DNA from: Phycisphaeraceae bacterium
GTDB lineage: Bacteria > Planctomycetota > Phycisphaerae > Phycisphaerales > UBA1924
NCBI GenBank assembly: GCA_019636655.1
Contig: JAHBXB010000002.1
Span: 260,537-324,536 of the forward strand
DNA length: 64,000 bases
Direction of reading: 5' to 3'
In this document: piece after piece, positions 1 through 64,000 of the stretch
How positions within the stretch are numbered: the stretch's first letter is position 1
How the letters are laid out: each line of letters starts with the position of its first letter
Made by a program: the position numbers and the translations under genes
The notes under the pieces: model-generated
The model's input: only the letters and a program-made list of their open reading frames with translations
Database searches by the model: none
What the model was told of the DNA's origin: nothing

Positions 1-369
1 CGGCTCCCGCAGGTACAACCCCAGCCACGCCACCACCGCAAGCCCCGCCTGCACGATGAACGGCTCCTCCAGCCGGACATGCGTCGCGATCGCGCCCCCC
101 ATGTACCCCGTCAGCAGGATCGCCCCGACCACCGCCGTCCGCGGGATCAGATACACCACCACGCACGCCAACTCCAGGATCCCCAGCGGTACCGCCAGTT
201 TCAGCGGCCACCCCAGGTGCTCAAACCCCTTCGCCACCTCCTCGTTCGGCATGAACTTCATCAGCGCGCTGAACGCCAGCAGCGGCGCAACCGCCACGCT
301 CAGAATCCACCCGGTCCAGAACGCCGCCTTCGACGGCCGCGCTGCGCCCGATCCAGTTCCCATGGCCAT
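1..369 (-). CDS. DoxX-like small membrane protein (3' part missing)
   Basis: Reading leftwards from position 369, 123 codons are open to the window edge, so the C-terminus is cut off. The protein has about four hydrophobic stretches (starting WTGWILSVAVAPLLAF, LAVPLGILELACVV, VVGAILLTGYMGG). The second, with its 'GILELACVVVYLIP' pattern, and the third, with 'LTGYMGGAIATH', are typical of the DoxX-like (DUF4870/DoxX_2) family of four-helix membrane proteins, whose role is poorly defined. Two start codons are possible (369 and 363). 369 is favoured because GGAGG lies 5-6 nt upstream. Divergent from the gene at 789. Confidence 0.72.
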   Translation of the reverse strand, partial: MAMGTGSGAARPSKAAFWTGWILSVAVAPLLAFSALMKFMPNEEVAKGFEHLGWPLKLAVPLGILELACVVVYLIPRTAVVGAILLTGYMGGAIATHVRLEEPFIVQAGLAVVAWLGLYLREP

Positions 370-788
370 GTACGCCTCCCGATTCGTCGTGAACCTCACA
401 CCACACCCAATCGCCCACACACCTGTTACATCGATCAACACAGAGCCTACCCAATGCCCGCACCCGCGCGGCCAGGAGATACGACTGAATGGTGGGGCAG
501 GCGTCCCGCCTACCCGAGCCCCAGCCCCCGCGGCTCCTGCCCCCCCTTGGAGCGCACGCCCGTTGCCAGGCGGCGCCGCGAGCCCAAGGCGAGCAAGCCC
601 CTGGAAGGCCCCTCTGTGGCGGCGACTGCCCGTGCTTCCAAGCAGGGGGTGCCGGGGGGCAGCAGCCCCCTGGCATTGCATCTCCACCACATCACACAAC
701 CCAAGCCCCACCCACCACTTGCGACATTTTCTACATTCCTATCAAAACCCTATTGACACACCGTCAAAAACCCGTATCCTGCACAGTC
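370..788. other. 419-bp divergent intergenic region with GC-rich hairpins
   Basis: No credible gene. From about 490 to 690 it holds very GC-rich, hairpin-forming sequence: arms 495-503/507-515 (GGGCAGGCG ... CGCCTACCC, one mismatch) and 655-660/665-670 (GGGGGC-agca-GCCCCC). These resemble a dispersed intergenic repeat rather than a terminator, since both flanking genes are transcribed away from it. The last 70 bp become AT-rich and carry the promoter of the gene at 789. Confidence 0.5.
753..780 (+). promoter_or_regulatory. Sigma70-type promoter TTGACA-N16-TATCCT with palindrome
   Basis: TTGACA (753-758), a 16-bp spacer and TATCCT (775-780) lie just 8 nt before the ATG at 789, so the transcript should be leaderless. 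TTGAC-N5-GTCAA (753-767) is a perfect inverted repeat overlapping the -35 box and could be an operator. The element closely matches the promoter at 4729-4757. Confidence 0.7.
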
Positions 789-1433
789 ATGCTCAACCTC
801 CCCTCCTCCTTCAACCCCTCACTCGACCTCGCGGCCAAGATCCTCGACTCCGTCACCGACCCCACCCTCACCCTCCGCGACGTCGCCGACCTCCACCACA
901 CCACCGTCGAGGCCCTCGTCCTCTGGTTCGCCGAGCCTGAGATCGCTGAACGGCTGGACCACATCGAGTCCACCATCGCCCGCCGCACCCGCATCGTCGC
1001 CTCCAACTTCCTCCCCGCGGCCACCATCGCGCTGGGCCGCTCCATCGACGAGCACAACGCCGACGAATCCCACTTCCCCGTCCGCCCCGGCGACCAGCGA
1101 GGGTTAGAACTCCGCCGCCGCTCCCGAGAAACCGCCCGCCGCGCCGCCGCCCTCCTGCTTCGCCTCGCCAACTTCACCCCAGGCCCGCGCCGCCACGCCT
1201 TCACGAACCACACTCCCCCACCGCCCCCGACCGTCCCCTCCACGACACCGCCCCCAGCGCAACACCACCCAGCACCTCCAATCCCCGTCTCCTCCCCCGC
1301 GCACGCCCCTCAACCCTCCGAATCCACGGCCACCATTCCAGCATCTCCCCGGCTCACATTCAGCCCCGAGCCCCACCTCGCCCGCTTCTCCCCAGCCTTC
1401 CCGCAACCCACCCCGCGCGCCGGCGGCCCCTGA
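789..1433 (+). CDS. Putative helix-turn-helix protein with proline-rich tail
   Basis: The product is 214 residues long. Residues 1-125 are folded-looking: an N-terminal helical part with 'TLTLRDVADLHHTTVEALV' (about residues 22-40), which looks like a helix-turn-helix, followed by basic helices rich in Arg (RRRSRETARR). Residues about 130-214 are a low-complexity Pro/Thr/Ala tail, probably disordered. No family was recognised. The ATG at 789 is chosen because the promoter ends 8 nt upstream and the longer open frame crosses it. A DNA-binding, possibly self-regulating role is inference from the HTH-like segment and the palindrome in its own promoter. Confidence 0.55.
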   Translation: MLNLPSSFNPSLDLAAKILDSVTDPTLTLRDVADLHHTTVEALVLWFAEPEIAERLDHIESTIARRTRIVASNFLPAATIALGRSIDEHNADESHFPVRPGDQRGLELRRRSRETARRAAALLLRLANFTPGPRRHAFTNHTPPPPPTVPSTTPPPAQHHPAPPIPVSSPAHAPQPSESTATIPASPRLTFSPEPHLARFSPAFPQPTPRAGGP

Positions 1434-1448
1434 CCCCGACAAATGCAC

Positions 1449-1487
1449 AAGGCCGCGATCCCGTGCGTGACTCGGGAGCGCGGCCTT
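1449..1487. terminator. Bidirectional terminator hairpin
   Basis: Arms AAGGCCGCG (1449-1457) and CGCGGCCTT (1479-1487) continue inward with TCCCG/CGGGA across one mismatch. It sits between convergent genes. There is no strong T-run on the plus strand. Confidence 0.6.
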
Positions 1488-1599
1488 GCGTCGGAGGATC
1501 CGGCCCTCATGCTCCGCCACGGGTGCCGGGAGGAGACTTGCCCGGCACGGGCGACGGATCCTGGGGGAGCGGAACGTAATGGTTGATAATCCTGTCGGC

Positions 1600-1872
1600 C
1601 TACTCCTGGCCCCCACCCGCCTGCTTCTCCAGCAGTTTGCGGAGGTACTGGTTTTCCCGGCGAGTAGCCTCAAGGTCGAACACGAGGTACTTGACGCTCA
1701 GCCGCAGGTAGTCGAGCGACTCCTGCAGCTCGGTCACCGTCTTGTTCATCCGCGAGTGGCGGTCCCGCGCATCGTCCGCGAGGCGATGGAGCTGCTCGCG
1801 CTCCGGAGCCGGGAGGTGGTTGATCTGCTCAATCAACTCCGAGAGTTTCGCCTGGAAATCCTGCTCGTTCAT
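1600..1872 (-). CDS. Small coiled-coil protein, unknown function
   Basis: A 90-residue, strongly helical and charged protein. The second half (ELQESLDYLRL ... LEATRRENQYLRKLLE) has heptad spacing of Leu and looks like a dimeric coiled coil. No transmembrane segment or catalytic motif is seen. The ATG at 1872 is chosen over an upstream in-frame start because CGGAG lies 8 nt upstream and similarity to a folded protein begins here (MNEQDFQAKL). I do not recognise a named family; short coiled-coil proteins of this kind are common in planctomycete genomes. It faces the gene at 789 across a terminator hairpin. Confidence 0.6.
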   Translation of the reverse strand: MNEQDFQAKLSELIEQINHLPAPEREQLHRLADDARDRHSRMNKTVTELQESLDYLRLSVKYLVFDLEATRRENQYLRKLLEKQAGGGQE

Positions 1873-2088
1873 GGTCGGCTCCGTGTCTTGGCGGTTGTCG
1901 ACCCCGCGTCCATCGCGAGGACGCAGGACATGAAACAACCGCCGGGCCCCGGAAGCAGGGATCCCGTGCCAACGCCCCAACGTTCGATAAAACCGCCCGC
2001 CCCGCCGCGCCGGCCGCTCTCGCGCGAGTTATCGCCGCGCTCGCGAGGGCGCGCCGACGGGTGGGATTGCGCGGGCTGTTGCGTGGAA

Positions 2089-2730
2089 TCAACGAAGCAG
2101 GTCGAGCCGCTTCAACGTCTGTTGCGCGCCGGCAGGGGCCGTCTTGACGACGGCGCTGAACTCGGCGGGATCCTTCTTCTTCAGGTCCAGCGCCACCTTC
2201 TTGAGATGGTCATCCCGGACGAACGCGAACCGGTCGAACAGGACCTCGAGTTCGTGCCGGTTGAACTGCGACAGCGGGTCCTTCAGCCCCGACTGCGACG
2301 CCGCCCAGTCCAGCAGCGAGGCCCCCGAGTTCGAGAACCGGAACAGCGCCAGCGTCGCCCGCAGCCGGCTGCCCAATCCGCTGAACGGATCAGTGCACGC
2401 CTCCGGGAGGCGGCTCATCAGTTCCTTGGCCGAGGGGGCCGACAGCTTGTCCAGCCACCCCCCGCCCACCTCCCCGCCCGGCGTGTCGCTCCGCTCCGGC
2501 ATATCCGATCCCGGTCCCGCGGAAACCATGTATGGAGAAGGCTCGCCCAGCTCCGCCAGCGCCGTCGACAGCGTCTTGACCCCCGCCCGGTCAAACCGGA
2601 TGGTGAGCCGCTGGCACGGCGTCCCCTCGTGGACGATCTTGGCCGCAGCGGTGACCACCCCGGTGCCCCATTCCGGGCGCTTCATGTGGACGACCTTGTC
2701 GCCGTAGTTCCATTCCCTGGGTTGAACCAT
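2089..2730 (-). CDS. DUF3553 domain protein
   Basis: The product is 213 residues. Residues 1-50 contain the DUF3553 pattern 'GDKVVHMKRPEWGTGVV', a small SH3-like barrel also seen at the end of UvrD/CarD-type proteins. A Gly/Pro-rich linker around residues 60-90 leads to a helical C-terminal half (SAKELMSRLPEA ... HELEVLFDRFAFVRDDHLKKVALDL) of unknown role. The start at 2730 follows a GGAGCAGGA Shine-Dalgarno sequence; the in-frame extension upstream is Pro-rich and overlaps promoter DNA. A TATACT box lies about 115 nt upstream. A nucleic-acid-associated function is possible by analogy but not shown. Confidence 0.7.
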   Translation of the reverse strand: MVQPREWNYGDKVVHMKRPEWGTGVVTAAAKIVHEGTPCQRLTIRFDRAGVKTLSTALAELGEPSPYMVSAGPGSDMPERSDTPGGEVGGGWLDKLSAPSAKELMSRLPEACTDPFSGLGSRLRATLALFRFSNSGASLLDWAASQSGLKDPLSQFNRHELEVLFDRFAFVRDDHLKKVALDLKKKDPAEFSAVVKTAPAGAQQTLKRLDLLR

Positions 2731-2844
2731 GTGCGGTCCTGCTCCGGGCCGGTAGGCGGCCGGGATAATCGTGGTCAGGCCGCTCCGGGTCTCCGGAGGG
2801 GCCGACGGCGAAAATGCGTTTGTCCTGCAATCCCCCGACGACCT

Positions 2845-2850
2845 AGTATA
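2845..2850 (-). promoter_or_regulatory. -10 box TATACT in GGGCTATACT context
   Basis: On the minus strand TATACT is preceded by GGGC, about 115 nt upstream of the DUF3553 gene. The same GGGCTATANT word precedes the RNase R and second clpP genes. No convincing -35 box. Confidence 0.45.
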
Positions 2851-3020
2851 GCCCGGAACGGGGCTCCCGCTAGTGTCGGGCAATGGGTTCGGTGGGCCCA
2901 TTTGAAGCCGGGGCGGGGGGGCGGCTTCGATGGATCGAGGGTGTTCAGCCACGGGGGTGCACGGAAGAGGTACGCAGCGAATCGGCCGGCCCGCGGGCCC
3001 GCCGGGGAGTGATTGAATCG

Positions 3021-3260
3021 ATGATCGAGGCTCTCAAGGACGACGGAATCGCGCAGAAGGCGGGCGGACGGTTCAAGCTGTGCGCCCTGATCCAGCGGCG
3101 GCTGGTCCAGTTGATGGACGGCGCGCGCCCGCTGGTGGAGCGTGATGGGCGGACCGACCTCGAGTTGGCGATCGAGGAGATCCTGCAGGACAAGATCGGG
3201 TACGAGTTCGATCCGACCTCGGATGCGGACGTGAAGGGCGCGCTGCCGCCGCTGCGGTAG
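3021..3260 (+). CDS. rpoZ: RNA polymerase omega subunit (RpoZ-like)
   Basis: A 79-residue protein with the omega pattern 'GGRFKLCALIQRRLVQLMDGARP' (about residues 14-36) followed by a helix 'LAIEEILQDKIGYE'. Omega binds the C-terminal part of beta-prime and assists RNA polymerase assembly. It is shorter and more divergent than the E. coli protein, as in other planctomycetes. The ATG at 3021 gives the expected N-terminus; GTG at 3009 is an alternative. The next gene, 27 bp downstream, is a CoaC-type decarboxylase, the classic rpoZ-coaBC neighbourhood, which supports the call. Confidence 0.8.
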   Translation: MIEALKDDGIAQKAGGRFKLCALIQRRLVQLMDGARPLVERDGRTDLELAIEEILQDKIGYEFDPTSDADVKGALPPLR

Positions 3261-3287
3261 GTCCGGCGCCGACCGTGGGGCCCCGGC

Positions 3288-3872
3288 ATGAGTGATGGTG
3301 CTGCTGCGGATCGGCTGAGCGGAGCGCGGGTGATCGTCGGCGTGACCGGCGGGATCGCGGCGTACAAGTCGGCGACGCTGGTGAGCCGCCTGGCCCAGGC
3401 GGGCGCGCAGGTTACGGTCGCGATGACGGAGGGGGCCACGCGGTTTGTGGCGCCGCTGACCTTCCAGGCCCTGTCGGCCCGCCCGGTGTACACGAGCGCG
3501 TGGGAGCACATCGAGTCGCAGGACCCCCAGCACATCTCGCTGGCGTCCAGTGCGGACGTGGCGGTGGTGGCGCCGTGCACGATGGACTGCCTGGCGCGGC
3601 TGGCGACGGGACGGACCGACGACGTCGTGACGCTGATCCTGAGCGCGATCGATCGGGCGAAGACGCCGGTGCTGCTGGCGCCGTCGATGAACGACGTCAT
3701 GTGGGCGCAGCCGGCGACGCAGCGAAATGTGCGCACGCTCGTTGACGACGGGTTCCGGATCGTGGGGCCCGGGAGCGGGTGGCAGGCGTGCCGGCACGTG
3801 GGGGTTGGGCGCATGAGCGAGCCGGAGGAGGTCTTCGGGGCGGTCGTTGCGGCGGTTGCCGGGCGGGCATGA
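3288..3872 (+). CDS. coaC: Phosphopantothenoylcysteine decarboxylase (CoaC domain only)
   Basis: A 194-residue flavoprotein of the HFCD family. Visible are the N-terminal FMN-binding 'VTGGIAAYKSATLVSRL' (about residues 19-35), the 'HISLASSADVAVVAPCT' segment with the family His, and the substrate motif 'PSMNDVMW' (about 133-140). It decarboxylates 4'-phosphopantothenoylcysteine in coenzyme A synthesis. Most bacteria carry a CoaC-CoaB fusion of about 400 residues. Here only the decarboxylase half is present and a CoaB synthetase must lie elsewhere. It follows rpoZ by 27 bp, probably as one operon, and is ended by a strong hairpin. Confidence 0.88.
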   Translation: MSDGAAADRLSGARVIVGVTGGIAAYKSATLVSRLAQAGAQVTVAMTEGATRFVAPLTFQALSARPVYTSAWEHIESQDPQHISLASSADVAVVAPCTMDCLARLATGRTDDVVTLILSAIDRAKTPVLLAPSMNDVMWAQPATQRNVRTLVDDGFRIVGPGSGWQACRHVGVGRMSEPEEVFGAVVAAVAGRA

Positions 3873-3895
3873 CGGTTTGAGCGCGTACCACGAAG

Positions 3896-3925
3896 CAGGA
3901 CGCCGGCCTTGCGGCCGGCGTCCTG
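3896..3925. terminator. Terminator hairpin between convergent genes
   Basis: A perfect 13-bp stem, CAGGACGCCGGCC-ttgc-GGCCGGCGTCCTG, follows coaC and precedes the end of the convergent DUF1579 gene. No U-run follows. It can serve both directions. Confidence 0.7.
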
Positions 3926-3965
3926 GGTTGAAGTTCCTGCGTGAGGTTGTCGACCAGCCGCGGGC

Positions 3966-4673
3966 TTACTTGGCGTGGCTGTGGTCGCCGTGATCGGCAT
4001 CCTTGCCGGCGGCGCGGGTGTAGGCGATCTCCATGATCTTCATCTCTTTGCCGGTGGCGGGGTCGGTGCCGAACATCTCGAGGGACATGGCCGAGTCGGA
4101 GATACGGCGATCAACCTGCCGCATGGTGGCGGGGCCCTTGGTGATGGGGCAGTTGTAGGTGAAGTTCCAGGTGATGGTCTTGCCATCGGCCGCGAGCGTT
4201 CCGGTGCCGACCATCATGCCGGTGCCCATGTTGTCGTACCACGTGCCCTGGAACTTCTGGGAGACGTTGTCGAAGCCGTTGACGCCGGAGCCCTGGAAGG
4301 GGCCCATGCCGGGCATCTCGCCCTCGGTCTCGCAGCGGAAGAATCGGCCGTCCATCACCGGGGTGATGACGGTGGTGCACTCGCTGGCCATGGGTTCGGA
4401 GACACCGGGCATCCACATCTTGACCTTGCCGGTCCAGGTGCCGACGGACTTGGCGAGGTACTGATGCATCTCGCCGGGGATCGCGGCGGCCATGCAGGCC
4501 TGCATATCGGCCTCGCTCATGCCGGGGGGAACTGCGTGATCGCCCGCGGCGGGCTGGTGGGACTTGTCGGAGGTCGTGGCCTTGGCGTCTTTGGCCGGTT
4601 GAGCCAGAGAGAAGGAGGTGGAGAGAAGGGCGGCGGCCGCGAGAGCGGCAAGGCAGGGGGCGGTGCGATTCAT
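3966..4673 (-). CDS. Secreted DUF1579 protein
   Basis: The product is 235 residues. Residues 1-24 form a Sec signal peptide (MNRTAPCLAALAAAALLS ... SLAQ). After a linker the DUF1579 domain runs from about residue 65: 'VGTWTGKVKMWM', 'TVITPVMDGRFF', 'GFDNVSQKFQGTWYDNMGTGMM' halves, and a C-terminal beta-rich part. The family is lipocalin-like and of unknown function, exported and frequent in planctomycetes. The last residues are His-rich (DHGDHSHAK). GGAGA precedes the ATG, and a good promoter lies about 55 bp upstream. Confidence 0.8.
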   Translation of the reverse strand: MNRTAPCLAALAAAALLSTSFSLAQPAKDAKATTSDKSHQPAAGDHAVPPGMSEADMQACMAAAIPGEMHQYLAKSVGTWTGKVKMWMPGVSEPMASECTTVITPVMDGRFFRCETEGEMPGMGPFQGSGVNGFDNVSQKFQGTWYDNMGTGMMVGTGTLAADGKTITWNFTYNCPITKGPATMRQVDRRISDSAMSLEMFGTDPATGKEMKIMEIAYTRAAGKDADHGDHSHAK

Positions 4674-4728
4674 GGGCAGGTCTCCAAAGAGGGTTTGTTT
4701 GCGCAGTCGGGTACCTCGTACAGGCCGT

Positions 4729-4757
4729 CAGTATACGGCTTTTGGACGGTCCGTCAA
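4729..4757 (-). promoter_or_regulatory. Promoter TTGACG-N16-TATACT of the DUF1579 gene
   Basis: On the minus strand TTGACG (4757-4752), a 16-bp spacer and TATACT (4735-4730) lie about 55 bp before the gene. Over 29 positions it matches the promoter at 753-781 at 24 positions, including the spacer ACCGTC and AAAA blocks. A GAC-N5-GTC inverted repeat overlaps the -35 box. Confidence 0.7.
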
Positions 4758-4847
4758 GGGATTATGAGACAAAATCGCCCGTCAAACGGGCGGCGGCATC
4801 AGGAGCGGAGTTTGGGTGTTGCAGAGCGCGGCATCCGCGGCCGCGGA

Positions 4848-5690
4848 TCAGTGGCCCGGGCCGTCGGCGGAGGCGGAAGACTCGTCGCGGGCGTAGGGGT
4901 CGTCGGGCATGATGTCGACGGTCTGGTAGAGCTCGGTGCGCTGGTTGGAGCGGTGGCCCGAGGCGCTGGAGGCGCGGGGGGTGATGCGGTGGGTGTCGCC
5001 GTCGGCGATGACGCGGAGTTGGCGGGGGCTGAGGCCGTTGGCTTCGAGGGCCTTGGCGACGGCGAAGGCGCGGCGGTAGGAGAGCATCATGCCGCGGTCG
5101 TCGGTGCGGAAGGCCTCGGCGGCGGAGACGTTGCCGCGGACGTCGATGACGAAGCGGTGGCCGGCGAGCCGGCGGGCGGTCTCGGCGATGGTGTTCCGGG
5201 CCGAGGTGGAGAGATCGCTGGCATCCTCCTCGAAGGGGACGACGGCGCAGGGGACGGCGTAGTCGCTGGGGCGGATGGACTGGAGGTTTCGCTTGTCGCC
5301 CGGTGGGCCGGGGTCCTTGGTCTCGCCCTCCTGCTGGAGTTGCCGGAGGCGGCGGACGAGTTCCTGGTCGTTGGGGTTGGTGGAGTCGATGGAGACGGGG
5401 TTGTTGAACGCGGCCCGCATGGCGAGGACGAAGTCGGTCATCTCGTTGGAGGGGTTCTTGTCCTGCCCGCCGATGCCGCCGGCGGAGGGCTTGTTCATGT
5501 TCATGGCAAGGAGGATGACGAAGAAGCCCATCATGAGGGCGACGTTGTCGGCGAAGGAGATGAGCCACTCGGGCGCGCCCTCGTGCTCCTCGTGGCCGCC
5601 GCCGCCGTGGTTGCCGTGGGAACCGTGGCCGCCGCCCTTGGAGTGGCCGGACTCGCCGGAACCGTGTTCCTTGTTCTCGTGATCGGCCAT
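4848..5690 (-). CDS. motB: Flagellar motor stator protein MotB
   Basis: The product is 280 residues. A single membrane helix lies at about 42-64 and contains 'SFADNVALMM', with Asp48 at the place of the proton-binding Asp of MotB. A Pro-rich plug/linker follows, and an OmpA-like peptidoglycan-binding domain spans about 150-265 (VVPFEEDASDLS ... YRRAFAVAKAL). MotB anchors the stator to the wall. Odd feature: the first 38 residues contain eight His among Gly and Glu, far longer than the usual short cytoplasmic tail. It lies 27 bp downstream of motA in one operon. No other flagellar gene is in the window. Confidence 0.88.
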   Translation of the reverse strand: MADHENKEHGSGESGHSKGGGHGSHGNHGGGGHEEHEGAPEWLISFADNVALMMGFFVILLAMNMNKPSAGGIGGQDKNPSNEMTDFVLAMRAAFNNPVSIDSTNPNDQELVRRLRQLQQEGETKDPGPPGDKRNLQSIRPSDYAVPCAVVPFEEDASDLSTSARNTIAETARRLAGHRFVIDVRGNVSAAEAFRTDDRGMMLSYRRAFAVAKALEANGLSPRQLRVIADGDTHRITPRASSASGHRSNQRTELYQTVDIMPDDPYARDESSASADGPGH

Positions 5691-5717
5691 GGCGGGTGGT
5701 GGGGTGCGGAGAGGGGA

Positions 5718-6500
5718 TCAGGCGGCGATCTTGAGTTGGGTGCGCGACGCGTGGGGGACGAAGGCGAGCATCTTGTCGAGCGTGACGCGCGGGTTGTCGC
5801 CGGCCTGGATGGAGAGGATGCCCTGGAGCATCATCTCGCGGTTGAGCATCTCCTCGCTGGAGCGGATGGCGAGTTTGTCGCCGATGGGGCCGGCGATGGC
5901 GTTGGCGAGGATGGCGCCGTACATGGTGGCGACGACGGCGACGGCGAGGGCGTGTCCCATGGCCTCGATGGAGCCGGAGCCGAGCTGCCCGAACATGCCG
6001 ATCTGGCCGATCAGGGTGCCGACGAGGCCGTAGCCGGGGCCGTAGAGCTTGAGGAGGTCGAAGAACTTCTTGCCCGCCTTGTGGCGGTCCTGCATCGCGA
6101 GGAGTTCCATGCGGAGGGTGGACTCGATCGTCTCGGGGGCGGCGCCGTCGATGGCCATCTTGAGGCCGGCCTGGAGGAAGGAGTCGCCGACCTTGTCCAT
6201 CTCGCTCTCGAGGGCGAGGATGCCCTCGCGCCGGGCCTTCTCGCCCATGGTGGACATGACCTGGATGGTCTCGACGGTGCTGCGGCCCTTGTGGAACATG
6301 AAGCGGCGGATGTAGCCGGGGACGGACTTGATCTTCTCCATCGGGAGCGCCATGAAGGTGACGGAGATCGAGCCGACCCCGACCATGAGCACGCCTTCCA
6401 GGGAGAAGAACATGACCAGGTTGCCGTGGGACACCTCGACGAAGACGAAGCCGAGGGCGGCGACGCCGATGAGGATGCCGATGATGCTGGCCTTGTCCAT
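5718..6500 (-). CDS. motA: Flagellar motor stator protein MotA
   Basis: A 260-residue protein with four membrane helices: two near the N-terminus (IIGILIGVAALGFVFVEV and FFSLEGVLMVGVGSISV) and two around 150-205 (PGYGLVGTLIGQIGMF; ALAVAVVATMYGAIL). The cytoplasmic loop between carries the charged helix that contacts FliG (MGEKARREGILALE). 'PGYGLVGTLIG' holds the conserved Pro of proton-driven stators. MotA pairs with MotB, encoded 27 bp downstream. The ATG at 6500 starts the first helix and follows AGAGG; a Pro-rich in-frame extension upstream is unlikely to be translated. Confidence 0.9.
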   Translation of the reverse strand: MDKASIIGILIGVAALGFVFVEVSHGNLVMFFSLEGVLMVGVGSISVTFMALPMEKIKSVPGYIRRFMFHKGRSTVETIQVMSTMGEKARREGILALESEMDKVGDSFLQAGLKMAIDGAAPETIESTLRMELLAMQDRHKAGKKFFDLLKLYGPGYGLVGTLIGQIGMFGQLGSGSIEAMGHALAVAVVATMYGAILANAIAGPIGDKLAIRSSEEMLNREMMLQGILSIQAGDNPRVTLDKMLAFVPHASRTQLKIAA

Positions 6501-6751
6501 GACTGCCTCTGTAAGACCGGCTGAACGGAAAGGGGAGCCCGCCACCATGTGGTCGGCCGGGGGGACCGGGGTCTGAACGGGAACGGGGCTGGGCAAGGAT
6601 TGACGGCGGTGCGGGCGGCGGGCGAACGGCACGGGCGGCACAGTCGTCAGGGTCGGGATGGCTTCGAGCGGGAAGGGAAGAGTCCGAAAACCGTGCAACA
6701 CAGGCGAGGGCCGGGGCGTTGATATGGGAGGAGGGGAGCGTGGAGCGAGTC

Positions 6752-7753
6752 ATGCGGATCTGGAGGACGCTGGCGGGGGCGGTGGCGGGGCTGCTGCTGG
6801 TGGGCGCCGGGGGCGCGGGTGGCGGATCGGCCCCGGGCGGGCCGGGGGAGGCGATCGAACTCCCGCTCACGGTGATGACGTTCAACATCCGGTACGCCAA
6901 CGCGGGCGATGGGGAGAACCGGTGGGAGCGTCGCCGCGATCTTGTCGCGGGGGTGGTGGAGCGGCACTCGCCGGATGTGCTGGGCCTGCAGGAGGCGCTC
7001 AAGCCGCAGTTGGACGAGTTGGTCGAGCGGGCGGGTGTGTACACCGTGGTCGGCGTGGGGCGCGATGATGGGAAGGAGTCCGGAGAGTTCAGCCCCATCC
7101 TGGTGCGGTCGAACCGGTTCGAGGTGCTTGAGTCGGGGACGTTCTGGCTCTCGGAGACGCCCGAGAAGCCGGGCTCGGTGTCGTGGGGGAACACGGTGAC
7201 GAGGATCTGCACGTGGGCGCGGCTCGCGGAGCGGACCCCCTCGTGCCCGGTGGGCGAGCCGGGGCAGCCGATGAACGTGGCGCCACCGCGGCCGGTGTTC
7301 TGGGTATTCAACACGCACCTGGACCACCAGTCGCAGTCGTCGCGCGAGAAGGGCGCGGAACTGATCGCAGCGCGGATCGGTGCGCGCGGGCACGGGGAAG
7401 AACCGGTGATCCTCATGGGGGACTTCAACGCGGGGGAGGACAACGCAGCGGTGGCCTTGTTCACACGGAGCGGAAAAGGGGACGGCGGCGCGGCGGGGCC
7501 GCGGATGGTGGACTCGTACCGGGCGGAGCACCCCGGGGAAACGGTGGTGGGGACGTTCAACGGGTTCGGGGACCCGGGGGATGCGAAGACCACCGGGGGA
7601 GCGAAGATCGACTACATCCTGGTTCCGCCGCCGCCGCGGTGCGTGGTGGAGGGGGCGTCGATCGATCGGACGAACGAGGAGGGGCGGTACCCGTCGGATC
7701 ACTTCGCCGTGACGGCGTCGCTGCGGCTGCGATGCCCGACGCTGGGGCGGTAG
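6752..7753 (+). CDS. Exported endonuclease/exonuclease/phosphatase-family protein
   Basis: The product is 333 residues. A signal peptide covers about 1-25 (MRIWRTLAGAVAGLLLVGAG). The EEP fold then shows its full set of active-site motifs: 'MTFNIRYAN', 'GLQEAL', 'NTHLDHQS', 'MGDFNAGED' and C-terminal 'PSDHFAV'. Family members are metal-dependent phosphodiesterases acting on nucleic acids, phosphoinositides or sphingomyelin; the substrate cannot be told here. The start at 6752 follows GGAGCGAG and begins the signal peptide. Divergent from motA, with about 250 bp between them holding no gene. Confidence 0.82.
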   Translation: MRIWRTLAGAVAGLLLVGAGGAGGGSAPGGPGEAIELPLTVMTFNIRYANAGDGENRWERRRDLVAGVVERHSPDVLGLQEALKPQLDELVERAGVYTVVGVGRDDGKESGEFSPILVRSNRFEVLESGTFWLSETPEKPGSVSWGNTVTRICTWARLAERTPSCPVGEPGQPMNVAPPRPVFWVFNTHLDHQSQSSREKGAELIAARIGARGHGEEPVILMGDFNAGEDNAAVALFTRSGKGDGGAAGPRMVDSYRAEHPGETVVGTFNGFGDPGDAKTTGGAKIDYILVPPPPRCVVEGASIDRTNEEGRYPSDHFAVTASLRLRCPTLGR

Positions 7754-7846
7754 GGCGTAGAGTTCGCGTCGCGAAAGGAAGGGGCGGATCAAGCGGGTGC
7801 AGCGGGCACCGGCGTCGGCCCCAGCTCGGAGCAGGTGGAGCATCGA

Positions 7847-8746
7847 ATGTCATTCATGAGGACGTGCGCGGCGGTAGTAGCCGCGGGTGTGTTGAGCCTG
7901 GGCGCCTCGACCGCGGTGGCGCAGGAGACCATCGACCTGAAGCCCAAGTTCGAGAAGGGGAGCGAGACGCGGTACACGCTCGAGGCGGTGCGGAAGTCCA
8001 CGACGGACGTCGTCGACCAACCGGAGGTCTCGGGGTTTCAGGAAGACTCGAAGGTGCTGGAGTTTGTGGTGAGGGTCAAGGAGGTGACCGAGGAGGGGGG
8101 CGCGACCGTGGAGTTGGAGTACCTGTCGGTGCGCGAGTCGGTCAAACTGCCGATGGAGTCGCTGGAGTTTGATTCGGCGAAGCCGAAGGAGGAGGACGGG
8201 GACAACCCGCTCGCGCCGATGATGCGGCCTGTCGTGGGGCTGACGCTGACGCTGCAGGTCGATGCGGCCGGGAAGATCACGTCGGCGACGGGCGGGGATG
8301 TGCTCGCGAGCGCACTGACGTACGCGACGGAGTTCGGCGAGCAGAACAGCGTGAAGTCGCTGTTCGGGCCGCTGTTCTCGAACGGGAAGAACCCGGCGAC
8401 CGCCGCGGCGGGGGACACGTGGACGGTTGCGCAGAGCGAGGGCTCGGTCGATGAGGGCGGGCAGTTCAACTTCATCGTCGAGCACACGCTGGAATCGATC
8501 AAGGACGACCGGGCGGAGGTGAAGCTGAAGGGGCGCATCGAGACGGAGCCGATGCCCGAGGACAAGCCTGTGCGGTTTGTCGTGGAGTTGGGGACGATCG
8601 AGGGGCGCTACACGTGGGATGCGAAGGCCGGGGGGTTGGCGGCGATGGTGTTCCACGCGACCTTCGCGGGGCGGTCGCCGGAGACGCAGAAGGTGCAGTT
8701 CAGCGTGAAGAGCGACCAGACGGTGACATTCACGCGGAAGCCGTAG
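7847..8746 (+). CDS. Secreted DUF6263-type protein
   Basis: A 299-residue protein with a signal peptide (residues 1-25, ending STAVAQ). The rest is beta-rich with repeating charged strands: 'KFEKGSETRYTLEAVRKST' near the N-terminus, 'VGLTLTLQVDAAGKI' in the middle, and a C-terminal 'GRYTWDAKAGGLAAMVF'. This layout matches the DUF6263 family of exported planctomycete proteins of unknown function. The ATG at 7847 follows GGTGGAG; an in-frame ATG 12 nt upstream is possible. Ends 30 bp before an excellent intrinsic terminator. Confidence 0.68.
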   Translation: MSFMRTCAAVVAAGVLSLGASTAVAQETIDLKPKFEKGSETRYTLEAVRKSTTDVVDQPEVSGFQEDSKVLEFVVRVKEVTEEGGATVELEYLSVRESVKLPMESLEFDSAKPKEEDGDNPLAPMMRPVVGLTLTLQVDAAGKITSATGGDVLASALTYATEFGEQNSVKSLFGPLFSNGKNPATAAAGDTWTVAQSEGSVDEGGQFNFIVEHTLESIKDDRAEVKLKGRIETEPMPEDKPVRFVVELGTIEGRYTWDAKAGGLAAMVFHATFAGRSPETQKVQFSVKSDQTVTFTRKP

Positions 8747-8774
8747 GGCTGCGTGCTGCGCGTGCGCGGTTTGG

Positions 8775-8807
8775 AGCCCCGCCTATGGAGGCGGGGTTCT
8801 TTTTTTG
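8775..8807 (+). terminator. Intrinsic terminator
   Basis: AGCCCCGCC-tatgga-GGCGGGGTT followed by CTTTTTTT: a textbook rho-independent terminator for the DUF6263 gene. Its inverse also lies just past the end of the convergent gene at 8827. Confidence 0.9.
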
Positions 8808-8826
8808 TGGAAAGACCGAGTGTGTT

Positions 8827-9420
8827 CTACTGAGTTAGGGCCGGGAAGCGGTACTGCTGCTTCCAGACCGGTGGGTGGCCGATGAGGCCCTGGACGTTTT
8901 CTTCGAGGACGATGGGCTTGTCGCTGCGGGGGAGGATAAAGATGCCGTAGGGGGTCGAGGGGACGCCGCGGTCGGGCTCGCCGGTGAACGAGGCGGTCTG
9001 GAAGGTGTGGCTGTCGAAGCGGATGAGCAGATCGTCGGGGCGATCGTCGAGGCTGACGAGGAACTCGCCGTTGCAGTTGGTGCTCCTGCCGCGGAAGATG
9101 GCGAGGACCATGCAGCGGGAGAAATCGACGTCCGGTGGCAGGAGCCAGGGGGCGGGGGCGTTGGCGGCGCGGTCGCCGAGGTGCTTGAGGTAGAGGGCCT
9201 TCCACGCGTCGGCGTCCACGATGCGGTGGTAGGCGGGGCCCTCGGTGATGGCGCTGTCGGGGCCGCAGAGCGAGACGAGCGCGGGGTGCGGCTCGGCGGG
9301 GGCCGGGGCCGGGGGCTCCGTCGCGGCGACGTGTTGGGGCCAGAGACCGGGCGTGACAGCGAGCCCGAGGAGGCCGGCGACCGCGAGGGTGGACGTGGGG
9401 AGGCGGCGGCGTGCGTTCAT
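8827..9420 (-). CDS. Secreted protein of unknown function (PrcB-like?)
   Basis: The product is 197 residues. A signal peptide spans about 1-33 (TLAVAGLLGLAVTPGLW). The mature part has 'DFSRCMVLAIFRGRSTNCNGEF', a strand-loop-strand with two Cys that may form a disulfide, and ends 'YGIFILPRSDKPIVLEEN'. The pattern resembles PrcB C-terminal domains of exported protease-complex proteins, but that is only suggestive. CGGAGA precedes the ATG at 9420. It follows the threonine aldolase gene by 107 bp on the same strand. Confidence 0.55.
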   Translation of the reverse strand: MNARRRLPTSTLAVAGLLGLAVTPGLWPQHVAATEPPAPAPAEPHPALVSLCGPDSAITEGPAYHRIVDADAWKALYLKHLGDRAANAPAPWLLPPDVDFSRCMVLAIFRGRSTNCNGEFLVSLDDRPDDLLIRFDSHTFQTASFTGEPDRGVPSTPYGIFILPRSDKPIVLEENVQGLIGHPPVWKQQYRFPALTQ

Positions 9421-9528
9421 GGGGTTTCTCCGTTTCCCCCCCTTTCGTCCCGCTTGGCGCAGGCTATCGCAGCGCGCGAGCGCGGTGTGTCACGGGGGCG
9501 CAACAGCGGGGAAGGCGGGGGGCGGGGC

Positions 9529-10593
9529 TCAGGCGACGGCGTGCCCGGCGATGACGCCGCCGAGGGCGGCGACGGCCGTGTCGATCTGGTCGGTGGAGAC
9601 ATCGAGGTGGGTGACGGCGCGGACGCGGTGCGGGAGGTTGGGGAGCATGAGGACGCCGGCCTGCTTGAGGCGGGCGCAGAGTTCCGCGGCGGAGCCGAGG
9701 CGGGGGTCGACATCGAAGAAGACCATGTTCGTGTCGACCGGGAGGGCGATGGAGAGGCCGGGGATCTCGGCGAGCCCCTTGGCGAGACGGGCGGCGTTGG
9801 CGTGGTCCTGCGAGAGGCGGTCGACGTGGTGCTCCACGGCGTGCAGCGCCGCGGCGGCGAGGAGGCCGGCCTGTCTCATGGCGCCGCCGAACATCTTTCG
9901 GAAGCGGTGGACGCGGGCGATGATCGCCTTGTCGCCGCAGACGGCCGAGCCGGCGGGAGCGCCGAGGCCCTTGGAGAAGCAGCAGGAGACGGTGTCGAAG
10001 TGGCGGGCGTAATCGGCGGGCTTGTGGCCGGTCTTGATGCAGGCGTTCCAGAGGCGGGCGCCGTCGAGGTGGAGGCGGAGCTTGTGGGCGCGGGCGCGCT
10101 CGGTGACGGCGCGGACCTGATCGAGGGGCCAGACCGCGCCGCCGCCGCGGTTGTGGGTGTTCTCGACGATGAGGAGGCGCGAGTGCGGGAAGTGGGCGGA
10201 ATCGGGGCGGACGGCGTCGTCGACGTCGGCGGCGTCGTACAGGCCGCGGTCGCCGGGCTTTGGGGTGAGCGGGAGGGGGCGGATCATCACGCCGGAGAGG
10301 GCGGCGGGGGCGCCGGTCTCGTAGTGGATGATGTGGGAGTCCTTGTGGGCGAGGAGTTCATCGCCGGGCTCGGTGTGGGCGCGGATGGCGGCTTGGTTGG
10401 CCATCGTGCCGGAGGGGACGAAGCAGGCGGCCTCCTTGCCCATGATGTGGGCGATGCGTTCCTGGAGGCGGAGGACGGTGGGATCGTCGCCGAGGACATC
10501 GTCGCCGACCTCGGCGCTGGCCATGGCGTCGAGCATGGCGCGGGTGGGGCGGGTGACGGTGTCGGAGCGGAGGTCGATGGGCGGGGAGGGCAT
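9529..10593 (-). CDS. ltaE: Low-specificity L-threonine aldolase
   Basis: A 354-residue PLP enzyme of fold type I that splits L-threonine/allo-threonine to glycine and acetaldehyde. N-terminal 'DLRSDTVTRPTRAM' is the family signature. 'FVPSGTMANQ' binds the PLP phosphate, 'HLDGAR' carries the PLP-ring Asp178, and 'CFSKGLGAPAGS' the Schiff-base Lys208. Length is normal. A TACCCT box ends 6 nt before the ATG, so the mRNA is predicted to be leaderless. The DUF3299 gene lies 49 bp upstream on the same strand but this gene has its own promoter. Confidence 0.9.
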   Translation of the reverse strand: MPSPPIDLRSDTVTRPTRAMLDAMASAEVGDDVLGDDPTVLRLQERIAHIMGKEAACFVPSGTMANQAAIRAHTEPGDELLAHKDSHIIHYETGAPAALSGVMIRPLPLTPKPGDRGLYDAADVDDAVRPDSAHFPHSRLLIVENTHNRGGGAVWPLDQVRAVTERARAHKLRLHLDGARLWNACIKTGHKPADYARHFDTVSCCFSKGLGAPAGSAVCGDKAIIARVHRFRKMFGGAMRQAGLLAAAALHAVEHHVDRLSQDHANAARLAKGLAEIPGLSIALPVDTNMVFFDVDPRLGSAAELCARLKQAGVLMLPNLPHRVRAVTHLDVSTDQIDTAVAALGGVIAGHAVA

Positions 10594-10599
10594 GAGGGA

Positions 10600-10605
10600 A
10601 GGGTA
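10600..10605 (-). promoter_or_regulatory. -10 box TACCCT, leaderless start of ltaE
   Basis: On the minus strand TACCCT-TCCCTC-ATG: six bases separate the -10 box from the start codon at 10593, and no Shine-Dalgarno sequence fits. Confidence 0.6.
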
Positions 10606-10642
10606 GTCAGAAGGGAAGAGAGGGAGAATCGTGGCGCGGGGG

Positions 10643-11488
10643 CTACCGCTCGAGTTTCAGCTCGGCGTCGTCCATGGTGTACAGGCCGACGAGCCAGTCC
10701 TTGACGAGGTAGGGCTCGATCCCGAGTTTGCCCTCGACCGAGCCGTAGACGGCGAGGCGGTGCTCCTGGTCGGGGGGTTGGCGGAGGCGGACCTCGATGG
10801 CGTCGTAGGGGGTTGGGGGGACGCCGATGCAGCAGCCGTCCCACTGGTTGAGCATGGCGAGCATCTCGTCGGGGGACTGGGCCATGAGGGGGAACGCGAC
10901 GAAGCCGTTGATGCGGACGTACTTGTCCTTGACCAGATCGAGCCAGGGGGGGAGGTCGGTCTTGCCGATCCGAGGCTTGTAGGTCTGCTGGGCGGAGACG
11001 AGCAGGTCCCAGGTGATGAGGTAGGGGCTCTCGCGCGTACCCTTGCCGGTGATCTCAAAGCGGTCGTCGATGAGCATGGAGCCGTCGTCGCGGGTCACGA
11101 CCTTCATGGCGCCGGGCTCGGCCGCGGGAGGGGTGGAGGGTGGGGCAGGGGAGTCTGGCGTGGAAGCGGGCTCACGCTCGGGTAGTGGCGTTATGGGCGC
11201 GGGGCCGAACGACTCGGCGACCATTGCTGAGAGTGTGTCGGGGAGGAGGTCCGGCATGGGAGCCTCGACGGGCTGAGACGGGACGGGAGCGGGAGCGGGC
11301 TCGGGCGCCGGTTGGGAGAGCGGCGCGGGGGCGGCGGGTGCAGCGGGCGCGGGGGTGGGCGGCGCTGGGGGAGCCTCCTCGGCTGGTGGCGGAACCGGGG
11401 CGGGGCTGGGGTTGGCGCGCGGGCCGGCGACGACGTAGAACGCGCCGGCGACGACCAGCACGGCGATGAGGATCCAGAATGCCTTCAT
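10643..11488 (-). CDS. Membrane-anchored DUF3299 protein with Pro/Ala linker
   Basis: The product is 281 residues. An N-terminal membrane helix (FWILIAVLVVAGAFYVVAG, residues 3-21) is followed by about 100 residues of Pro/Ala/Glu repeats that should span the periplasm. The C-terminal domain from about residue 145 contains 'KYVRINGFVAFPL' and 'CCIGVPPTPYDAIEVRL', which match the DUF3299 pattern (vXiXGfXXPl ... CXHXPPPXXnqXv). Function unknown; the paired Cys near the Pro-rich loop may bind metal or form a disulfide. The ATG at 11488 follows GGAGCGAG. Confidence 0.7.
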   Translation of the reverse strand: MKAFWILIAVLVVAGAFYVVAGPRANPSPAPVPPPAEEAPPAPPTPAPAAPAAPAPLSQPAPEPAPAPVPSQPVEAPMPDLLPDTLSAMVAESFGPAPITPLPEREPASTPDSPAPPSTPPAAEPGAMKVVTRDDGSMLIDDRFEITGKGTRESPYLITWDLLVSAQQTYKPRIGKTDLPPWLDLVKDKYVRINGFVAFPLMAQSPDEMLAMLNQWDGCCIGVPPTPYDAIEVRLRQPPDQEHRLAVYGSVEGKLGIEPYLVKDWLVGLYTMDDAELKLER

Positions 11489-11571
11489 ACGGCTCGCTCC
11501 GGCGGGTGGCTGGGAGACCCATTGAATAGTACGGGCGGCAACGACGCCCGGGTCTCGCGAGCCGCCAGATG

Positions 11572-12867
11572 TCAGCCGATGGGCCGCAGGTTGCGAGCCA
11601 CCGAGGTGCGGTAGGCGGTGATGGCGGGGACGATGCCCGCGAGGGCGGCCAGGAGCACGGCGCCCGCGAGGACGGCGATCGCGGTGCGCGGGTCGAGGAT
11701 CGGGTCGATCACGAGGCCGAGCCGCTCCTTCATGACGCCCGCGACGAGGCGGACGCCGACGAAGCAGAGGGCCAGGCCCGCCGCGGAGCCGAGGAGGCCG
11801 ATCAGGACGGACTCGGTGACGACCAGGCCGAAGATGCGGAAGCGGGTGCACCCCAGGACACGGAGGACGGCGATCTGGCGGCGTCGCTGGTCCATGGAGT
11901 TGTAGAGGGCGAGCATGATGGAGATGGCGCTGGAGACCATGACGACGGCGGCCATGGCGAGGAGGATCTGGTCGATGTTGCCGATGATCTTGAAGAGACT
12001 GTCGATCTGCTGGCGGGGGGACGCGACGACGATGGAGGTGTCGCGCCGGAGCGCATCGAAGACCTGGGGCAGGACGGCGGAGACATTGGAGCCCGGGCGG
12101 GTCTGGGCGCGGAGGTAGATTCCGGTGATCTGGCGGTCGGAGTCGGCGAGGTCGTCGATGGTGGTCGGGCCGGCGCGCGGGTCCTCGCGGAGGCGCCGGT
12201 CGTGGGCGTGGATGATCCAGGTGCTGTTCAGGTCGGTGAACAGCGCGCGGTCGTGGGCGGAGCCGGTGGGATCGAGGACGCCGACGACGGTGTACTTGTA
12301 GTCGCTGTGGACGTGGGGCTTCATCGCATCGGAGCCCGAGCCGAGGTCCCGCGACTGCGCGATGCCGTGGCTGAGCAGGATGGTGTCGCCGACGCGAAGG
12401 CCGGTGGCTCGCGCGACCTGAGAGCCCACGACGACCTCGAAGGGCTTGTCGAACGCCCGGCCGTGGGCGAACGACCAGGGCTCGGCTTCGTCGGGCCGGA
12501 AGAGGGTGAAGAACTCGCGGGTGGTGGCGAGGACCGGGTAGCCGCGGTAGGAGTCCCCCTGCTGGATGGGAACGGCGAAGTCGAGCGGGAATCCGCCGGC
12601 GATCTGGTTGTACTTGGCCCAGTCGATCGAGCGGGGCGGTGGGTTGGCGTAGAAGACGCCGTTGAGGACGCTGACCATGGGGCTGGCGTCGCGGGAGACG
12701 ATCAGGTGCATGGAGCCGCTGCCCCGCTCGAACGCGCGGCGGCCCGAGTCCCGCATGCTCAGCAGCACGAGCATGAGCCCGACGGCGACGGCCACGGTGA
12801 TGACCGTGGTCAGCGTGGAGAACAGCCGCGAGGTGAGGCTGCGGAGGATGATGGTAAAGTCGGTCAT
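11572..12867 (-). CDS. ABC exporter permease, FtsX/MacB type
   Basis: The product is 431 residues. One N-terminal helix (about 20-42, VITVAVAVGLMLVLLS) is followed by a large periplasmic MacB-PCD-like domain (about 45-290), and three C-terminal helices (LLAMAAVVMVSSAISIMLAL; FGLVVTESVLIGLLGSAAGLAL; AIAVLAGAVLLAALAGIVPA). 'RRRQIAVLRVLGCTR' is the conserved cytoplasmic coupling segment of FtsX permeases. With the ATPase encoded 10 bp upstream it forms a MacB/LolCDE-type mechanotransmission transporter; substrate unknown. The start at 12867 is chosen because it begins just after the ATPase gene. Confidence 0.85.
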   Translation of the reverse strand: MTDFTIILRSLTSRLFSTLTTVITVAVAVGLMLVLLSMRDSGRRAFERGSGSMHLIVSRDASPMVSVLNGVFYANPPPRSIDWAKYNQIAGGFPLDFAVPIQQGDSYRGYPVLATTREFFTLFRPDEAEPWSFAHGRAFDKPFEVVVGSQVARATGLRVGDTILLSHGIAQSRDLGSGSDAMKPHVHSDYKYTVVGVLDPTGSAHDRALFTDLNSTWIIHAHDRRLREDPRAGPTTIDDLADSDRQITGIYLRAQTRPGSNVSAVLPQVFDALRRDTSIVVASPRQQIDSLFKIIGNIDQILLAMAAVVMVSSAISIMLALYNSMDQRRRQIAVLRVLGCTRFRIFGLVVTESVLIGLLGSAAGLALCFVGVRLVAGVMKERLGLVIDPILDPRTAIAVLAGAVLLAALAGIVPAITAYRTSVARNLRPIG

Positions 12868-12877
12868 CTGGGATCGA

Positions 12878-13633
12878 TCAGCGGTCGGGCGTTGCGGAGG
12901 GGGCACCGGCGGTCAGGGCCGAGAGGGACTCTCGGCGGGTGAAACAGTGGGCCATGGAGGGGTCGTGGCTGACGCAGAGGAGCGCGGCGTGGCGCTCCCG
13001 GCAGGCCTGCTGGATCAGCGAGATGGCGGCGCCGGCATTCTCGGGGTCGAGGCTGGCGGTGGGCTCGTCCGCGAGAACCAGGACCGGGTCGCAGGCAACG
13101 GCGCGGGCGACCGCGACTCGCTGCTGCTGCCCGACGCTGAGGCGGGAGACCTCGGCGTCGGGGCGGTCAAGCCCGAGGTGGGAGAGCAGGGCGAGGGCCC
13201 GCGGCCGGTGCTCTCGGCGGGGGATCGGGGAGAACATCAGGGCCGCCATGACGTTCTCGGCGGCGGTGAAGCCGAGAAGAAGGTTGAAGGTCTGGAAGAT
13301 CATGCCGATGGAGCGGCCGCGGAAGTGATCGCGGGCGGCGGGCCGGAGAGCATGGATGTTCTGGCCGGCGACCTCGATCGTGCCCGAGGAGGGATCCATA
13401 AGTCCGGCGATGAGAGAGAGCAGGGTGCTCTTGCCAGCGCCCGAGCCGCCGGTGAGGAGGACCTGCTCGCCGCGGGCCAGGGAGAGGGCGGGGATGTCGA
13501 TCATCCACGGCGAAGCCGGCGTGGTCGCATTGAAGGGGGACTGGTAGCGGAATCGGAGCCGGGAGATCCCGAGCGCGGAGTCGCTGCCGGCGGCAGCGGG
13601 CTCGTGGCTTGCGGGGTGTGCGTGGGTCGTCAT
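12878..13633 (-). CDS. ABC transporter ATP-binding protein, LolD/MacB type
   Basis: A 251-residue ATPase. Walker A 'GGSGAGKST' (62-70), Q-loop 'MIFQTFNLL', signature 'LSVGQQQRVAVARA' (Val replaces the second Gly of LSGGQ), Walker B 'VLVLADEPTASLD' and the switch His in 'CVSHD' are all present. The 'GRSIGMIFQTFNLLLGFTAAENVM' stretch is characteristic of the LolD/MacB group that works with FtsX-type permeases, and such a permease gene follows after 10 bp. AAGGG precedes the ATG. Confidence 0.88.
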   Translation of the reverse strand: MTTHAHPASHEPAAAGSDSALGISRLRFRYQSPFNATTPASPWMIDIPALSLARGEQVLLTGGSGAGKSTLLSLIAGLMDPSSGTIEVAGQNIHALRPAARDHFRGRSIGMIFQTFNLLLGFTAAENVMAALMFSPIPRREHRPRALALLSHLGLDRPDAEVSRLSVGQQQRVAVARAVACDPVLVLADEPTASLDPENAGAAISLIQQACRERHAALLCVSHDPSMAHCFTRRESLSALTAGAPSATPDR

Positions 13634-13711
13634 GGGCCCTTGATCATTCGTCGCGGGCGGGGCGAGTCCAGCGACGAGTCGGTGCGGCGACGCCGGGGGG
13701 TGCGTCAGCGG

Positions 13712-15454
13712 TCAGGAGAGCACGCGGCGGACCTCGGCCTCCGTCGTCATCCCGGCGCGGATCTTGTCCATCGCGTCGTCCCACATCGTCCGCATGCCGC
13801 CGGCGCGCGCGGCCTCGGCGATGGCGACCGAGTCGGACCGCTGAGCGGTGAGGCGGCGGATGTCGTCGGTCATCTTCATGATCTCGAAGACGCCGAGCCG
13901 GCCGTAGAAGCCGGTGCCGAAGCACTTGTCGCAGGGCTTCGAGTCGTCGCCGGGCGAGCGGCCCGACCCGCTGCACGCGCGGCAGGTGCGCCGGACCAGC
14001 CGCTGGGCGATCGCCGCGAGGAGCGAGGATGTGATGAGGTACCGCTCGATGCCGATATCGACCAGACGATCGATGGCGCCGGGCGCATCGTTGGTGTGCA
14101 GCGTGGCGAGCACGAGGTGGCCGGTGAGCGAGGCCTGGACGGCGAGGTCGGCGGTCTCCTTGTCGCGGATCTCGCCGACGAGCATCACATCGGGGTCCTG
14201 GCGGAGCAGGGCGCGGAGGCCGGCGGCGAAGGTGACGCCCCGCTTGACGTTGACCTGCGTCTGGCTGATTCCCTCGAGGTGGTACTCGACGGGGTCCTCG
14301 ATGGTCATGACGTTGCGGCTGGTGCGGTCGACCCGGCCGAGGGCGCCGTAGAGGGTCGTGGTCTTGCCCGAGCCGGTGGGGCCGGTGACGAGGATGATGC
14401 CGGTGGAGCGCTCGATAAGGCGGGTGAGGTCCTCCTGCATCGGCTTGGTCATGCCGACCTCGTCGAGCGACAGTTGTGTCTGGCTCTGGTCGAGGAGGCG
14501 CAGGACGAGCCGCTCGCCGTAGACGGTGGGGATGCAGGAGAGGCGGATATCGATCTTGCGGTTGCCGATGCGGACGGAGGAGTGGCCGTCCTGCGGGGCA
14601 TGGCGGTTGGCGATATCGAGTTCGGTCATGACCTTGAGGCGGCTGGAGATCGCCGGGGCCAGGGCGAGGGGGGGCTGGAAGGCGTCGATGAGCATGCCGT
14701 CGATGCGGAAGCGGATGACCAGCCGGGTCTCCATCGGGTGAACGTGGATATCGCTGGCGCGGCGGCGGAGGGCCTCAAAGAGGATCATGTTGACCAGGCG
14801 GATGACGGGGCCCTGGCGGGCGAGCTGGAGCAGGTCGGTGGATGCCCTGATGGAGCCGGCAGCGGTGGCGATGGCCCGCTCGTCGAGGGGGATGTCCTCG
14901 ACGATCTCGGTGACCAGGTCCTGCCGCTGCTCGTAGCCGCGGTTGATGAGGTTCGCGACGGCGGCTCGCGGGGCGAGGACGATCCGGACGGGCATGCCGA
15001 GGCGGTCCTCGAGCATGCTGAAGACCGCGGGCTGCATCGGCTGGGCGGTGGCGATGTTCATCACGTGCCCGTCGCTCTCGAGGCCGGCGACCAGGCGCTC
15101 GCGGGCGAACGACGCGGAGATGGTCTCGTAGAAGCGGGCGGCGGATTCGTGGAGGCGCGGCTCGCTGTCGAGCTTGAGCCCGGTGCGTTCGGCGAGGCGT
15201 GCCAGGCCGGTGTGCTCGTCGACGGCGAGCATGGAGAGCAGGACATCCCAGGGCTCCTCGTCGGAGCCGGGCATGAGGGCGAAGGCGCGGGCCTGGTCGG
15301 GCTTGATGGTGAGGGCGCCGAACTGCGCGGCGACGGCCCCCCACTGCGGCCCGCCCGCCGCGCCATCGGCGGCCAGCGCGGTCTCGGTCACCGCGCGCGC
15401 GGGGTCGGCGCCGCGGTTGCCATTGCCTCGAAGCGGGAGCCAGCGACGGGCCAT
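13712..15454 (-). CDS. gspE: Type II secretion / type IV pilus-like ATPase GspE
   Basis: A 580-residue secretion ATPase. An N-terminal GspE-N/MshEN-like region spans about 1-200, then the motor domain: 'ASDIHVHP', Walker A 'GPTGSGKTTTL' (358-368), Asp box 'TIEDPVEY', Walker B 'RQDPDVMLVGEIRD', His box 'LATLHTND'. A zinc-binding module with two CxxC pairs (CRAC ... CDKC) near residue 500 is present as in GspE/PilB. It powers assembly of a pseudopilus. The ATG follows GGGAGG by 9 nt within the end of gspD, 5 bp away. No gspF-K gene is nearby. Confidence 0.9.
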   Translation of the reverse strand: MARRWLPLRGNGNRGADPARAVTETALAADGAAGGPQWGAVAAQFGALTIKPDQARAFALMPGSDEEPWDVLLSMLAVDEHTGLARLAERTGLKLDSEPRLHESAARFYETISASFARERLVAGLESDGHVMNIATAQPMQPAVFSMLEDRLGMPVRIVLAPRAAVANLINRGYEQRQDLVTEIVEDIPLDERAIATAAGSIRASTDLLQLARQGPVIRLVNMILFEALRRRASDIHVHPMETRLVIRFRIDGMLIDAFQPPLALAPAISSRLKVMTELDIANRHAPQDGHSSVRIGNRKIDIRLSCIPTVYGERLVLRLLDQSQTQLSLDEVGMTKPMQEDLTRLIERSTGIILVTGPTGSGKTTTLYGALGRVDRTSRNVMTIEDPVEYHLEGISQTQVNVKRGVTFAAGLRALLRQDPDVMLVGEIRDKETADLAVQASLTGHLVLATLHTNDAPGAIDRLVDIGIERYLITSSLLAAIAQRLVRRTCRACSGSGRSPGDDSKPCDKCFGTGFYGRLGVFEIMKMTDDIRRLTAQRSDSVAIAEAARAGGMRTMWDDAMDKIRAGMTTEAEVRRVLS

Positions 15455-15459
15455 CGGCG

Positions 15460-17964
15460 TCAGCCTCCCTTGGGGCCGCCGGGGGTGTCCGGTTGCGTCG
15501 GCACGGGCTCGATGATCTCGCTGCGCACCGGCTGGGGCGGCGGGAGGCCGATCTGGAGCTGGGAATCGGCGGCGGGACCCTCGGTGAGCAGGCGGAGGTC
15601 CGCGAACGTCGGGTCCTTCATGATCTTGGGCGTGATGAAGACGTAGAGGGTGATCTTGCGGTTGTTCTTCCGCTGGTCCTGGAAGAGGAAGCCGATCAGC
15701 GGGATATCGCCCAGGAAGGGGATCTTCTGGACCGTGTTGGTCTGCTGCTCGAAGCTCAGGCCGCCGACGACGATCGATGTGTCCGACGGCACGGTGACGC
15801 TCTTGGACTCGATGCGGTTGACCTGGCTCGGGGGAGGGACGCCGGCCGCCTGCGACTCGCCGGTGAAGTTGGAGAGTTCGACGGCGAAATCAAGCTTGAG
15901 GTAGTCGCCCTCGCTGATCTGGGGCTTGATGCGGAGCGTGGTGCCCGCCTGCACCTCGCCGCCGAAGGAGGTGACCTGCGGGTTGCCGGCGGACTGGCTG
16001 ATGGAGGTGTAGGGCTGCTTGTCGACGCTCTCGACCTTCGCCTCCTCGTTGTCGTCGACGAGCAACTGCGGGGAGGAGAGGATGCGGGTGTCGGTGTTGC
16101 TGGCGAGAGCGTTGATGATGACCGGGACCATGTCCGAGCGGATGTAGGCGGCGGTCGCCCCCAAGAGGTTTGTGAGCACATCCTTGGACTGGTTGAACGT
16201 CGAGCCGTCGGGGAACTGGCTGAGGCCGAAGTTGGTGTTGAACGCGAACTGGCCGGTGACGAGCTGGTACTCGAACGCGAGGCGGAAGGTGTCCCCGGCG
16301 GTGACGGCCACGATCTTGACATCGAGGTAGACCTGCGGGCGGCGGAGATCGAGCTTGCCGATCAGACGCCCGAACTGCGGCTGGAGACGCGAGGGCGACT
16401 TGACCAGGACCTGGTTGTTCGCCTCGTCGGCGAGGACAAAGACGTCCTCCGAGGGCTGGGCGATGGCGACGCCCGTGCCGCTGAAATCCGTGGTGGTGGT
16501 CGTCTGGTTGCCCTGGGGTTGCTGCGGGGCGGTCTGGTCGCGCCGACGGACATCGGTGCCCAGAAGGGCGTTGGACGCGGAGGGGAGCTGGTTGGTGAGA
16601 AGGTTCTGGATGATCTCGGCGACCGCCGGGGCCTTCGAGTGCTTGAGCTTGTAGAACTCGACGACGACGGCCTCGGAGTTGACGAGCTCACTCAGATCGC
16701 TGACCAGCTTGGCGACGCGGGCATGCTGCTCAACGGTTCCGCGATAGGCGAAACTACCGATGTCGGGATAGATGACAAAGCCCGGTCCGGCGGTGGTCGT
16801 CGTGGCCTGACCGAACTGGGGGAACTGCTGCCTCAGCGCCGCGGCCTGCGGGTCGGGGTTTCTGGTCTCTTCCTCGATGATCTCGCCAAGGCCCTGGCGC
16901 TGTCCCTCGGAGGCAATCGCACGGGAGGCTCGCCCGGCGTTGTACATGCGCGACTCGAGGGTGTTGGGGACATCGACCTTGAGCAGCAGTTCCCGGAGGT
17001 AGGTGATCTCATCCGGACGGCCGCGGAAGTAGAGGGCGTTGGACTGGGTGTCGACGCTGAGGCGCTCATCGAACGGGAGCAGCGAGGAACCGGTGGCGGC
17101 GAGGCCCGGGGGGGGCTGCTGGTTGGGGTTCTGCGCGACGCGGGCGCCCTTGAAGAGGCCACCGCTGCCGGCGCCGATGAGCTCGAGCACGCGGTCTTTG
17201 GCGAACGAGCCGGCGACGTACCGGAGGTTGAACCGCATGGGCTGCATGGCGGACTGCTCGGCGACGAGTCGCTCGACCAGTTGGGAGACCTGCATGGTCT
17301 GTCGCGGCGTTCCGGTCGCGACGATGAGCCCGAGTTCGTCGACGTAGGCGACGGACGCGGCGGTTGCGTTGGCCGGGCGCTGCGAGCCGGGCGTGGCGGC
17401 GGTGACTCCGATGGCGGACAGGGCCGGCCCGAGGGAGCTCGGGCGGAGGCCGCCGGTGGAGAGGATCTGGGTCGTGTTGAAGGGGTCGGCGCCGACAAAG
17501 GCCTGGGCTTCGGCGACGGGCTGGATCATGTACACGCCCGCGATCCCGCGGGTCATCGTGTAGTTCTTGAGTTCGAGCAGTTGCGTCAGGAACGGGAGCA
17601 CCATCGCCCGGGGGAGGGTGATCGGAGCGTTCAGGACCACCTTCTGGCCTGAGAGCCCGGAATCGGTCGCCAGGATCGAGACGCCGAGTTCCTCCCTGAC
17701 AAAGTCGACCAGTTTGGTGAGTTCGACTGGCTCGGAGAAGGCCGAGAAGCGGAAGACCTCGCCATCGGCGGCGGGGTGGTCGTTGGCGACAGGCTGCGGG
17801 TTCTGGGCCGGCGGGGGGGCGGGCGCGACGGGGATCATCTCGCCAGCCTGGTCGGCGGCATCCTGCTGAGCCAGGAGCGCGGAACAGTAGAGACCCACGC
17901 TCGCCGCGGCGATCAGGATCCGCAGGCCGCGGCGGGTGGTACGGGGATGCTCTGTGATGCGCAA
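15460..17964 (-). CDS. gspD: Type II secretion secretin GspD
   Basis: An 834-residue outer-membrane secretin. A signal peptide (GLRILIAAASVGLYCSALLAQ) is followed by N-domains with repeated 'FYKLKHSKAPAVAEIIQNLL' and 'ANNQVLVKSPS' motifs, and the C-terminal secretin domain with 'VPVIINALASNTDTRILSSPQLL' and 'VPSDTSIVVGGL', ending in a beta-lip region 'KITLYVFITPKIM'. It makes the channel for exported proteins. No ATG is well placed; the TTG at 17964 is chosen because AAAGGAGG lies 7 nt upstream and the signal peptide starts 14 codons later. gspE follows directly. Confidence 0.9.
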   Translation of the reverse strand: MRITEHPRTTRRGLRILIAAASVGLYCSALLAQQDAADQAGEMIPVAPAPPPAQNPQPVANDHPAADGEVFRFSAFSEPVELTKLVDFVREELGVSILATDSGLSGQKVVLNAPITLPRAMVLPFLTQLLELKNYTMTRGIAGVYMIQPVAEAQAFVGADPFNTTQILSTGGLRPSSLGPALSAIGVTAATPGSQRPANATAASVAYVDELGLIVATGTPRQTMQVSQLVERLVAEQSAMQPMRFNLRYVAGSFAKDRVLELIGAGSGGLFKGARVAQNPNQQPPPGLAATGSSLLPFDERLSVDTQSNALYFRGRPDEITYLRELLLKVDVPNTLESRMYNAGRASRAIASEGQRQGLGEIIEEETRNPDPQAAALRQQFPQFGQATTTTAGPGFVIYPDIGSFAYRGTVEQHARVAKLVSDLSELVNSEAVVVEFYKLKHSKAPAVAEIIQNLLTNQLPSASNALLGTDVRRRDQTAPQQPQGNQTTTTTDFSGTGVAIAQPSEDVFVLADEANNQVLVKSPSRLQPQFGRLIGKLDLRRPQVYLDVKIVAVTAGDTFRLAFEYQLVTGQFAFNTNFGLSQFPDGSTFNQSKDVLTNLLGATAAYIRSDMVPVIINALASNTDTRILSSPQLLVDDNEEAKVESVDKQPYTSISQSAGNPQVTSFGGEVQAGTTLRIKPQISEGDYLKLDFAVELSNFTGESQAAGVPPPSQVNRIESKSVTVPSDTSIVVGGLSFEQQTNTVQKIPFLGDIPLIGFLFQDQRKNNRKITLYVFITPKIMKDPTFADLRLLTEGPAADSQLQIGLPPPQPVRSEIIEPVPTQPDTPGGPKGG

Positions 17965-17971
17965 GGCTCGC

Positions 17972-17979
17972 CCTCCTTT
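17972..17979 (-). promoter_or_regulatory. Ribosome binding site AAAGGAGG deciding a TTG start
   Basis: On the minus strand the near-perfect Shine-Dalgarno AAAGGAGG lies 7 nt before TTG (17964), the likely start of gspD. A TATCGT -10 box (17995-17990) lies a few bases further upstream. Confidence 0.75.
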
Positions 17980-18120
17980 GCGAGGCCCAACGATAGACAC
18001 CCCGCCCTGATGCACAAGCCGCGGGACTCCGTCCACGGGCTCTCCAAATAAACCCCCGGCGGACCGGCCCGAGCCCAAGGGGGCTCGCTGCCCCGGCCGA
18101 TCCGTCGGGGGCCAACAAAC

Positions 18121-18126
18121 TACGAT
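18121..18126 (+). promoter_or_regulatory. -10 box TACGAT, leaderless start
   Basis: TACGAT is followed by 8 bases and the ATG at 18135; no Shine-Dalgarno sequence is present. Confidence 0.5.
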
Positions 18127-18134
18127 TCCCCCGG

Positions 18135-19124
18135 ATGCCCCGGAACCCTCGTGTTGTCAGCCTGCTTCCCTCTGCAACCGAACTGCTCTGCGCGGCGGGC
18201 GGGCGGGACCTGCTGGTCGGCCGCTCGCACGAGTGCGACTACCCACCCGGTATCGACCAACTCCCGATTCTGACCGCAGCCAGAACCCGATTCACCACTG
18301 CGGCCCAGGTCGACCGAGAGGTCCGGGAGACCCTTGGCGGAACCGGTGCGGCGTCCGCATCCCTCTATACGCTCGATACCCGGCGGTTGGTCGACTTGGC
18401 GCCAGAAGTCATCCTGACGCAGGATCTGTGCGGGGTCTGCTCGATCGATGCCGACACCGTCCGGCGGGCGGCAGAGGGGGTATCGCCGCCGCCACGGGTT
18501 GTGAGCCTGAACGCGACGTCGCTGGAGGGGATGCTGGACGACCTGCTGGTCGTCGGCGCGGCGGTGGGACTGGAGGGGAGCGCCGAGCGGGCGCTGGTGG
18601 GGCTGCGGGAACGCCTCTACGCCGCGGCGGATTTCGTGAATCCGTACGCCGATGGGCCGTCGGTCGCGTTCCTGGAATGGACGGACCCGGTGTTTGTCGG
18701 CGGGCACTGGACGCCGCAGTTGATCGAGCGGGCCGGGGGGCGGCACCCGTTGAACCCGACAGTGGCTGTGGATGGAGCTGGCGCCGGGGCCGGGCCGATC
18801 GGATCGACGCTGCGGGTAGCAGGCAAGTCGGTGGTGGTGCCGCCGGAGGTGCTGGCGGCGAGCCGACCGGAGGTGGTGATCGTGTGCCCCTGCGGGCTGC
18901 CGCTGGACCAGACGCGGCGGGAGGTGGCGGCGCTCTCGCGGCAGGAGTGGTGGCGGGAGTTGCCGGCGGTCAGGACCGGGCGTGTGGCGCTGGTGGATGG
19001 AAACCAGATGTTCAACCGGCCGGGGCCGCGGCTGGTGGATGCATTCGAGTGGCTGGTGGGGTACCTGAACGACCGGCCGGGGGTGATGCCGGCGGGGTTT
19101 CCGTGGGAAGTTTGGCGGGGCTGA
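18135..19124 (+). CDS. BtuF-like metal/cobalamin-binding protein without signal peptide
   Basis: A 329-residue protein of the helical-backbone metal receptor (periplasmic-binding BtuF/FepB) superfamily. 'RVVSLLPSATELLCAAGG' and 'LVGRSHECDYPP' at the N-terminus, 'LAPEVILTQDLCGVCSID' in the first lobe, and 'VAFLEWTDPVFVGGHWTP' in the second lobe are typical. The start fits the fold exactly, so there is no export signal and the protein should be cytosolic, unlike canonical BtuF. It may handle cobalamin or a metal inside the cell. An ABC ATPase of the matching family is encoded at 22967 but no permease gene is near. Confidence 0.78.
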   Translation: MPRNPRVVSLLPSATELLCAAGGRDLLVGRSHECDYPPGIDQLPILTAARTRFTTAAQVDREVRETLGGTGAASASLYTLDTRRLVDLAPEVILTQDLCGVCSIDADTVRRAAEGVSPPPRVVSLNATSLEGMLDDLLVVGAAVGLEGSAERALVGLRERLYAAADFVNPYADGPSVAFLEWTDPVFVGGHWTPQLIERAGGRHPLNPTVAVDGAGAGAGPIGSTLRVAGKSVVVPPEVLAASRPEVVIVCPCGLPLDQTRREVAALSRQEWWRELPAVRTGRVALVDGNQMFNRPGPRLVDAFEWLVGYLNDRPGVMPAGFPWEVWRG

Positions 19125-19142
19125 GCGGCGCGGCCGGAGCGG

Positions 19143-21659
19143 TCAGCGTTTGCCGCCTTTCTTTCGCTGCTGGCGGAAGTCGGACTTATTCCGCTCCCGC
19201 GACTTGCTTCGCTGGGCGCGGCGATCGGCGCCGGTCCGGCCGTTCTTGAGAACGTCGTAGTCGATCGCGAGGCCGCCGCCGCCCAGACCGCCGGAGCGGG
19301 TCGGGGCGGCCTTGTTCTTGCCGGCCGCGCGGGCGTTGGGATCGGAGACGGCGAGGTCCATCTTGCGGAGGGCGAGGTCGATGGCGGCGATTGTGACCGA
19401 GAGGCGGTCGCCGATGTTGAAGGATCGGCCGGTCTGGCTGACCAGGGCGCCGGACCTCGGGTCGACCTGCCATCGGACGCCGAAGCGGGCCTGGCCCTCC
19501 TTGCCTCCCGCGGGGAGGTCGGCGGACTTGATGAACCCGTCGGCGAGGTACTTCTCGAGCTGGACGAAGACTCCGCTCGGATTGACGCCGGTGATGATCC
19601 CCTCGAAGGACTCGCCGATGTGCTCCTGGAGGAGCTGGAGCACGAGGAACTGGCGGAGGTTCCGCTCGGCGCCCTCGGCGTTCTGCTCGGTCCCGGTGAT
19701 GTGCCGGGCGATCTCGACCAGTTCGTCCTGATCCGGGCAGGCGTGCTTGCTGGTCCTGGGGTTCTCCATCATCTCGCGCCCGAGTTCCCGCTTGGATTTC
19801 TCGTCGCGCGGGCGGCTGGTTCCGTTGTCGGTGCGGGCGAGGTATTCGGCCAGGGCGCGGTGGACGGTGAGGTCCGCGTAGCGGCGGATGGGGCTGGTGA
19901 AGTGCGCGTAGGCCTCCGAGGCGAGGGCGTAGTGGCCGATCAGGGCCGGGGAGTACTCGGCCTTGGTGAGCGTGCGCAGCACGGCCATGTGCACGGCCCG
20001 GGCGGCGCCGGTGCCGGCGGTGGCATCGAGCAGGCTCTGGAGTTCTTCTCGCGTCGGCTTCTTGGGGATCTTGTAGCCGGCGACGCGGGCGTACATCTGC
20101 AGTTCCTGCACGTCTCCCGGCGTCGGCTCGGGATGGATGCGGCGGATGAGGGGGACGGAGACGCCCTCGAAGAGCCGGGCGAGGACCTCGTTGGCCTCCA
20201 CCATGAACATCTCGATCAGCGTGTGCGTGTAGGCGTTGTCCTCGGGCTCGGCATCGACCACGTGGCCGTTGTCGTCGAAGACGAGGTTCACCTCGGGGAG
20301 TTCCAGGTGGATCATCCCGGAGCGCTTGCGGCGTTCGCGGATGGCCCTTGAGCAGGTGTCCATCTCGCGGAGCATGCGGATCAGGTCGTCGGTGTACTTG
20401 GGCTCGGTCTTGGCGTGCTTGACGGCTTCCTTGAGGTCGCCGTCGATCAGGGCCTGGGCCTCAAGGTAGGTCAGCCGCTTGGCGGACTTGATGACCGTCT
20501 GCGCGACGCCCTCCTTGATGACGCGGCCGTCGCGGCCGTAGGTCATGAACGCGGACTTGCAGTAGCGGACGACTCCCTCCTGCAGCGAGCAGATGCCGTT
20601 GCTGAGGATCTCCGGGAGCATGGGGATGACGTGCCGGGGGAGGTAGCAGGAGTTGCCGCGCTCCCTGGCCTCGACGTCGAGCGCCGAATCGGGCGGGATG
20701 AAGTGGGCGACGTCGGCGATGTGGACGCCCAGTTCCCAGCCGGGCTCCTTGCCTCCGGGGCCGTCGACGGTGATGCGCCGGATCGAGATGGCGTCGTCGT
20801 AGTCCTTGGCGTCCGGGGGGTCGATGGTGATGATGAAGTCGTGCCGGAGATCGAGGCGGCCCTTGAAGGCCCCCTCGCCGGCGGCCTCGCCGCGTTCGAC
20901 CTCCTCGGCGAAGCGGGAGGCGGCCTGGCGGGCCTGGTGAACGCAGGACTCGGGGAAGTCGTCGGAGGGGAGGTCGTACGCGGCGATGACGGCCTGGGTC
21001 TCGACGTCCGGCAGGCCGGCCTCGCCGAGGACGCGGACCACGACGCCCTCGCCGACGCTGTCTCCCTCCGGGTACCTGACCATTTCGACGACGACCTTGT
21101 CGCCGGGCTTGGCGTTCTTGCTGGAGGCATCGGGAACGGTGATGGGCTGGGTGAGCTCCTTGCCATCGGGGAAGACCACCCAGAGGCCGCCGCGCCGGTT
21201 CAGTTCTCCCGTGAAACTCTTGCGCTTTCGCTTGAGGACCTCGAGGATGATGCCGGTGGTGTCGCGCTCGCCGCGCCGGATGGTGCGCTCGACCTTGACG
21301 CGGACGCGGTCGCCGGTGAGGGCGTCGAGGGTTTCTTCGCGGGGGATGAACAGGTCGCCCTCGCGGTAGGGGATGTCCGTGATGACGAAGCCGAAGCCAC
21401 GCTGGTTCTTGCGGAACGAGCCGGTGATCTCGTCGGGCATCGAGGGGAGTTTGATCACGGCGGCATCGGCGGGCACGCTGCCGTTGCGGTTGTCGAGGAT
21501 GAGCGAGCCGGCCTTGGCCAGCTCGGCGACGGCCGACTTGAAGTCGTCGAGATCGCCGTCCGCGATGCCGAGATCCGCGGCGACGGCCCGCAGCGTCGCG
21601 GGCTCGTAGCGATCGTGCTGGAGATGGTCCAGCAGCCGTTGCTTGTACTTGAGAGTCAT
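19143..21659 (-). CDS. rnr: Ribonuclease R (RNB-family exoribonuclease)
   Basis: An 838-residue 3'-5' exoribonuclease. An N-terminal helical/HTH part (1-60) is followed by cold-shock domains ('GSFRKNQRGFGFV', 'GDLFIPREETLDALTGDRV'), the RNB catalytic domain with 'IDPPDAKDYDDAISI' (the Asp cluster that binds Mg), and 'FTSPIRRYADL', and an S1 domain ('SFEGIITGVNPSGVFVQLEKYLADG'). The tail is Lys/Arg-rich (KSRERNKSDFRQQRKKGGKR), as in RNase R. It degrades structured RNA. GGAAGG precedes the ATG; a TATACT box lies about 130 nt upstream. Confidence 0.92.
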   Translation of the reverse strand: MTLKYKQRLLDHLQHDRYEPATLRAVAADLGIADGDLDDFKSAVAELAKAGSLILDNRNGSVPADAAVIKLPSMPDEITGSFRKNQRGFGFVITDIPYREGDLFIPREETLDALTGDRVRVKVERTIRRGERDTTGIILEVLKRKRKSFTGELNRRGGLWVVFPDGKELTQPITVPDASSKNAKPGDKVVVEMVRYPEGDSVGEGVVVRVLGEAGLPDVETQAVIAAYDLPSDDFPESCVHQARQAASRFAEEVERGEAAGEGAFKGRLDLRHDFIITIDPPDAKDYDDAISIRRITVDGPGGKEPGWELGVHIADVAHFIPPDSALDVEARERGNSCYLPRHVIPMLPEILSNGICSLQEGVVRYCKSAFMTYGRDGRVIKEGVAQTVIKSAKRLTYLEAQALIDGDLKEAVKHAKTEPKYTDDLIRMLREMDTCSRAIRERRKRSGMIHLELPEVNLVFDDNGHVVDAEPEDNAYTHTLIEMFMVEANEVLARLFEGVSVPLIRRIHPEPTPGDVQELQMYARVAGYKIPKKPTREELQSLLDATAGTGAARAVHMAVLRTLTKAEYSPALIGHYALASEAYAHFTSPIRRYADLTVHRALAEYLARTDNGTSRPRDEKSKRELGREMMENPRTSKHACPDQDELVEIARHITGTEQNAEGAERNLRQFLVLQLLQEHIGESFEGIITGVNPSGVFVQLEKYLADGFIKSADLPAGGKEGQARFGVRWQVDPRSGALVSQTGRSFNIGDRLSVTIAAIDLALRKMDLAVSDPNARAAGKNKAAPTRSGGLGGGGLAIDYDVLKNGRTGADRRAQRSKSRERNKSDFRQQRKKGGKR

Positions 21660-21786
21660 TGAAATACACCTTCCACGCGCTCGCTGACGGGTGCGTCAGG
21701 AGTCGCCGACTGAGAGTTGATTGAAGTGGGAAATCAAAGAGAGCGACATTCGCTCAGGAACCCTGCCCCCGAACCTTCACAAGACA

Positions 21787-21792
21787 AGTATA
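21787..21792 (-). promoter_or_regulatory. -10 box TATACT in GGGCTATACT context
   Basis: On the minus strand TATACT, preceded by GGGC, lies about 130 nt upstream of the RNase R start. It matches the words upstream of the DUF3553 and second clpP genes. The 233-bp stretch 21660-21892 holds no gene. Confidence 0.45.
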
Positions 21793-21892
21793 GCCCCCGT
21801 CCGGGCGATCACCCGCCACGGAGCCCCGTGGGTGGCATCGACCGAATTCTGCGGCGACTTCACCGCACCCGGCGTCCCCCCCCCGCCCCCCG

Positions 21893-22882
21893 CTACTCCA
21901 CCTGAGACGCATACGCCTGAACGGTCTCGTGGAAGGGGCGCATCGTGAGACCGAGGTCGGTCTTCACCTTTGCCGACTCGGAGGTCGAGTCGTTCATGGC
22001 CATGACCGCCTGGCCGTGGTTGAACGGGAGAAGCGATCCAAGGCCGAGTTTCTCGGCGACCATCGCGCCGGCCGCGGCGGCGTCCCCGGGGATGCCCCAC
22101 GGGACAAGGCGGTGGTTGGTGCCGGGGAGCGTGTCGCGGAGGAACTCGATCAACTCGGGCCAATCCATGACATCGGGCCCGACGAGGTTGTAGACCTCGC
22201 CCACGGATTGCGGCGTATCAAGGGCGGCGCAGAACGCCGCGGCAACGTCCTGCACGGCGACGGGCTGGACACTCGCCGAAACCTGCGACACCGAGCCCGC
22301 GGGCACGCTGGTGTCGCGCTGGGATCGCGTGAAGTAGGGGATGAAGTACCAGGGCGCCGTCTGACCGGACATGAGGTCGTGCATCATCTGGATGAACTCG
22401 CCGTCGGGCCCGTGGATGAGCGACGGACGGAAGATCGTCCACATGAGTCCGCTGCGGCGGACGACCTGTTCGCCGTCCCACTTGGTGCGGGCGTAGGCAC
22501 TCCGGCTATCGGCGCCGACGCCGAGGGCGGACATGTGGACCAGCCGGCGGACGCCCGCCGCGGAGCACGCCCTGACGACGGCCTCCGGGATGGCGGTGTG
22601 CATCCGCTGGAAGGTCTGGCCCCGGGGGCCTTCGCGGATGATGCCGATGAGGTTGATGGCGGCGCCGCAGCCCGCGACGAGCCGATCGGCGACCCCGTCG
22701 GCCAGGGCGTCGCCCTCAACCAGGGTGAGCCGGTCGTCCCTGACGGGAAGGGCTTCGCGCGCGGAGCCGCGGGATCGGACCAGTGCACGCACCGGGTACC
22801 CCCGGCTCAGCAGTTCGCGAACCACGTAGCGCCCGACAAAGCCGGAGGCGCCAAGGACAGCAACGGCGGGTTGGGTAGCCAT
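21893..22882 (-). CDS. NAD(P)-binding Rossmann protein, complex I NDUFA9-like
   Basis: A 329-residue atypical short-chain dehydrogenase. The N-terminal 'VAVLGASGFVGRYVVRELL' is the dinucleotide-binding GxxGxxG motif. 'VEGDALAD', 'INLIGIIREG' and 'RLVHMSALGVGADSRSAYARTKW' (YxxxK at the expected place) follow. The pattern is closest to the NDUFA9-like/NAD(P)H-binding group, in which the protein often has a structural or sensing role; substrate unknown. The ATG at 22882 follows TAACCT by 8 nt. It is divergent from the ABC ATPase gene, with 84 bp between. Confidence 0.78.
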   Translation of the reverse strand: MATQPAVAVLGASGFVGRYVVRELLSRGYPVRALVRSRGSAREALPVRDDRLTLVEGDALADGVADRLVAGCGAAINLIGIIREGPRGQTFQRMHTAIPEAVVRACSAAGVRRLVHMSALGVGADSRSAYARTKWDGEQVVRRSGLMWTIFRPSLIHGPDGEFIQMMHDLMSGQTAPWYFIPYFTRSQRDTSVPAGSVSQVSASVQPVAVQDVAAAFCAALDTPQSVGEVYNLVGPDVMDWPELIEFLRDTLPGTNHRLVPWGIPGDAAAAGAMVAEKLGLGSLLPFNHGQAVMAMNDSTSESAKVKTDLGLTMRPFHETVQAYASQVE

Positions 22883-22890
22883 GGGGAAGT

Positions 22891-22896
22891 AGGTTA
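22891..22896 (-). promoter_or_regulatory. -10 box TAACCT, leaderless start
   Basis: On the minus strand TAACCT-ACTTCCCC-ATG (start 22882), without a Shine-Dalgarno sequence. Confidence 0.45.
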
Positions 22897-22954
22897 GGGG
22901 CCGGCCAGCGCCTGGTGCAACAGAGGCACGTGCGGGTGGGCCCCGGCGACTCGA

Positions 22955-22960
22955 TACCAT
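22955..22960 (+). promoter_or_regulatory. -10 box TACCAT, leaderless start
   Basis: TACCAT-CCCCGC-ATG (22967): a six-base gap and no Shine-Dalgarno sequence. Confidence 0.55.
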
Positions 22961-22966
22961 CCCCGC

Positions 22967-23764
22967 ATGCCCCTTTCGATGCAGGATGTCGGCTACGAGT
23001 ATCACCCCGGCAGGCCGGTTCTGCAACGGGTCAGCGGGGCGTTCCGGCCCGGCTCGATGACGGTCGTGGTGGGGCCCAACGGATCGGGCAAGTCGACCCT
23101 GCTTAGGCTGCTGCTTGGAGCGCTGCGACCGCTCGCGGGCTCGATCACGCTGGATGGGGAGCCGGTCGCGGCGATGCCCGGTCGTGCGCGAGCCGCTCGC
23201 ATCGCGTACATCCCTCAGACGCCGAGCCTGTCTGAGGGTTTTTCTGTTGAGCAAGTGGTGCGCCTCTCGCGGTACGCCCGGCCCCGGAATGACCCGGCGG
23301 TGTCCGGGGCGATCGAGGCGATGGAACTGGCGGCGATCTCGGATCGGCCCTTTGCGCACCTCTCTGTGGGGCAGCAGCAGCGGGTGACGGTCGCGCGGGC
23401 CCTGGCCCAACTGGACGGAGGCGATGTGCCAGCGGCGAGCCAGGTGATCCTCGCGGATGAGCCGTGCTCGGCGATGGACCCCGCGCACGAACTGCAGACG
23501 ATGCGGCTGCTGAGCCATCAAGCGGACTCGGGACGAACTGTCGTCGTGGTGCTGCACGACCTGACGGCTGCCCTGCGGTTCGCCGGGTTCGCCCTGGTGC
23601 TGACCGGTGAGGGAGCCGTGGCGGCATTCGGGACTGTGCGTGACGTGCTGACGCCAGCGGTGCTGGACACGGTCTTCGGCGTCCGGTTTGCGCCGGTTTC
23701 CTCTGCCGGGCTGGTGACGGCTTTGATTCCAGAGTTGACGACCTCCGACGGCCCGCGGCCGTAG
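22967..23764 (+). CDS. ABC ATP-binding protein, FecE/BtuD type
   Basis: A 265-residue ATPase with Walker A 'GPNGSGKSTLL', Q-loop 'IAYIPQTPS', signature 'LSVGQQQRVTVARAL', Walker B 'VILADEPCSAMD' and switch His 'VLHD'. The layout, including 'RTVVVVLHDLTAALRFA', is that of iron-siderophore, heme or cobalamin importers. No permease gene is adjacent; the only candidate partner is the BtuF-like protein at 18135. The following gene starts 10 bp later but has its own -10 box. Confidence 0.82.
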   Translation: MPLSMQDVGYEYHPGRPVLQRVSGAFRPGSMTVVVGPNGSGKSTLLRLLLGALRPLAGSITLDGEPVAAMPGRARAARIAYIPQTPSLSEGFSVEQVVRLSRYARPRNDPAVSGAIEAMELAAISDRPFAHLSVGQQQRVTVARALAQLDGGDVPAASQVILADEPCSAMDPAHELQTMRLLSHQADSGRTVVVVLHDLTAALRFAGFALVLTGEGAVAAFGTVRDVLTPAVLDTVFGVRFAPVSSAGLVTALIPELTTSDGPRP

Positions 23765-23767
23765 AAT
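23762..23767 (+). promoter_or_regulatory. -10 box TAGAAT, leaderless start
   Basis: TAGAAT-CCGGGT-ATG (23774): a six-base gap, overlapping the stop codon of the previous gene. Confidence 0.55.
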
Positions 23768-23773
23768 CCGGGT

Positions 23774-24577
23774 ATGAACTGGCCGCAGTGGATCAATGTG
23801 AACTCGATCAAGTTCCTGATCTTCGGGCTGATCGTGTCGGCCTCGGTGATCTCCTGGATTATCCGGAAGGTCAAGGAGCAGCGGGATCTGCGGCGCGCCG
23901 AGATGGAGCGGCAGCAGCGATTCGAAGAGGCGCTGCGCACCGGACGGACGGTGCTGCAGGCTGGCGCTCCCTCGCCGCAACTCACCCGCGGCGCCACCAT
24001 GGCGCAGACGGCGGACGAGCCGCGAGAACGCCTCCGTGAGATGGCCCGACGGCGCCAGGCCGAGATCGCGGCCAGACGGACGGGGGTTCCCGGGCCGATC
24101 GCACCGCCCACGGCTTCGCCGCCGAGTGGACGGCGTCCGCCGATCGTCGTCATGGGGCCCAACGGTCCGATCCTGATCCAGCCACGCAACGGGCCGAAGA
24201 CGCCGCCGGCGCCGGCTCCCCAGGCGCCGCCGATCCGCGCTCCGCAAGGCCCCCGGGCATCCCGCTCCCAACGGCGAGAGGATCGGCGGCGATCGCCCGA
24301 GCCCGCTCCGGCCCCGGCCCCTGCTGCACCGCCGTCGAAGCGGTCGCCTTCGGATTTTCCGCAGGCCGCCGACGCGAACTTTGCCTCAACGGAGGCATTG
24401 CGGAGGGCGACGAAGGCCGCGTTCGCGTTGAAGACCAAGGGGGCGCCGGCGATGGCGCGGCTGTTCGGCAATGCGGACCCGGTCGGGGACGACATCCGCA
24501 GGAATGTGCGTCGCGGCATCCTCATCGCCGAAGTGCTCGCCAAGCCGGTGGCGCTCAGGCCGCCCGAGTCCGAATAG
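23774..24577 (+). CDS. Single-pass membrane protein with disordered Pro-rich region
   Basis: The product is 267 residues. One membrane helix lies at about 12-30 (IKFLIFGLIVSASVISWII), followed by a charged helical segment (VKEQRDLRRAEMERQQRFEEAL), a long Pro/Ala/Arg-rich region (about 100-200), and a conserved-looking C-terminal helix (ALRRATKAAFALKTKGAPAMARLF). Topology should put most of it in the cytoplasm. No family recognised and no enzymatic motif. The 9-bp gap to the convergent lipoprotein gene leaves no room for a terminator. Confidence 0.62.
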   Translation: MNWPQWINVNSIKFLIFGLIVSASVISWIIRKVKEQRDLRRAEMERQQRFEEALRTGRTVLQAGAPSPQLTRGATMAQTADEPRERLREMARRRQAEIAARRTGVPGPIAPPTASPPSGRRPPIVVMGPNGPILIQPRNGPKTPPAPAPQAPPIRAPQGPRASRSQRREDRRRSPEPAPAPAPAAPPSKRSPSDFPQAADANFASTEALRRATKAAFALKTKGAPAMARLFGNADPVGDDIRRNVRRGILIAEVLAKPVALRPPESE

Positions 24578-24586
24578 CAGCAGCGG

Positions 24587-25441
24587 TCACGGATCAGCGG
24601 AGCCGCGGGCCGGTTCGTCGATCACCCACGCTTCATCAATTGATCGGAGGGCCACGCCGAGCACGCTGGTCTGCTCTGATCGTCGCTGCGCTACCAGGCC
24701 AACGCCGGGGGCGAACCACTGATCGGTGGTGTTCCGCACCTTCGCGGCGCCAAGGTCGGCGGAGAGCCGGGCGCGGACGTGCGCGGCGACGATCGGCTCG
24801 GCCTGCTCCAGAATCCGCACGCTCTCAAAGCCGACGAAGGTCACCGTGTGTTCCGCCTTCCCCTTGGCCTTGGTCTCGCCGGGCTTGGCGGCAGGATGGA
24901 CGGACATCTGGAGTTCCTGGGTGCGGGATTCGCCGGGCGAAAGGCCGCGGGGCGCGACGGCCATCGCCGGCACGAACACGGTCACGACCCTCTCGCCCGC
25001 ATCGCGGTTCTCAAGGAGCACGATGCCGGCGGTATCAAGCCGGAAGTGGTCCTCGGACTGGACGTTGCCTCCGTCACCACCGCCGCCCTCCCCATTGCCG
25101 AGAATCGACCAGGTCTCGGTCCACCCGGCTTCGTCGACGAGCCCCCCGCTCCCGCCGCGAGCGAGGCGGACCCGCCGGGTGTCCGATGGGTCCCAGGGGC
25201 GGAAGGTGATCTCTGGGTTGCTCGCTACGGAGAGCATGATCGCCACCAAGTCCGTGTCGGCGGGCGCGGGGGCGGGACCGACGACGTCGAACGCGGAGGA
25301 TGGCGCGGCGGGCGCGGTTGGGGCGGGGACGGTCGAGGAAGTGCTTGCACACCCGCCTAGAGCCACGATTAGGAGAGGCCCAATCAACCGAAGCGACGCT
25401 GCAAAGCGGGCTGGAGGAATCATGAGCGCCCTGCGAGTCAT
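24587..25441 (-). CDS. Exported lipoprotein, unknown function
   Basis: The product is 284 residues. Residues about 8-31 form a lipoprotein signal (RLIGPLLIVALGGC) with lipobox LGGC. The mature part has beta-rich segments: 'EITFRPWDPSDTRRVRL', 'TETWSILGNG' and 'FVPAMAVAPRGLSPGESRTQELQMSV'. No family recognised. The ATG at 25441 is chosen because TACCGT ends 6 nt upstream; the ATG at 25423 is a weaker alternative. Divergent from the next lipoprotein gene, with only 59 bp between start codons. Confidence 0.65.
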   Translation of the reverse strand: MTRRALMIPPARFAASLRLIGPLLIVALGGCASTSSTVPAPTAPAAPSSAFDVVGPAPAPADTDLVAIMLSVASNPEITFRPWDPSDTRRVRLARGGSGGLVDEAGWTETWSILGNGEGGGGDGGNVQSEDHFRLDTAGIVLLENRDAGERVVTVFVPAMAVAPRGLSPGESRTQELQMSVHPAAKPGETKAKGKAEHTVTFVGFESVRILEQAEPIVAAHVRARLSADLGAAKVRNTTDQWFAPGVGLVAQRRSEQTSVLGVALRSIDEAWVIDEPARGSADP

Positions 25442-25447
25442 GGAAGG

Positions 25448-25453
25448 ACGGTA
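25448..25453 (-). promoter_or_regulatory. -10 box TACCGT, leaderless start
   Basis: On the minus strand TACCGT-CCTTCC-ATG (25441). It faces the TATACT box at 25489 in a 59-bp divergent region. Confidence 0.55.
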
Positions 25454-25488
25454 CTCCACCCGTAGCCCTGCCGCGGGCGAAGGTCCGA

Positions 25489-25494
25489 TATACT
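25489..25494 (+). promoter_or_regulatory. -10 box TATACT, leaderless start
   Basis: TATACT-CGGGTG-ATG (25501): a near-consensus -10 box six bases before the start. Confidence 0.65.
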
Positions 25495-25500
25495 CGGGTG

Positions 25501-26385
25501 ATGCTGCGAGCGAGAGTTCTCCGGGCCCGATTCGATGCGACGCTGACGGCTGTGGCCGTCGCGTGGCTTCTGCCCCTTGGCGGGTGCGACTCCAACGTCG
25601 ACCCCAACACGACCAGCGTGCTGCAGCTCGTGAAGACGGATACGCCGACTCCGGTCGACGCCGCGAAGTGGATGTTCGATCCGTACGACTCCGACAAGCG
25701 GTACCGGGGAACGGTGCTGCTGGCCAACGCCCCGTTCGGCGGCGAATCGGTGTACGTGAAGGGGTACATCGAGCACCTCTCGGACCCGGATGCGTCCGTG
25801 CGCGCGGCGGCGGCGTTCGCGGTCGGGCAGCACGGCTCGCCGGAGGATGTGCCGCTGCTTCTCCCGCTTCTCAAGCAGGATTCCAGGTATGTCCGGCTCA
25901 ACACGGTGAGGGCGCTGCAGCGTCTGCACAACCCGGTGGCGGTGCCGGGGCTCCTGGAGCGGCTGGATCCGTCGGAGATCGACGGCGATGTTCGCGCGGC
26001 GGCCGCGACGGCGCTGGGGCAGTACGCCGAGTCTCGGGTGCTGCAGGCGCTGATCGCAGCGATCGACGACGAGCGGCTGAGTGTCAACATCGCGGCGAAC
26101 ACCTCGCTCCACACCCTGACCGGGCAGGACTTCCGGCTGGACCGGGCCGAGTGGTTCGCGTGGGTCAGCACGTCAAAGGACCCGTTCGCCGGGCGGACGA
26201 CCTACATCTACCCGACGTTCGCGCGGGAGAACTACTTCTGGGAGTACCTCCCGTTCTGGCCGCCGCCGCCCAATGAAGTAGCCGCGTCGCCGGTGGGCCT
26301 TGCCGCCGCGACGACGCCGACGATGCAGAAACCAGAGGGCGGGGCGGCGGCGGGTCCGACACCGACCCCGGAGCCGTCCAAGTAG
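25501..26385 (+). CDS. HEAT-repeat lipoprotein
   Basis: The product is 294 residues. A lipoprotein signal with lipobox 'LPLGGC' lies near residue 28. The middle carries HEAT/PBS-lyase-type repeats: 'LSDPDASVRAAAAFAVGQHGSPEDVPLLLPLL', with 'SRYVRLNTVRALQRL' and 'DGDVRAAAATALGQY' as further units. These usually make a protein-binding alpha-solenoid. The C-terminus is Pro/Thr-rich. An in-frame GTG one codon earlier is an alternative start, but ATG fits the -10 box better. Role unknown, probably a scaffold in the periplasm or outer membrane. Confidence 0.72.
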   Translation: MLRARVLRARFDATLTAVAVAWLLPLGGCDSNVDPNTTSVLQLVKTDTPTPVDAAKWMFDPYDSDKRYRGTVLLANAPFGGESVYVKGYIEHLSDPDASVRAAAAFAVGQHGSPEDVPLLLPLLKQDSRYVRLNTVRALQRLHNPVAVPGLLERLDPSEIDGDVRAAAATALGQYAESRVLQALIAAIDDERLSVNIAANTSLHTLTGQDFRLDRAEWFAWVSTSKDPFAGRTTYIYPTFARENYFWEYLPFWPPPPNEVAASPVGLAAATTPTMQKPEGGAAAGPTPTPEPSK

Positions 26386-26427
26386 GCCCGTCTCGGCGCC
26401 CTCGCGCCGTACCGAGGATCATCAACC

Positions 26428-27510
26428 GTGCGCGCCGTCCGTTATGAACAGTCCGGTCTGACCCTCGGCAAGGTCGCCGCACCCGACGCGGGGCCCGGGG
26501 AGGCGCTGGTGCGGGTGACGCGGGCCGCGATCGGTCCGACCGACCTGGCGATATTCAAGGGCACACTCAAGCCGCCGGCACCGATCACGATCGGGCACGA
26601 GTTCGTGGGGGTCGTGGAGCAGGTGAGCCTTCCGGCGGATGCACCGGCGTCGCTGGCGAGCAGGAAGTCGCTGCAGAACAAGCGGGTGGTGGCGTCGCCG
26701 ACGGTCGTGTGCGGGCACTGCGACATGTGCCGGGCGGGCCTCTCGGCCCACTGCCGCTCGCGCCAGGTGGTCGGGCTGGTCGGGCGGAATGGGTGCCTCG
26801 CCGAGTTCATCACGCTTCCGCTCGCGAACCTGATGCAGGTTCCCGATCCGCTCGACGACGACGCAGCGGTCTTCGCGGCGAGTGTGGCGCACGCCTCCCA
26901 CGCGGCGCAGATCGCGCGGACCGCGGCGAAGGCGTTCATCACGGTGCTGAGCACGGATACCGACCCGGGGCTTCCGGGGGGGCCGGCGGATCTCTCGGCG
27001 CTGCTCGTGACGAAGATCCTCTCGCTGCACAACGCATCCGCACGGCTGCTCTCGCGGAGCGAGCCGCTGCTCGCCGTGGCGGATCGGTGGGCGATCAAGA
27101 ACCGCCCGCTGCAGGATGCGGGCCGGCGGCAGGACCAGGATGTGGTGGTGGACTGCTCCGCGTCGAGCGCAGGGCTGAGGACAGCGCTGCAGATGGTCCG
27201 GCCCCGGGGGACCATCGTGCTGGCGTCGCCGACGCTGGTCCCGCCGTTCCCGGCGGGGGTTCCGTTACCGGAGGCGGCGCCACCGGCGTGGGCGAGGGGC
27301 GTCGACCTGACGCCGGCTCTGGCCAACGAGGTCTCGATCCTCGCGTGCCGGGATGGTCAGCCGGGGGCGTCCGAGGCGCTGCACCTTCTGGCACGCGGCG
27401 AGCTTGATGTCCGATCGCTGGTATCGAAGCGACTGAAACTCGACGATCCGCTCGGCGGGCTGCGGGCGGCCGATCAGGAGGGGTCGCTGAAGGTGCTGAT
27501 CGATCCGTAG
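26428..27510 (+). CDS. Zinc-type alcohol-dehydrogenase-like (MDR) protein
   Basis: A 360-residue medium-chain dehydrogenase/reductase-like protein. The N-terminal GroES-like half shows 'AAIGPTDLAIFKG' where catalytic Cys is normally found (here Pro-Thr-Asp), the 'GHEFVGVVE' motif, and a structural zinc loop with the four Cys of 'CGHCDMCRAGLSAHC'. The C-terminal half has 'VVVDCSASSAGLRTALQMVRPRGTIV', with no clear GxGxxG seen. The altered first metal ligand suggests a changed catalytic site. GTG start after GAGGA. Not assigned to a pathway. Confidence 0.72.
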   Translation: MRAVRYEQSGLTLGKVAAPDAGPGEALVRVTRAAIGPTDLAIFKGTLKPPAPITIGHEFVGVVEQVSLPADAPASLASRKSLQNKRVVASPTVVCGHCDMCRAGLSAHCRSRQVVGLVGRNGCLAEFITLPLANLMQVPDPLDDDAAVFAASVAHASHAAQIARTAAKAFITVLSTDTDPGLPGGPADLSALLVTKILSLHNASARLLSRSEPLLAVADRWAIKNRPLQDAGRRQDQDVVVDCSASSAGLRTALQMVRPRGTIVLASPTLVPPFPAGVPLPEAAPPAWARGVDLTPALANEVSILACRDGQPGASEALHLLARGELDVRSLVSKRLKLDDPLGGLRAADQEGSLKVLIDP

Positions 27511-27554
27511 ATCGCCGCGGCACGTTCACCCTCCACCCCCCACCCGGACGTCCA

Positions 27555-28109
27555 TTATGCCCGGCCGACGTACGAGCCGTCGGTCGTGTTGATCTTCACG
27601 GTCTCTCCGACCTCGATGAAGTCCGGGACGCGGATCTTGAGGCCGGTCTCGCACTCGGCCTCCTTCTGCACGTTCGTAACGGTGGCCTTCTTCACGCCCG
27701 GAGCGCAGTCGACGATCTTGAGTTCTACCGAGAGGGGCATCTCGATGCAGATCGGGTTGCCGTCGTGCATCAGAACGACGGTGGTGGAGTTGGGGCGGAG
27801 GTACAGGAGCGCATCCCCGAGGACCTTCTCGGGGATCACGAGCTGGTCGAAGTTCTCCGAATCCATGAACGTGGCGCCGGTGGAGTCAGAGTACAGGTAC
27901 TCCATCTGCCGGCGGTCAAGGTCCACGACCTCGATGTCGTCGTTGGAGGACAGCCGCTTCTCGATGATCTGGCCCGTAATGACGTTCCGGATCTTGATCT
28001 GGATGAACGCACGCAGGTTGCCGGGGGTGCGGTGCTCGAAGTTCGTGATGACGAAGAGCTTGCCGTCAATCTTGACGCCGTAGCCGGGGCGGAGGTCGGT
28101 GGCCTTCAT
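27555..28109 (-). CDS. efp: Elongation factor P with Asn at the loop tip
   Basis: A 184-residue translation factor with the usual three beta-barrel domains: N-terminal KOW-like (residues 1-64), central OB ('RQMEYLYSDSTGATFMDSENFDQ'), and C-terminal OB ('PDFIEVGETVKINTTDGSYVGRA'). EF-P rescues ribosomes stalled at polyproline, relevant here as several window proteins are Pro-rich. The loop of domain I reads 'TPGNLRAF': Asn31 stands where E. coli has modified Lys34 and others have rhamnosylated Arg32, so the known modification routes should not apply. AGGA precedes the ATG. Confidence 0.92.
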   Translation of the reverse strand: MKATDLRPGYGVKIDGKLFVITNFEHRTPGNLRAFIQIKIRNVITGQIIEKRLSSNDDIEVVDLDRRQMEYLYSDSTGATFMDSENFDQLVIPEKVLGDALLYLRPNSTTVVLMHDGNPICIEMPLSVELKIVDCAPGVKKATVTNVQKEAECETGLKIRVPDFIEVGETVKINTTDGSYVGRA

Positions 28110-28226
28110 GTGCGGTATCCTGACTGGTGAACAGAATCGTGCGTACGGTCATCCGTATGGGATGCGTCCGGCGTCCGCCGGGCAGAATAATACGCCGGAC
28201 TGGGCGGATAACAACGGGAGGAAGCC

Positions 28227-29291
28227 ATGAACCAACAACGGCGAGATCTCCTCAGGTTGACCGCGGGCTTGGCGGGGCTCGGATTGGTTGGCGGCCCCGC
28301 GGTGGCCGCCGCGACGGCTTCCGGCGCGAGAGTCACGCGGCGATCGGGGGATCGTGATCGGTACTTCACCTGGGAGCAACCGGGCGGCAACGACCGGCCG
28401 ATCTGGGTTGCGGTTGGCGAGGGCGGCAACTCGCTCGTGCTCGTCGGCGAGGACGAGTCGCTCGTGGTTGATTGCAAGACGGCCGCGTTCGGGGCGGCTC
28501 TGCTGCGGGAAGCCAACTCGCTCTCATCCCGGGCCCCGGTAAAGACCGTGATCAACACGCACCACCACGCGGACCACACCGGAGGAAACTACGCGATGAT
28601 CGCCGCGGGCCTCCCGGTGATCTCGCACGCCAAGTGCGCCAAGCGGGTCGCGTCCGGCGAGAACCGGGATCGGTACGCCCCGCACGTGGAGGCCGCGATC
28701 CGGGCGCTGGCGAAGTCGGACAGCGAAACCGCCAAGGCGATCATGGCCGAAGCCGAGTCGCTCGCAGCGAAGATCCAGGACCTGCCGCCGGCTGCCTTCG
28801 CTCCGACGAAGACGATCACGGAGAACACGGAGATGGAGGCCGCGAGCGAGCGGCTGCTGCTCCAGCACGCCGGCAACGGCCACACCGACAACGATGTCTT
28901 CGTCTTCATCCCCCGCCTGAACGTCCTCCACACCGGGGATCTCCTGTTCGCCCGCAGCCACCCGTTCATCGACCGGGCCGCCGGGGCTTCGACGACGGGG
29001 TGGTGCGATGCCGTCCGGCGCATGATCACGCTGTGCGATTCGGAGACGATCGTGGTGCCGGGGCACGGCGACGTGACCGACCTCGAGGGCCTCAAGGCTC
29101 AGATCGTCTACTTTGATACCGTTCGCGACGGTGTCTCGAAGATGATCGATGCCGGCAAGAGCCGGGACGACGTGACCCGCTCGGAGCTCGAGGCGTACGC
29201 CGACTACGCCCGCCCGCAGTTGAGGCCCGCCGCGTTCGGCGCCGTGTACGACGAGATCATCGAGGAGCGTCAGCGTGACGAAGGGCACTAG
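28227..29291 (+). CDS. Tat-exported metallo-beta-lactamase-fold hydrolase
   Basis: The product is 354 residues. The N-terminus 'QQRRDLLRLTAGLAGLGLVGG' is a twin-arginine signal. The MBL fold follows with the metal motif 'THHHADHTGG' (about residues 112-121), the second ligand set in 'VFVFIPRLNVLHTGDLLF' and 'VPGHGD'. This family hydrolyses esters, thioesters or lactams using one or two zinc ions; substrate unknown. GGGAGGAA lies 6 nt before the ATG. The next gene overlaps its end by 17 bp, so the two are co-translated. Confidence 0.85.
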   Translation: MNQQRRDLLRLTAGLAGLGLVGGPAVAAATASGARVTRRSGDRDRYFTWEQPGGNDRPIWVAVGEGGNSLVLVGEDESLVVDCKTAAFGAALLREANSLSSRAPVKTVINTHHHADHTGGNYAMIAAGLPVISHAKCAKRVASGENRDRYAPHVEAAIRALAKSDSETAKAIMAEAESLAAKIQDLPPAAFAPTKTITENTEMEAASERLLLQHAGNGHTDNDVFVFIPRLNVLHTGDLLFARSHPFIDRAAGASTTGWCDAVRRMITLCDSETIVVPGHGDVTDLEGLKAQIVYFDTVRDGVSKMIDAGKSRDDVTRSELEAYADYARPQLRPAAFGAVYDEIIEERQRDEGH

Positions 29292-29715
29292 CCGGGCCTT
29301 GGTTCTGGCCGGGCTGGCCTGCGCCGGCGCCGGGTGCTATTCCACGGCGCCGATGAGCGTCGAGGTCCGCAACGCCTCGAGCGGCCGACCGATCGAGGGT
29401 GCTCAAGTCTGGATCGAAGCCATCAACGTGACGGGCCCGCTCTCCTTGCGGTCGGCGCTGGGCATCCCGCCCATGCCCGCGCGCGGCGTTGCAAAGACCG
29501 ATTCGTTCGGACGGGCCACGCTGACGTACGAGACCAACGACCCGATGAGGGTGTACGTGATCATGGATCAGGCCCCTCCCGTGGGCGTCACCCTGGCGCG
29601 GCACCCCGCCCTCAGCGGGCCGACGTCGTGGTACTGCATGTTTCCGGAGAGCGAATCGAACACCGGACCTCCGGGCTTCGCGGCCGAGGTCCGCTTCCTG
29701 CCGGGCGAGCCATGA
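29275..29715 (+). CDS. Small lipoprotein with beta-sandwich (carboxypeptidase-regulatory-like)
   Basis: The product is 146 residues with a lipoprotein signal (ALVLAGLACAGAGC). The mature part 'MSVEVRNASSGRPIEGAQVWI ...' followed by 'VAKTDSFGRATLTYETND' is the strand pattern of carboxypeptidase-regulatory/transthyretin-like beta-sandwich domains, common in exported proteins. It starts with GTG inside the end of the MBL-hydrolase gene and ends in the 4-bp ATGA overlap with the FkbM gene, so three genes form one tightly coupled operon. The partner relationship is inference. Confidence 0.68.
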   Translation: MTKGTSRALVLAGLACAGAGCYSTAPMSVEVRNASSGRPIEGAQVWIEAINVTGPLSLRSALGIPPMPARGVAKTDSFGRATLTYETNDPMRVYVIMDQAPPVGVTLARHPALSGPTSWYCMFPESESNTGPPGFAAEVRFLPGEP

Positions 29716-30386
29716 GTATCTACGACGCGCTGCAGGCGGGATTGCTCCGCGGCGACACCGCCGGAACGATCATCGAAGTCGGGGCGCACATCGGCGACGA
29801 TTCGGCGCGGTTGCGACGGATGTACCCGCAGGCGAGGCTGATCTGCTTCGAGCCCGATCCGAGGAACGCGTACGAGTTTCGTCGCCTGGGGCGGGATGCG
29901 GGCCTCACGCTGGTGGAGGCCGCGGTTTCGGACACCGACGGCACGGCGGTGATGCACCTCTCGGGAGGGCGGCACCCGGAATGGGCCGGCCACGCCAACG
30001 CTCCGCGGGCGTGGACGCAGTCGTCGTCGCTCAAGATGCCCAGCGGCCATCTAAAGGCGTTCCCCTGGGTGAAGTTCAAGGACACAGCCAAGGTTCGGGG
30101 CGTGCGGCTCGATAGCTACGCCGCGGAGGCCGGGCTCGGAGACATCGAGTTGATCTGGGCGGATACGCAGGGCGCCGAGGACCTGATGATCGCGGGCGGC
30201 CCGAAGACGCTGGCCCGTACCAGGCTGCTGTTCACCGAGTTCAGCGATCAGGCGATGTACGAGGGCCAGATACCCCTCGCAGAGATTCTGAAGCGGCTGC
30301 CCGGAGCGTGGGAGGTCGTAGAGCGGTTCAAGTTCGATGTGCTTCTGCGGAACACCGCGATGCCGGCGCCCAAAGCGTCCGCGTGA
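29712..30386 (+). CDS. FkbM-family methyltransferase
   Basis: A 224-residue SAM-dependent methyltransferase. 'IIEVGAHIGDDSARL' is the SAM-binding motif I and 'LICFEPDPRNAYEFRRL' motif II (Glu contacting the ribose); 'VRGVRLDSYAAEAGLGDIELIWADTQGAE' is the typical FkbM C-terminal motif. FkbM enzymes methylate sugars or natural products; substrate unknown. It overlaps the previous gene by 4 bp. Its stop codon touches the stop codon of convergent mqnC with no base between. Confidence 0.85.
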   Translation: MSIYDALQAGLLRGDTAGTIIEVGAHIGDDSARLRRMYPQARLICFEPDPRNAYEFRRLGRDAGLTLVEAAVSDTDGTAVMHLSGGRHPEWAGHANAPRAWTQSSSLKMPSGHLKAFPWVKFKDTAKVRGVRLDSYAAEAGLGDIELIWADTQGAEDLMIAGGPKTLARTRLLFTEFSDQAMYEGQIPLAEILKRLPGAWEVVERFKFDVLLRNTAMPAPKASA

Positions 30387-31820
30387 CTATCTCGCACTGA
30401 CCGAGAGTTCGGCCCGCGGCTCGCGGACGGCCGGAGCCTGCTGGTGCATCTTCCTCGCCCGGTGGCGAGACCAGTCGGTCACTGCAAGGTCCGGCGCCGA
30501 GGGCGTGGCCGGGTGCGTGCGGATCAGGTCGTACGTGTTGTTGCGCTGAGCGGGAGTGAACCCGGCCTCGCGGATCAGGCGGCAGAGGACCGCCTCGTCC
30601 AGGCAATAGGTGGTTCCGGCGGAGGAGACCACGTTTTCCTCCATCATCACGCTGCCCATGTCGTTGGCGCCGTACGCGAGCGCCACCTGCCCGATGTGCG
30701 GCCCCATCGTCACCCAGGAAGCACCGATCGAGTAGATGTTGTCGAGCACCAACCGGGAGAGCGCCTGGGTCCTCAGGTAGTCGACCGCGCCGGACATCCG
30801 GACGCGCCGCCCGAACTCGGCGGCCGCGGGGCCCAGGTCGCGATAGTCGACATCGGGATTGGCGCCAAAGCCGTAGGCCCGCGCGACGGCGTCCCCAGGG
30901 AACTCGCGGGTCAGTTCCGCGGCGTCGGCCCCCCAGTCCCTGACTCGGCCCAGCGGCGTGTTCTCCCGCTGGAACGGCCACGAGATGAACGCCTTGTAGT
31001 GTCCCATCGCTCCGCCCGCCGCGGCGCCGGCCAGGGCCCGGTCCTGCCACGCGCGGACCTGGACCATGTGGTGCACGCGATCGGCGTACCCCTCGATGTG
31101 GCCGAACATCATCGTGGCGCTGGTGAACATGCCCAGAGAGTGAGCGACATACATCGTCGTAAGCCAGGCCTCGGCGTCGCACTTGCCAAGCCCGATCTTG
31201 CGTCGAACCGGGTCGGCAAAGATCTCGCCGCCGCCGCCGGGGATCGAATCCAGCCCGGCGTCGCGCAGCCGCACCATCACCCACCGGAGCTTCTCCTCCA
31301 GCGTGGAGCCGGGCGGGTCGAAGAAATGCACGAACTCGATGAACTCCGGAGGCGAGAAGGCGTGGATGTGGATCCCCGGGAACTTCTCCTTGATCCCCGT
31401 GAGCAGTTCGATGTACCACTCGAGCGGGAGACTCGGGTTCATCCCCCCCTGCATCAGGATCTGCGTTCCCCCGACGGCCGCCAACTCCCCGATCTTCTCG
31501 TGGATCTGATCGAACGACAGCGTGTACGCATCGCTGTCGTCGGCATCGCGCCGGAACGCACAGAACGTGCACCGCGCGTTACAGACGTTGGTGTAGTTGA
31601 TGTTCCGATCGATCACGTACGTGCGGAACGTGTCCGCGTGGAGCGACCGGCAGCGAGCATCCGCGAACCGGGCCAGGGTGGTCAGCGGGAGCGTCGCCAT
31701 CGCGGCAATCGCCTGCTCCGGGGTCAGCCGGGCGCAGCCCTCGGCCACCGCGGCGAGCAGGCCGGGGTCCTGAGAATCCAAGTGAGGATGTTCAGGCAGG
31801 GGCGTGTAGATCGCAGTCAT
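30387..31820 (-). CDS. mqnC: Dehypoxanthine futalosine cyclase (MqnC)
   Basis: A 477-residue radical SAM enzyme of the futalosine menaquinone pathway. The cluster motif 'CNARCTFCAF' (C-x3-C-x2-C) is followed by 'GGTQILMQGGMNPSLPLEWY', 'FPGIHIHAFSPPEF' and 'GLDSIPGGGGEIF', all diagnostic of MqnC rather than MqnE. It cyclises dehypoxanthine futalosine to the next intermediate. It is about 100 residues longer than usual, partly through an insertion of about 50 residues after 'RENTPLG' and a C-terminal tail. A TATGCT box (31870-31865) lies about 45 nt before the ATG. Confidence 0.9.
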   Translation of the reverse strand: MTAIYTPLPEHPHLDSQDPGLLAAVAEGCARLTPEQAIAAMATLPLTTLARFADARCRSLHADTFRTYVIDRNINYTNVCNARCTFCAFRRDADDSDAYTLSFDQIHEKIGELAAVGGTQILMQGGMNPSLPLEWYIELLTGIKEKFPGIHIHAFSPPEFIEFVHFFDPPGSTLEEKLRWVMVRLRDAGLDSIPGGGGEIFADPVRRKIGLGKCDAEAWLTTMYVAHSLGMFTSATMMFGHIEGYADRVHHMVQVRAWQDRALAGAAAGGAMGHYKAFISWPFQRENTPLGRVRDWGADAAELTREFPGDAVARAYGFGANPDVDYRDLGPAAAEFGRRVRMSGAVDYLRTQALSRLVLDNIYSIGASWVTMGPHIGQVALAYGANDMGSVMMEENVVSSAGTTYCLDEAVLCRLIREAGFTPAQRNNTYDLIRTHPATPSAPDLAVTDWSRHRARKMHQQAPAVREPRAELSVSAR

Positions 31821-32083
31821 CGGGACGTCTCGGGGAGCCTTCGCAGGTTTCAGGAATCGTTGAAAGCATACGGGGCCCGCTGCGCTGGAGTAGCCATGGT
31901 CCCAGAACGGGGAGACCCTGCGCCAGTTGGCACGGCGGGAGCACTCGTAACGGGGGGGCAAATCGCGGGAGTAAGGAGAGCTGTTCGGTCGCATTTCCCC
32001 GTGGCCGATGCACCCCCAGAGGGCGCTGGTGTCGTGCCGGCGCCAGACCCAGAGCCGCAGGAACGGAAGGCAGGTACCGCAGT

Positions 32084-33040
32084 ATGGCCACGCCGCACGT
32101 CTCAGCAGCAGTGGTGCAGTTGCGTCAGTGGGTGCTGCTCGCCGCGGCCGTGCTCGTCCTGTCGACCGCCGCCCAGTTGCTGATCTTCGGGTTTGTCCAT
32201 TACACGGATGTACGGTGGACCTCGGTCGAGGCCAAGGCCCCGGATCGCGTCTCGGCCGAGGTCGTGAGGGCCCAGCCCAAGAGCGGCGAGAAGGTCCTGC
32301 TGACGATGGACGAGCGGGCCCCAAAGCCGGTGGACGTCAACCGCGTCCTCAGCCCCACTGACGGCTTCATGCGCGAAGCGAGCAAGTTTGCCACGCTGGC
32401 CGGGTCGATTGCGGCCGTCGTCCTCTGCTTACTGACGATGCTGGGTGTCTCGGTGGCCGGCGGCGCGGCAATCCCCGGCGTTGAGAAGGCGGTCACCGCC
32501 TGCGTGTGGTCGATGGTCCTGGCCATGCTGGTCCTGCCCCTCCGCGATGCCGTGCCCTCACTGCTGTGGCCGGGGGTCTTCTCTTCGTACGAATCGATGG
32601 TCGCTGCAAGCGAGGCCCAGCGGGCTGACGGCGAGACGGCGTTGACGCTGCTGGGGGTCTACGCCCTGATGCCCCTCGCCGTGCTGGTCGCGGCCGTCAT
32701 GATCGGCGTGTGGTTCCGATCCGGCGTGGAAGCGGGTGTGATCATGACGACCGTGCAGCAGATCGACCACGCCCTGGAACGAGAGCTTGCGGCCGTGCGG
32801 TCCCGGGGCGTCGCCGCGGCGCCCTCGGGGAGCGGCTCGCGGGCGATGGGAGCCCTCTCCCGAACGATCGGCGACGTGGCCTCCTCGCCGGCCACGGAAC
32901 TCCGGATGGCGGCTGGCGCCGAGAGCATGGCTATGGACGCCAGCGGCATGTCCCCGGCACTTCTCAGGGGCATACCCCCGGCCGAGGGCCGACGCATCGG
33001 GCAGGTCTCCCCGGGGAGCCCGGAGGCCCGTCCGATCTGA
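32084..33040 (+). CDS. Four-helix membrane protein, unknown function
   Basis: The product is 318 residues. About four hydrophobic segments: WVLLAAAVLVLSTAAQLLIFG, LAGSIAAVVLCLLTMLGV, ACVWSMVLAMLVLPL and LMPLAVLVAAVMIGVWF. Between helices 1 and 2 is a 70-residue loop; the last 100 residues are soluble and low in complexity, with 'GALSRTIGDVASSP'. No family recognised. GGAAGGCAGG precedes the ATG. The STAS protein gene follows after 27 bp but has its own promoter-like box. The 263 bp upstream (31821-32083) hold no gene. Confidence 0.6.
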   Translation: MATPHVSAAVVQLRQWVLLAAAVLVLSTAAQLLIFGFVHYTDVRWTSVEAKAPDRVSAEVVRAQPKSGEKVLLTMDERAPKPVDVNRVLSPTDGFMREASKFATLAGSIAAVVLCLLTMLGVSVAGGAAIPGVEKAVTACVWSMVLAMLVLPLRDAVPSLLWPGVFSSYESMVAASEAQRADGETALTLLGVYALMPLAVLVAAVMIGVWFRSGVEAGVIMTTVQQIDHALERELAAVRSRGVAAAPSGSGSRAMGALSRTIGDVASSPATELRMAAGAESMAMDASGMSPALLRGIPPAEGRRIGQVSPGSPEARPI

Positions 33041-33055
33041 TGCTTGGCCACGGGT

Positions 33056-33061
33056 TACACT
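33056..33061 (+). promoter_or_regulatory. -10 box TACACT, leaderless start
   Basis: TACACT-TGACCC-ATG (33068): a six-base gap, no Shine-Dalgarno sequence. Confidence 0.6.
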
Positions 33062-33067
33062 TGACCC

Positions 33068-33421
33068 ATGCCCAAGCAATGGAGCGACAGCATCCTGATC
33101 TCGGAACTCGCGGATGAACCGGAACTCTCCGAGGAGTTCTCGGCCATCTTCGATCGCCTCCAGGGTGATGAACCGGTTCCCAACGTGGTGCTCAACTTCG
33201 CCGGGGTGACGTACCTCAACTCGTCGCACCTCGCCCAGTTGCTGAGGATGCGAAAGCGAGTCCAGGAGGCCGGCCGGGCCATCGTGCTGTGCTCGATGGG
33301 CGACGACGTCTGGTCGGTGATGATGCTCACGGGCCTAGACAAGGTCTTCCGCTTCGCCTCCGACCCGATGATGGCTCTCGCCGGTCTGCAGTTGGACGAG
33401 GGGTCCGAGGGTCGCCCCTGA
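33068..33421 (+). CDS. STAS-domain anti-sigma-factor antagonist-like protein
   Basis: A 117-residue single-domain protein of the STAS fold. 'VVLNFAGVTYLNSSHLAQLLRMRKRVQEAGRAIVL' contains the conserved phosphorylatable Ser position in 'NSSHL', and 'GLDKVFRF' is the usual end motif. STAS proteins of this type take part in partner switching: when the Ser is unphosphorylated they bind an anti-sigma kinase. No kinase or phosphatase partner of that type lies next to it. Leaderless start predicted from the TACACT box six bases upstream. Confidence 0.82.
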   Translation: MPKQWSDSILISELADEPELSEEFSAIFDRLQGDEPVPNVVLNFAGVTYLNSSHLAQLLRMRKRVQEAGRAIVLCSMGDDVWSVMMLTGLDKVFRFASDPMMALAGLQLDEGSEGRP

Positions 33422-33462
33422 GGGGCGGATTCGCCCTCGCGTTCGAGCGTGGCAGCCGGCGA

Positions 33463-33468
33463 TACCCT
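33463..33468 (+). promoter_or_regulatory. -10 box TACCCT fixing a GTG leaderless start
   Basis: TACCCT-CGCTTT-GTG (33475): the box and the shikimate kinase domain border agree on this GTG as the start. Confidence 0.6.
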
Positions 33469-33474
33469 CGCTTT

Positions 33475-34044
33475 GTGTCGACACTCCCAACGTCACGCAC
33501 GCGACACTTGATCCTCATCGGTCCTCGCGGCGCCGGCAAGACCACCGCGGGCCGGGCCGTGGCTGAACGTGTCGGCGCCGGCTTTACCGATCTCGACGAT
33601 GTTGTGCTGTCCGCTCTGGGCGTCGCCTCGGTTACCGAGGCCTGGGCACGGTTTGGCGAGCCCGCATTCCGCAGCGCCGAGGCCAACGCCCTCACCGCCG
33701 TAATGCCGAGCCCGCCGCGGGTCATCGCGCTGGGCGGTGGTACCCCGACAATCCCCGCCGCCGCAGCAGCCCTTGACCGAGCCCGCATCGACCGAAAGGC
33801 GATCATCGCATACCTGACCGCTCCGGCCGCGGTCCTGCATGCCCGGATCAGCGGCGACATGCTCCAGGACCGTCCCCCGCTCACCGGCCTCGCCGGGATG
33901 GACGAGATCGAACACCTCTTGACCCAGAGAGCACCGGTGTACGAGCGGCTCGCGAGCGTGCGAATCGACACGAATAGCGCCGGCATCGATGCGATCGTCG
34001 ATCGTCTTGTCGATCTATGGCGCCAACCGACCGGGTCGAACTAG
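33475..34044 (+). CDS. aroK: Shikimate kinase
   Basis: A 189-residue kinase of the aromatic amino-acid pathway (shikimate to shikimate-3-phosphate). Walker A 'GPRGAGKTTAG' (about residues 16-26), 'FTDLDDVV' with the shikimate/Mg Asp, 'FGEPAFRSAEA' (the GEXXFR motif), 'IALGGGTP' and lid 'LQDRPPLTG' are present in order. Length is typical. The GTG start at 33475 is preferred over the upstream ATG at 33289, which would add 62 residues overlapping the STAS gene. Ends 11 bp from convergent serA. Confidence 0.87.
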   Translation: MSTLPTSRTRHLILIGPRGAGKTTAGRAVAERVGAGFTDLDDVVLSALGVASVTEAWARFGEPAFRSAEANALTAVMPSPPRVIALGGGTPTIPAAAAALDRARIDRKAIIAYLTAPAAVLHARISGDMLQDRPPLTGLAGMDEIEHLLTQRAPVYERLASVRIDTNSAGIDAIVDRLVDLWRQPTGSN

Positions 34045-34055
34045 CCCGAAGCGTG

Positions 34056-35330
34056 CTACCACAGCAGCCGGACACGGATCGTCTCGGGGATTTCCCGGAG
34101 CCGCTCCACGATCGCCCTCGCATCGGTCGGATCAACATCGAGCACCACGTAGCCGATGTCGGCGTTGGTCTGGAGGTACTCCGCGGCGATGTTCGCACCA
34201 AGGGCGGCGATCGCGGCGTGCATCTTGCTCAGAACGCCGGGAACGTTCCGGTGGAAGTGCAGGATGCGGTGGCGGCGTTCGGCCTTCCTTCCGCCGGCCT
34301 TGCCGCGGGACTCGGCCATTCCCTGTTCGGGAAGGTCAACCTCGGGAACGTTTACCGCACCCGCGGTGCTTCCGTTGTTGATGAACCGGGCGAGCTTGGC
34401 GGCGACATCCTCGGCGATCGCCTCCTGCGCCTCCTCCGTGCTGCCGCCGATGTGCGGCGTGAGGATGACATTCTCCAGCCCGCGGAGTTCGCTGGCGAAG
34501 GCATCCCCCTTGCCAGCGGGCTCGCTGGGGAACACGTCGGCCGCCGCGCCGCCGAGCCTGCCATCCCTGATCGCCCTGGCAAGGGCGGGCACGTCGACGA
34601 CCCCGCCGCGGGCGTTGTTGATCAGATGGGCGCCCCGTTTCATCGCGCCAAGCTCGTCGCGCCCGATGAGCCCCCGCGTCCGATCGGTGTCGGGGACGTG
34701 GACGGTGACCACGTCGCTGCCCGCGAGCAGTTCCTTGAGCGTGCGGACCGGCCGGGCGTTGCCGAGCGGGAGGACAGCGCGCACATCAAAGTAGATCACG
34801 CGCATGCCGAGCGCCTCGGCGAGCACGCTGACCTGAGACCCGATTCGGCCATAGCCGACGATGCCGAGCGTGCGGCCGCGGACCTCGTGGGCGCCGGAAG
34901 CGGACTTGTCCCATTCGCCGCGGTGCATCTGGGTGCTTCGGTCCGACAGGCGGCGGTGCAGGGCGATGATCTCGCAGATCGTCAACTCCGCGACGCTCCG
35001 GGTGTTGGAGAACGGGGAGTTGAAGACCGGGATGCCGGCGAGGCAGGCGGCCTTGAGGTCCACCTGGTCGGTGCCGATGCAGAAGCAGCCGATCGCCAGG
35101 AGTCGCGAGGCGGGGGCGATCACGCCGGCGGTCACGCCGCTCTTGCTGCGGATGCCCAGGGCATGAGCGCCGCCACCGGCCTTGATCGCCGCGGCCAGGG
35201 CCTCCCCCTCCAGCGCCCTGGCGCTCGCGTCAACCGTGAAGCCCTCTTCAACCAGCCGCTCGCGTCCGCGCGCATGGATCCCTTCCAGCAGCACGACGCG
35301 GATCTTGCTCTTTGGGAATGACGTCTTCAC
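34056..35330 (-). CDS. serA: D-3-phosphoglycerate dehydrogenase with ACT domain
   Basis: A 424-residue enzyme that oxidises 3-phosphoglycerate in serine synthesis. The E. coli-type layout is present: substrate lobe ('IRSKSGVTAGV'), NAD domain with 'LGIVGYGRIGSQV' (GxGxxG), catalytic 'NNARGGVVD' (Arg), and His in 'LTPHIGGST', then an ACT domain from about residue 355 ('HFHRNVPGVLSKM'), which binds serine for feedback control. GTG start; the next upstream gene, uppP, is 20 bp away, suggesting co-transcription. glyA at 43811 uses the serine made here. Confidence 0.92.
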   Translation of the reverse strand: MKTSFPKSKIRVVLLEGIHARGRERLVEEGFTVDASARALEGEALAAAIKAGGGAHALGIRSKSGVTAGVIAPASRLLAIGCFCIGTDQVDLKAACLAGIPVFNSPFSNTRSVAELTICEIIALHRRLSDRSTQMHRGEWDKSASGAHEVRGRTLGIVGYGRIGSQVSVLAEALGMRVIYFDVRAVLPLGNARPVRTLKELLAGSDVVTVHVPDTDRTRGLIGRDELGAMKRGAHLINNARGGVVDVPALARAIRDGRLGGAAADVFPSEPAGKGDAFASELRGLENVILTPHIGGSTEEAQEAIAEDVAAKLARFINNGSTAGAVNVPEVDLPEQGMAESRGKAGGRKAERRHRILHFHRNVPGVLSKMHAAIAALGANIAAEYLQTNADIGYVVLDVDPTDARAIVERLREIPETIRVRLLW

Positions 35331-35350
35331 GTGCGCGTCTCTCGCGGTGG

Positions 35351-36295
35351 TCAGTTTCCGTTGGTCGCGGCCGGCGCGGGAACAGCGGCGGCCGGACGGG
35401 GCTCGGGGGCAATTCGAACGATCTGGCCGAGGATCAACCCGGCCATGACGACACCGATGAGCAAGCGGTACCACCCAAACGGGGCCAGCCCGCGCCGGTT
35501 GAGGAACCCGACGAGCCATTTGACGGCCAGCGCCGCGCTCACTGCCGCGACGAGGATCCCGAGCACGACGTTCGTCGCCCCCAGGTGCTGGAAAAGGTTG
35601 CCGCCGTTCTCCGGCCCGGCGCCCTTGAGGTCCTTGTACAGGTCCCACGCGGCCGCGGCGGTCAGGGTCGGCACGCCAAGAAGAAACGAGAACTCGGCAG
35701 CCGCCGCGGGGCGGAGCCCGACGAAATAGCCGCCGGTGATCGTCATCATCGACCGGCTGGTACCGGGCCACATCGCGACACACTGCAGCAGGCCGATGAC
35801 AAGCGACTTGCCGACGGTGAGATCCTCGATCCCCACCTCCTCGGCCCGCGCCCTTGGCACGGAGAACCTCCCGACCCGCCACGCCTCCACACCCATCATG
35901 TACACGCCGCCGAGCATGAGCGCCGCCACGACGGGCACGGGGTAGAAGAGATGGGCCTTGATGAACTTGTTCACCAGAAGGCCCACCACGACGGCGGGCA
36001 CGAATGCCACCCCGAGGTTCACCAGCAGACGCATCCCCACCGGATCGCGTCCGATCAGCCCGCGGAGCATCTGGACGAACCGCGGCCAGTAGAGGCCGAC
36101 CACGGCCAGGATCGCTCCCGCCTGGATCACGACCTCGAACGACTTGACGGCTTCGCTCCGCCCGCCCCCCACTCCCGTATCGGCGCCCAGGCCGATAAGG
36201 TTGGACACGAGGATCAGGTGCCCCGTCGAACTGACCGGCAGGTACTCCGTGATCCCCTCAACCAGTCCGAGAATGATCGACTGCCACCACTCCAC
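35351..36295 (-). CDS. uppP: Undecaprenyl-diphosphate phosphatase
   Basis: A 314-residue integral membrane enzyme that recycles the lipid carrier of cell-wall synthesis by removing a phosphate from undecaprenyl diphosphate. The two family motifs are clear: 'LGLVEGITEYLPVSSTGHL' near the N-terminus and 'WPGTSRSMMTITGG' in the middle, within about eight membrane helices. The C-terminus has a short Pro/Ala tail. The GTG at 36295 follows AGGAGG by 4 nt. It fits with murG and ftsW in the same window as evidence for a peptidoglycan pathway. Confidence 0.92.
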   Translation of the reverse strand: MEWWQSIILGLVEGITEYLPVSSTGHLILVSNLIGLGADTGVGGGRSEAVKSFEVVIQAGAILAVVGLYWPRFVQMLRGLIGRDPVGMRLLVNLGVAFVPAVVVGLLVNKFIKAHLFYPVPVVAALMLGGVYMMGVEAWRVGRFSVPRARAEEVGIEDLTVGKSLVIGLLQCVAMWPGTSRSMMTITGGYFVGLRPAAAAEFSFLLGVPTLTAAAAWDLYKDLKGAGPENGGNLFQHLGATNVVLGILVAAVSAALAVKWLVGFLNRRGLAPFGWYRLLIGVVMAGLILGQIVRIAPEPRPAAAVPAPAATNGN

Positions 36296-36421
36296 GCCGC
36301 CTCCTGACTCCACGCAGGACGGGCGTGGCACCAACCCAAGATCGGATCAACCCCCCCCCGCCTCAATAGGCCGGCGGGAACGGCCCGTGGCGCCGCGATC
36401 TGATTGCCCGCCTGCTGGCGC

Positions 36422-37156
36422 CTACTTCTTGCGCACGCCGTCGATCAGGCTCTTCCATTGGAGGGCCGCGTTCTCGACAGGCGTGGCGGGACCGGTGAGA
36501 CGGATGAAGACGTTGCCCAGCGGGCCCTCGACGATGGCGCCGCGGAAGGCATACCCCGTCCTTGGCGTCTTCGCCTGGCCGGGCATGCCCTCGTGGTAGG
36601 TTCCATCGGCCTCGGCGATCGTAACCGGGAAGCCGCCGATCATGCGCTGGTTCACCCGCCAGTCAGCCGGTCCGCCGCCGGAAGCCGTCACCATCGTCTT
36701 CCAGCGATCCAGGTTCTGCTTCACATTGCCGCCCTGCGTGGTGCCGAAGAAGAACCACACGACGTTCGCCTCGCCGGCGCCGTCGCCGGGAATGACAAAC
36801 TCTGCTGCCCGCATCGGGCCGGCGTTGACCTTCTCCCACTCGGAAGGCACGCTCCAGACCAGTCCCGCCACCTCGACGGAGTTCGCCTGACCGGTAATCT
36901 CATCCGCAAGGCCCGCGGCGCGAGCCTGGTTCTGCTCGATGCCTGCGGCGGTGTCCTTGCCCGTCTTGGCCGAGCGGCCGTACATGGAGGTCGGCTGCTC
37001 AGACAGGTTGCTCAGCGCCCCGTTCCCGCGGCTGGCCGCCACGCCGGGTGTCGGCGTCGCGGGTGGGGACGCTGTGGGCGGAGCCTTCTCCTCGCATCCC
37101 AGAAGGGCAAGACCGGCGGCGAACGCCGCGGCACAACGCACAAGGTGAGTCTTCAT
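36422..37156 (-). CDS. Lipoprotein of unknown function
   Basis: The product is 244 residues. Lipoprotein signal with lipobox 'LALLGC' at about residues 16-21, then a Pro/Thr-rich stretch. The folded part from about residue 95 starts 'LVWSVPSEWEKV' and includes 'FVIPGDGAGEANVVWFFFG', 'RWKTMV' and 'GPLGNVFIRLTGP'. This pattern recurs in exported planctomycete proteins but I cannot name a family. TAGACT ends 5 nt before the ATG, and the gene diverges from the SpoU methyltransferase gene. Confidence 0.68.
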   Translation of the reverse strand: MKTHLVRCAAAFAAGLALLGCEEKAPPTASPPATPTPGVAASRGNGALSNLSEQPTSMYGRSAKTGKDTAAGIEQNQARAAGLADEITGQANSVEVAGLVWSVPSEWEKVNAGPMRAAEFVIPGDGAGEANVVWFFFGTTQGGNVKQNLDRWKTMVTASGGGPADWRVNQRMIGGFPVTIAEADGTYHEGMPGQAKTPRTGYAFRGAIVEGPLGNVFIRLTGPATPVENAALQWKSLIDGVRKK

Positions 37157-37161
37157 GGCAA

Positions 37162-37167
37162 AGTCTA
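37162..37167 (-). promoter_or_regulatory. -10 box TAGACT, leaderless start
   Basis: On the minus strand TAGACT-TTGCC-ATG (37156): a five-base gap. Confidence 0.55.
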
Positions 37168-37250
37168 GTGCCGTACGGACGGCAGGTCAGGTGTGCGGTG
37201 ACTCGCGCCGGGCCTGCCATACCGTGTGCGATTGCCCGTTGCTCCAGGAA

Positions 37251-38099
37251 ATGGCCACCACCATCCCCATCGAGTCGCTCTCGGACCCTCGTATCGCCGA
37301 GTACGCAGGCCTGCGCGATGCGGAGCTCAGGCACCGGACCGACCCCGTGAACCCGGTGACAAGCAGGCCCGGGTTGTTCATGGCCGAAGGGGACCTAGTC
37401 GTCCGGCGATTGATCACCTCCGAGCCCCGATTCCGCCCGGTCTCGATCTTCGGCACCAGGACGCGGTTCGAGGCCCTGGCTGATGTTCACGCCCTGATCC
37501 CCGCCGACTGCCCCTTCTACGTCGCCGATGCGGACCTGCTCAGCGGCATCGTCGGCTTCAGCATGCACAGGGGCCTGCTCGCGCTGGGTCGCCGCGGGGA
37601 CGGGGCCATCGACACCCCAGAATCGATCGCCCGCCGCTCCCGCCTGCTGCTGGTGCTCGAGGATCTCTGCAACCACGACAACATCGGCGGGATCTTCCGC
37701 AACGCCGCGGGCCTTGGGTTCGGAGGGGTTGGTGTGCTCCTGTCGCCGCGGTGTGGCGATCCGCTGTACCGAAAGTCCCTGCGGGTGTCGATGGGCCATG
37801 TTCTTGGCGTTCCGTACGCGACGATCGCGGATTGGCCGACGGGGCTCCTGGGGCTTCGGGACCTGGGGTTTACCATTGGCGCCCTGACCCCAGCATCAGA
37901 TGCCATTGACGTCAGGCGGGCGGGCGAAACAGACGGGCGCGTGGCGCTGGTCCTTGGAACGGAGGGTGCCGGGCTGTCGGCGGCTGTGCTTGCCGCGGCG
38001 GACCTCCGGCTGCGGATCCCGATGACGCCAGGTGTCGATTCGCTCAACGTATCAGTTGCGGCGGCCATCGCCATGCAGGCCTTGATATCCGAACATTAA
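37251..38099 (+). CDS. SpoU-family RNA 2'-O-methyltransferase
   Basis: The product is 282 residues. An N-terminal substrate-binding domain (about 1-110) is followed by the SPOUT knot domain with motif 1 'NHDNIGGIFRNAAGLGFGGV', motif 2 'VALVLGTEGAGLS' and motif 3 'IPMTPGVDSLNVSVAAAIAM'. Such enzymes methylate 23S rRNA (RlmB/RlmH-like) or tRNA (TrmH); which RNA cannot be decided. The ATG at 37251 follows CAGGA and matches the domain border. A TACCGT box (37219-37224) lies about 26 nt upstream. Confidence 0.85.
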   Translation: MATTIPIESLSDPRIAEYAGLRDAELRHRTDPVNPVTSRPGLFMAEGDLVVRRLITSEPRFRPVSIFGTRTRFEALADVHALIPADCPFYVADADLLSGIVGFSMHRGLLALGRRGDGAIDTPESIARRSRLLLVLEDLCNHDNIGGIFRNAAGLGFGGVGVLLSPRCGDPLYRKSLRVSMGHVLGVPYATIADWPTGLLGLRDLGFTIGALTPASDAIDVRRAGETDGRVALVLGTEGAGLSAAVLAAADLRLRIPMTPGVDSLNVSVAAAIAMQALISEH

Positions 38100-38110
38100 C
38101 CATATATACT
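38082..38110 (+). promoter_or_regulatory. Sigma70 promoter TTGATA-N17-TATACT
   Basis: TTGATA (38082-38087), a 17-bp spacer and TATACT (38105-38110) overlap the end of the methyltransferase gene. Predicted transcription start is about 38117, giving an untranslated leader of about 180 nt before the thioredoxin-like gene. No strong structure seen in the leader. Confidence 0.75.
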
Positions 38111-38296
38111 GCTGACCAAGGGCGTCATATCACGTCGATGCACGAAGGGGTCATCGGGGGAGAATCGAAAGGGTGTGGCGAGTCTCAGACAAAGGGGGCA
38201 ACAAAACTGAAACTCTGCGTTATCATCAAGCAAGCAGCCGAGTTGAACACTGATCCTCCTCCTGGATCGCGTCCCGTCCACCCACGGAGTTTGCGC

Positions 38297-39508
38297 ATGA
38301 AAACCGCGCGTCTTGTACTGGCCGCCGCCGCGTTGACCATGACCGCCGTGTCTCTTGCTGCACCGCCCGCCGACGGTGTGATGCGCGTGGGCTCGGGTGA
38401 GACCCGGGCGACCCTGAACGCCATGGAGTTGACGCCGTTCGATGCCTCGCTCTGGGGCACGCTGACTGGCTGGACGGACGGCGCCGCCGTGGACGCCGCG
38501 GCAGCCGATGGAAAGCCGGTCCTCATCTTCACTTGGCGCTCGTGGCACAAGGTGTCGCAGACCTCGCTCCCGGTGGCTCAACGCATGCTCAACCGGTTCG
38601 GCAAGGACGGCCTTGTGGTCGTTGGCGTCCACGATGCCCGCGGCTACGACATGGCCGCCCAGGTGGCCAAGGACGCGGGCTACACGGGGCCCATCGCTCA
38701 CGACTCCACCGGCGCCTTCGGCTCCGGGCTCAACGCCAAGCACGCTCCCGCGTACTACATCCTTGACCGCGCCGGCAACGTCCGGTTCGCCGATGTCGAC
38801 GCCTCGTCGCTTGAGAAGGCCCTCTCGATCGTCGCTGGGGAGAGCAAAGAACAGGCCGCGGCGGTGCCGGGCACGGTTGCTGCCAATGCGGCGAAGCGGG
38901 CCGACGAAGCGATGCGGTCCCGCACCATTTCCGGGGAGTACCGGCCCGGCGCGCTGCTCGACGTCCCGTTCCAGCTGCCGGATATCTCGGCGTACGAGGG
39001 GGCCAAGTGGCCCGACAAGAATACGCAATCGCTCACCGCGACCAACGTGCAGGGTCAGGCCCTGCCGGCCTCGTTCGGCAGCGAGACGTGGCTGACCGAT
39101 CCGCCCAAGAGCAACGGTCGCGTGGTCGTCATCGACTTCTGGGCCACCTGGTGCGGCCCCTGCAAGAAGGCGATGCCCAAGATCGATGAGATGTACAAGG
39201 CCAACAAGGCGGACCTTGTCGTCATCGGCCTCTCCGACGAGCCCGCCGGAACGGTCAAGAACTTCCTGAACTCGCACCGGCACGCCTATTCGCAGGCGAC
39301 GGACACGAGCAAGACGATCAGCAAGGCTCTTCAAGTCCAGGGCATCCCCCACGTAGTCGTCATGTCCACCGACGGCATCGTGCGGTGGCAGGGCAATCCG
39401 CTCGATCCGGCGTTCGCCAAGGCCGTGGGCGCGGTCATCGCCGCGGACCCCGGGGTCGCAGCGCGGCGCCAGGCCGAGGTCGAGTACCTAAAGACCAACA
39501 AGAGCTGA
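38297..39508 (+). CDS. Exported tandem thioredoxin-fold protein
   Basis: The product is 403 residues. A signal peptide (about 1-22, LVLAAAALTMTAVSLAA) is followed by two thioredoxin-like domains. The first (about 60-180) has 'PVLIFTWRSWHKVSQTSLP' where the CXXC would be, so it lacks both Cys; the rest of its fold is recognisable ('PIAHDSTGAFGSGL ... AYYILDRAGNV'). The second (about 255-385) has a full 'VIDFWATWCGPCKKAMPKID' active site and 'QGIPHVVVMSTDG' with the cis-Pro. Probably a periplasmic thiol-disulfide reductase with a non-redox binding domain. Ends before a strong terminator. Confidence 0.82.
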   Translation: MKTARLVLAAAALTMTAVSLAAPPADGVMRVGSGETRATLNAMELTPFDASLWGTLTGWTDGAAVDAAAADGKPVLIFTWRSWHKVSQTSLPVAQRMLNRFGKDGLVVVGVHDARGYDMAAQVAKDAGYTGPIAHDSTGAFGSGLNAKHAPAYYILDRAGNVRFADVDASSLEKALSIVAGESKEQAAAVPGTVAANAAKRADEAMRSRTISGEYRPGALLDVPFQLPDISAYEGAKWPDKNTQSLTATNVQGQALPASFGSETWLTDPPKSNGRVVVIDFWATWCGPCKKAMPKIDEMYKANKADLVVIGLSDEPAGTVKNFLNSHRHAYSQATDTSKTISKALQVQGIPHVVVMSTDGIVRWQGNPLDPAFAKAVGAVIAADPGVAARRQAEVEYLKTNKS

Positions 39509-39527
39509 CGCTCCAACCCAGCCAACC

Positions 39528-39567
39528 GAAACAGGGCCCGGGAACCGCTCCCGGGCCCTGTTTCTTT
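39528..39567 (+). terminator. Intrinsic terminator
   Basis: A perfect 16-bp stem, arms 39528-39543 and 39549-39564 (GAAACAGGGCCCGGGA), with a 5-nt loop. The stem itself closes with a short T-rich end, and TTTG follows. Confidence 0.85.
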
Positions 39568-39594
39568 GGCACGCCCACCATCGTGACCCGCGGC

Positions 39595-39600
39595 TATCGT
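39595..39600 (+). promoter_or_regulatory. -10 box TATCGT fixing a TTG leaderless start
   Basis: TATCGT-CGTTCGA-TTG (39608): a seven-base gap and no Shine-Dalgarno sequence; TTG is the only start that gives the TrmL N-terminus. Confidence 0.55.
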
Positions 39601-39607
39601 CGTTCGA

Positions 39608-40114
39608 TTGGCCCGGCCCCTGTTCCACATCGTGCTGCACGAGCCCGAGATCCCCAACAACACCGGGAACATCGGGCGGACATGCGTCGCGACGGGGTGC
39701 GCCCTCCACCTGATCCACCCGCTGGGGTTCTCCACTTCTGAAAAGGCATGCCGGCGAGCCGGGCTTGACTACTGGCCGCGTCTGAGCCCGAGCGAGCATG
39801 CGGGGTGGGAGGAGTTCTGCCGCGACCAGGCCCCCGCGAACCTCTGGCTGCTCACGACCAAGTCGGCCCGCCCGGCATGGGAGGTGCCCCTGCGGCCGGG
39901 CGACTACCTCGTCTTTGGCAAAGAGTCGAAGGGACTGCCCGACGAGTTGCTGGCGGCTCACCCCGACCGACTGATCACGCTGCCGATGGTCGCCGAGGAG
40001 CGGTCCCTCAACCTTGCGACCGCAGTCTGCGCGGTCGTGTACGAGGGTGTGCGGCAGCGTGTCGCTTCCGGCGACCTCTCGCTCGACGCGACCGGACGAT
40101 TGCGGGACGCCTGA
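39608..40114 (+). CDS. trmL: tRNA (cytidine/uridine-34-2'-O)-methyltransferase TrmL
   Basis: A 168-residue single-domain SPOUT enzyme that methylates the ribose of the wobble base of tRNA-Leu. 'IVLHEPEIPNNTGNIGRTCVATG' at the N-terminus, 'LVFGKESKGLP' and the SAM-knot motif 'LPMVAEERSLNLATAVCAVVYE' match TrmL closely. Length is normal. TTG start, predicted leaderless, right after the terminator of the thioredoxin-like gene. Confidence 0.9.
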   Translation: MARPLFHIVLHEPEIPNNTGNIGRTCVATGCALHLIHPLGFSTSEKACRRAGLDYWPRLSPSEHAGWEEFCRDQAPANLWLLTTKSARPAWEVPLRPGDYLVFGKESKGLPDELLAAHPDRLITLPMVAEERSLNLATAVCAVVYEGVRQRVASGDLSLDATGRLRDA

Positions 40115-40157
40115 CGGTGCTCGCGGTATGATCGGGCGCGGAGGACGATTGAGAGAT

Positions 40158-40376
40158 ATGAGACCCATCCCGCATGGACGTTGGTGGATGCCCAGAGTTC
40201 TCGTCGTGGCGGTTCTGCTCGGCGTGGGGTGCTCCAAGCCCCTGCTCTCGCCGGATGACACCCGCACCCCGTTCGACCACTACGACGCGGTGCGGAACGA
40301 GTACGCCAAGCAGTACAAGACGGACGCATTCGGCCGGCAATCGCCGAACCTCGAGGGCCGGCTCGCCCCCAGATAG
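40158..40376 (+). CDS. Small lipoprotein
   Basis: A 72-residue protein. 'PRVLVVAVLLGVGC' is a signal with lipobox ending at Cys25, followed by a mature peptide of about 47 residues with 'FDHYDAVRNEYAKQYKTDAFGRQSPNLEGRL' (split by eye as one charged, probably helical stretch). No family recognised. TATGAT (40127-40132) lies upstream and GAGAG precedes the ATG. It sits 43 bp after trmL. Confidence 0.6.
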   Translation: MRPIPHGRWWMPRVLVVAVLLGVGCSKPLLSPDDTRTPFDHYDAVRNEYAKQYKTDAFGRQSPNLEGRLAPR

Positions 40377-40561
40377 CGGCGGGACCAAGCTCGGCTCCGG
40401 TCCCGATAACGGCCGGAGTTTCGGCGTATGCGACGTGCGCGGACGGAAGCGATTCGCTGATCGCGCCAGAGCGCGCTTTCTCGGAGATTTTGAGAAGACA
40501 CGGCCCAAGTCGGCCCGATCCCAAGCATTGCAACGGATCACACGCGAGTTCCTGCCCCACC

Positions 40562-41260
40562 ATGCCATCCGCGAAGCGAACATCCAGCCGCCCCGCGAAG
40601 CGCGACCCACGGTCCGCCGCGGAGCAGGCGGCGTCGCGCCGGCTCAAGCTGGTGTGGGTGAGCTTCATCGCGGCGATGACGCTGGTCGGCGGCGGGCTGC
40701 TGGCCCTGGACAACCGCCCGGCGCCGCGCCTTGACGGTCTCTCGCTCGCGCCCCTGCTGGCCTCGAGCGGGCTCAGCGGCGTCGCCACCATCACCCGCAC
40801 ACGCGCGACGCTGGACCAGGATCGCTGGCAGGCGATCGTCATCCACAGCAGCGGCTCGCCCATCGGCTCGCCTGCCACGATCGGGGCGGAGCACGAGCGA
40901 GCCGGATTTCGCGGCCTTGGGCACCATTTCATCATTGGCAACGGCCAGGGGATGGAGGACGGTGAGCTCCACGTCGGGTTCCGCTGGCTGGACCAGCTCC
41001 CGGGTGCCCACGCCGGCGGCAAGAACGGTGACTATTACAACCAGCACTCCATCAGCATCTGCCTGGTGGGCGACGGACGACGCCACTCGTTTACATCGAC
41101 GCAGATCCGCCGGCTCGCCGAGGTGATCTCGACCCTGTGCCGCGACCTGGACATCCCGAAGGACCGGGTGTTCCTGTACAGCGACGTCGCCGAGGGGACC
41201 GACCCCGGCCCGCTGTTCCCTGCGACGGCCTTGGCCGAGCAACTCTCGCAGTTGCGGTAG
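40562..41260 (+). CDS. Membrane-anchored N-acetylmuramoyl-L-alanine amidase (PGRP-like)
   Basis: The product is 232 residues. A basic N-terminus precedes one membrane helix (about 36-55, LVWVSFIAAMTLVGGGLLAL). The amidase-2/PGRP domain follows: 'WQAIVIHSSG' with the first zinc His, 'RGLGHHFIIGNGQGMEDG', 'PGAHAGGKNGDYYNQHSISICLVGDG' with the second His and the family's Asp/Cys-like third ligand area. It cuts the bond between muramic acid and the peptide. This supports a peptidoglycan wall. Start ATG at 40562 chosen for the membrane anchor; no good Shine-Dalgarno. Confidence 0.78.
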   Translation: MPSAKRTSSRPAKRDPRSAAEQAASRRLKLVWVSFIAAMTLVGGGLLALDNRPAPRLDGLSLAPLLASSGLSGVATITRTRATLDQDRWQAIVIHSSGSPIGSPATIGAEHERAGFRGLGHHFIIGNGQGMEDGELHVGFRWLDQLPGAHAGGKNGDYYNQHSISICLVGDGRRHSFTSTQIRRLAEVISTLCRDLDIPKDRVFLYSDVAEGTDPGPLFPATALAEQLSQLR

Positions 41261-41569
41261 GTCCGGTCACCCACATCCCCCACTCGTCTCGCTCAGCAGC
41301 CGCGGCGCCGTCGGATCGGTCCGGTGCCTGCATGCGCATTGAACTTTGACCGAATGAAGCGGATACTACGATCCGCTCTGGGGCGGCGGGCCTGCACCGG
41401 CGCAGGCCATGGAGGGGTGGTTCGGGAAAAACGGGCCGGGAATCCCCCTGCCCAGCGGCCCCGTATGGGTGTAGCCTTTGTGTACGGCCGACCGGAGTCG
41501 GCCGTCGGACTAGGGTTGGAATGTGTCAGCCGGGCCTGATTCCGGGCCGGGCTTTGGGAAACGTCCGAC
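41261..41569 (+). other. 309-bp region: probable structured 5' leader of the kinase gene
   Basis: No gene. A possible promoter, TTGACC (41346-41351) and TACGAT (41367-41372, 15-bp spacer), is followed by three hairpins: GGCCTGC/GCAGGCC (41389-41395/41402-41408), an imperfect one around 41424-41456, and a perfect ACGGCCGAC-cgga-GTCGGCCGT (41484-41505). A leader of about 190 nt would therefore precede the kinase start at 41570. Confidence 0.45.
41346..41372 (+). promoter_or_regulatory. Possible promoter TTGACC-N15-TACGAT
   Basis: A -35-like TTGACC and -10-like TACGAT, with a slightly short 15-bp spacer, about 200 nt upstream of the kinase gene. Confidence 0.4.
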
Positions 41570-42571
41570 GTGCAACCAAAGAAGCCAGGTGACATGGTTG
41601 AGGGCTTCCGGGTGATGTCGGAGTTGGGGCGCGGCGCCGCCTCGCTCATCTACCTTGTCCTGGACCCGAAGACCAAGCAAGTCTGGGCGATCAAGCACGT
41701 CGCCAAGGAAACCCCCAAGGACCAGCGGTTCCTGGACCAGGCGGAGGCGGAGTACCAGATCGCCTCCCAGCTTGACCATCCCCGGATCCGAAAGATCGCC
41801 CGGATCATCAAGAAGAAGGACTCGATCGTTTCCCTCTCCGCCTCGGAGTTGTACCTGGTGATGGAGATGGTCGACGGGGCGAGCCTGGAGCGGAAGACAC
41901 CCCGGACCTTCGAGGAAGCCGCGGAGATCTTCGAGCAGGTCGCCGAGGCGATGGCCCACATGCACACCCGCGGCTTTGTCCATGCGGACATGAAGCCGAA
42001 CAACATCATCGTGGATGCCGAGGGGCACGCGAAGATCATCGACCTGGGCCAGTCGTGCAAGATCGGCACGGTCAAGGAACGGATACAGGGTACCCCCGAC
42101 TACATCGCTCCCGAGCAGGTGCACCGACGTGCCCTCAATGACAGGACCGATGTGTACAACCTCGGGGCCACGATGTACTGGGTGCTGACGCGCAAGTTCG
42201 TGCCGACGGCCCTGGCCAAGGGCGACTCGCTCGTCGGCTCGCTGGATGACCACCTGATCGAGCGGCCCAAGCGAACGATCGAGCTCAACCCACGGGTGCC
42301 CGAGTTGTTCGACCGGCTGATCATGGAGTGCGTCGAGGTCGAGCAGTCCAAGCGGCCGGACATGCCCTCGGTGGCTCAGCGGCTCAACCTCATCCGCGGC
42401 AAACTTGTGGCCGAGGGGGAACTGCGCAAGAGCGGCGTGCTCCCCAAGATCGAGGATCCGGCGGTCCGATCTGACAGCGACGACCGCGAGGCGGCGGACA
42501 ACGGACGCCCGGCGTCGACACGGCGCGATGCGGGCGATGGCGAGCCCAAACCGTCGCATCCCCGGGTGTGA
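41570..42571 (+). CDS. Hanks-type Ser/Thr protein kinase
   Basis: A 333-residue soluble kinase. Gly-rich loop 'LGRGAASLIYLV', ATP Lys in 'WAIKHV', catalytic loop 'FVHADMKPNNII' (HRD written HAD), metal motif 'IIDLG' (DLG for DFG), activation segment ending 'GTPDYIAPEQV', and 'DRTDVYNLGATMYWVLT' are all present over residues 13-280. The catalytic Asp and Lys are intact, so it should be active; the missing Arg of HRD suggests it does not need activation-loop phosphorylation. The last 50 residues are charged and probably disordered. No membrane or sensor domain. GTG start; stop overlaps the next gene by 4 bp. Confidence 0.85.
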   Translation: MQPKKPGDMVEGFRVMSELGRGAASLIYLVLDPKTKQVWAIKHVAKETPKDQRFLDQAEAEYQIASQLDHPRIRKIARIIKKKDSIVSLSASELYLVMEMVDGASLERKTPRTFEEAAEIFEQVAEAMAHMHTRGFVHADMKPNNIIVDAEGHAKIIDLGQSCKIGTVKERIQGTPDYIAPEQVHRRALNDRTDVYNLGATMYWVLTRKFVPTALAKGDSLVGSLDDHLIERPKRTIELNPRVPELFDRLIMECVEVEQSKRPDMPSVAQRLNLIRGKLVAEGELRKSGVLPKIEDPAVRSDSDDREAADNGRPASTRRDAGDGEPKPSHPRV

Positions 42572-43470
42572 TCCCGCTCTTCACCCAGCTTGACCTGACC
42601 AGCGCCGACGAGGTGACCCGCGTGCTGCTCGCCGCGGCCGAGGCCAACCGGACCGCGGCATGTCGAACCGGCTCGATCGACGTCATTCACGGACCTGGCA
42701 GGCTGGTGGCAACAGGGGACCTGCACGACAACCCGCTGCACCTTGCCAGGCTTGTGTCCGCGGCGGGGCTCGGCGGAACGACCGAGCGCCCGCCGTCGCA
42801 CCTCACGCTGCACGAGATCATCCACTCGGACCGGCTGGTGAACGGGATGGACTTCTCGTACCGGGCGCTGACTCGCGTCGCCGCGCTGAAGTCCGCGCAC
42901 CCGGAACATGTCCACACGCTGCTGGCCAACCACGAACTGTCGCAGGTGCTCGGCTCGGGGATTGTCAAGGACGGCGTACGGGTGGTCGAGGCATTCAGCG
43001 AGGCGGTCGATCAGGCGTTCGGGGAGCAGGCGGGGGTTGTGCACCAGGCGATCCGCGCGTTCATTCGCTCGATGCCGCTGGCCCTGCGGTGCGAGACCGG
43101 CGACGGTGCAATCCTGTGCGCCCACAGCCTTCCGGGGCCGGAGGTCATGGATCGGTTTGACGCTGGGGTGCTGTCGCGAGACCTCGTTGACGCGGATTTC
43201 GTACCGCGTCGGGGTTCGGCCCACCTGATGATCTGGGGCCGCGGCCACAAGGCCGAGCAGCTTCGATCCCTTGGCGAGCAGTGGAATGTCGGGCTGTTCG
43301 TGCTTGGTCACGAGAAGGCTGACTCGGGCTGGGCGGCGATCGAGCCCAACGCGGTGGTTCTGAACTCGGATCACGAACAAGGCGTGTATCTAGAACTCGA
43401 TCTGGCCGGCATTCCGGCGCTGGCATCTGTCGCCGGGTCTATCCACCCTCTATCCTCAACCACTATCTAG
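42568..43470 (+). CDS. Calcineurin-like metallophosphoesterase
   Basis: A 300-residue phosphoesterase. Metal-binding motifs: 'LVATGDLHDNPLHL' (GDxHDN), 'HTLLANHELSQ' (NHE), His in 'LCAHSLPGPEVM' and 'FVLGHEKADSGW' (GHE). This is the PPP-like order D-H, GDxxD, GNH(E/D), H, GH. It starts with GTG in the GTGA overlap with the kinase stop, so both are made together. A role as the phosphatase that reverses the kinase is inference; it might instead act on a nucleotide. Confidence 0.78.
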   Translation: MIPLFTQLDLTSADEVTRVLLAAAEANRTAACRTGSIDVIHGPGRLVATGDLHDNPLHLARLVSAAGLGGTTERPPSHLTLHEIIHSDRLVNGMDFSYRALTRVAALKSAHPEHVHTLLANHELSQVLGSGIVKDGVRVVEAFSEAVDQAFGEQAGVVHQAIRAFIRSMPLALRCETGDGAILCAHSLPGPEVMDRFDAGVLSRDLVDADFVPRRGSAHLMIWGRGHKAEQLRSLGEQWNVGLFVLGHEKADSGWAAIEPNAVVLNSDHEQGVYLELDLAGIPALASVAGSIHPLSSTTI

Positions 43471-43510
43471 TTGTTCTTATTCTATACGGATATTTGGCGA
43501 GTGATTCTGG

Positions 43511-43558
43511 CCACGAAGTCCGAATGGATACCTAAAGTTCGCTCGTCGTGGATTTTTT
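43511..43558 (+). terminator. Weak terminator after the phosphoesterase gene
   Basis: CCACGA (43511-43516) pairs with TCGTGG (43546-43551) around a large loop, followed by ATTTTTT. Confidence 0.4.
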
Positions 43559-43589
43559 CTGTATTTTGCGTCACGCTATCGCTGTGACT

Positions 43590-43749
43590 CAGGCCTATTG
43601 AGATGGCCGGCGGTCCAGACGTCGCCGTGGCGGGTTCAACCCGCCCTGATCGGTCGACCGCGTCGTCGACCTATCAGGCCGCTTTGAGTCCACGAGATTG
43701 GAGTATCTCTCGCGAGACCCCCGCCATGGCGCGGGGGCCTCGCGTTTTT
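43590..43749 (+). ncRNA. Candidate structured small RNA with intrinsic terminator
   Basis: A run of hairpins without coding frame: CGGCG/CGCCG (43608-43612/43623-43627), GGCGGG-ttcaa-CCCGCC (43629-43645), a 13-bp hairpin CCTGAT.GGTCGAC/GTCGACC.ATCAGG (43645-43678, one mismatch), GAGAT-tggagt-ATCTC (43694-43709), then a terminator with CGCGAG/CTCGCG plus 7 more pairs and TTTTT (43711-43749). It does not show the signature sequences of tmRNA, RNase P RNA, 6S or SRP RNA that I could recognise. It could be a free sRNA or an attenuator upstream of glyA; glyA seems to have a separate promoter. Confidence 0.5.
43711..43749 (+). terminator. Strong intrinsic terminator of the candidate RNA
   Basis: Stem CGCGAG-a-CCCCCGC / GCGGGGG-c-CTCGCG with a 6-nt loop, directly followed by TTTTT. 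Confidence 0.85.
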
Positions 43750-43799
43750 GGGTGTTGAGGATCGTTCAGGCGTGATCTCTCCGCGGTGAGGGGGCTGTT

Positions 43800-43805
43800 T
43801 ATGAT
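43800..43805 (+). promoter_or_regulatory. -10 box TATGAT, leaderless start of glyA
   Basis: TATGAT-CGTGC-ATG (43811): a five-base gap after the terminator at 43749. Confidence 0.6.
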
Positions 43806-43810
43806 CGTGC

Positions 43811-45121
43811 ATGAGTCACAGCACCATCGCGAATGACCTCTTGAGCCTCTTGAGCACGTGCGATCCAGAGATCGGCTCGCTTCTCTCGAAGGAACGGGAC
43901 CGGCAGGAACACACGCTCGAACTCATCGCCTCGGAGAATCACGTCTCCGCGGCCGTGATGCACACGATGGGGTCGTGGCTGACTAACAAGTACGCAGAGG
44001 GGTACCCCGGAGCCCGGTACTACGGCGGCTGCGAGTTCCACGACGAGATCGAGACGATCGCCCGGGACCGGGCCAAGCAGCTCTTCGGGTGCCGGTTCGC
44101 GAACGTGCAGCCGCACTCGGGGGCGCAGGCGAACATGGCCGCGTTCATGGCGACAATGCAGCCGGGGGACACCTTCGCGTCTCTGGTGCTCAAGGACGGC
44201 GGGCACCTTTCCCACGGGATGAAGATCAACTTCTCCGGCACATTCTTCAAGCCGGTGCACTACCCCCTCCACTACGACAAGGCCCACCCCGAGCATGAGC
44301 GGATCGACTACGACGCGCTCCGGAGTGTCTGCCTGGAGCACAGGCCCAGGGCGATCCTGTGCGGCTATTCGGCGTATCCGCGGGTGATCGACTTTGCACG
44401 GTTCCGGCAGGTGGCCGACGAAGTCGGGGCGTTGCTGGTCGCTGACATCGCGCACATCGCGGGGCTGGTCGCCGCGGGTGTGCACCCGAGCCCGTTCCCG
44501 CATGCACACGTGGTGACCACGACCACGCACAAGACGCTCCGCGGCCCCCGGGGCGGGCTCATCATGACCGACGACGAGGAGCTGGCCAAGAAGATCGACA
44601 AGGCGCTCTTTCCCGGAGTCCAGGGCGGGCCGCTGATGCATGTGATTGCGAGCAAGGCTGTCGCGTTCGGCGAGGCCCTGCGGCCGGAGTTCAGGGCGTA
44701 TGCCAAGCAGGTGGTGGCGAACGCGAAGGCGCTCGCCTCAGCGCTGATCAGCCACGGCTACCGGATCACCAGTGGCGGAACCGACAACCACTTGATGCTG
44801 GTCGACCTGCGGGCGAGAAACGAGAACCTGACCGGCTCTGACGCGGAGAAGTGGCTCGAGACCGCCGGGATTGTGTGCAACAAGAACGGCATCCCGGATG
44901 ACCCGCGGCCGCCGCGTGTGACGAGCGGGCTCAGGCTGGGCACGCCGGCGGTTACGACACGGGGCCTGAGGGAAGGGGATCTCAAGCAGGTCGCGAAGTG
45001 GATTGACCAAGTTTTGGGGTCCAACGGAGATGCTGCAACCTGTGCTCAAGTGCGGGGGGAGGTCCGGTCGATGTGCCAGAGGTTCGCGATGCCGGGTTCT
45101 GGGACTGTCGGCGGCCGGTAG
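43811..45121 (+). CDS. glyA: Serine hydroxymethyltransferase
   Basis: A 436-residue PLP enzyme converting serine and tetrahydrofolate to glycine and 5,10-methylene-THF. '[11 protein letters not shown]', '[15 protein letters not shown]', '[19 protein letters not shown]' and the PLP-Lys motif '[15 protein letters not shown]' are all canonical. C-terminal '[17 protein letters not shown]' also matches. The extreme C-terminus is slightly longer than usual. Predicted leaderless. serA, which makes serine, is about 9 kb away; threonine aldolase at 9529 offers another glycine source. Confidence 0.94.
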
Positions 45122-45168
45122 GGCCGGGGCCTGTCTCCGAAGCGGCGCCGGCCTCGGAGACCTGGCAG

Positions 45169-45594
45169 ATGCAGATCGAGCAAGCAGCGGCGGTGCCCAT
45201 CCGGATGTCCCGACGCGGCGAGCCCCGGGTGCTGCTGGTCACGACCAGCAGCGGCCAATGGGGCGTGCCCAAGGGGCATGTCGAGGATGGGGAGGAGCAC
45301 GACGAGTGCGCCCAGCGCGAGGCGATGGAGGAGGCGGGGGTGTTGGGGAGTATGGTGCTGCCGCACGTCGGGCAGTTCCGCTACGTGCGTGATGCCGAGG
45401 TGCACCGCGTCCGGGTCTACACGATGATGGTCGACGAGTTGCTCAGCGACTGGCCGGAGAAAGGGTTGCGGCGGCGGGCGTGGGTCACGTTGCGGGAGGC
45501 CCAGCGGCTGGTCGCGCGGCCGGGCCTGCGGCAGGTGCTCCGGCTGATGCACGGGGCAAGGCTGCCCGCGGCCGAGCTGCGCCGGGCGGTCTAG
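45169..45594 (+). CDS. NUDIX hydrolase
   Basis: A 141-residue NUDIX protein. The NUDIX box 'GHVEDGEEHDECAQREAMEEAGV' pattern (G-x5-E-x7-REUxEExGU) is complete around residues 38-60, preceded by 'GQWGVPK', which resembles diphosphoinositol-polyphosphate or Ap4A hydrolases. It probably cleaves a nucleoside or inositol diphosphate. The start is uncertain: ATG at 45169 with GGAG upstream is chosen; GTG at 45073 would overlap glyA by 49 bp and add 32 residues without clear fold. Confidence 0.8.
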   Translation: MQIEQAAAVPIRMSRRGEPRVLLVTTSSGQWGVPKGHVEDGEEHDECAQREAMEEAGVLGSMVLPHVGQFRYVRDAEVHRVRVYTMMVDELLSDWPEKGLRRRAWVTLREAQRLVARPGLRQVLRLMHGARLPAAELRRAV

Positions 45595-45679
45595 GTCCGG
45601 TTCGGCTCCGTCGCGGCCGGTGGTATGCTCTGCCAACGCGGGCCGGGCTTCCTGGCATCCGCGGCGAGCGAGTGCCACC

Positions 45680-46351
45680 ATGCCAGCCAAGGCTGTGAAG
45701 TCGAGGTCGTTGTACAGCGTCCACCCCGGGGTCCGCATGGTCCAGGATTGGGTGGCGTCGCTGCGCGAGAAGACCGGCCGCTCGCTCGACGAGTGGATCG
45801 ACCTCACGAAGAACAAGGGACCTCGCTCGGTCAAGGATCGGCGCGAGTGGCTCAAGGCTGAGCACGGGATGGGCACGAACGCGGCATGGTGGATCGCCGA
45901 ACGGGCCGACGGCAAGGGCGTCGAGGAGGACACCGCCGAGGGCTATCTCGAGGCCGCGGAACGCCATGTCGAAGGGCAATACTCGGGAAAGCGGTCGGCG
46001 CTACGGCCGCTGTACGACCGGTTGCTGGCGATCGGGCTGAGTGCAGGGGCCGATGTGAAGGCGTGCCCGTGCAAGACGATGGTTCCGCTGTACCGCAACC
46101 ACGTCTTCGCGCAGATCAAGGCGACCACGACCGCACGGATCGACCTCGGGCTGGCGCTGGGCAGCATGCCGGCATCAAAGATCCCAAAGCGGCTGATCGA
46201 CACCGGGGGGAAGGCGAAGAAGGACCGGATCACGCACCGGATCGAGATCCAAGGGGCGAGTGATATCGATGACACTGTGATGAAGTGGCTCAAGGCGGCC
46301 TATGACCTCGACTCGATCGAGACGCCGTCGCGGTCGCCGAAGTTCAGATGA
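45680..46351 (+). CDS. DUF4287/DUF5655 domain protein
   Basis: The product is 223 residues. Residues 15-80 match DUF4287 ('WVASLREKTGRSLDEWIDLTK ... WLKAEHGMGTNAAWWI'). Residues about 100-220 match the DUF5655-type C-terminal domain ('LYDRLLAIGLSAGADVKACPCKTMVPLYRN ... FAQIKATTTARIDLGLAL'). The function of these domains is unknown; some occur near transport or stress genes. The start ATG at 45680 begins the folded region. The stop overlaps an in-frame ATG of the next gene by 4 bp. Confidence 0.78.
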   Translation: MPAKAVKSRSLYSVHPGVRMVQDWVASLREKTGRSLDEWIDLTKNKGPRSVKDRREWLKAEHGMGTNAAWWIAERADGKGVEEDTAEGYLEAAERHVEGQYSGKRSALRPLYDRLLAIGLSAGADVKACPCKTMVPLYRNHVFAQIKATTTARIDLGLALGSMPASKIPKRLIDTGGKAKKDRITHRIEIQGASDIDDTVMKWLKAAYDLDSIETPSRSPKFR

Positions 46352-46395
46352 TCCTTCGCCAGCGTCCGGCGACTCCGCCGGAAGACGGAGCCCGC

Positions 46396-47709
46396 ATGCA
46401 ATCGGACCGACGCCCCCAATTCGCCTGGTTGCTCGTGGTGGCCGTGTGCCTGGCCGGCTGCGGTCGCCCCACACTCGTCACCACGCCCTACGTGGTGCAG
46501 GCGGAGGGGCCGTCGCACTTCGATTCGACCCCGCCGGAAGATCGCACAGCGAGCATCCGGGTGCTGTACGTCACGGACCGCGCCGCGGAGGATGATGACG
46601 ACGGCCGTCGTTACGGCTATGGACGCAGCCGCGGGCTTGAATGGGGCACGGCACAGGTTGACCTCGACCCGGCGCCGACGTGGGAACAACTCGTTGAGGA
46701 CAGCACCACCGGAGATCGGAGTCGCTCGTACGAGCTGGACGTTGGCCTGATCACGCCGATGGGAGCAATCGGGGCGATTGGCAAGCGCCAGGCGTTCTCC
46801 GATGGCCGGGCCGAATACACGGCCGCCGCACTGGACGAGGTCCGCGCCGAGTTCGCCCCGCTTCAGACCGAGATCGACCGGCGCCTGGCGGCCACTTCGA
46901 GCAAGGACGTGTACGTCTTTGTCCACGGGTTCAACAACAGTTTCGACGACGCGGTGCTCAGGTGGGCGCAGGTCTGGCACTTCATGGGGCGGGTGGGGGT
47001 GCCGATCGTGTACTCATGGCCGGCCGGGTTCGGAGGCCCGTTCGGATACGCCTACGACCGCGAGTCCGGCGAGTTCACCGTGCTGCACCTGAAGATGCTG
47101 CTCACGGTCCTGGCCGAGGATCCGGCGATCGAGCGGATCCACGTGATCGCGCACAGCCGCGGAACGGACGTCGCGACCACAGCAATCCGGGAACTGGCGA
47201 TCCGGACCCGCACGGCGACCGGGATCGCGGGGAGCGGCCTGAAGCTCGAGACGCTTGTGCTCGCCGCGCCGGACCTGGACCTGGAGGTGTTTACGGTCCG
47301 GTTCATCGAGGAGAACGCCTTCGCGGCGGTGAAGCGCCTCGTGATCTACTCCCGGAAGGACGATGGCGCCCTGGGGATCGCCCAGTGGCTGTTCAGCAGC
47401 GACCGGCGGCTCGGAGACACGAGGACCACGGACATCAAGCCCGAGGCGGCCCGGCGCCTGCAGGAGTACGGGGCGATCGAGTTCATCGACTGCGACGTCT
47501 CGGGATTCTCGAGTTCGCACGCCTACGCGTTCGAGCACCCCGCGGCGCTGTCCGACCTTATCCTGGTGCTGCGTGCGCAGTGTGCTGCGGGCGAAGCGAC
47601 GGCGCGACCCCTGGAGCAACCGGCACCGGGCCTGTGGCGGCTGACCAATACCTACAGGTCGCAGGTTCAGGCGCCCAGCGAACCCACGGGACCCCGGCTC
47701 GACCCATAG
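46396..47709 (+). CDS. DUF900-type alpha/beta-hydrolase lipoprotein
   Basis: The product is 437 residues. The signal 'FAWLLVVAVCLAGC' carries a lipobox. The hydrolase core has 'VYVFVHGFNNSFDDAVLRWAQ' (oxyanion-loop HG), nucleophile elbow 'VIAHSRGTD' (Ser in AHSRG), and 'LVLAAPDLDLEVF' after the acid region, as in DUF900 family proteins. It probably acts as an esterase or lipase outside the cytoplasm. An in-frame ATG at 46348 overlaps the previous stop; 46396 is preferred because ACGGAG precedes it and the signal peptide begins there. Confidence 0.8.
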   Translation: MQSDRRPQFAWLLVVAVCLAGCGRPTLVTTPYVVQAEGPSHFDSTPPEDRTASIRVLYVTDRAAEDDDDGRRYGYGRSRGLEWGTAQVDLDPAPTWEQLVEDSTTGDRSRSYELDVGLITPMGAIGAIGKRQAFSDGRAEYTAAALDEVRAEFAPLQTEIDRRLAATSSKDVYVFVHGFNNSFDDAVLRWAQVWHFMGRVGVPIVYSWPAGFGGPFGYAYDRESGEFTVLHLKMLLTVLAEDPAIERIHVIAHSRGTDVATTAIRELAIRTRTATGIAGSGLKLETLVLAAPDLDLEVFTVRFIEENAFAAVKRLVIYSRKDDGALGIAQWLFSSDRRLGDTRTTDIKPEAARRLQEYGAIEFIDCDVSGFSSSHAYAFEHPAALSDLILVLRAQCAAGEATARPLEQPAPGLWRLTNTYRSQVQAPSEPTGPRLDP

Positions 47710-47722
47710 CGGGCGTCGTTCA

Positions 47723-48361
47723 TCAGGTCGAGGGAGAATCGGCGCCGCCGGACCCTTCCTTCTTGTTCCTCGGCATCTGCCGGAGCACCTTGTCGACCAG
47801 GCCGTAGTCCAGCATCTCCTGGTCGTCGAGCCACTTGTTCCGGTCGCAGTCGAGAGCGATGCGATCGATGGGCTGGCCCGTGGCCTCGGCGTAGATCTGG
47901 TACAGGCGGTCGCGAATGCGGAGCATCTCGCGCGCTTCGATCTCCAGATCGGTCGCCTGGCCCTCGAGCACGCCGCCGATGAGGGGCTGGTGCATGAGGT
48001 TGCGGGCGTTGGGCAGCGTGAACCGCTTGCCCTTGGTGCCGGCGCAGGCGAGGACGGAGCCCATGGAGGCGGCCTGGCCGATGATGTACGTCGCGACGTC
48101 GCACTGCACGAACTTCATCGTGTCCAGGATGCCCAGGCCGGCCGAGACCGAGCCGCCGGGGGAGTTGATGTAGAAATGGATGTCGCTCTTGGGATCCTCG
48201 TTGGCGAGGAACAGCAGCTGCGCGACGATGAGGTTCGCGGACTCGTCCATGACGGGACCGCCGAGGAAGATGATGCGGTCCTTGAGCAGGCGCGAGTAGA
48301 TGTCGTACGCCCGCTCGCCGCGGCCGGACTGCTCGATGACGATGGGAACCAGGTAGGACAT
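47723..48361 (-). CDS. clpP: ATP-dependent Clp protease proteolytic subunit ClpP (copy 1)
   Basis: A 212-residue serine peptidase that forms the 14-subunit barrel fed by ClpX/ClpA. Catalytic Ser in 'QAASMGSVL', His in 'NARNLMHQP', Asp in 'DCDRNKW'. '[24 protein letters not shown]' is the typical handle region. The last ten residues are Ser/Gly-rich. The start follows CGAGG. It is followed 13 bp later by the end of the convergent hydrolase gene. A second ClpP gene lies 120 bp upstream on the same strand. Confidence 0.93.
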
Positions 48362-48480
48362 AGGGGCCTCGTGTCGTATTCGCCTGGGCAGGAGGCGTCA
48401 GGAACGGGTAACAGGCTCGGCGATGCCGGGGTGCCCGGCGGTCGCCCGGCGCCTGTCGGCGATGCCGGACGCCGTTTCGA

Positions 48481-49056
48481 TCACTTCTTCGGATCCTCGA
48501 TGACCTCGTCCACCAGGCCGTAGGCCTTCGCCTCGGCCGCGGTGAAGTACTTGTCGCGCTCTGAGTCTCGACGCACGATCTCCTCGGACTGACCGGTGTG
48601 GCGGGACAGGATCCGGATCAGTTCGTTCTTGGACTTGATGATCTGCTCGGCCTGGATCTTGATGTCCTCGGTCTGGCCGTAGACACCGCCGTAGGGCTGG
48701 TGGGTCATCACCTTGGCGTGGGGGAGGATGAACCTCCGGCCCTTCTCGCCCGCGGTGAGCAGCACGGCCCCGCCGGAATAGGCGCGACCGAGGCAGTAGG
48801 TCGAAACCGGAGAAGAGAGGAATCGCATTGTATCGTAGATGGCCAGCGTGTCGTCCACGGCGCCGCCCGGCGAGTTGATATAAAAGTTGATCTCCTGGCC
48901 CTTTTTTTGGTTCTCCAGGTAGAGCATCTGCATCATGACCCGGGCGGCCGAGGCCTGGTTGATCTCGCCGATCAGGAAGACGACCCGGTTTTCGAGCAAG
49001 AGCTCGTCGATCGTCATTTCCCGGGTGCGCTGGTAGGTCACGTTCGCTGCTGGCAT
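48481..49056 (-). CDS. ClpP-like protease subunit (copy 2)
   Basis: A 191-residue ClpP paralogue. '[22 protein letters not shown]' is conserved, the Ser motif is 'GRAYSGGAVLL' (Tyr-Ser in place of Ala-Ser, catalytic Ser kept), His in 'HAKVMTHQP', and Asp in 'DSERDKYF'. So the triad is intact but the active-site surroundings differ from copy 1; the two may form mixed rings as in other bacteria with paired ClpPs. ATG at 49056 follows CGGAG. A TATAGT box (49183-49178) lies about 120 nt upstream. Confidence 0.88.
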   Translation of the reverse strand: MPAANVTYQRTREMTIDELLLENRVVFLIGEINQASAARVMMQMLYLENQKKGQEINFYINSPGGAVDDTLAIYDTMRFLSSPVSTYCLGRAYSGGAVLLTAGEKGRRFILPHAKVMTHQPYGGVYGQTEDIKIQAEQIIKSKNELIRILSRHTGQSEEIVRRDSERDKYFTAAEAKAYGLVDEVIEDPKK

Positions 49057-49177
49057 GCATCCGCTCCGTCGTCCCCCGCTGCTGACTCGTCCCTGCTGAC
49101 CCCAGGCGGGATCGCGCCGGGCCGCTCCCGGCGAGCCCTTCTGGGCCGCCGAATCCGGCCCAGGGAGGGATTGGGCC

Positions 49178-49183
49178 ACTATA
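49178..49183 (-). promoter_or_regulatory. -10 box TATAGT in GGGCTATAGT context
   Basis: On the minus strand, about 122 nt upstream of the second clpP start, in the same GGGCTATANT word as at 2850 and 21792. Confidence 0.45.
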
Positions 49184-49297
49184 GCCCGGGGTAAATCGGC
49201 AAAGGGCCCTTACGAATGGAGCCAAGGATCTGATTGTCAGCGCGCCCGACGCCCTGTAGCATTGCCCCTCTGCGAACGCCGCCACCGGAGCGCAAGT

Positions 49298-50137
49298 TTG
49301 GCCACCGCCGTTATCAGCGACATTCACGCCAACCTCGAGGCGTTGCAGACCGTGCTCGCCGAGATCGATTCCCGGCGCGCGGCGGGCGTCCCGATCACCC
49401 GGATCATCTCGCTGGGCGACATCGTCGGGTACGGCCCGGACCCCCTCCAATGCGTGGACCTGGTCCGCGAACGGTGCGAGTGGTCGCTCATGGGCAACCA
49501 CGACTTCGGCGTGCTGTACGAGCCGACGAACTTCAACCCGGGGGCCGAGGCCGCGGCGTATTGGACCCGCGAACAGTTCGATGCGGAGACCGACGAGTCC
49601 CGGCGCAAGGCCCGATACGACTTCCTTGATCGCCTCCGCGTGCGCGTGGTCGATACCACTTGGGCCAAGGACCCCGGGCTGACGCTGCTGGCGGTCCACG
49701 GCTCGCCCCGGCGGCCCATCAACGAATACATCTTCCCGGATGACGTGGTCACCGCGCCCGACAAGGTGACGACGATCTTCGAGCGTGTCCCCCGCCTGTG
49801 CATCGTGGGCCACACCCATTTTCCGGGCGTCTTTACGGATGAGCCGGACTTCTATCCTCCCAATGAACTGACCGACGGCATCTACCGGTTCACCGAGGGG
49901 GAGAAGGCGATCATCAACGTGGGAAGCGTCGGTCAGCCCCGGGACCAGGACCCCCGCGCAAGCTTCGTGATCCTCTACCCGCCCGGAGAAGGGGCCGCGG
50001 ACACGAACAACGGCTCCAGCGCCGGGTACGCCGAGTTTGTGCGGGTCGAGTACAACATCGATTCCACCGCGAACAAGATCAAGGCCATCCCGCAGCTCAA
50101 CGACTGGCTCGGCGATCGGCTGTACGAGGGCCGCTGA
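49298..50137 (+). CDS. Metallophosphoesterase (YfcE/MPP family)
   Basis: A 279-residue calcineurin-like phosphoesterase. 'AVISDIHANLEALQTVL' (D-x-H), 'ISLGDIVGYGPDP' (GD), 'SLMGNHDFGVLY' (GNHD), 'VHGSP' and 'LCIVGHTHFPGVF' (GHTH) complete the metal site. The fold lacks a signal peptide, so it is cytosolic. Start: TTG at 49298 with CGGAG 7 nt upstream, chosen because the fold begins at the next codon. The yidC start follows 123 bp later on the same strand. Confidence 0.82.
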   Translation: MATAVISDIHANLEALQTVLAEIDSRRAAGVPITRIISLGDIVGYGPDPLQCVDLVRERCEWSLMGNHDFGVLYEPTNFNPGAEAAAYWTREQFDAETDESRRKARYDFLDRLRVRVVDTTWAKDPGLTLLAVHGSPRRPINEYIFPDDVVTAPDKVTTIFERVPRLCIVGHTHFPGVFTDEPDFYPPNELTDGIYRFTEGEKAIINVGSVGQPRDQDPRASFVILYPPGEGAADTNNGSSAGYAEFVRVEYNIDSTANKIKAIPQLNDWLGDRLYEGR

Positions 50138-50260
50138 CGGCCCGCGGCGGAACGCCGGGGCTGCTCTTCCAAACTGGGTATGCTTCGGACCCGGCTGGTG
50201 TTCCGGGCCGGCCTGTCGCCCGCCCGCAACGCCGCCGAAGCCCAGGAAGTCGATCCAGAC

Positions 50261-52585
50261 ATGGCCCTTGCCAAGAACCCCGTCCTGCGACTGCTGGTAC
50301 CGGTGCTCATCGTCGCCGGTCTCGGCGGTGCCGTGTTCTTTTCACTCAGCCGCGGCTCGCCGGGAACAGGCGCGGCGGCAAAGCAGCCGGCGGCCGCCAC
50401 CAGGGGGGGCCCAGTCGGTCCGGCCGAGGCGACTCCGACAGCTCCCGCGGCAGAGTCCCCGTCGGCCCAGGCCACGCCCGAGTCGGGAGACGGCGCGGCA
50501 CGCCTCGAATCGACCCATGAACCCGTGACCGAGTCCGGCACCGCGGAGCAGCCCTCGCTTGCGCCACCGCCGAATGCGACTCCCCCACCACCTCCCGGGG
50601 TCGCGTTCGCCGCGGAGGTCTTCCGGGACGATCCAGCCGCCGCGGCGTTTGATCCCATTGGCAGCCTCGATACGTCCGAGAGCAACCACTACAAGATGGA
50701 GATCCGGTTCGCGAACGCGGGCGCTTCGATCGAATCAATCCGCCTGACCGATTCCTACGAGACGATCGCCAAGAAAGAGCATGACCTGATCCAGCAGCAG
50801 GTCACCGTGGTAGTCAAGAACGGCAGTACCTTCTCGCTGGCCCCGATGGCCGCGCTCAGCCTGCAGATCAACGGCTCGTACGTGAGCCTGTTCGGCAAGG
50901 ATCCGATCTGGCGTCAGACCGCGCCCGGCCGGTTCGAGGCGTTCATCATCGGTGGCGACGGCAAGCGGGCGGCTCGCCTGACCCGCGCGTACGTGCTGGA
51001 GCCCGGCACGTACGGCCTTCGGCTCGACCAGCGCGTGGAGAACCTGACCGGCGAGCCGATGTCGATCCGGTTGTTTCAGTATGGGCCGATGGACCTGCCG
51101 CGGGGCACGATCCGTTACGGCGGGGACGTGCGGCGGGTGCGGCTGGGGTACACCGACACCGCGCAGCGGTCGGTGCAGACCGAGGCGTTCCTGACCCCGC
51201 ACGCCGACGTGGTCGGAAAGGCACTCGACACCGACCGGCTGAACTTTGAGGACAAGGTGATCTGGCCGAACGAGCGGTCGGACCGCAGTTCGTGGTCGCT
51301 GGTGTGGTTCGCGACAACGAACCGGTACTTCGCGACGGCGATGTACCCGCTCGTGCCCCAGCCCGTCGCGGGCGGGCCGCCTTCGGACCGCGTCTTCCGC
51401 CTGATCGAGAAGCTCGATCGATACGTCGTGTACCAGGGCGACGACCCGCAGGGACGCCCGATCGACTCGGTGGTGCTGCGGATCACAACGCCGGAGATGA
51501 ACCTCGCCGCCGGCCAATCGGCCGACCTCTCCGCGGGGATCTACGCCGGCCCGCTCTCCCGCCGGCTGATCGACAACCCGGCGACACCGGACGGGGCCCT
51601 GCGGGCACGACTGCAGATGGGCGATCTGGTCATCTACACATTTGGCGGCCCGTGCGCCATGTGCACGTTCCAGTGGCTGACGTACGTCCTCCGAGGATTC
51701 CTGGGGTTCCTGCACGACCGAGTGCTCTTCGACTGGTCGCTGGCGATCATCGTTCTGGTCGTTTGCGTCCGGACGATCCTGCACCCGGTCACGAAGTGGT
51801 CGCAGTCCAACATCCAGCGGTTCAGCAAGAAGATGCAGTCGCTGGCCCCCAAGCAGCGTGCGATCCAGGAGAAGTACAAGAACGACCCGAAGAAGCGGAA
51901 CGAGGAGCTCTCACGCCTGATGCGGGAAGAGGGCATCAACCCCGCGGGGATGCTCGGGTGCCTGCCGATGTTCCTGCAGACGCCGGTGTGGATCGCGCTG
52001 TTCGCCATGCTGTACTTCACCTATGAGCTGCGGCACCAGCCGGCGTTCTTCGGCGTGTTCCAGGCCATCACGGGCGGTCGATGGGGGTTCCTCGCCGACC
52101 TCTCGGAGCCGGACCACTTCATCTCGCTGGGCATTTCGTACAACCCGCCGCTGATCGGCAGCCTTATGGGCCCGATCGAATCGATCAACCTGCTGCCGCT
52201 GGTGCTGGGCCTGGTCTTCTACTTCCACCAGAAGTACATGAGCCCGCCGACCTCGGGGACCCTCACCCCCGAGCAGGAGCAGCAGCAGAAGATCATGAAG
52301 GTCATGAGCGTCGTCATGTTCCCGCTGTTCATGTACAACATGCCCAGCGGCCTGACGCTGTACACGATGACCAACTCCATCCTGGGCATCTTTGAGAGCC
52401 GGCACATCCGCGCCCAGGTTGAGAAGGAAGACGCCGCTCGGGCCGAGCGGATGAAACAACTCGGCGGTCGGCCCGATCCCAAGCCCAAGGGCGGATTCCT
52501 GGCACGCATGCAGGAACGCATCGAGATGGCACAGAAGAGGGCCGAGCAGCTCAAGGCCCAGAGGGACCGGCAGCAGAGGAAGTAG
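50261..52585 (+). CDS. yidC: Membrane protein insertase YidC
   Basis: A 774-residue inner-membrane insertase. N-terminal helix (about 7-28, VLRLLVPVLIVAGLGGAVFF), a Pro/Ala-rich stretch of about 90 residues, a periplasmic domain (about 130-460) and the conserved core: 'SLAIIVLVVCVRTILHPVTKW', 'MQSLAPKQRAIQEKYKNDPKKRNEEL' cytoplasmic hairpin, 'GCLPMFLQTPVWIALF', 'MFPLFMYNMPSGLTLYTMTNSI'. It inserts and folds membrane proteins, with or without Sec. The tail is basic and Gln/Lys-rich (about 40 residues), a trait linked to ribosome contact. ATG at 50261 follows AGGA. Confidence 0.93.
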   Translation: MALAKNPVLRLLVPVLIVAGLGGAVFFSLSRGSPGTGAAAKQPAAATRGGPVGPAEATPTAPAAESPSAQATPESGDGAARLESTHEPVTESGTAEQPSLAPPPNATPPPPPGVAFAAEVFRDDPAAAAFDPIGSLDTSESNHYKMEIRFANAGASIESIRLTDSYETIAKKEHDLIQQQVTVVVKNGSTFSLAPMAALSLQINGSYVSLFGKDPIWRQTAPGRFEAFIIGGDGKRAARLTRAYVLEPGTYGLRLDQRVENLTGEPMSIRLFQYGPMDLPRGTIRYGGDVRRVRLGYTDTAQRSVQTEAFLTPHADVVGKALDTDRLNFEDKVIWPNERSDRSSWSLVWFATTNRYFATAMYPLVPQPVAGGPPSDRVFRLIEKLDRYVVYQGDDPQGRPIDSVVLRITTPEMNLAAGQSADLSAGIYAGPLSRRLIDNPATPDGALRARLQMGDLVIYTFGGPCAMCTFQWLTYVLRGFLGFLHDRVLFDWSLAIIVLVVCVRTILHPVTKWSQSNIQRFSKKMQSLAPKQRAIQEKYKNDPKKRNEELSRLMREEGINPAGMLGCLPMFLQTPVWIALFAMLYFTYELRHQPAFFGVFQAITGGRWGFLADLSEPDHFISLGISYNPPLIGSLMGPIESINLLPLVLGLVFYFHQKYMSPPTSGTLTPEQEQQQKIMKVMSVVMFPLFMYNMPSGLTLYTMTNSILGIFESRHIRAQVEKEDAARAERMKQLGGRPDPKPKGGFLARMQERIEMAQKRAEQLKAQRDRQQRK

Positions 52586-52610
52586 GCTGCGCGGCGTCAT
52601 CCGCGGGCCC

Positions 52611-52616
52611 TAGCCT
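52611..52616 (+). promoter_or_regulatory. -10 box TAGCCT, leaderless start of mnmE
   Basis: TAGCCT-TGCCG-GTG (52622): a five-base gap. The TTG at 52616 overlaps the box and is therefore unlikely as a start if it is real. Confidence 0.45.
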
Positions 52617-52621
52617 TGCCG

Positions 52622-53980
52622 GTGCCCGGGCTCGACACGATCATCGCGGCGGCCTCGGGACCCGGGCGGTCCGAGCGTGCCATCGTGCGCATATCGGGCC
52701 CGGCTACGCGGGCCCTGCTCACCGAGGCGTTCGCTCCGCCTGTCGTCATGGCTCGTCGCGGCGTGGTCCGCGCACGGCTGCGGTTGACCGAGTCCCTGGT
52801 CCTCCCCGTGATCGTGCTGGTCATGCCGGGGCCCTCGTCGTACACCGGCGAGGATGCCGCAGAGATCGTCACCGCGGGGAACCCGTCGCTGATCGAGCGG
52901 GTGCTTCATCGCCTGGAGGCGTTCGATTCCGTCCGTCCGGCGACTCCCGGTGAGTTCTCGGCACGGGCGTACCTCGGAGGCCGCCTCAGCATCGAGCAGG
53001 CCGAGGGGGTCGCGGCGACGATCGCAGCCCGGACCGACGCCCAACTGGATGCCGCAGAGCGGCTGCTCACGGGTGAGCGCGGCCGCGAGTACCGAGCCTG
53101 GGCCGACGAGACGGCGACGCTGCTGGCGCTCGTCGAGGCCGGTATCGACTTCGCCGATCAGGAAGACGTTGTCGCCATCAGCGCCCGCGACCTGCGGTCC
53201 CGGTGCGGGACGCTCGCCGACCGGATCGACTCGCTGCTGGGCGCCTCCGCCGGGCGCGAGGCCGAGACCGAGGTCACCCGGGTGGTCCTCGTCGGCCGGC
53301 CCAATGCCGGCAAGTCGACACTGTTCAACGCGCTGCTCGGGCGGCGGCGGGCGGTGGTCTCCGCGGAACCGGGTACGACACGGGACGTGCTCGAGGAGCC
53401 GCTGGATCTGAGCCAGGAGGTCCCCGGCGGCCCGACGGTCACTCTGGTCGATCTGGCCGGATTGGACTCGGCCACGTCTACCGGTACGGACGCCGCGGCC
53501 CAGCGGGCCGCCCACATGGCGATCCGTGCCGCCCACGTCATCATTCACTGCGATCCGGCAGGGCGGTTCCCCCCGATCGAACAGGCCGGGCCAGAAGCAG
53601 CCGTTCTGCGGATCCGCACCAAGGCCGATCTTCCGGGAACTGCCCGCCCGGCGGGCGACCTGGTGGTGTGCGCCCTTGATGGTTGGAATCTCGCGCCCCT
53701 GCGCCGGGCGATTGCGGACGCCGCGTGGGGCAGGGAGGCGGATCATCTGGCCGAATGGGTGCCGTCGCGCCACCGCCGGGCTCTGCGGCAGACCGCCGCG
53801 GGTCTCCGCGATGCGGCGGCCGCGGCGGAGGGGACGGGCAATGGCAGTCAGATGGCCTCACCCGAACTGGCCGCCGTGGCGCTGAGGGAATCGCTCGATG
53901 CCATCGGTGAGGTCACTGGCCACATCGCACCGGACGATGTAATCGGACGGATCTTTGCGACGTTCTGCATCGGCAAGTAG
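52622..53980 (+). CDS. mnmE: tRNA-modification GTPase MnmE
   Basis: A 452-residue GTPase that with MnmG makes 5-carboxymethylaminomethyl-uridine at tRNA position 34. N-terminal folate-binding domain ('IVRISGP', '[11 protein letters not shown]', '[22 protein letters not shown]'), G domain: G1 '[14 protein letters not shown]', switch 'PGTTRDV', G3 '[16 protein letters not shown]', G4 'IRTKADLPG', and the C-terminal 'CIGK' with the functional Cys. G3 reads DLAG for DTAG. yidC-mnmE order is widespread (rpmH-rnpA-yidC-mnmE-mnmG); MnmG is not in the window. Confidence 0.92.
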
Positions 53981-53985
53981 CCGGG

Positions 53986-54594
53986 TCAGGCCCCGTGCGA
54001 ACCGCGGAGCTTTCGGGTCGCCGCCTGCAGGAAGGGGACCAGGTACCGCTCGATGAAGGCGTCGAGCGCAGCAACCGTGGCGTCGTGGTTGACACCCCAG
54101 ACCGCCGCCGTCAGTTCCTCGAACGCCGCATCCATCTGGATCATCAGCACATCGTCGATCACCAGGACGCTCGGCAGCTTGTCGCCGAGGTAGGCGCTCA
54201 GGGCGTTGACCCCGGGGCCGCCGAGCGAGACCGCGGGCCAGATGCGCAGGTGCGCATCATTCATGTACCACACATCGGTACAGACCACGACCTCGATCGA
54301 CGGAGACTCCTCCGCCCCTGCGTCCGAGTCGCCCCCGACGTTCCCGGCCCGCCACGACTCGGTGTCGCCCGAGTCGAAGTGCTCGGAGAGCCATTCGATC
54401 ATCCGGTCTCGAAGGCGGTAGGCCAACGGCCGATCGCCGACTTCGGCCCGGATATGGGCCCCCACCACAATCAGGATCATCGGGTCCCCGGCGTCCGCCT
54501 CGTCCCCGTGGCCCTCGTCGTTCGGTCCGGGCTCCTCGGCGCCGGGATCGTCCGAGTGAAAGCCGCCGAAATCGGCGAAATCCTTCTCAGCCAT
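53986..54594 (-). CDS. Unknown protein overlapping argF
   Basis: The product is 202 residues. An acidic, probably disordered N-terminus (about 1-38, GGFHSDDPGAEEPGPNDEGH), then an alpha/beta-like domain: 'PMILIVVGAHIRAEVGDRPLAYRL', 'IEVVVCTDVWYMND', 'RIWPAVSLGGPGVNALSAYL', 'SVLVIDDVLMIQMDA'. Two hydrophobic strands preceding Gly/Asp loops resemble a Rossmann-like sheet but no family is recognised. Its ATG lies inside the end of argF (8-bp overlap), so it is translationally coupled to it. Confidence 0.6.
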   Translation of the reverse strand: MAEKDFADFGGFHSDDPGAEEPGPNDEGHGDEADAGDPMILIVVGAHIRAEVGDRPLAYRLRDRMIEWLSEHFDSGDTESWRAGNVGGDSDAGAEESPSIEVVVCTDVWYMNDAHLRIWPAVSLGGPGVNALSAYLGDKLPSVLVIDDVLMIQMDAAFEELTAAVWGVNHDATVAALDAFIERYLVPFLQAATRKLRGSHGA

Positions 54595-55531
54595 TGGCGT
54601 GCGCTCCGTCGGAGGGTGCGAGCAGTTCGGCCAGGAGGCCCATCTGCGCGTCGACACGATTGTGGGCCTGGCGGAACACGCGAGACCGCGGTCCGTCCAT
54701 GACCGAATCGGTGATCTCTTCGCCGCGGTGGGCCGGCAGGCAGTGCAGAACAACGGTGTGACCCGGCGCACCGGCCAAGAGGGCGTCCGACACCTGGTAC
54801 CCCTCGAAGGCCCTGAGCCGGGATGCCCGTTCCGACTCCTGACCCATCGAGACAAAGGTGTCGCAGTAGATAGCGTCCGCGCGGCGGACGGCATCAGGCG
54901 GCGTCCCGATGGATGACAGGCGGGCGCCGGGGATCCGGGCCCGCACATCGTCGATCCACGCCGGGGGCAGGTCAAATCCCGGCGGTGCGCACATCACAAA
55001 CTCCATCCCCAGACGGGCGCACAGCACCGCGAGCGAGCGGGCCACGTTGTTGCCGTCGCCCACAAACGCGACGACCCTCCCGGCCAGTCCAAGCGGGTCG
55101 CCGGGAGAAAACTCGTCCATGAGCGTGAGGACGTCGGCGAGCGCCTGGGCCGGATGCTCGATCTCGGACAGGCCGTTGATCACGGGCACCACCGAGACCC
55201 TCGCGAGCCGCACCAGTGTCTCGTGCGACACCACCCTCGCCATGACCGCGTCGACCATGCCCGAGAGCACCCTGGAGATGTCCTCGGCGGACTCTCGCTG
55301 ACCCACGCCAACCTCGTTCTGTCCCAGGGACAGTGCCTCGCCGCCGAGCCGCCGCATCGCCTGCTCAAATGAGACGCGGGTGCGGAGGCTCGGCTTCTGG
55401 AACAGGCAGGCAAGGGTCTTCCCCGCCAGCAGCCCCTGCGCGTTAGTCCGGATGCGGAGCTGGACCGACCTGAGCAGCATCGCCGTCAGCGCCGGGGTGG
55501 GCGTGTCCAGGATGGAGAGAAAGTGCTTCAC
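54587..55531 (-). CDS. argF: Ornithine carbamoyltransferase (with atypical active-site motifs)
   Basis: A 314-residue transcarbamylase of arginine synthesis. Carbamoyl-phosphate motif reads 'KPSLRTRVSFE' (SLRTR for STRTR), 'EHPAQALADV' (HPAQ for HPCQ), ornithine loop 'FVSMGQE' (Phe instead of Trp before SMG) and 'HCLPAHRGEEI' is normal. SLRTR also occurs in N-acetyl/N-succinyl-ornithine transcarbamylases, so a related substrate is a possibility, though the HCLPAHRGEE end favours ornithine. GTG start; a TAAAGT box (55561-55556) lies about 25 nt upstream. An unknown gene overlaps its stop by 8 bp. Confidence 0.83.
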   Translation of the reverse strand: MKHFLSILDTPTPALTAMLLRSVQLRIRTNAQGLLAGKTLACLFQKPSLRTRVSFEQAMRRLGGEALSLGQNEVGVGQRESAEDISRVLSGMVDAVMARVVSHETLVRLARVSVVPVINGLSEIEHPAQALADVLTLMDEFSPGDPLGLAGRVVAFVGDGNNVARSLAVLCARLGMEFVMCAPPGFDLPPAWIDDVRARIPGARLSSIGTPPDAVRRADAIYCDTFVSMGQESERASRLRAFEGYQVSDALLAGAPGHTVVLHCLPAHRGEEITDSVMDGPRSRVFRQAHNRVDAQMGLLAELLAPSDGAHANG

Positions 55532-55825
55532 GAGAGTGCGTCCGGAAAAACGGGGACTTTAGCGCCCCCGCCGACTCCGCCCAACCGGCCCTGGCCGGTG
55601 ATTTCGGGGCGGGATGGCCCTGGCCGGTAACCAGACCCAGAACCGCGCTGCGGGCGGGCCAACCGGCCCGTGCGACCTGTGCACGCCGCGCACGCGTCAG
55701 GGGCAGTGGCTCGAGCAGTGCATCCCCATGATCGGGGGTTAGGGCCCGCGGCGAACCCGTCGATGACAGGCCGGTCAAGGGAGCGGAAATGGAGTCCGCC
55801 TCCCCAGGCATCCGAGGCCATATGT

Positions 55826-56314
55826 ATGAACCTTCCGATCGGTGAACTGCTCGTCAAGATGGGCCACATTACCGACAAGCAGCGCCGCTTCATCCTTGAG
55901 AAGCAGAAGGCCTCCGGCCGCCCCTTTGGCGACATCGCTGAGGAGTCGTTCGGGATCTCGGCCCGCGCGGTCGAGGCGGCTTGGGCCGAGCAGTATTCCG
56001 AGCTGACTCGCCACGTCGATCCGACGCTTGAGCAGGTCGACTCGGACGTGCTCCCGCTGATTACGCGCCGGCAGGCCTGGCAGTTCCGGGTGCTCCCGCT
56101 CCGGTACGAGGGCGGCTCGCTGCTGGTCTGCACCACGAGGGACCATCTCGTGCGGGCCCTGAACTTCGCCACGGCGCACATCGACAGCAATGTCTTCTTC
56201 GTCCTGTCGGAGCCGGAAGCCCTCGGGGAGGGACTGCTGCGCTACTACCCGATGGACGGAATGACCCCGCAAATGGTCCGAGGCCAGATCGGGCGGTCTG
56301 ACGCGACCCGTTAG
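55826..56314 (+). CDS. GspE-N (MshEN) domain protein
   Basis: A 162-residue protein made mostly of the small N-terminal domain found in GspE/PilB/MshE: 'LPIGELLVKMGHITDKQRRFILEKQ', 'PFGDIAEESFGISARAVEAAWAEQY' and a second half 'WQFRVLPLRYEGGSLLVCTTRDHLVRALNFA'. In MshE this domain binds cyclic di-GMP. It stands alone without a motor domain, unlike the full GspE at 13712. Because a diguanylate cyclase gene lies 5 kb downstream, a c-di-GMP-responsive role is possible but unproven. rimO follows after 43 bp. Confidence 0.72.
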   Translation: MNLPIGELLVKMGHITDKQRRFILEKQKASGRPFGDIAEESFGISARAVEAAWAEQYSELTRHVDPTLEQVDSDVLPLITRRQAWQFRVLPLRYEGGSLLVCTTRDHLVRALNFATAHIDSNVFFVLSEPEALGEGLLRYYPMDGMTPQMVRGQIGRSDATR

Positions 56315-56343
56315 GGACGACGTTCATCCGCGCATCGCATCCC

Positions 56344-56349
56344 TACACT
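56344..56349 (+). promoter_or_regulatory. -10 box TACACT, leaderless start of rimO
   Basis: TACACT-TGGCCCCG-ATG (56358): an eight-base gap; the in-frame TTG at 56349 overlaps the box. Confidence 0.5.
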
Positions 56350-56357
56350 TGGCCCCG

Positions 56358-58079
56358 ATGGCCAAGAAGACCGCCGCAACCCCGTCCAAACGCAACACGA
56401 CCGATGCCCCGGTGGCGTCGGTCGCGTTTGTGTCGCTGGGCTGCCCCAAGAACCTCGTCGACTCCGAGAAGATGCTCGGGCTGCTCGCGGAGGATGGTCT
56501 CGCAGTGGTCTCCTATGGACAGGGTGCCAACGCAGAGGAGCCGGCTGTCGACGGCCACGCCGACGAATCGCCAACAGCTGCCGCGGATCGCCCAAGGGCC
56601 GATGCGGTAGTAATCAATACCTGCGGGTTCCTGGAGGCTTCGAAGGAGGAGTCCCTTTCTGTCATCCGCGAGGCCATCCGCGACAAGGAAGCCGGGCGGG
56701 TCAAGCGCGTGGTGGTCGCCGGCTGCCTCGTGCAGCGGCACCGGGCCAAGATGCTCGACTGGGCGCCCGGGATCGACGCCATGATCGGCGTCTTTGACCG
56801 GGACCATATTGTCGAGGCCGTCCGGGGCGCGAAGGCCGACCGGACCTCGCTCGGGGAGGCCTCCGACAAGCCGCGATACTGGATCGCCGGCAACGCGCTG
56901 CAGGCCGCCAAGGCCCGGGGCATGCCGACCACCGGTCTGACGGTCCACGGCAAGGACGGCAAGGGCATCGGCTATTTCGAGGACGACGCCGCGCGGCTGA
57001 GGCTCACGCCCCGGCACTACGCCTACCTCCGCATCTCGGAAGGGTGCAACCAGAACTGTGCGTTCTGCACCATCCCATCGATCCGCGGCAAGATGCGGTC
57101 CAAGCCGATCGATCGGATCAAGGCCGAAGCGAAGGAGCTGCTCGCCGACGGGGCGTTTGAACTCCACCTCATCGGGCAGGACACCACCTCCTACGGCGAC
57201 GATCTCGGGGCCGGCATGGCCGCGGGCGGGGGCCTCCCGGCGATGCTCAGAGCGGTTGATGAGGCGTACGACGAGGCCGGCGCACCGCGCGGGCGGTCCG
57301 GCGGGTGGATCCGCCTGATGTACGCCTACCCATCGAACTTCTCGGATGACATGATCGATGCGTTCGCGCGCCTGGCCGACCAGGGCCGCGTGCTGCCGTA
57401 CATCGACATCCCGTTGCAGCACGCGTCGGACCGCGTGCTCACCGCGATGCGCCGGCACGTCAGCGCCGCGCAGCAGCGCGACCTGATGCTCAAGTTGCGG
57501 GACCGAATCCCCGGCATGGCCATCAGGACGACCTTTATCACCGGCTTCCCCGGCGAGACCGAGGCGGACCACACGGCCCTGATGGAGTTTGTCGAGGAGA
57601 TCGGCTTCGACGCGATGGGCGTGTTCGAGTACAGCCACGAGGAAGGAACGGTCGCGGGAACGATGGAGAACGACCCGAACCTGGCCGTGCCCGCCGAGAT
57701 CAAGGCCCGGCGCAAGGCCGAACTGATGGAACTGCAGCAGAGGATCGCCTTCGCCCAGGCCGAGTACCTCGCGGAGCAGTTCGATGAAAAAAAACCGACC
57801 CAGTCCGGCGTGCAGTTCGATGTGCTGATCGACTCGGCGACGCCGACCCGGGGCCTGGCGACCAGCGGGGTGACCGGTGGCAAGAGCGGCCGGCTGCACC
57901 AGGGCCGCGCGTACTTCCAAGCCCCCCTCATCGACGCTCTGACCTACGTGCATGCCAAGCGAGACCTCTCCCCCGGGGAACTGGTCCGCTGCACAATCGT
58001 CGCCGCTGACGGCTATGACCTGATCGCGCGACCGGTTGAGGAGCTCGAGCACCGGGTCGGCCTCAAGGTCATCAGGTAG
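56358..58079 (+). CDS. rimO: Ribosomal protein S12 methylthiotransferase RimO
   Basis: A 573-residue radical SAM enzyme that methylthiolates Asp of ribosomal protein S12. N-terminal UPF0004 domain with 'FVSLGCPKNLVDSEKML' and 'VVAGCLVQRHR', radical-SAM motif 'SEGCNQNCAFCTIP' (CxxxCxxC), 'YIDIPLQHASDRVLTAM', and C-terminal TRAM domain. It is about 130 residues longer than E. coli RimO: an acidic/Ala-rich insertion near residues 53-80 and another of about 30 near 270. Three Cys of the second Fe-S cluster are present. ATG at 56358 by the -10 box and the known N-terminus. Confidence 0.9.
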   Translation: MAKKTAATPSKRNTTDAPVASVAFVSLGCPKNLVDSEKMLGLLAEDGLAVVSYGQGANAEEPAVDGHADESPTAAADRPRADAVVINTCGFLEASKEESLSVIREAIRDKEAGRVKRVVVAGCLVQRHRAKMLDWAPGIDAMIGVFDRDHIVEAVRGAKADRTSLGEASDKPRYWIAGNALQAAKARGMPTTGLTVHGKDGKGIGYFEDDAARLRLTPRHYAYLRISEGCNQNCAFCTIPSIRGKMRSKPIDRIKAEAKELLADGAFELHLIGQDTTSYGDDLGAGMAAGGGLPAMLRAVDEAYDEAGAPRGRSGGWIRLMYAYPSNFSDDMIDAFARLADQGRVLPYIDIPLQHASDRVLTAMRRHVSAAQQRDLMLKLRDRIPGMAIRTTFITGFPGETEADHTALMEFVEEIGFDAMGVFEYSHEEGTVAGTMENDPNLAVPAEIKARRKAELMELQQRIAFAQAEYLAEQFDEKKPTQSGVQFDVLIDSATPTRGLATSGVTGGKSGRLHQGRAYFQAPLIDALTYVHAKRDLSPGELVRCTIVAADGYDLIARPVEELEHRVGLKVIR

Positions 58080-58219
58080 GCCAATCGAGTTTCTCGTCCG
58101 ACGCAGCTCATCCCAAACAAAATACGATTCGAACTTGCGAATGCGCGGTCGATCCACCTCAGTCGTTGCGACCCGCCGCCATTGCTCCGCGGCGGCGTCC
58201 CCGGCCGATATTGGCACGG

Positions 58220-59533
58220 ATGCTGCGCCCCGGCCATGCCGTCATGCTGTGTGTGCTGTCGCTGTTGACCATCGGCGTCGTCATGGTCAACAGCGCCGGT
58301 CTGAGCATTGACCCGAAAGAAGCCGTTACGGCCGAATCGATCATCTTCTCCCGGTCGACCGCGTACATGGCCCTCGCCGTGCTGGCCATGTTCGGCACCG
58401 CCCTGCTGCCGCTGCGGACGCTTGCCGGCCCGCTGAGCGAGCCGATCCGGCGCGAGCCCGTGTCGCTGCTCGATGCCGCCAGGAGCCTCAAACCGCTGTG
58501 GCTGGGTGTCGCGGGCCTGCTGGCGCTGCTGGCACTGACCTACCTCCCGGTGATCGGCAAGGAGGTCAACGGCTCGCATCGCTGGATCGGAATCCCGACG
58601 GCCAAGAGCGGCCTCTCGATCCAGCCCAGCGAGTTCGCCAAGTGGGGCCTGATCGTGCTCATGGCGTGGTACGGCGTCACGCGGGCCCGGCTCATGGGCC
58701 GCTTCTGGATGGGTCTGTTCCCCGCCTTGTGCGCCGTGGGCATCGTCTCGGTGGTCGTGATCAAGGAAGACCTCGGCACGGGGGTGCTGCTGGGCTTCGT
58801 CGCGTGCCTGGTGCTGGTCGCGGCGGGCGCCCGGATCTGGCACTTTGCCATGCTCGCCCCGATCGGCCTGGTGGGGATCGCCGCGGCGGTGGTCGTCAGC
58901 CCGTACCGCGTCAAGCGGCTGACCGCCTTCTGGGACCCCTACGCGGACCCCGAGGGCACCGGCTACCACATGATCCAATCGATGATCTCTGTCGCGAATG
59001 GCAGGGTCTTCGGGCGCGGCCTGGGGTTTGGATTGCAGAAGTTCGGGTATCTCCCCGAAGACAAGACCGACTTTCTCTTCGCCGTCATCTGCGAGGAACT
59101 GGGCCTCTTCGGCGCGGCGATGGTCGTCGCCCTGTACGTCGGGCTGCTGATCGCGGGGCTCACGATCGTGCGCCGGGAGAGCAACCCGTTCCTCAAGCTT
59201 GTCGCTCTAGGGATCACGGCGACGGTGGGTTTGCAGGCCGTGATCAACGTCGCGGTGGTGACGGGCCTCGGGCCGACCAAGGGGATCGCCCTGCCGATGC
59301 TCTCCTCGGGCGGGACCGGGTGGATCCTCACCGCGGCCTCCCTCGGCCTGCTGGTCGCTATCGATCGCACGCAGAGCGACTCCCTCGCGCCCAGCGGCGC
59401 TGACGGTGCCCCGGTCGCCGGCCTTGGCTCCCCAATGCCGCTCGCGGCGGCCGTGGTCGTGACGCCCCTGGGCCGCGACTACTTCCGGAACGCGGCGGGT
59501 GGCGCGGGCACCAGCGGCGCGGAAACGGCGTAG
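58220..59533 (+). CDS. ftsW: Cell-division lipid II polymerase FtsW
   Basis: A 437-residue SEDS-family membrane protein with about ten helices. 'VNGSHRWIGIP', 'LSIQPSEFAKWGLI', 'VVIKEDLGTGVLL', 'YADPEGTGYHMIQSMISVANGRVFGRGLG', 'KFGYLPEDKTDFLFAVICEELG' and 'TGLGPTKGIALPMLSSGGTGWI' are classic SEDS motifs, including the Asp-containing catalytic loop. It polymerises septal glycan. FtsW rather than RodA is chosen because murG follows 8 bp later. An alternative TTG start three codons upstream exists. A TACGAT box (58123-58128) may drive it. Confidence 0.88.
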   Translation: MLRPGHAVMLCVLSLLTIGVVMVNSAGLSIDPKEAVTAESIIFSRSTAYMALAVLAMFGTALLPLRTLAGPLSEPIRREPVSLLDAARSLKPLWLGVAGLLALLALTYLPVIGKEVNGSHRWIGIPTAKSGLSIQPSEFAKWGLIVLMAWYGVTRARLMGRFWMGLFPALCAVGIVSVVVIKEDLGTGVLLGFVACLVLVAAGARIWHFAMLAPIGLVGIAAAVVVSPYRVKRLTAFWDPYADPEGTGYHMIQSMISVANGRVFGRGLGFGLQKFGYLPEDKTDFLFAVICEELGLFGAAMVVALYVGLLIAGLTIVRRESNPFLKLVALGITATVGLQAVINVAVVTGLGPTKGIALPMLSSGGTGWILTAASLGLLVAIDRTQSDSLAPSGADGAPVAGLGSPMPLAAAVVVTPLGRDYFRNAAGGAGTSGAETA

Positions 59534-59541
59534 GGCCAGCC

Positions 59542-60687
59542 GTGTCCGAACTCACCCTGATCTTCGCGGGCGGTGGCACCGGCGGGCATCTCTTCCCGGG
59601 GCTGGCGATCGCCGAGGCAGCGCGCACCTTCGCCGGACACGACAAGACAAACCTCCGGTGCCTCTTCCTGTGCTCGAATCGCCCGTTGGACTCGACAATC
59701 CTGTCGGCGGAAGGGGCCGAGTTCGTGGTGATGCCGGCCCGTCCACTCTCGTTGCGACCAATGGGGTTGGTGCGGTTCGCCCGTGCGTGGGGCCCATCGG
59801 TTCGCCTCGGAAGGCAGACGATCCGGCGGGAGCGCGATGCCGGCCGCGTCGTGCGGGTCGTAGCCATGGGAGGGTTTGTCGCCGCTCCGATCGCCCAGGC
59901 AGCGCGGGCCGAGCAGACGCCCGTGACGCTGGTCAACCTTGATGCAGTGCCCGGCAAGGCCAACCGCTGGATCGGTCGGCGTGCCGATGCAGGCGTGTTC
60001 AGCGCCCTGCCGGTGCAGCACGAAGCGGCTCGCCGGTGGACCGTCGTTCCCCCGATCGTACGGAGCGCCGCGGTCGCCAAGGGGGAGCAGTCAGAGTGCC
60101 GGGCACGCCTTGGAATCGATCCTTCCCTGCGGACGTTGATGGTGACCGGCGGCAGCCAGGGGGCGAGGACGATCAACGACCTGCTCGCCGGGTTCGCTCG
60201 CGACCACGCGAAGGACCTTGCCGGCTGGCAAGTGATCCACCAGTGTGGCAAGGATGGCGCAGCGACGGTTCGCGAGGCATACGCGGCCGCGGGAGTGCCG
60301 GCCATCGTCCATGAATTCGTCTCGGGAATGGCCGACTGGTGGGGCGCGGCCGATCTGGCGGTCTCTCGGTCTGGCGCCGGATCCGTCGCCGAAGCGTGGG
60401 CCAACGCCGTCCCAACGCTGTTCATGCCGTACCCGTACCACCGTGACGAGCACCAACGCTTCAACGCCATGCCGCTGGTGGACGCTGGCGGCGCGGTGCT
60501 CGCCGTCGACCGGATCGAACTGGCCGTAAACGCGGCCGAAGTCGGTCCCCAACTGGCGGGGCTCATAAACGATCCGAGCCGCCTGGACTCGATGCGGGCG
60601 GCGCTTCGCTCGCTCGGGCCCGCTGATGGGGCCGAACGCATCGCGAGGGCGCTGCTGGAGCCGGCGGCATCAACCACGACCCGATAA
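59542..60687 (+). CDS. murG: UDP-GlcNAc transferase MurG
   Basis: A 381-residue glycosyltransferase (GT28) that adds GlcNAc to lipid I to make lipid II. N-terminal 'IFAGGGTGGHLFPGLAIAE' is the diagnostic G-loop, 'VVAMGGFVAAPIAQAA' the second, 'MVTGGSQGARTINDL' the third, and C-terminal 'AVSRSGAGSVAEAW' with 'NAVPTLFMPYPYHRDEHQRFNA' the donor site. GTG start 8 bp after ftsW, one operon. With uppP and an amidase it indicates a complete wall-synthesis route in this organism. Confidence 0.93.
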   Translation: MSELTLIFAGGGTGGHLFPGLAIAEAARTFAGHDKTNLRCLFLCSNRPLDSTILSAEGAEFVVMPARPLSLRPMGLVRFARAWGPSVRLGRQTIRRERDAGRVVRVVAMGGFVAAPIAQAARAEQTPVTLVNLDAVPGKANRWIGRRADAGVFSALPVQHEAARRWTVVPPIVRSAAVAKGEQSECRARLGIDPSLRTLMVTGGSQGARTINDLLAGFARDHAKDLAGWQVIHQCGKDGAATVREAYAAAGVPAIVHEFVSGMADWWGAADLAVSRSGAGSVAEAWANAVPTLFMPYPYHRDEHQRFNAMPLVDAGGAVLAVDRIELAVNAAEVGPQLAGLINDPSRLDSMRAALRSLGPADGAERIARALLEPAASTTTR

Positions 60688-60755
60688 CCCGGCCCCAACA
60701 GGGGCAAACTCGCACCGCCAGACGCCCAATCGATGGGGCGCGTGCGCCGGCGTGA

Positions 60756-60761
60756 TAAACT
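60756..60761 (+). promoter_or_regulatory. -10 box TAAACT, leaderless start
   Basis: TAAACT-TGCGGA-ATG (60768): a six-base gap; a weak GCCCC/GGGGC hairpin for murG lies at 60692-60705. Confidence 0.6.
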
Positions 60762-60767
60762 TGCGGA

Positions 60768-61385
60768 ATGGCAGGCCGTACCGGTGAAATCTCGCCCGGA
60801 AGCAGCCCCTCTGCGCAGTGCGTGCTTCTCCGCCAGCAGGAGGCACCCGCGCCGGCGGACCTGATGCAGAGCCTCGAGAAGCGGCGCGTCGAGATCGCAC
60901 TGGTTGGCGATGCGTTCGAGGCTATGGCCCGCGTCGCAACCATCGACCACGCGGCAACGACCGCTCCAGCCCCATCGGGGGGACGGTTCCTGATCATCGT
61001 CTCGCCGGCCACGGTCGCCGATGCGGCCGACCTGGTCGTTGCCGCGGAGAAGTACGCGCCGGCGTGGGAATGCTGGATGTACGACGCCGCCGCGAACCCT
61101 CGCCTCCGGCGGATCGTCAAAGCGGATGTGGAAGCATGGTCGACACCAGGCGGGGCTTCAGGTCAGGCAGGCGGCGCCGCGCCGCCGGGTCCCATGCTGC
61201 GTCTCGCCAGCGAGGAGCCTGCACCACCCCCGGCGCCGAGCTCGCGACCAGGCTCGCTCCTGAGCGCCGAGGAACTGGAGATGCTCCTGAGCGAGGCCCC
61301 GCCACGCCCGGGAGCCCCCTCGCAGCGCCAACCCGGGAACACCGGAGTCGCTCGGCACGGTGAGAACGGCGGAGGGCGACCGTGA
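60768..61385 (+). CDS. Unknown protein co-translated with a diguanylate cyclase
   Basis: The product is 205 residues. The middle (about 35-120) looks like a small alpha/beta domain: 'RRVEIALVGDAFEAMARVA', 'GRFLIIVSPATVADAADLVVAAEKYAP' and 'WECWMYDAAANPRLRRIV', a pattern reminiscent of a divergent receiver domain lacking the acidic pocket. The C-terminal third is Pro/Gly/Ala-rich, with one helical segment 'LSAEELEMLLSE' that could be a docking motif. The stop codon overlaps the GTG start of the cyclase gene (GTGA), so partnership with it is likely. Confidence 0.6.
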   Translation: MAGRTGEISPGSSPSAQCVLLRQQEAPAPADLMQSLEKRRVEIALVGDAFEAMARVATIDHAATTAPAPSGGRFLIIVSPATVADAADLVVAAEKYAPAWECWMYDAAANPRLRRIVKADVEAWSTPGGASGQAGGAAPPGPMLRLASEEPAPPPAPSSRPGSLLSAEELEMLLSEAPPRPGAPSQRQPGNTGVARHGENGGGRP

Positions 61386-62962
61386 CGCCGAATGCCAACG
61401 AATTCAACGGAAGTGACGGCGGCGACCGGCTGGATGCACGGGTGATCCTCGTCGGCCGCACCGGGCTTGACCACACGCTCCGTCTGGACGCCGGGGTGGA
61501 ACTGATCCGGGCCCGCACTGCGATCGATGCGATCGGCGAGCTCGCGCAGCCGATCGACAGCGAGAGCCCGATGGCGGCGACCGTGATCCTCTCCCGCGAA
61601 GCCGACCCGGGCCCGCGGGCGTCGGCGCTGATCGACAGCCTGAGAATGGTCGACCCCGGGGTACGCGTCATGCTGATGGGAGCCTCGACGCGCGGGGTGT
61701 ACGACGGGGTGATCCTCTCCCCGGACGTGCCCGCCGCGAGCCTGAGGCGCCTCCTGCGGCGCCACGAGCCATCGGCCGGGTCAATCGCCGCCGAAACGCC
61801 GAGGCTCGACCCGATATCCCAGCCGGATCCGGTCCGCCCGCAGCAGGGAGCGACGGTTGCACCGCCGCCCGCAATCGACAGCACGCCACAGCCCACCGGA
61901 GGGCGTTCCACCCCTCTGCGCCCGTCGTCGCTGATCGCGGGCGTCAATGCCCTCCCGGTCTCGACGACAACGAGCACCGGTCCCCGCCAACTGGACCAAG
62001 TGATCGTCTCGACCACCGATGGGCCGGCGCCGACCGCACCGGCCACATCGCGCCCACCCGCGGCGTCCATCGCACCGGCTGACCCGCCGGCGGGAGGCGC
62101 CGCAGGGCCGGAGGAATCTGACCTGCTTGAAGCCCTCCTGACGGGACGGGACCTGCTGCTGCCGCTGCTCGCCCTCGTGCGTCGCCGAACCGGCTCTCCC
62201 GATGTCGTCTTCACCCCTCCCGGGGCGCCGGCGGCGGTGATGGGCACGGCCGAGGTCTCCGTGGTCCACCGGGGCCGGTCGCTCGGCACGCTCTCCAGCC
62301 GCTCCGCCACGCGCGAGGCCCTCGCCGCCGCGGCGAACTGGTTCGGGGCGTGGGTGGCCCTGCGGGACCAGCAGGAGCAACTCCGCGATGCGGCGTTTAC
62401 CGACGACCTGACGGGCGCGTTCAACCGACGGTACTTCGACCGGTTCCTCGCCGCGGCGATCGATCGGGCCCGCGGCGAGCGGCAGTCCGTAACGGTGCTC
62501 TACTTTGATATCGACGACTTCAAGATGTACAACGACCGCTACGGGCACATCGCGGGGGACGAGATCCTTCAGGAAACGGTCCGCCTGCTCAAGAGCGTCA
62601 TCCGCCCGACGGACAAGGTCTGCCGGATCGGCGGCGATGAGTTCGCGGTGGTCTTTTTCGAGCCCGCCGGGCCGCGCGACCCATCCAGCAAGCCGCCGTC
62701 GAGCATCTGGGGGATCGCCAGCCGCTTCCAGCGGCAGATCTGCGAGCACCGCTTCCCGAAGCTCGCGGAGAAGGCCCCGGGCACGCTCACGATCTCGGGC
62801 GGACTCGCCACCTTCCCGTGGGACGGCACGACACCCAAGGAACTCGTCGCGCGTGCCGATGCCCTCGCGCTCGAAAGCAAGGGCAAGGGCAAGAACGTCA
62901 TCACCCTCGGCCCTGGCGCAGAGCGTGTGTGCAAGGTCGACTTCGGCAGCCGGCCGGAATAA
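61382..62962 (+). CDS. Diguanylate cyclase (GGDEF)
   Basis: The product is 526 residues. N-terminal part (about 15-130) resembles a degenerate receiver domain ('ARVILVGRTGLDHTL', 'RVMLMGASTRGVYDGVILSP') without clear phospho-Asp. A Pro/Thr/Ala-rich linker spans about 140-240. The GGDEF domain from about residue 345 starts 'DDLTGAFNRRYFDRFL', has 'ILYFDIDDFKMYND' type metal site (read here as LYFDIDDFKMYND), 'GGDEFAVVFFEP', and an inhibitory RxxD site 'RPTD' five residues before it. So it should make c-di-GMP with product inhibition. GTG start overlaps the previous stop. Confidence 0.86.
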   Translation: MTPNANEFNGSDGGDRLDARVILVGRTGLDHTLRLDAGVELIRARTAIDAIGELAQPIDSESPMAATVILSREADPGPRASALIDSLRMVDPGVRVMLMGASTRGVYDGVILSPDVPAASLRRLLRRHEPSAGSIAAETPRLDPISQPDPVRPQQGATVAPPPAIDSTPQPTGGRSTPLRPSSLIAGVNALPVSTTTSTGPRQLDQVIVSTTDGPAPTAPATSRPPAASIAPADPPAGGAAGPEESDLLEALLTGRDLLLPLLALVRRRTGSPDVVFTPPGAPAAVMGTAEVSVVHRGRSLGTLSSRSATREALAAAANWFGAWVALRDQQEQLRDAAFTDDLTGAFNRRYFDRFLAAAIDRARGERQSVTVLYFDIDDFKMYNDRYGHIAGDEILQETVRLLKSVIRPTDKVCRIGGDEFAVVFFEPAGPRDPSSKPPSSIWGIASRFQRQICEHRFPKLAEKAPGTLTISGGLATFPWDGTTPKELVARADALALESKGKGKNVITLGPGAERVCKVDFGSRPE

Positions 62963-62966
62963 GCGG

Positions 62967-62984
62967 CTCGCGTCTGCGCGCGAG
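62967..62984. terminator. Short bidirectional terminator hairpin
   Basis: CTCGCG (62967-62972) pairs with CGCGAG (62979-62984) between the convergent cyclase and carboxypeptidase genes. No U-run. Confidence 0.4.
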
Positions 62985-62994
62985 TCCCGTCCCT

Positions 62995-64000
62995 CTACAC
63001 CCCGTAGATCGGCGCCAGCTTCCCTTCCAGGTGCCTGAGCAGGGCATCGGCCGACAGCGGCCGCCCCGTGATCCTCCGGCACAGATCGCCGGCCCGATAC
63101 CGCTTGCCGTGGACATGGATGTTCGTCCGCAGCCACTCGCGCAGTGCCATGAAGTTGCCCCCGGCCATCTGCCGGCTCAGATCGGGGATCTGCGTGTTGA
63201 TCGTCTCCCAGATCTGCGCCGCGTAGAGGTTGCCCAGCGTGTAGGTCGGGAAGTACCCGACCAGCCCGTGGGACCAGTGGACGTCCTGCAGGCAGCCGCG
63301 CCGATCATCGGGCACCTTGAGGCCCAAGAGCTTCTCGAACTTGGCGTTCCACGCGGCCGGCACGTCCTTCACACCCAGGGACCCGGAGATGAGGTCCCGC
63401 TCCATCTCGAACCGCAGCATGATGTGCAGGTTGTACGTCGACTCGTCGGCCTCGACCCGGATGAACGTGGGTGTGCACGTGTTCACAGCGCGGTACATCT
63501 GCTCGACCGTGCAGTCCGCCAGGGCGGGCGAGAACTCCTTCTTGGCCAGCGGCAACGCCCACTGCCAGAACTCCCGCCCGCGCCCGACGAAGTTCTCCCA
63601 CATCCTCGACTGGCTCTCGTGGATCCCCAGCGAGATCGAGTCGGCCAGCGGCTCGCCGAAGCGGTCGCTCTTGGGCAGGCCCTGCTCGTAGAGCCCGTGC
63701 CCGCCCTCGTGCATGGTGCCGTAGAGCGAATCGGTGAACTTCTCGTCACGGTATCGCGTCGTGAGGCGCGTGTCGCCGGGCGCGATCCCCGAGCAGAATG
63801 GGTGTGTGGTGACATCCAGGCGGCCCGCCGCGAGATCGAACCCCATCGCCCTGAGCACCGCCTGGCCGAAGACGTGCTGCTTGTCGGCCGGGATCGCCGC
63901 GTTGAGCACGCTGGTGTTGGGCGGAGTCCCCTTGCCCGCGATCCTCGCGATCAGGGTGCTGAGCCGATCCCTGAGCGGGCCGAAGATCGAGGCGATCTCC
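62995..64000 (-). CDS. M32-family metallocarboxypeptidase (N-terminal part missing)
   Basis: 334 codons are open to the window edge, so the N-terminal third of a roughly 500-residue protein lies outside. 'TMHEGGHGLYEQG' is the HEXXH zinc motif, 'GIHESQSRMWENFVGR' carries the third ligand Glu and is specific to M32 (carboxypeptidase Taq/Pfu) enzymes, and 'VHWSHGLVGYFPTYTLGNLYAAQ' is the conserved C-terminal motif. These cytosolic enzymes trim C-terminal residues from peptides. No start is visible within the window; internal in-frame starts are not used. Confidence 0.92.
   Translation of the reverse strand, partial: EIASIFGPLRDRLSTLIARIAGKGTPPNTSVLNAAIPADKQHVFGQAVLRAMGFDLAAGRLDVTTHPFCSGIAPGDTRLTTRYRDEKFTDSLYGTMHEGGHGLYEQGLPKSDRFGEPLADSISLGIHESQSRMWENFVGRGREFWQWALPLAKKEFSPALADCTVEQMYRAVNTCTPTFIRVEADESTYNLHIMLRFEMERDLISGSLGVKDVPAAWNAKFEKLLGLKVPDDRRGCLQDVHWSHGLVGYFPTYTLGNLYAAQIWETINTQIPDLSRQMAGGNFMALREWLRTNIHVHGKRYRAGDLCRRITGRPLSADALLRHLEGKLAPIYGV

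Follow-up and report, generated by a model that had tools for sequence, protein, structure and literature searches.

The element at positions 43590-43749 of the window, that is, of the whole stretch of 64,000 nucleotides of Phycisphaeraceae DNA analysed here, is probably the folded 3' end of an upstream kinase and phosphoesterase-like transcription unit, which would be closed by tandem terminators and thereby kept apart from a leaderless glyA. The 340-nt spacer that contains the element separates a 300-aa gene from glyA (Table 1). The Ser/Thr protein kinase gene that precedes the 300-aa gene is presumably a member of the same upstream unit. The 300-aa gene had no Pfam match at 0.01, and we take its GDLHDN and ANHE sequences to be motifs of a calcineurin-like phosphoesterase. 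Homologues of this gene were present in 51 of 61 genomes of the family, its own included. They also lie within a few kb of glyA in a number of family genomes, and in two of them (G006 and G060) the protein matches to the upstream gene and to glyA are separated by just 60 and 96 nt. The GC content of 60-nt segments from 43450 to 43599 was 38-48%, as compared to 65% in the surrounding 4 kb, and the spacer contains no open reading frame of at least 60 aa.

Table 1. Coordinates of genes, predicted hairpins and promoter-like sequence around the element in the window
Feature	Position	Strand	Description
Ser/Thr protein kinase gene	41570..42571	+	Pfam Pkinase, 3.3e-45
300-aa gene, phosphoesterase-like motifs	42568..43470	+	listed ORF
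AT-rich start of the spacer	43471..43599	+	GC content
T1, weak terminator-like hairpin	43511..43558	+	14-nt arms, 79% complementary, 11-nt loop, then A and T6
Hairpin 1	43608..43627	+	predicted fold, 6 pairs, 8-nt loop
Hairpin 2	43629..43645	+	predicted fold, palindrome GGCGGGTTCAACCCGCC, 7 pairs, 3-nt loop
Hairpin 3	43646..43677	+	predicted fold, 12 pairs, one C-U mismatch
Further hairpin	43694..43709	+	predicted fold, 5 pairs
T2, predicted intrinsic terminator	43711..43749	+	13 pairs, one A-C mismatch; TTTTT at 43745-43749
-10 box of glyA, TATGAT	43800..43805	+	11 nt ahead of ATG; top -10 score of the spacer
glyA, serine hydroxymethyltransferase	43811..45121	+	Pfam SHMT, 2.5e-160

The preliminary description of this DNA had noted several consecutive stems that end, after about 160 nt, in a strong terminator with T5, and the predicted fold agrees with it; the terminator stem at 43711-43744 corresponds to the longest stem described there, with its 13 pairs and one mismatch. 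The plus strand of the element folded at -81.2 kcal/mol (z -4.92), which was equalled by none of 200 dinucleotide shuffles. The minus strand folded better, at -87.6 kcal/mol (z -6.0), partly because the A-C mismatch of the terminator becomes a G-U pair there and leaves 14 unbroken pairs. Among 798 segments of 160 nt, scanned on both strands with 10 shuffles each, the fold z of the element ranked first on the minus strand and fifth on the plus strand, on a grid that was placed to match the element exactly and so favoured its rank. Much of the fold energy is owed to the terminator hairpin and the remainder is modestly unusual: without this hairpin, positions 43590-43708 gave a z of -2.15 (6 of 200 shuffles as good) and their minus strand -2.42 (1 of 200), and positions 43603-43690 alone gave -2.56 (4 of 200). 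Elsewhere in the window, a perfect 16-nt inverted repeat with a 5-nt spacer was found at 39528-39564 (GAAACAGGGCCCGGGA), and the 160-nt segment around it had a fold z of -5.5 on the plus strand and -4.4 on the minus strand.

T2 was the strongest of 35 T-run sites, counted on either strand of the window wherever at least four T follow one another, with a hairpin of about -27.5 kcal/mol and a z of -3.48; the runner-up was an irregular structure at 39744 (-27.3 kcal/mol). It has the stable GC-rich hairpin and the immediately following T run by which intrinsic terminators are recognised. T1 sits about 40 nt and T2 starts about 240 nt past the stop codon of the upstream gene, and the two are arranged in tandem on one strand. 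At -13.5 kcal/mol, T1 was 13th among the same 35 sites, and it was displaced by other hairpins once the surrounding sequence was folded along with it. The earlier claim that the upstream unit has its own terminator therefore holds as far as the presence of T1 is concerned, but this hairpin is weak and loses to an alternative fold. The downstream regions of the upstream gene were surveyed at 30 loci, of which 29 were from relatives; one of these 29 was represented by 128 nt only. Of the 29 relatives, 9 had a T-run hairpin no weaker than -10 kcal/mol within 300 nt of the stop codon, and 3 had one within 62 nt.

We infer that transcripts of the upstream unit partly read through the weak T1, would continue across the hairpins and would be halted at the very strong T2. 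T2 would in this way insulate glyA, which would be initiated 50 nt further on from its own promoter as a leaderless mRNA. Probably the hairpins ahead of T2 either shield the 3' end or serve no specific purpose. With its GC-rich 13-pair hairpin and T5, preceded on the same strand by a weaker T6 hairpin, the arrangement is similar to tandem intrinsic (Rho-independent) terminators, and it differs from them in the distance of T2 from the stop codon and in the additional hairpins before it. The first rank of T2 and its ordinary form, the tandem of T1 and T2 and the lack of a good -10 sequence between T1 and the RNA argue for the 3'-end reading, as do the conserved -10 box of glyA past T2 and the failure to find a homologue in the genomes searched. 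On the other hand, about 240 nt is far for a simple terminator when T1 is already present at about 40 nt, and neither T1 nor T2 appeared in the output of a generic terminator scan.

The glyA gene was recovered in 59 of 61 genomes of the family, its own included, and the upstream regions were compared in all 59, with start codons picked by script. A TAnnnT box was found 11 to 14 nt ahead of the start in 46 of the 59 genomes, and at -12/-11 in 38, where the background farther upstream was 0.0014 per position. The box TATGAT of this genome is accordingly promoter-like and conserved, in line with the earlier suggestion that the downstream unit has a promoter of its own. No -35 element was apparent by eye in the aligned upstream columns. 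As TATGAT lies 11 nt before the ATG, the glyA mRNA is expected to start at or beside this codon, more than 50 nt past T2, and is predicted to be leaderless. The motifs GGAG, GAGG or AGGA occurred at -18 to -4 in 9 of the 59 genomes. Apparently glyA changes its mode of initiation within this one family: 46 of the 59 genes have the leaderless promoter, and 10 of the remaining 13, counted by eye, carry GGAG, GAGG or AGGA within 20 nt ahead of the start codon, as in a purine-rich leader of Shine-Dalgarno type.

An independent, lineage-specific small RNA gene, as had been proposed at first, is the foremost alternative and is possible, though we consider it distinctly less probable than a 3' end. 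Such an RNA of about 150-260 nt would be initiated at a promoter within the AT-rich block, end at T2, and act by base pairing in trans or by protein binding. The locus does have the look of one, since T1 stands in front and is followed by the AT-rich block, a folded GC-rich body and a strong T5 terminator; the AT-rich block, the folded body and the terminator, like the top fold z of the window on the minus strand, count against the 3'-end reading. A -10 matrix was built from the glyA boxes of 45 of 58 relatives, with the own genome left out, and it scored the glyA box at 9.1. The second score in the spacer was 5.95, for TATTCT at 43478, a moderate -10 from which a longer RNA could possibly start. 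The best score in 43540-43600 was 2.08 (TATTTT at 43562), on a matrix that represents the promoters of one gene and would miss other promoter types. A score of 8.08 was reached on the minus strand by TAGAAT (43484-43479), which is directed away from the element and antisense to the 3' end of the upstream gene. A sigma70-type scan found no promoter in the spacer, and it has little weight because it missed the box of glyA too. The original proposal is thus left with T1 as a weak upstream terminator and with no convincing promoter by the -10 matrix. The element resembles intergenic bacterial small RNAs with intrinsic terminators in that it is intergenic, folded, ended by a terminator and free of long open reading frames; unlike them it has no convincing promoter immediately upstream and no conservation that we could find. 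The z of only -2.15 without the terminator and the absence of an Rfam match also speak against a small RNA gene.

The Rfam search of the whole window gave no family at the gathering cut-off and no tRNA or tmRNA was found, which bears out the earlier statement that no known RNA class could be recognised. At E<=10 there were four weak matches, all far under their cut-offs. The best of them was the Pseudomonas rnk leader (RF01772) at 43626-43749, with 18.9 bits and E 1.8. This family is a terminator-bearing leader and the 3' part of the match falls on the terminator hairpin, but the score is far under the gathering threshold of 55 and the element is not upstream of rnk. A tRNA-like cloverleaf, with a core fold of an outer stem and three arms, was rejected because ARAGORN reported none in the window or in 11 match loci. 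6S RNA is similar in length to the element. In a search whose control gave a match in 5 of 14 known genomes, RF00013 had no match in the element, nor in this genome at E<=0.001, and the element is without the long closing stem with a central bubble that is the architecture of this RNA. The same family gave candidates (L152, L153, L154) in 5 of 20 Phycisphaerales relatives at E<=0.001, one of them above the cut-off. Antisense pairing was considered for hairpin 1, of which 17 nt (43611-43627) could pair without a mismatch with a site shared by two paralogous genes of this genome (L075 and L077), while 23 of 25 nt at 43604-43628 are complementary to a third gene (L072). All target sites are in open frames, with E of 0.007-0.3, and the complementarity was set aside as probably due to chance or codon bias.

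Conservation of the element, for which the preliminary description had suggested looking in related genomes, was not detected in 163 genomes of the family or 400 of the order, collections without a second genome of the genus, and this weighs against a small RNA gene as well. The covariance model was made from a single sequence in two identical rows and run with stricter filters, by which weak matches may be lost, and it found no homologue in the 163 family genomes, which include the own genome and none congeneric. At E<=1 it matched 11 of the 163, its own included, with 201.9 bits for the self match and 31.9 bits for the best other (L092). The non-self loci were 11 in total. Four of them (L092, L093, L094 and L097) end in a hairpin and T run like T2, so T2 is of ordinary form; three (L098-L100) are mutually similar and look like one coding sequence, L095 and L096 are within long open frames, and L101 and L103 were left unclassified. 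A blastn search with the spacer matched 2 of 41 genomes including its own, and the other was a 55-nt match (L002). Over 70 collected loci, the sole non-self blastn matches were the same L002, L036 (39 nt) and L030 (28 nt). In the 400 order genomes, blastn of the 160 nt gave no non-self match longer than 55 nt. With two candidates scored per genome, 56 of the 400 had a match at E<=0.01, own included, as compared to 13 of 400 for the reversed sequence, an imperfect control. The excess is a further point against the 3'-end reading. All 12 of the 12 loci inspected (L113 excluded) were within open frames of at least 153 aa, such frames being common in DNA this GC-rich, and we read the excess as a probable word bias of coding DNA.

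It is quite improbable that the element acts at the level of DNA and not of RNA, as an inverted-repeat site for a protein or as the end of a mobile element. Folding is good on both strands and better on the minus strand, and three separate inverted repeats are present at 43511-43551, 43636-43687 and 43711-43744, with arms of 14, 23 and 14 nt. However, the genome contains a single full copy, with recurring matches of at most 29 nt. Searches of plasmids (3 records) and phages (1 record) at E<=1 gave short weak matches only, and the strict pattern of hairpin 3 had 0 matches in viral contigs. The T5 that follows the last repeat on the plus strand is also at odds with a DNA element.

That the leader of glyA contains a riboswitch or conditional terminator, which would attenuate this gene, is suggested by the location upstream of glyA and by the strong terminator, and we regard it as very unlikely. 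The terminator precedes the promoter, as the conserved -10 box at 43800 comes 50 nt after it and 11 nt before the ATG, so attenuation of glyA, which had been offered as a second possibility, is refuted as far as the sequence can tell. Only 5 of 58 relatives had a T-run hairpin no weaker than -16 kcal/mol within 400 nt upstream of glyA, the best at -19.9 kcal/mol and none reaching -20, as compared to -27.6 kcal/mol in this genome, and there was no Rfam riboswitch match. Because such hairpins are rare and weaker before the glyA of relatives, the structured spacer is not conserved in the glyA neighbourhood. Equally unlikely is a protein of 51 aa: its ATG-started frame at 43603-43758, one of eight open frames of at least 20 aa that overlap the spacer, spans the element and had two non-self matches in relatives (E 3.6e-4 and 5.9e-4), but it crosses T2, belongs to no Pfam family, shows by eye neither a -10 box at leaderless distance nor GGAG, GAGG or AGGA ahead, and gives overall matches near chance (at E<=1, 149 of the 163 genomes including its own).

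Strong terminators are commonplace, as are orphan folded spacers, and the element, read as the 3' end of the upstream unit, is of little importance alone; the analysis counts against a regulation of glyA. No title on small RNAs of planctomycetes or Phycisphaerae, nor on this element, was among the literature matches listed, and noncoding RNAs may be little described in Phycisphaerae. The -10 matrix trained on glyA found 28 sites scoring at least 8 on both strands of the window. In 11 of the 28 (glyA included), an open reading frame of at least 100 aa starts 9-14 nt past the first base of the box, in a count made without a control. Examples of the matrix sites are 18121, 22955, 23762, 33056, 43800 and 56344 on the plus strand and 10605 on the minus strand. 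Judging from such promoter-like boxes, this lineage may often use leaderless mRNAs. A -10 box at a fixed distance of 11-14 nt from the start offers an easy way to find probable leaderless promoters in the present family of Phycisphaerales, and it would help to separate real leaders and small RNA genes from plain spacers.
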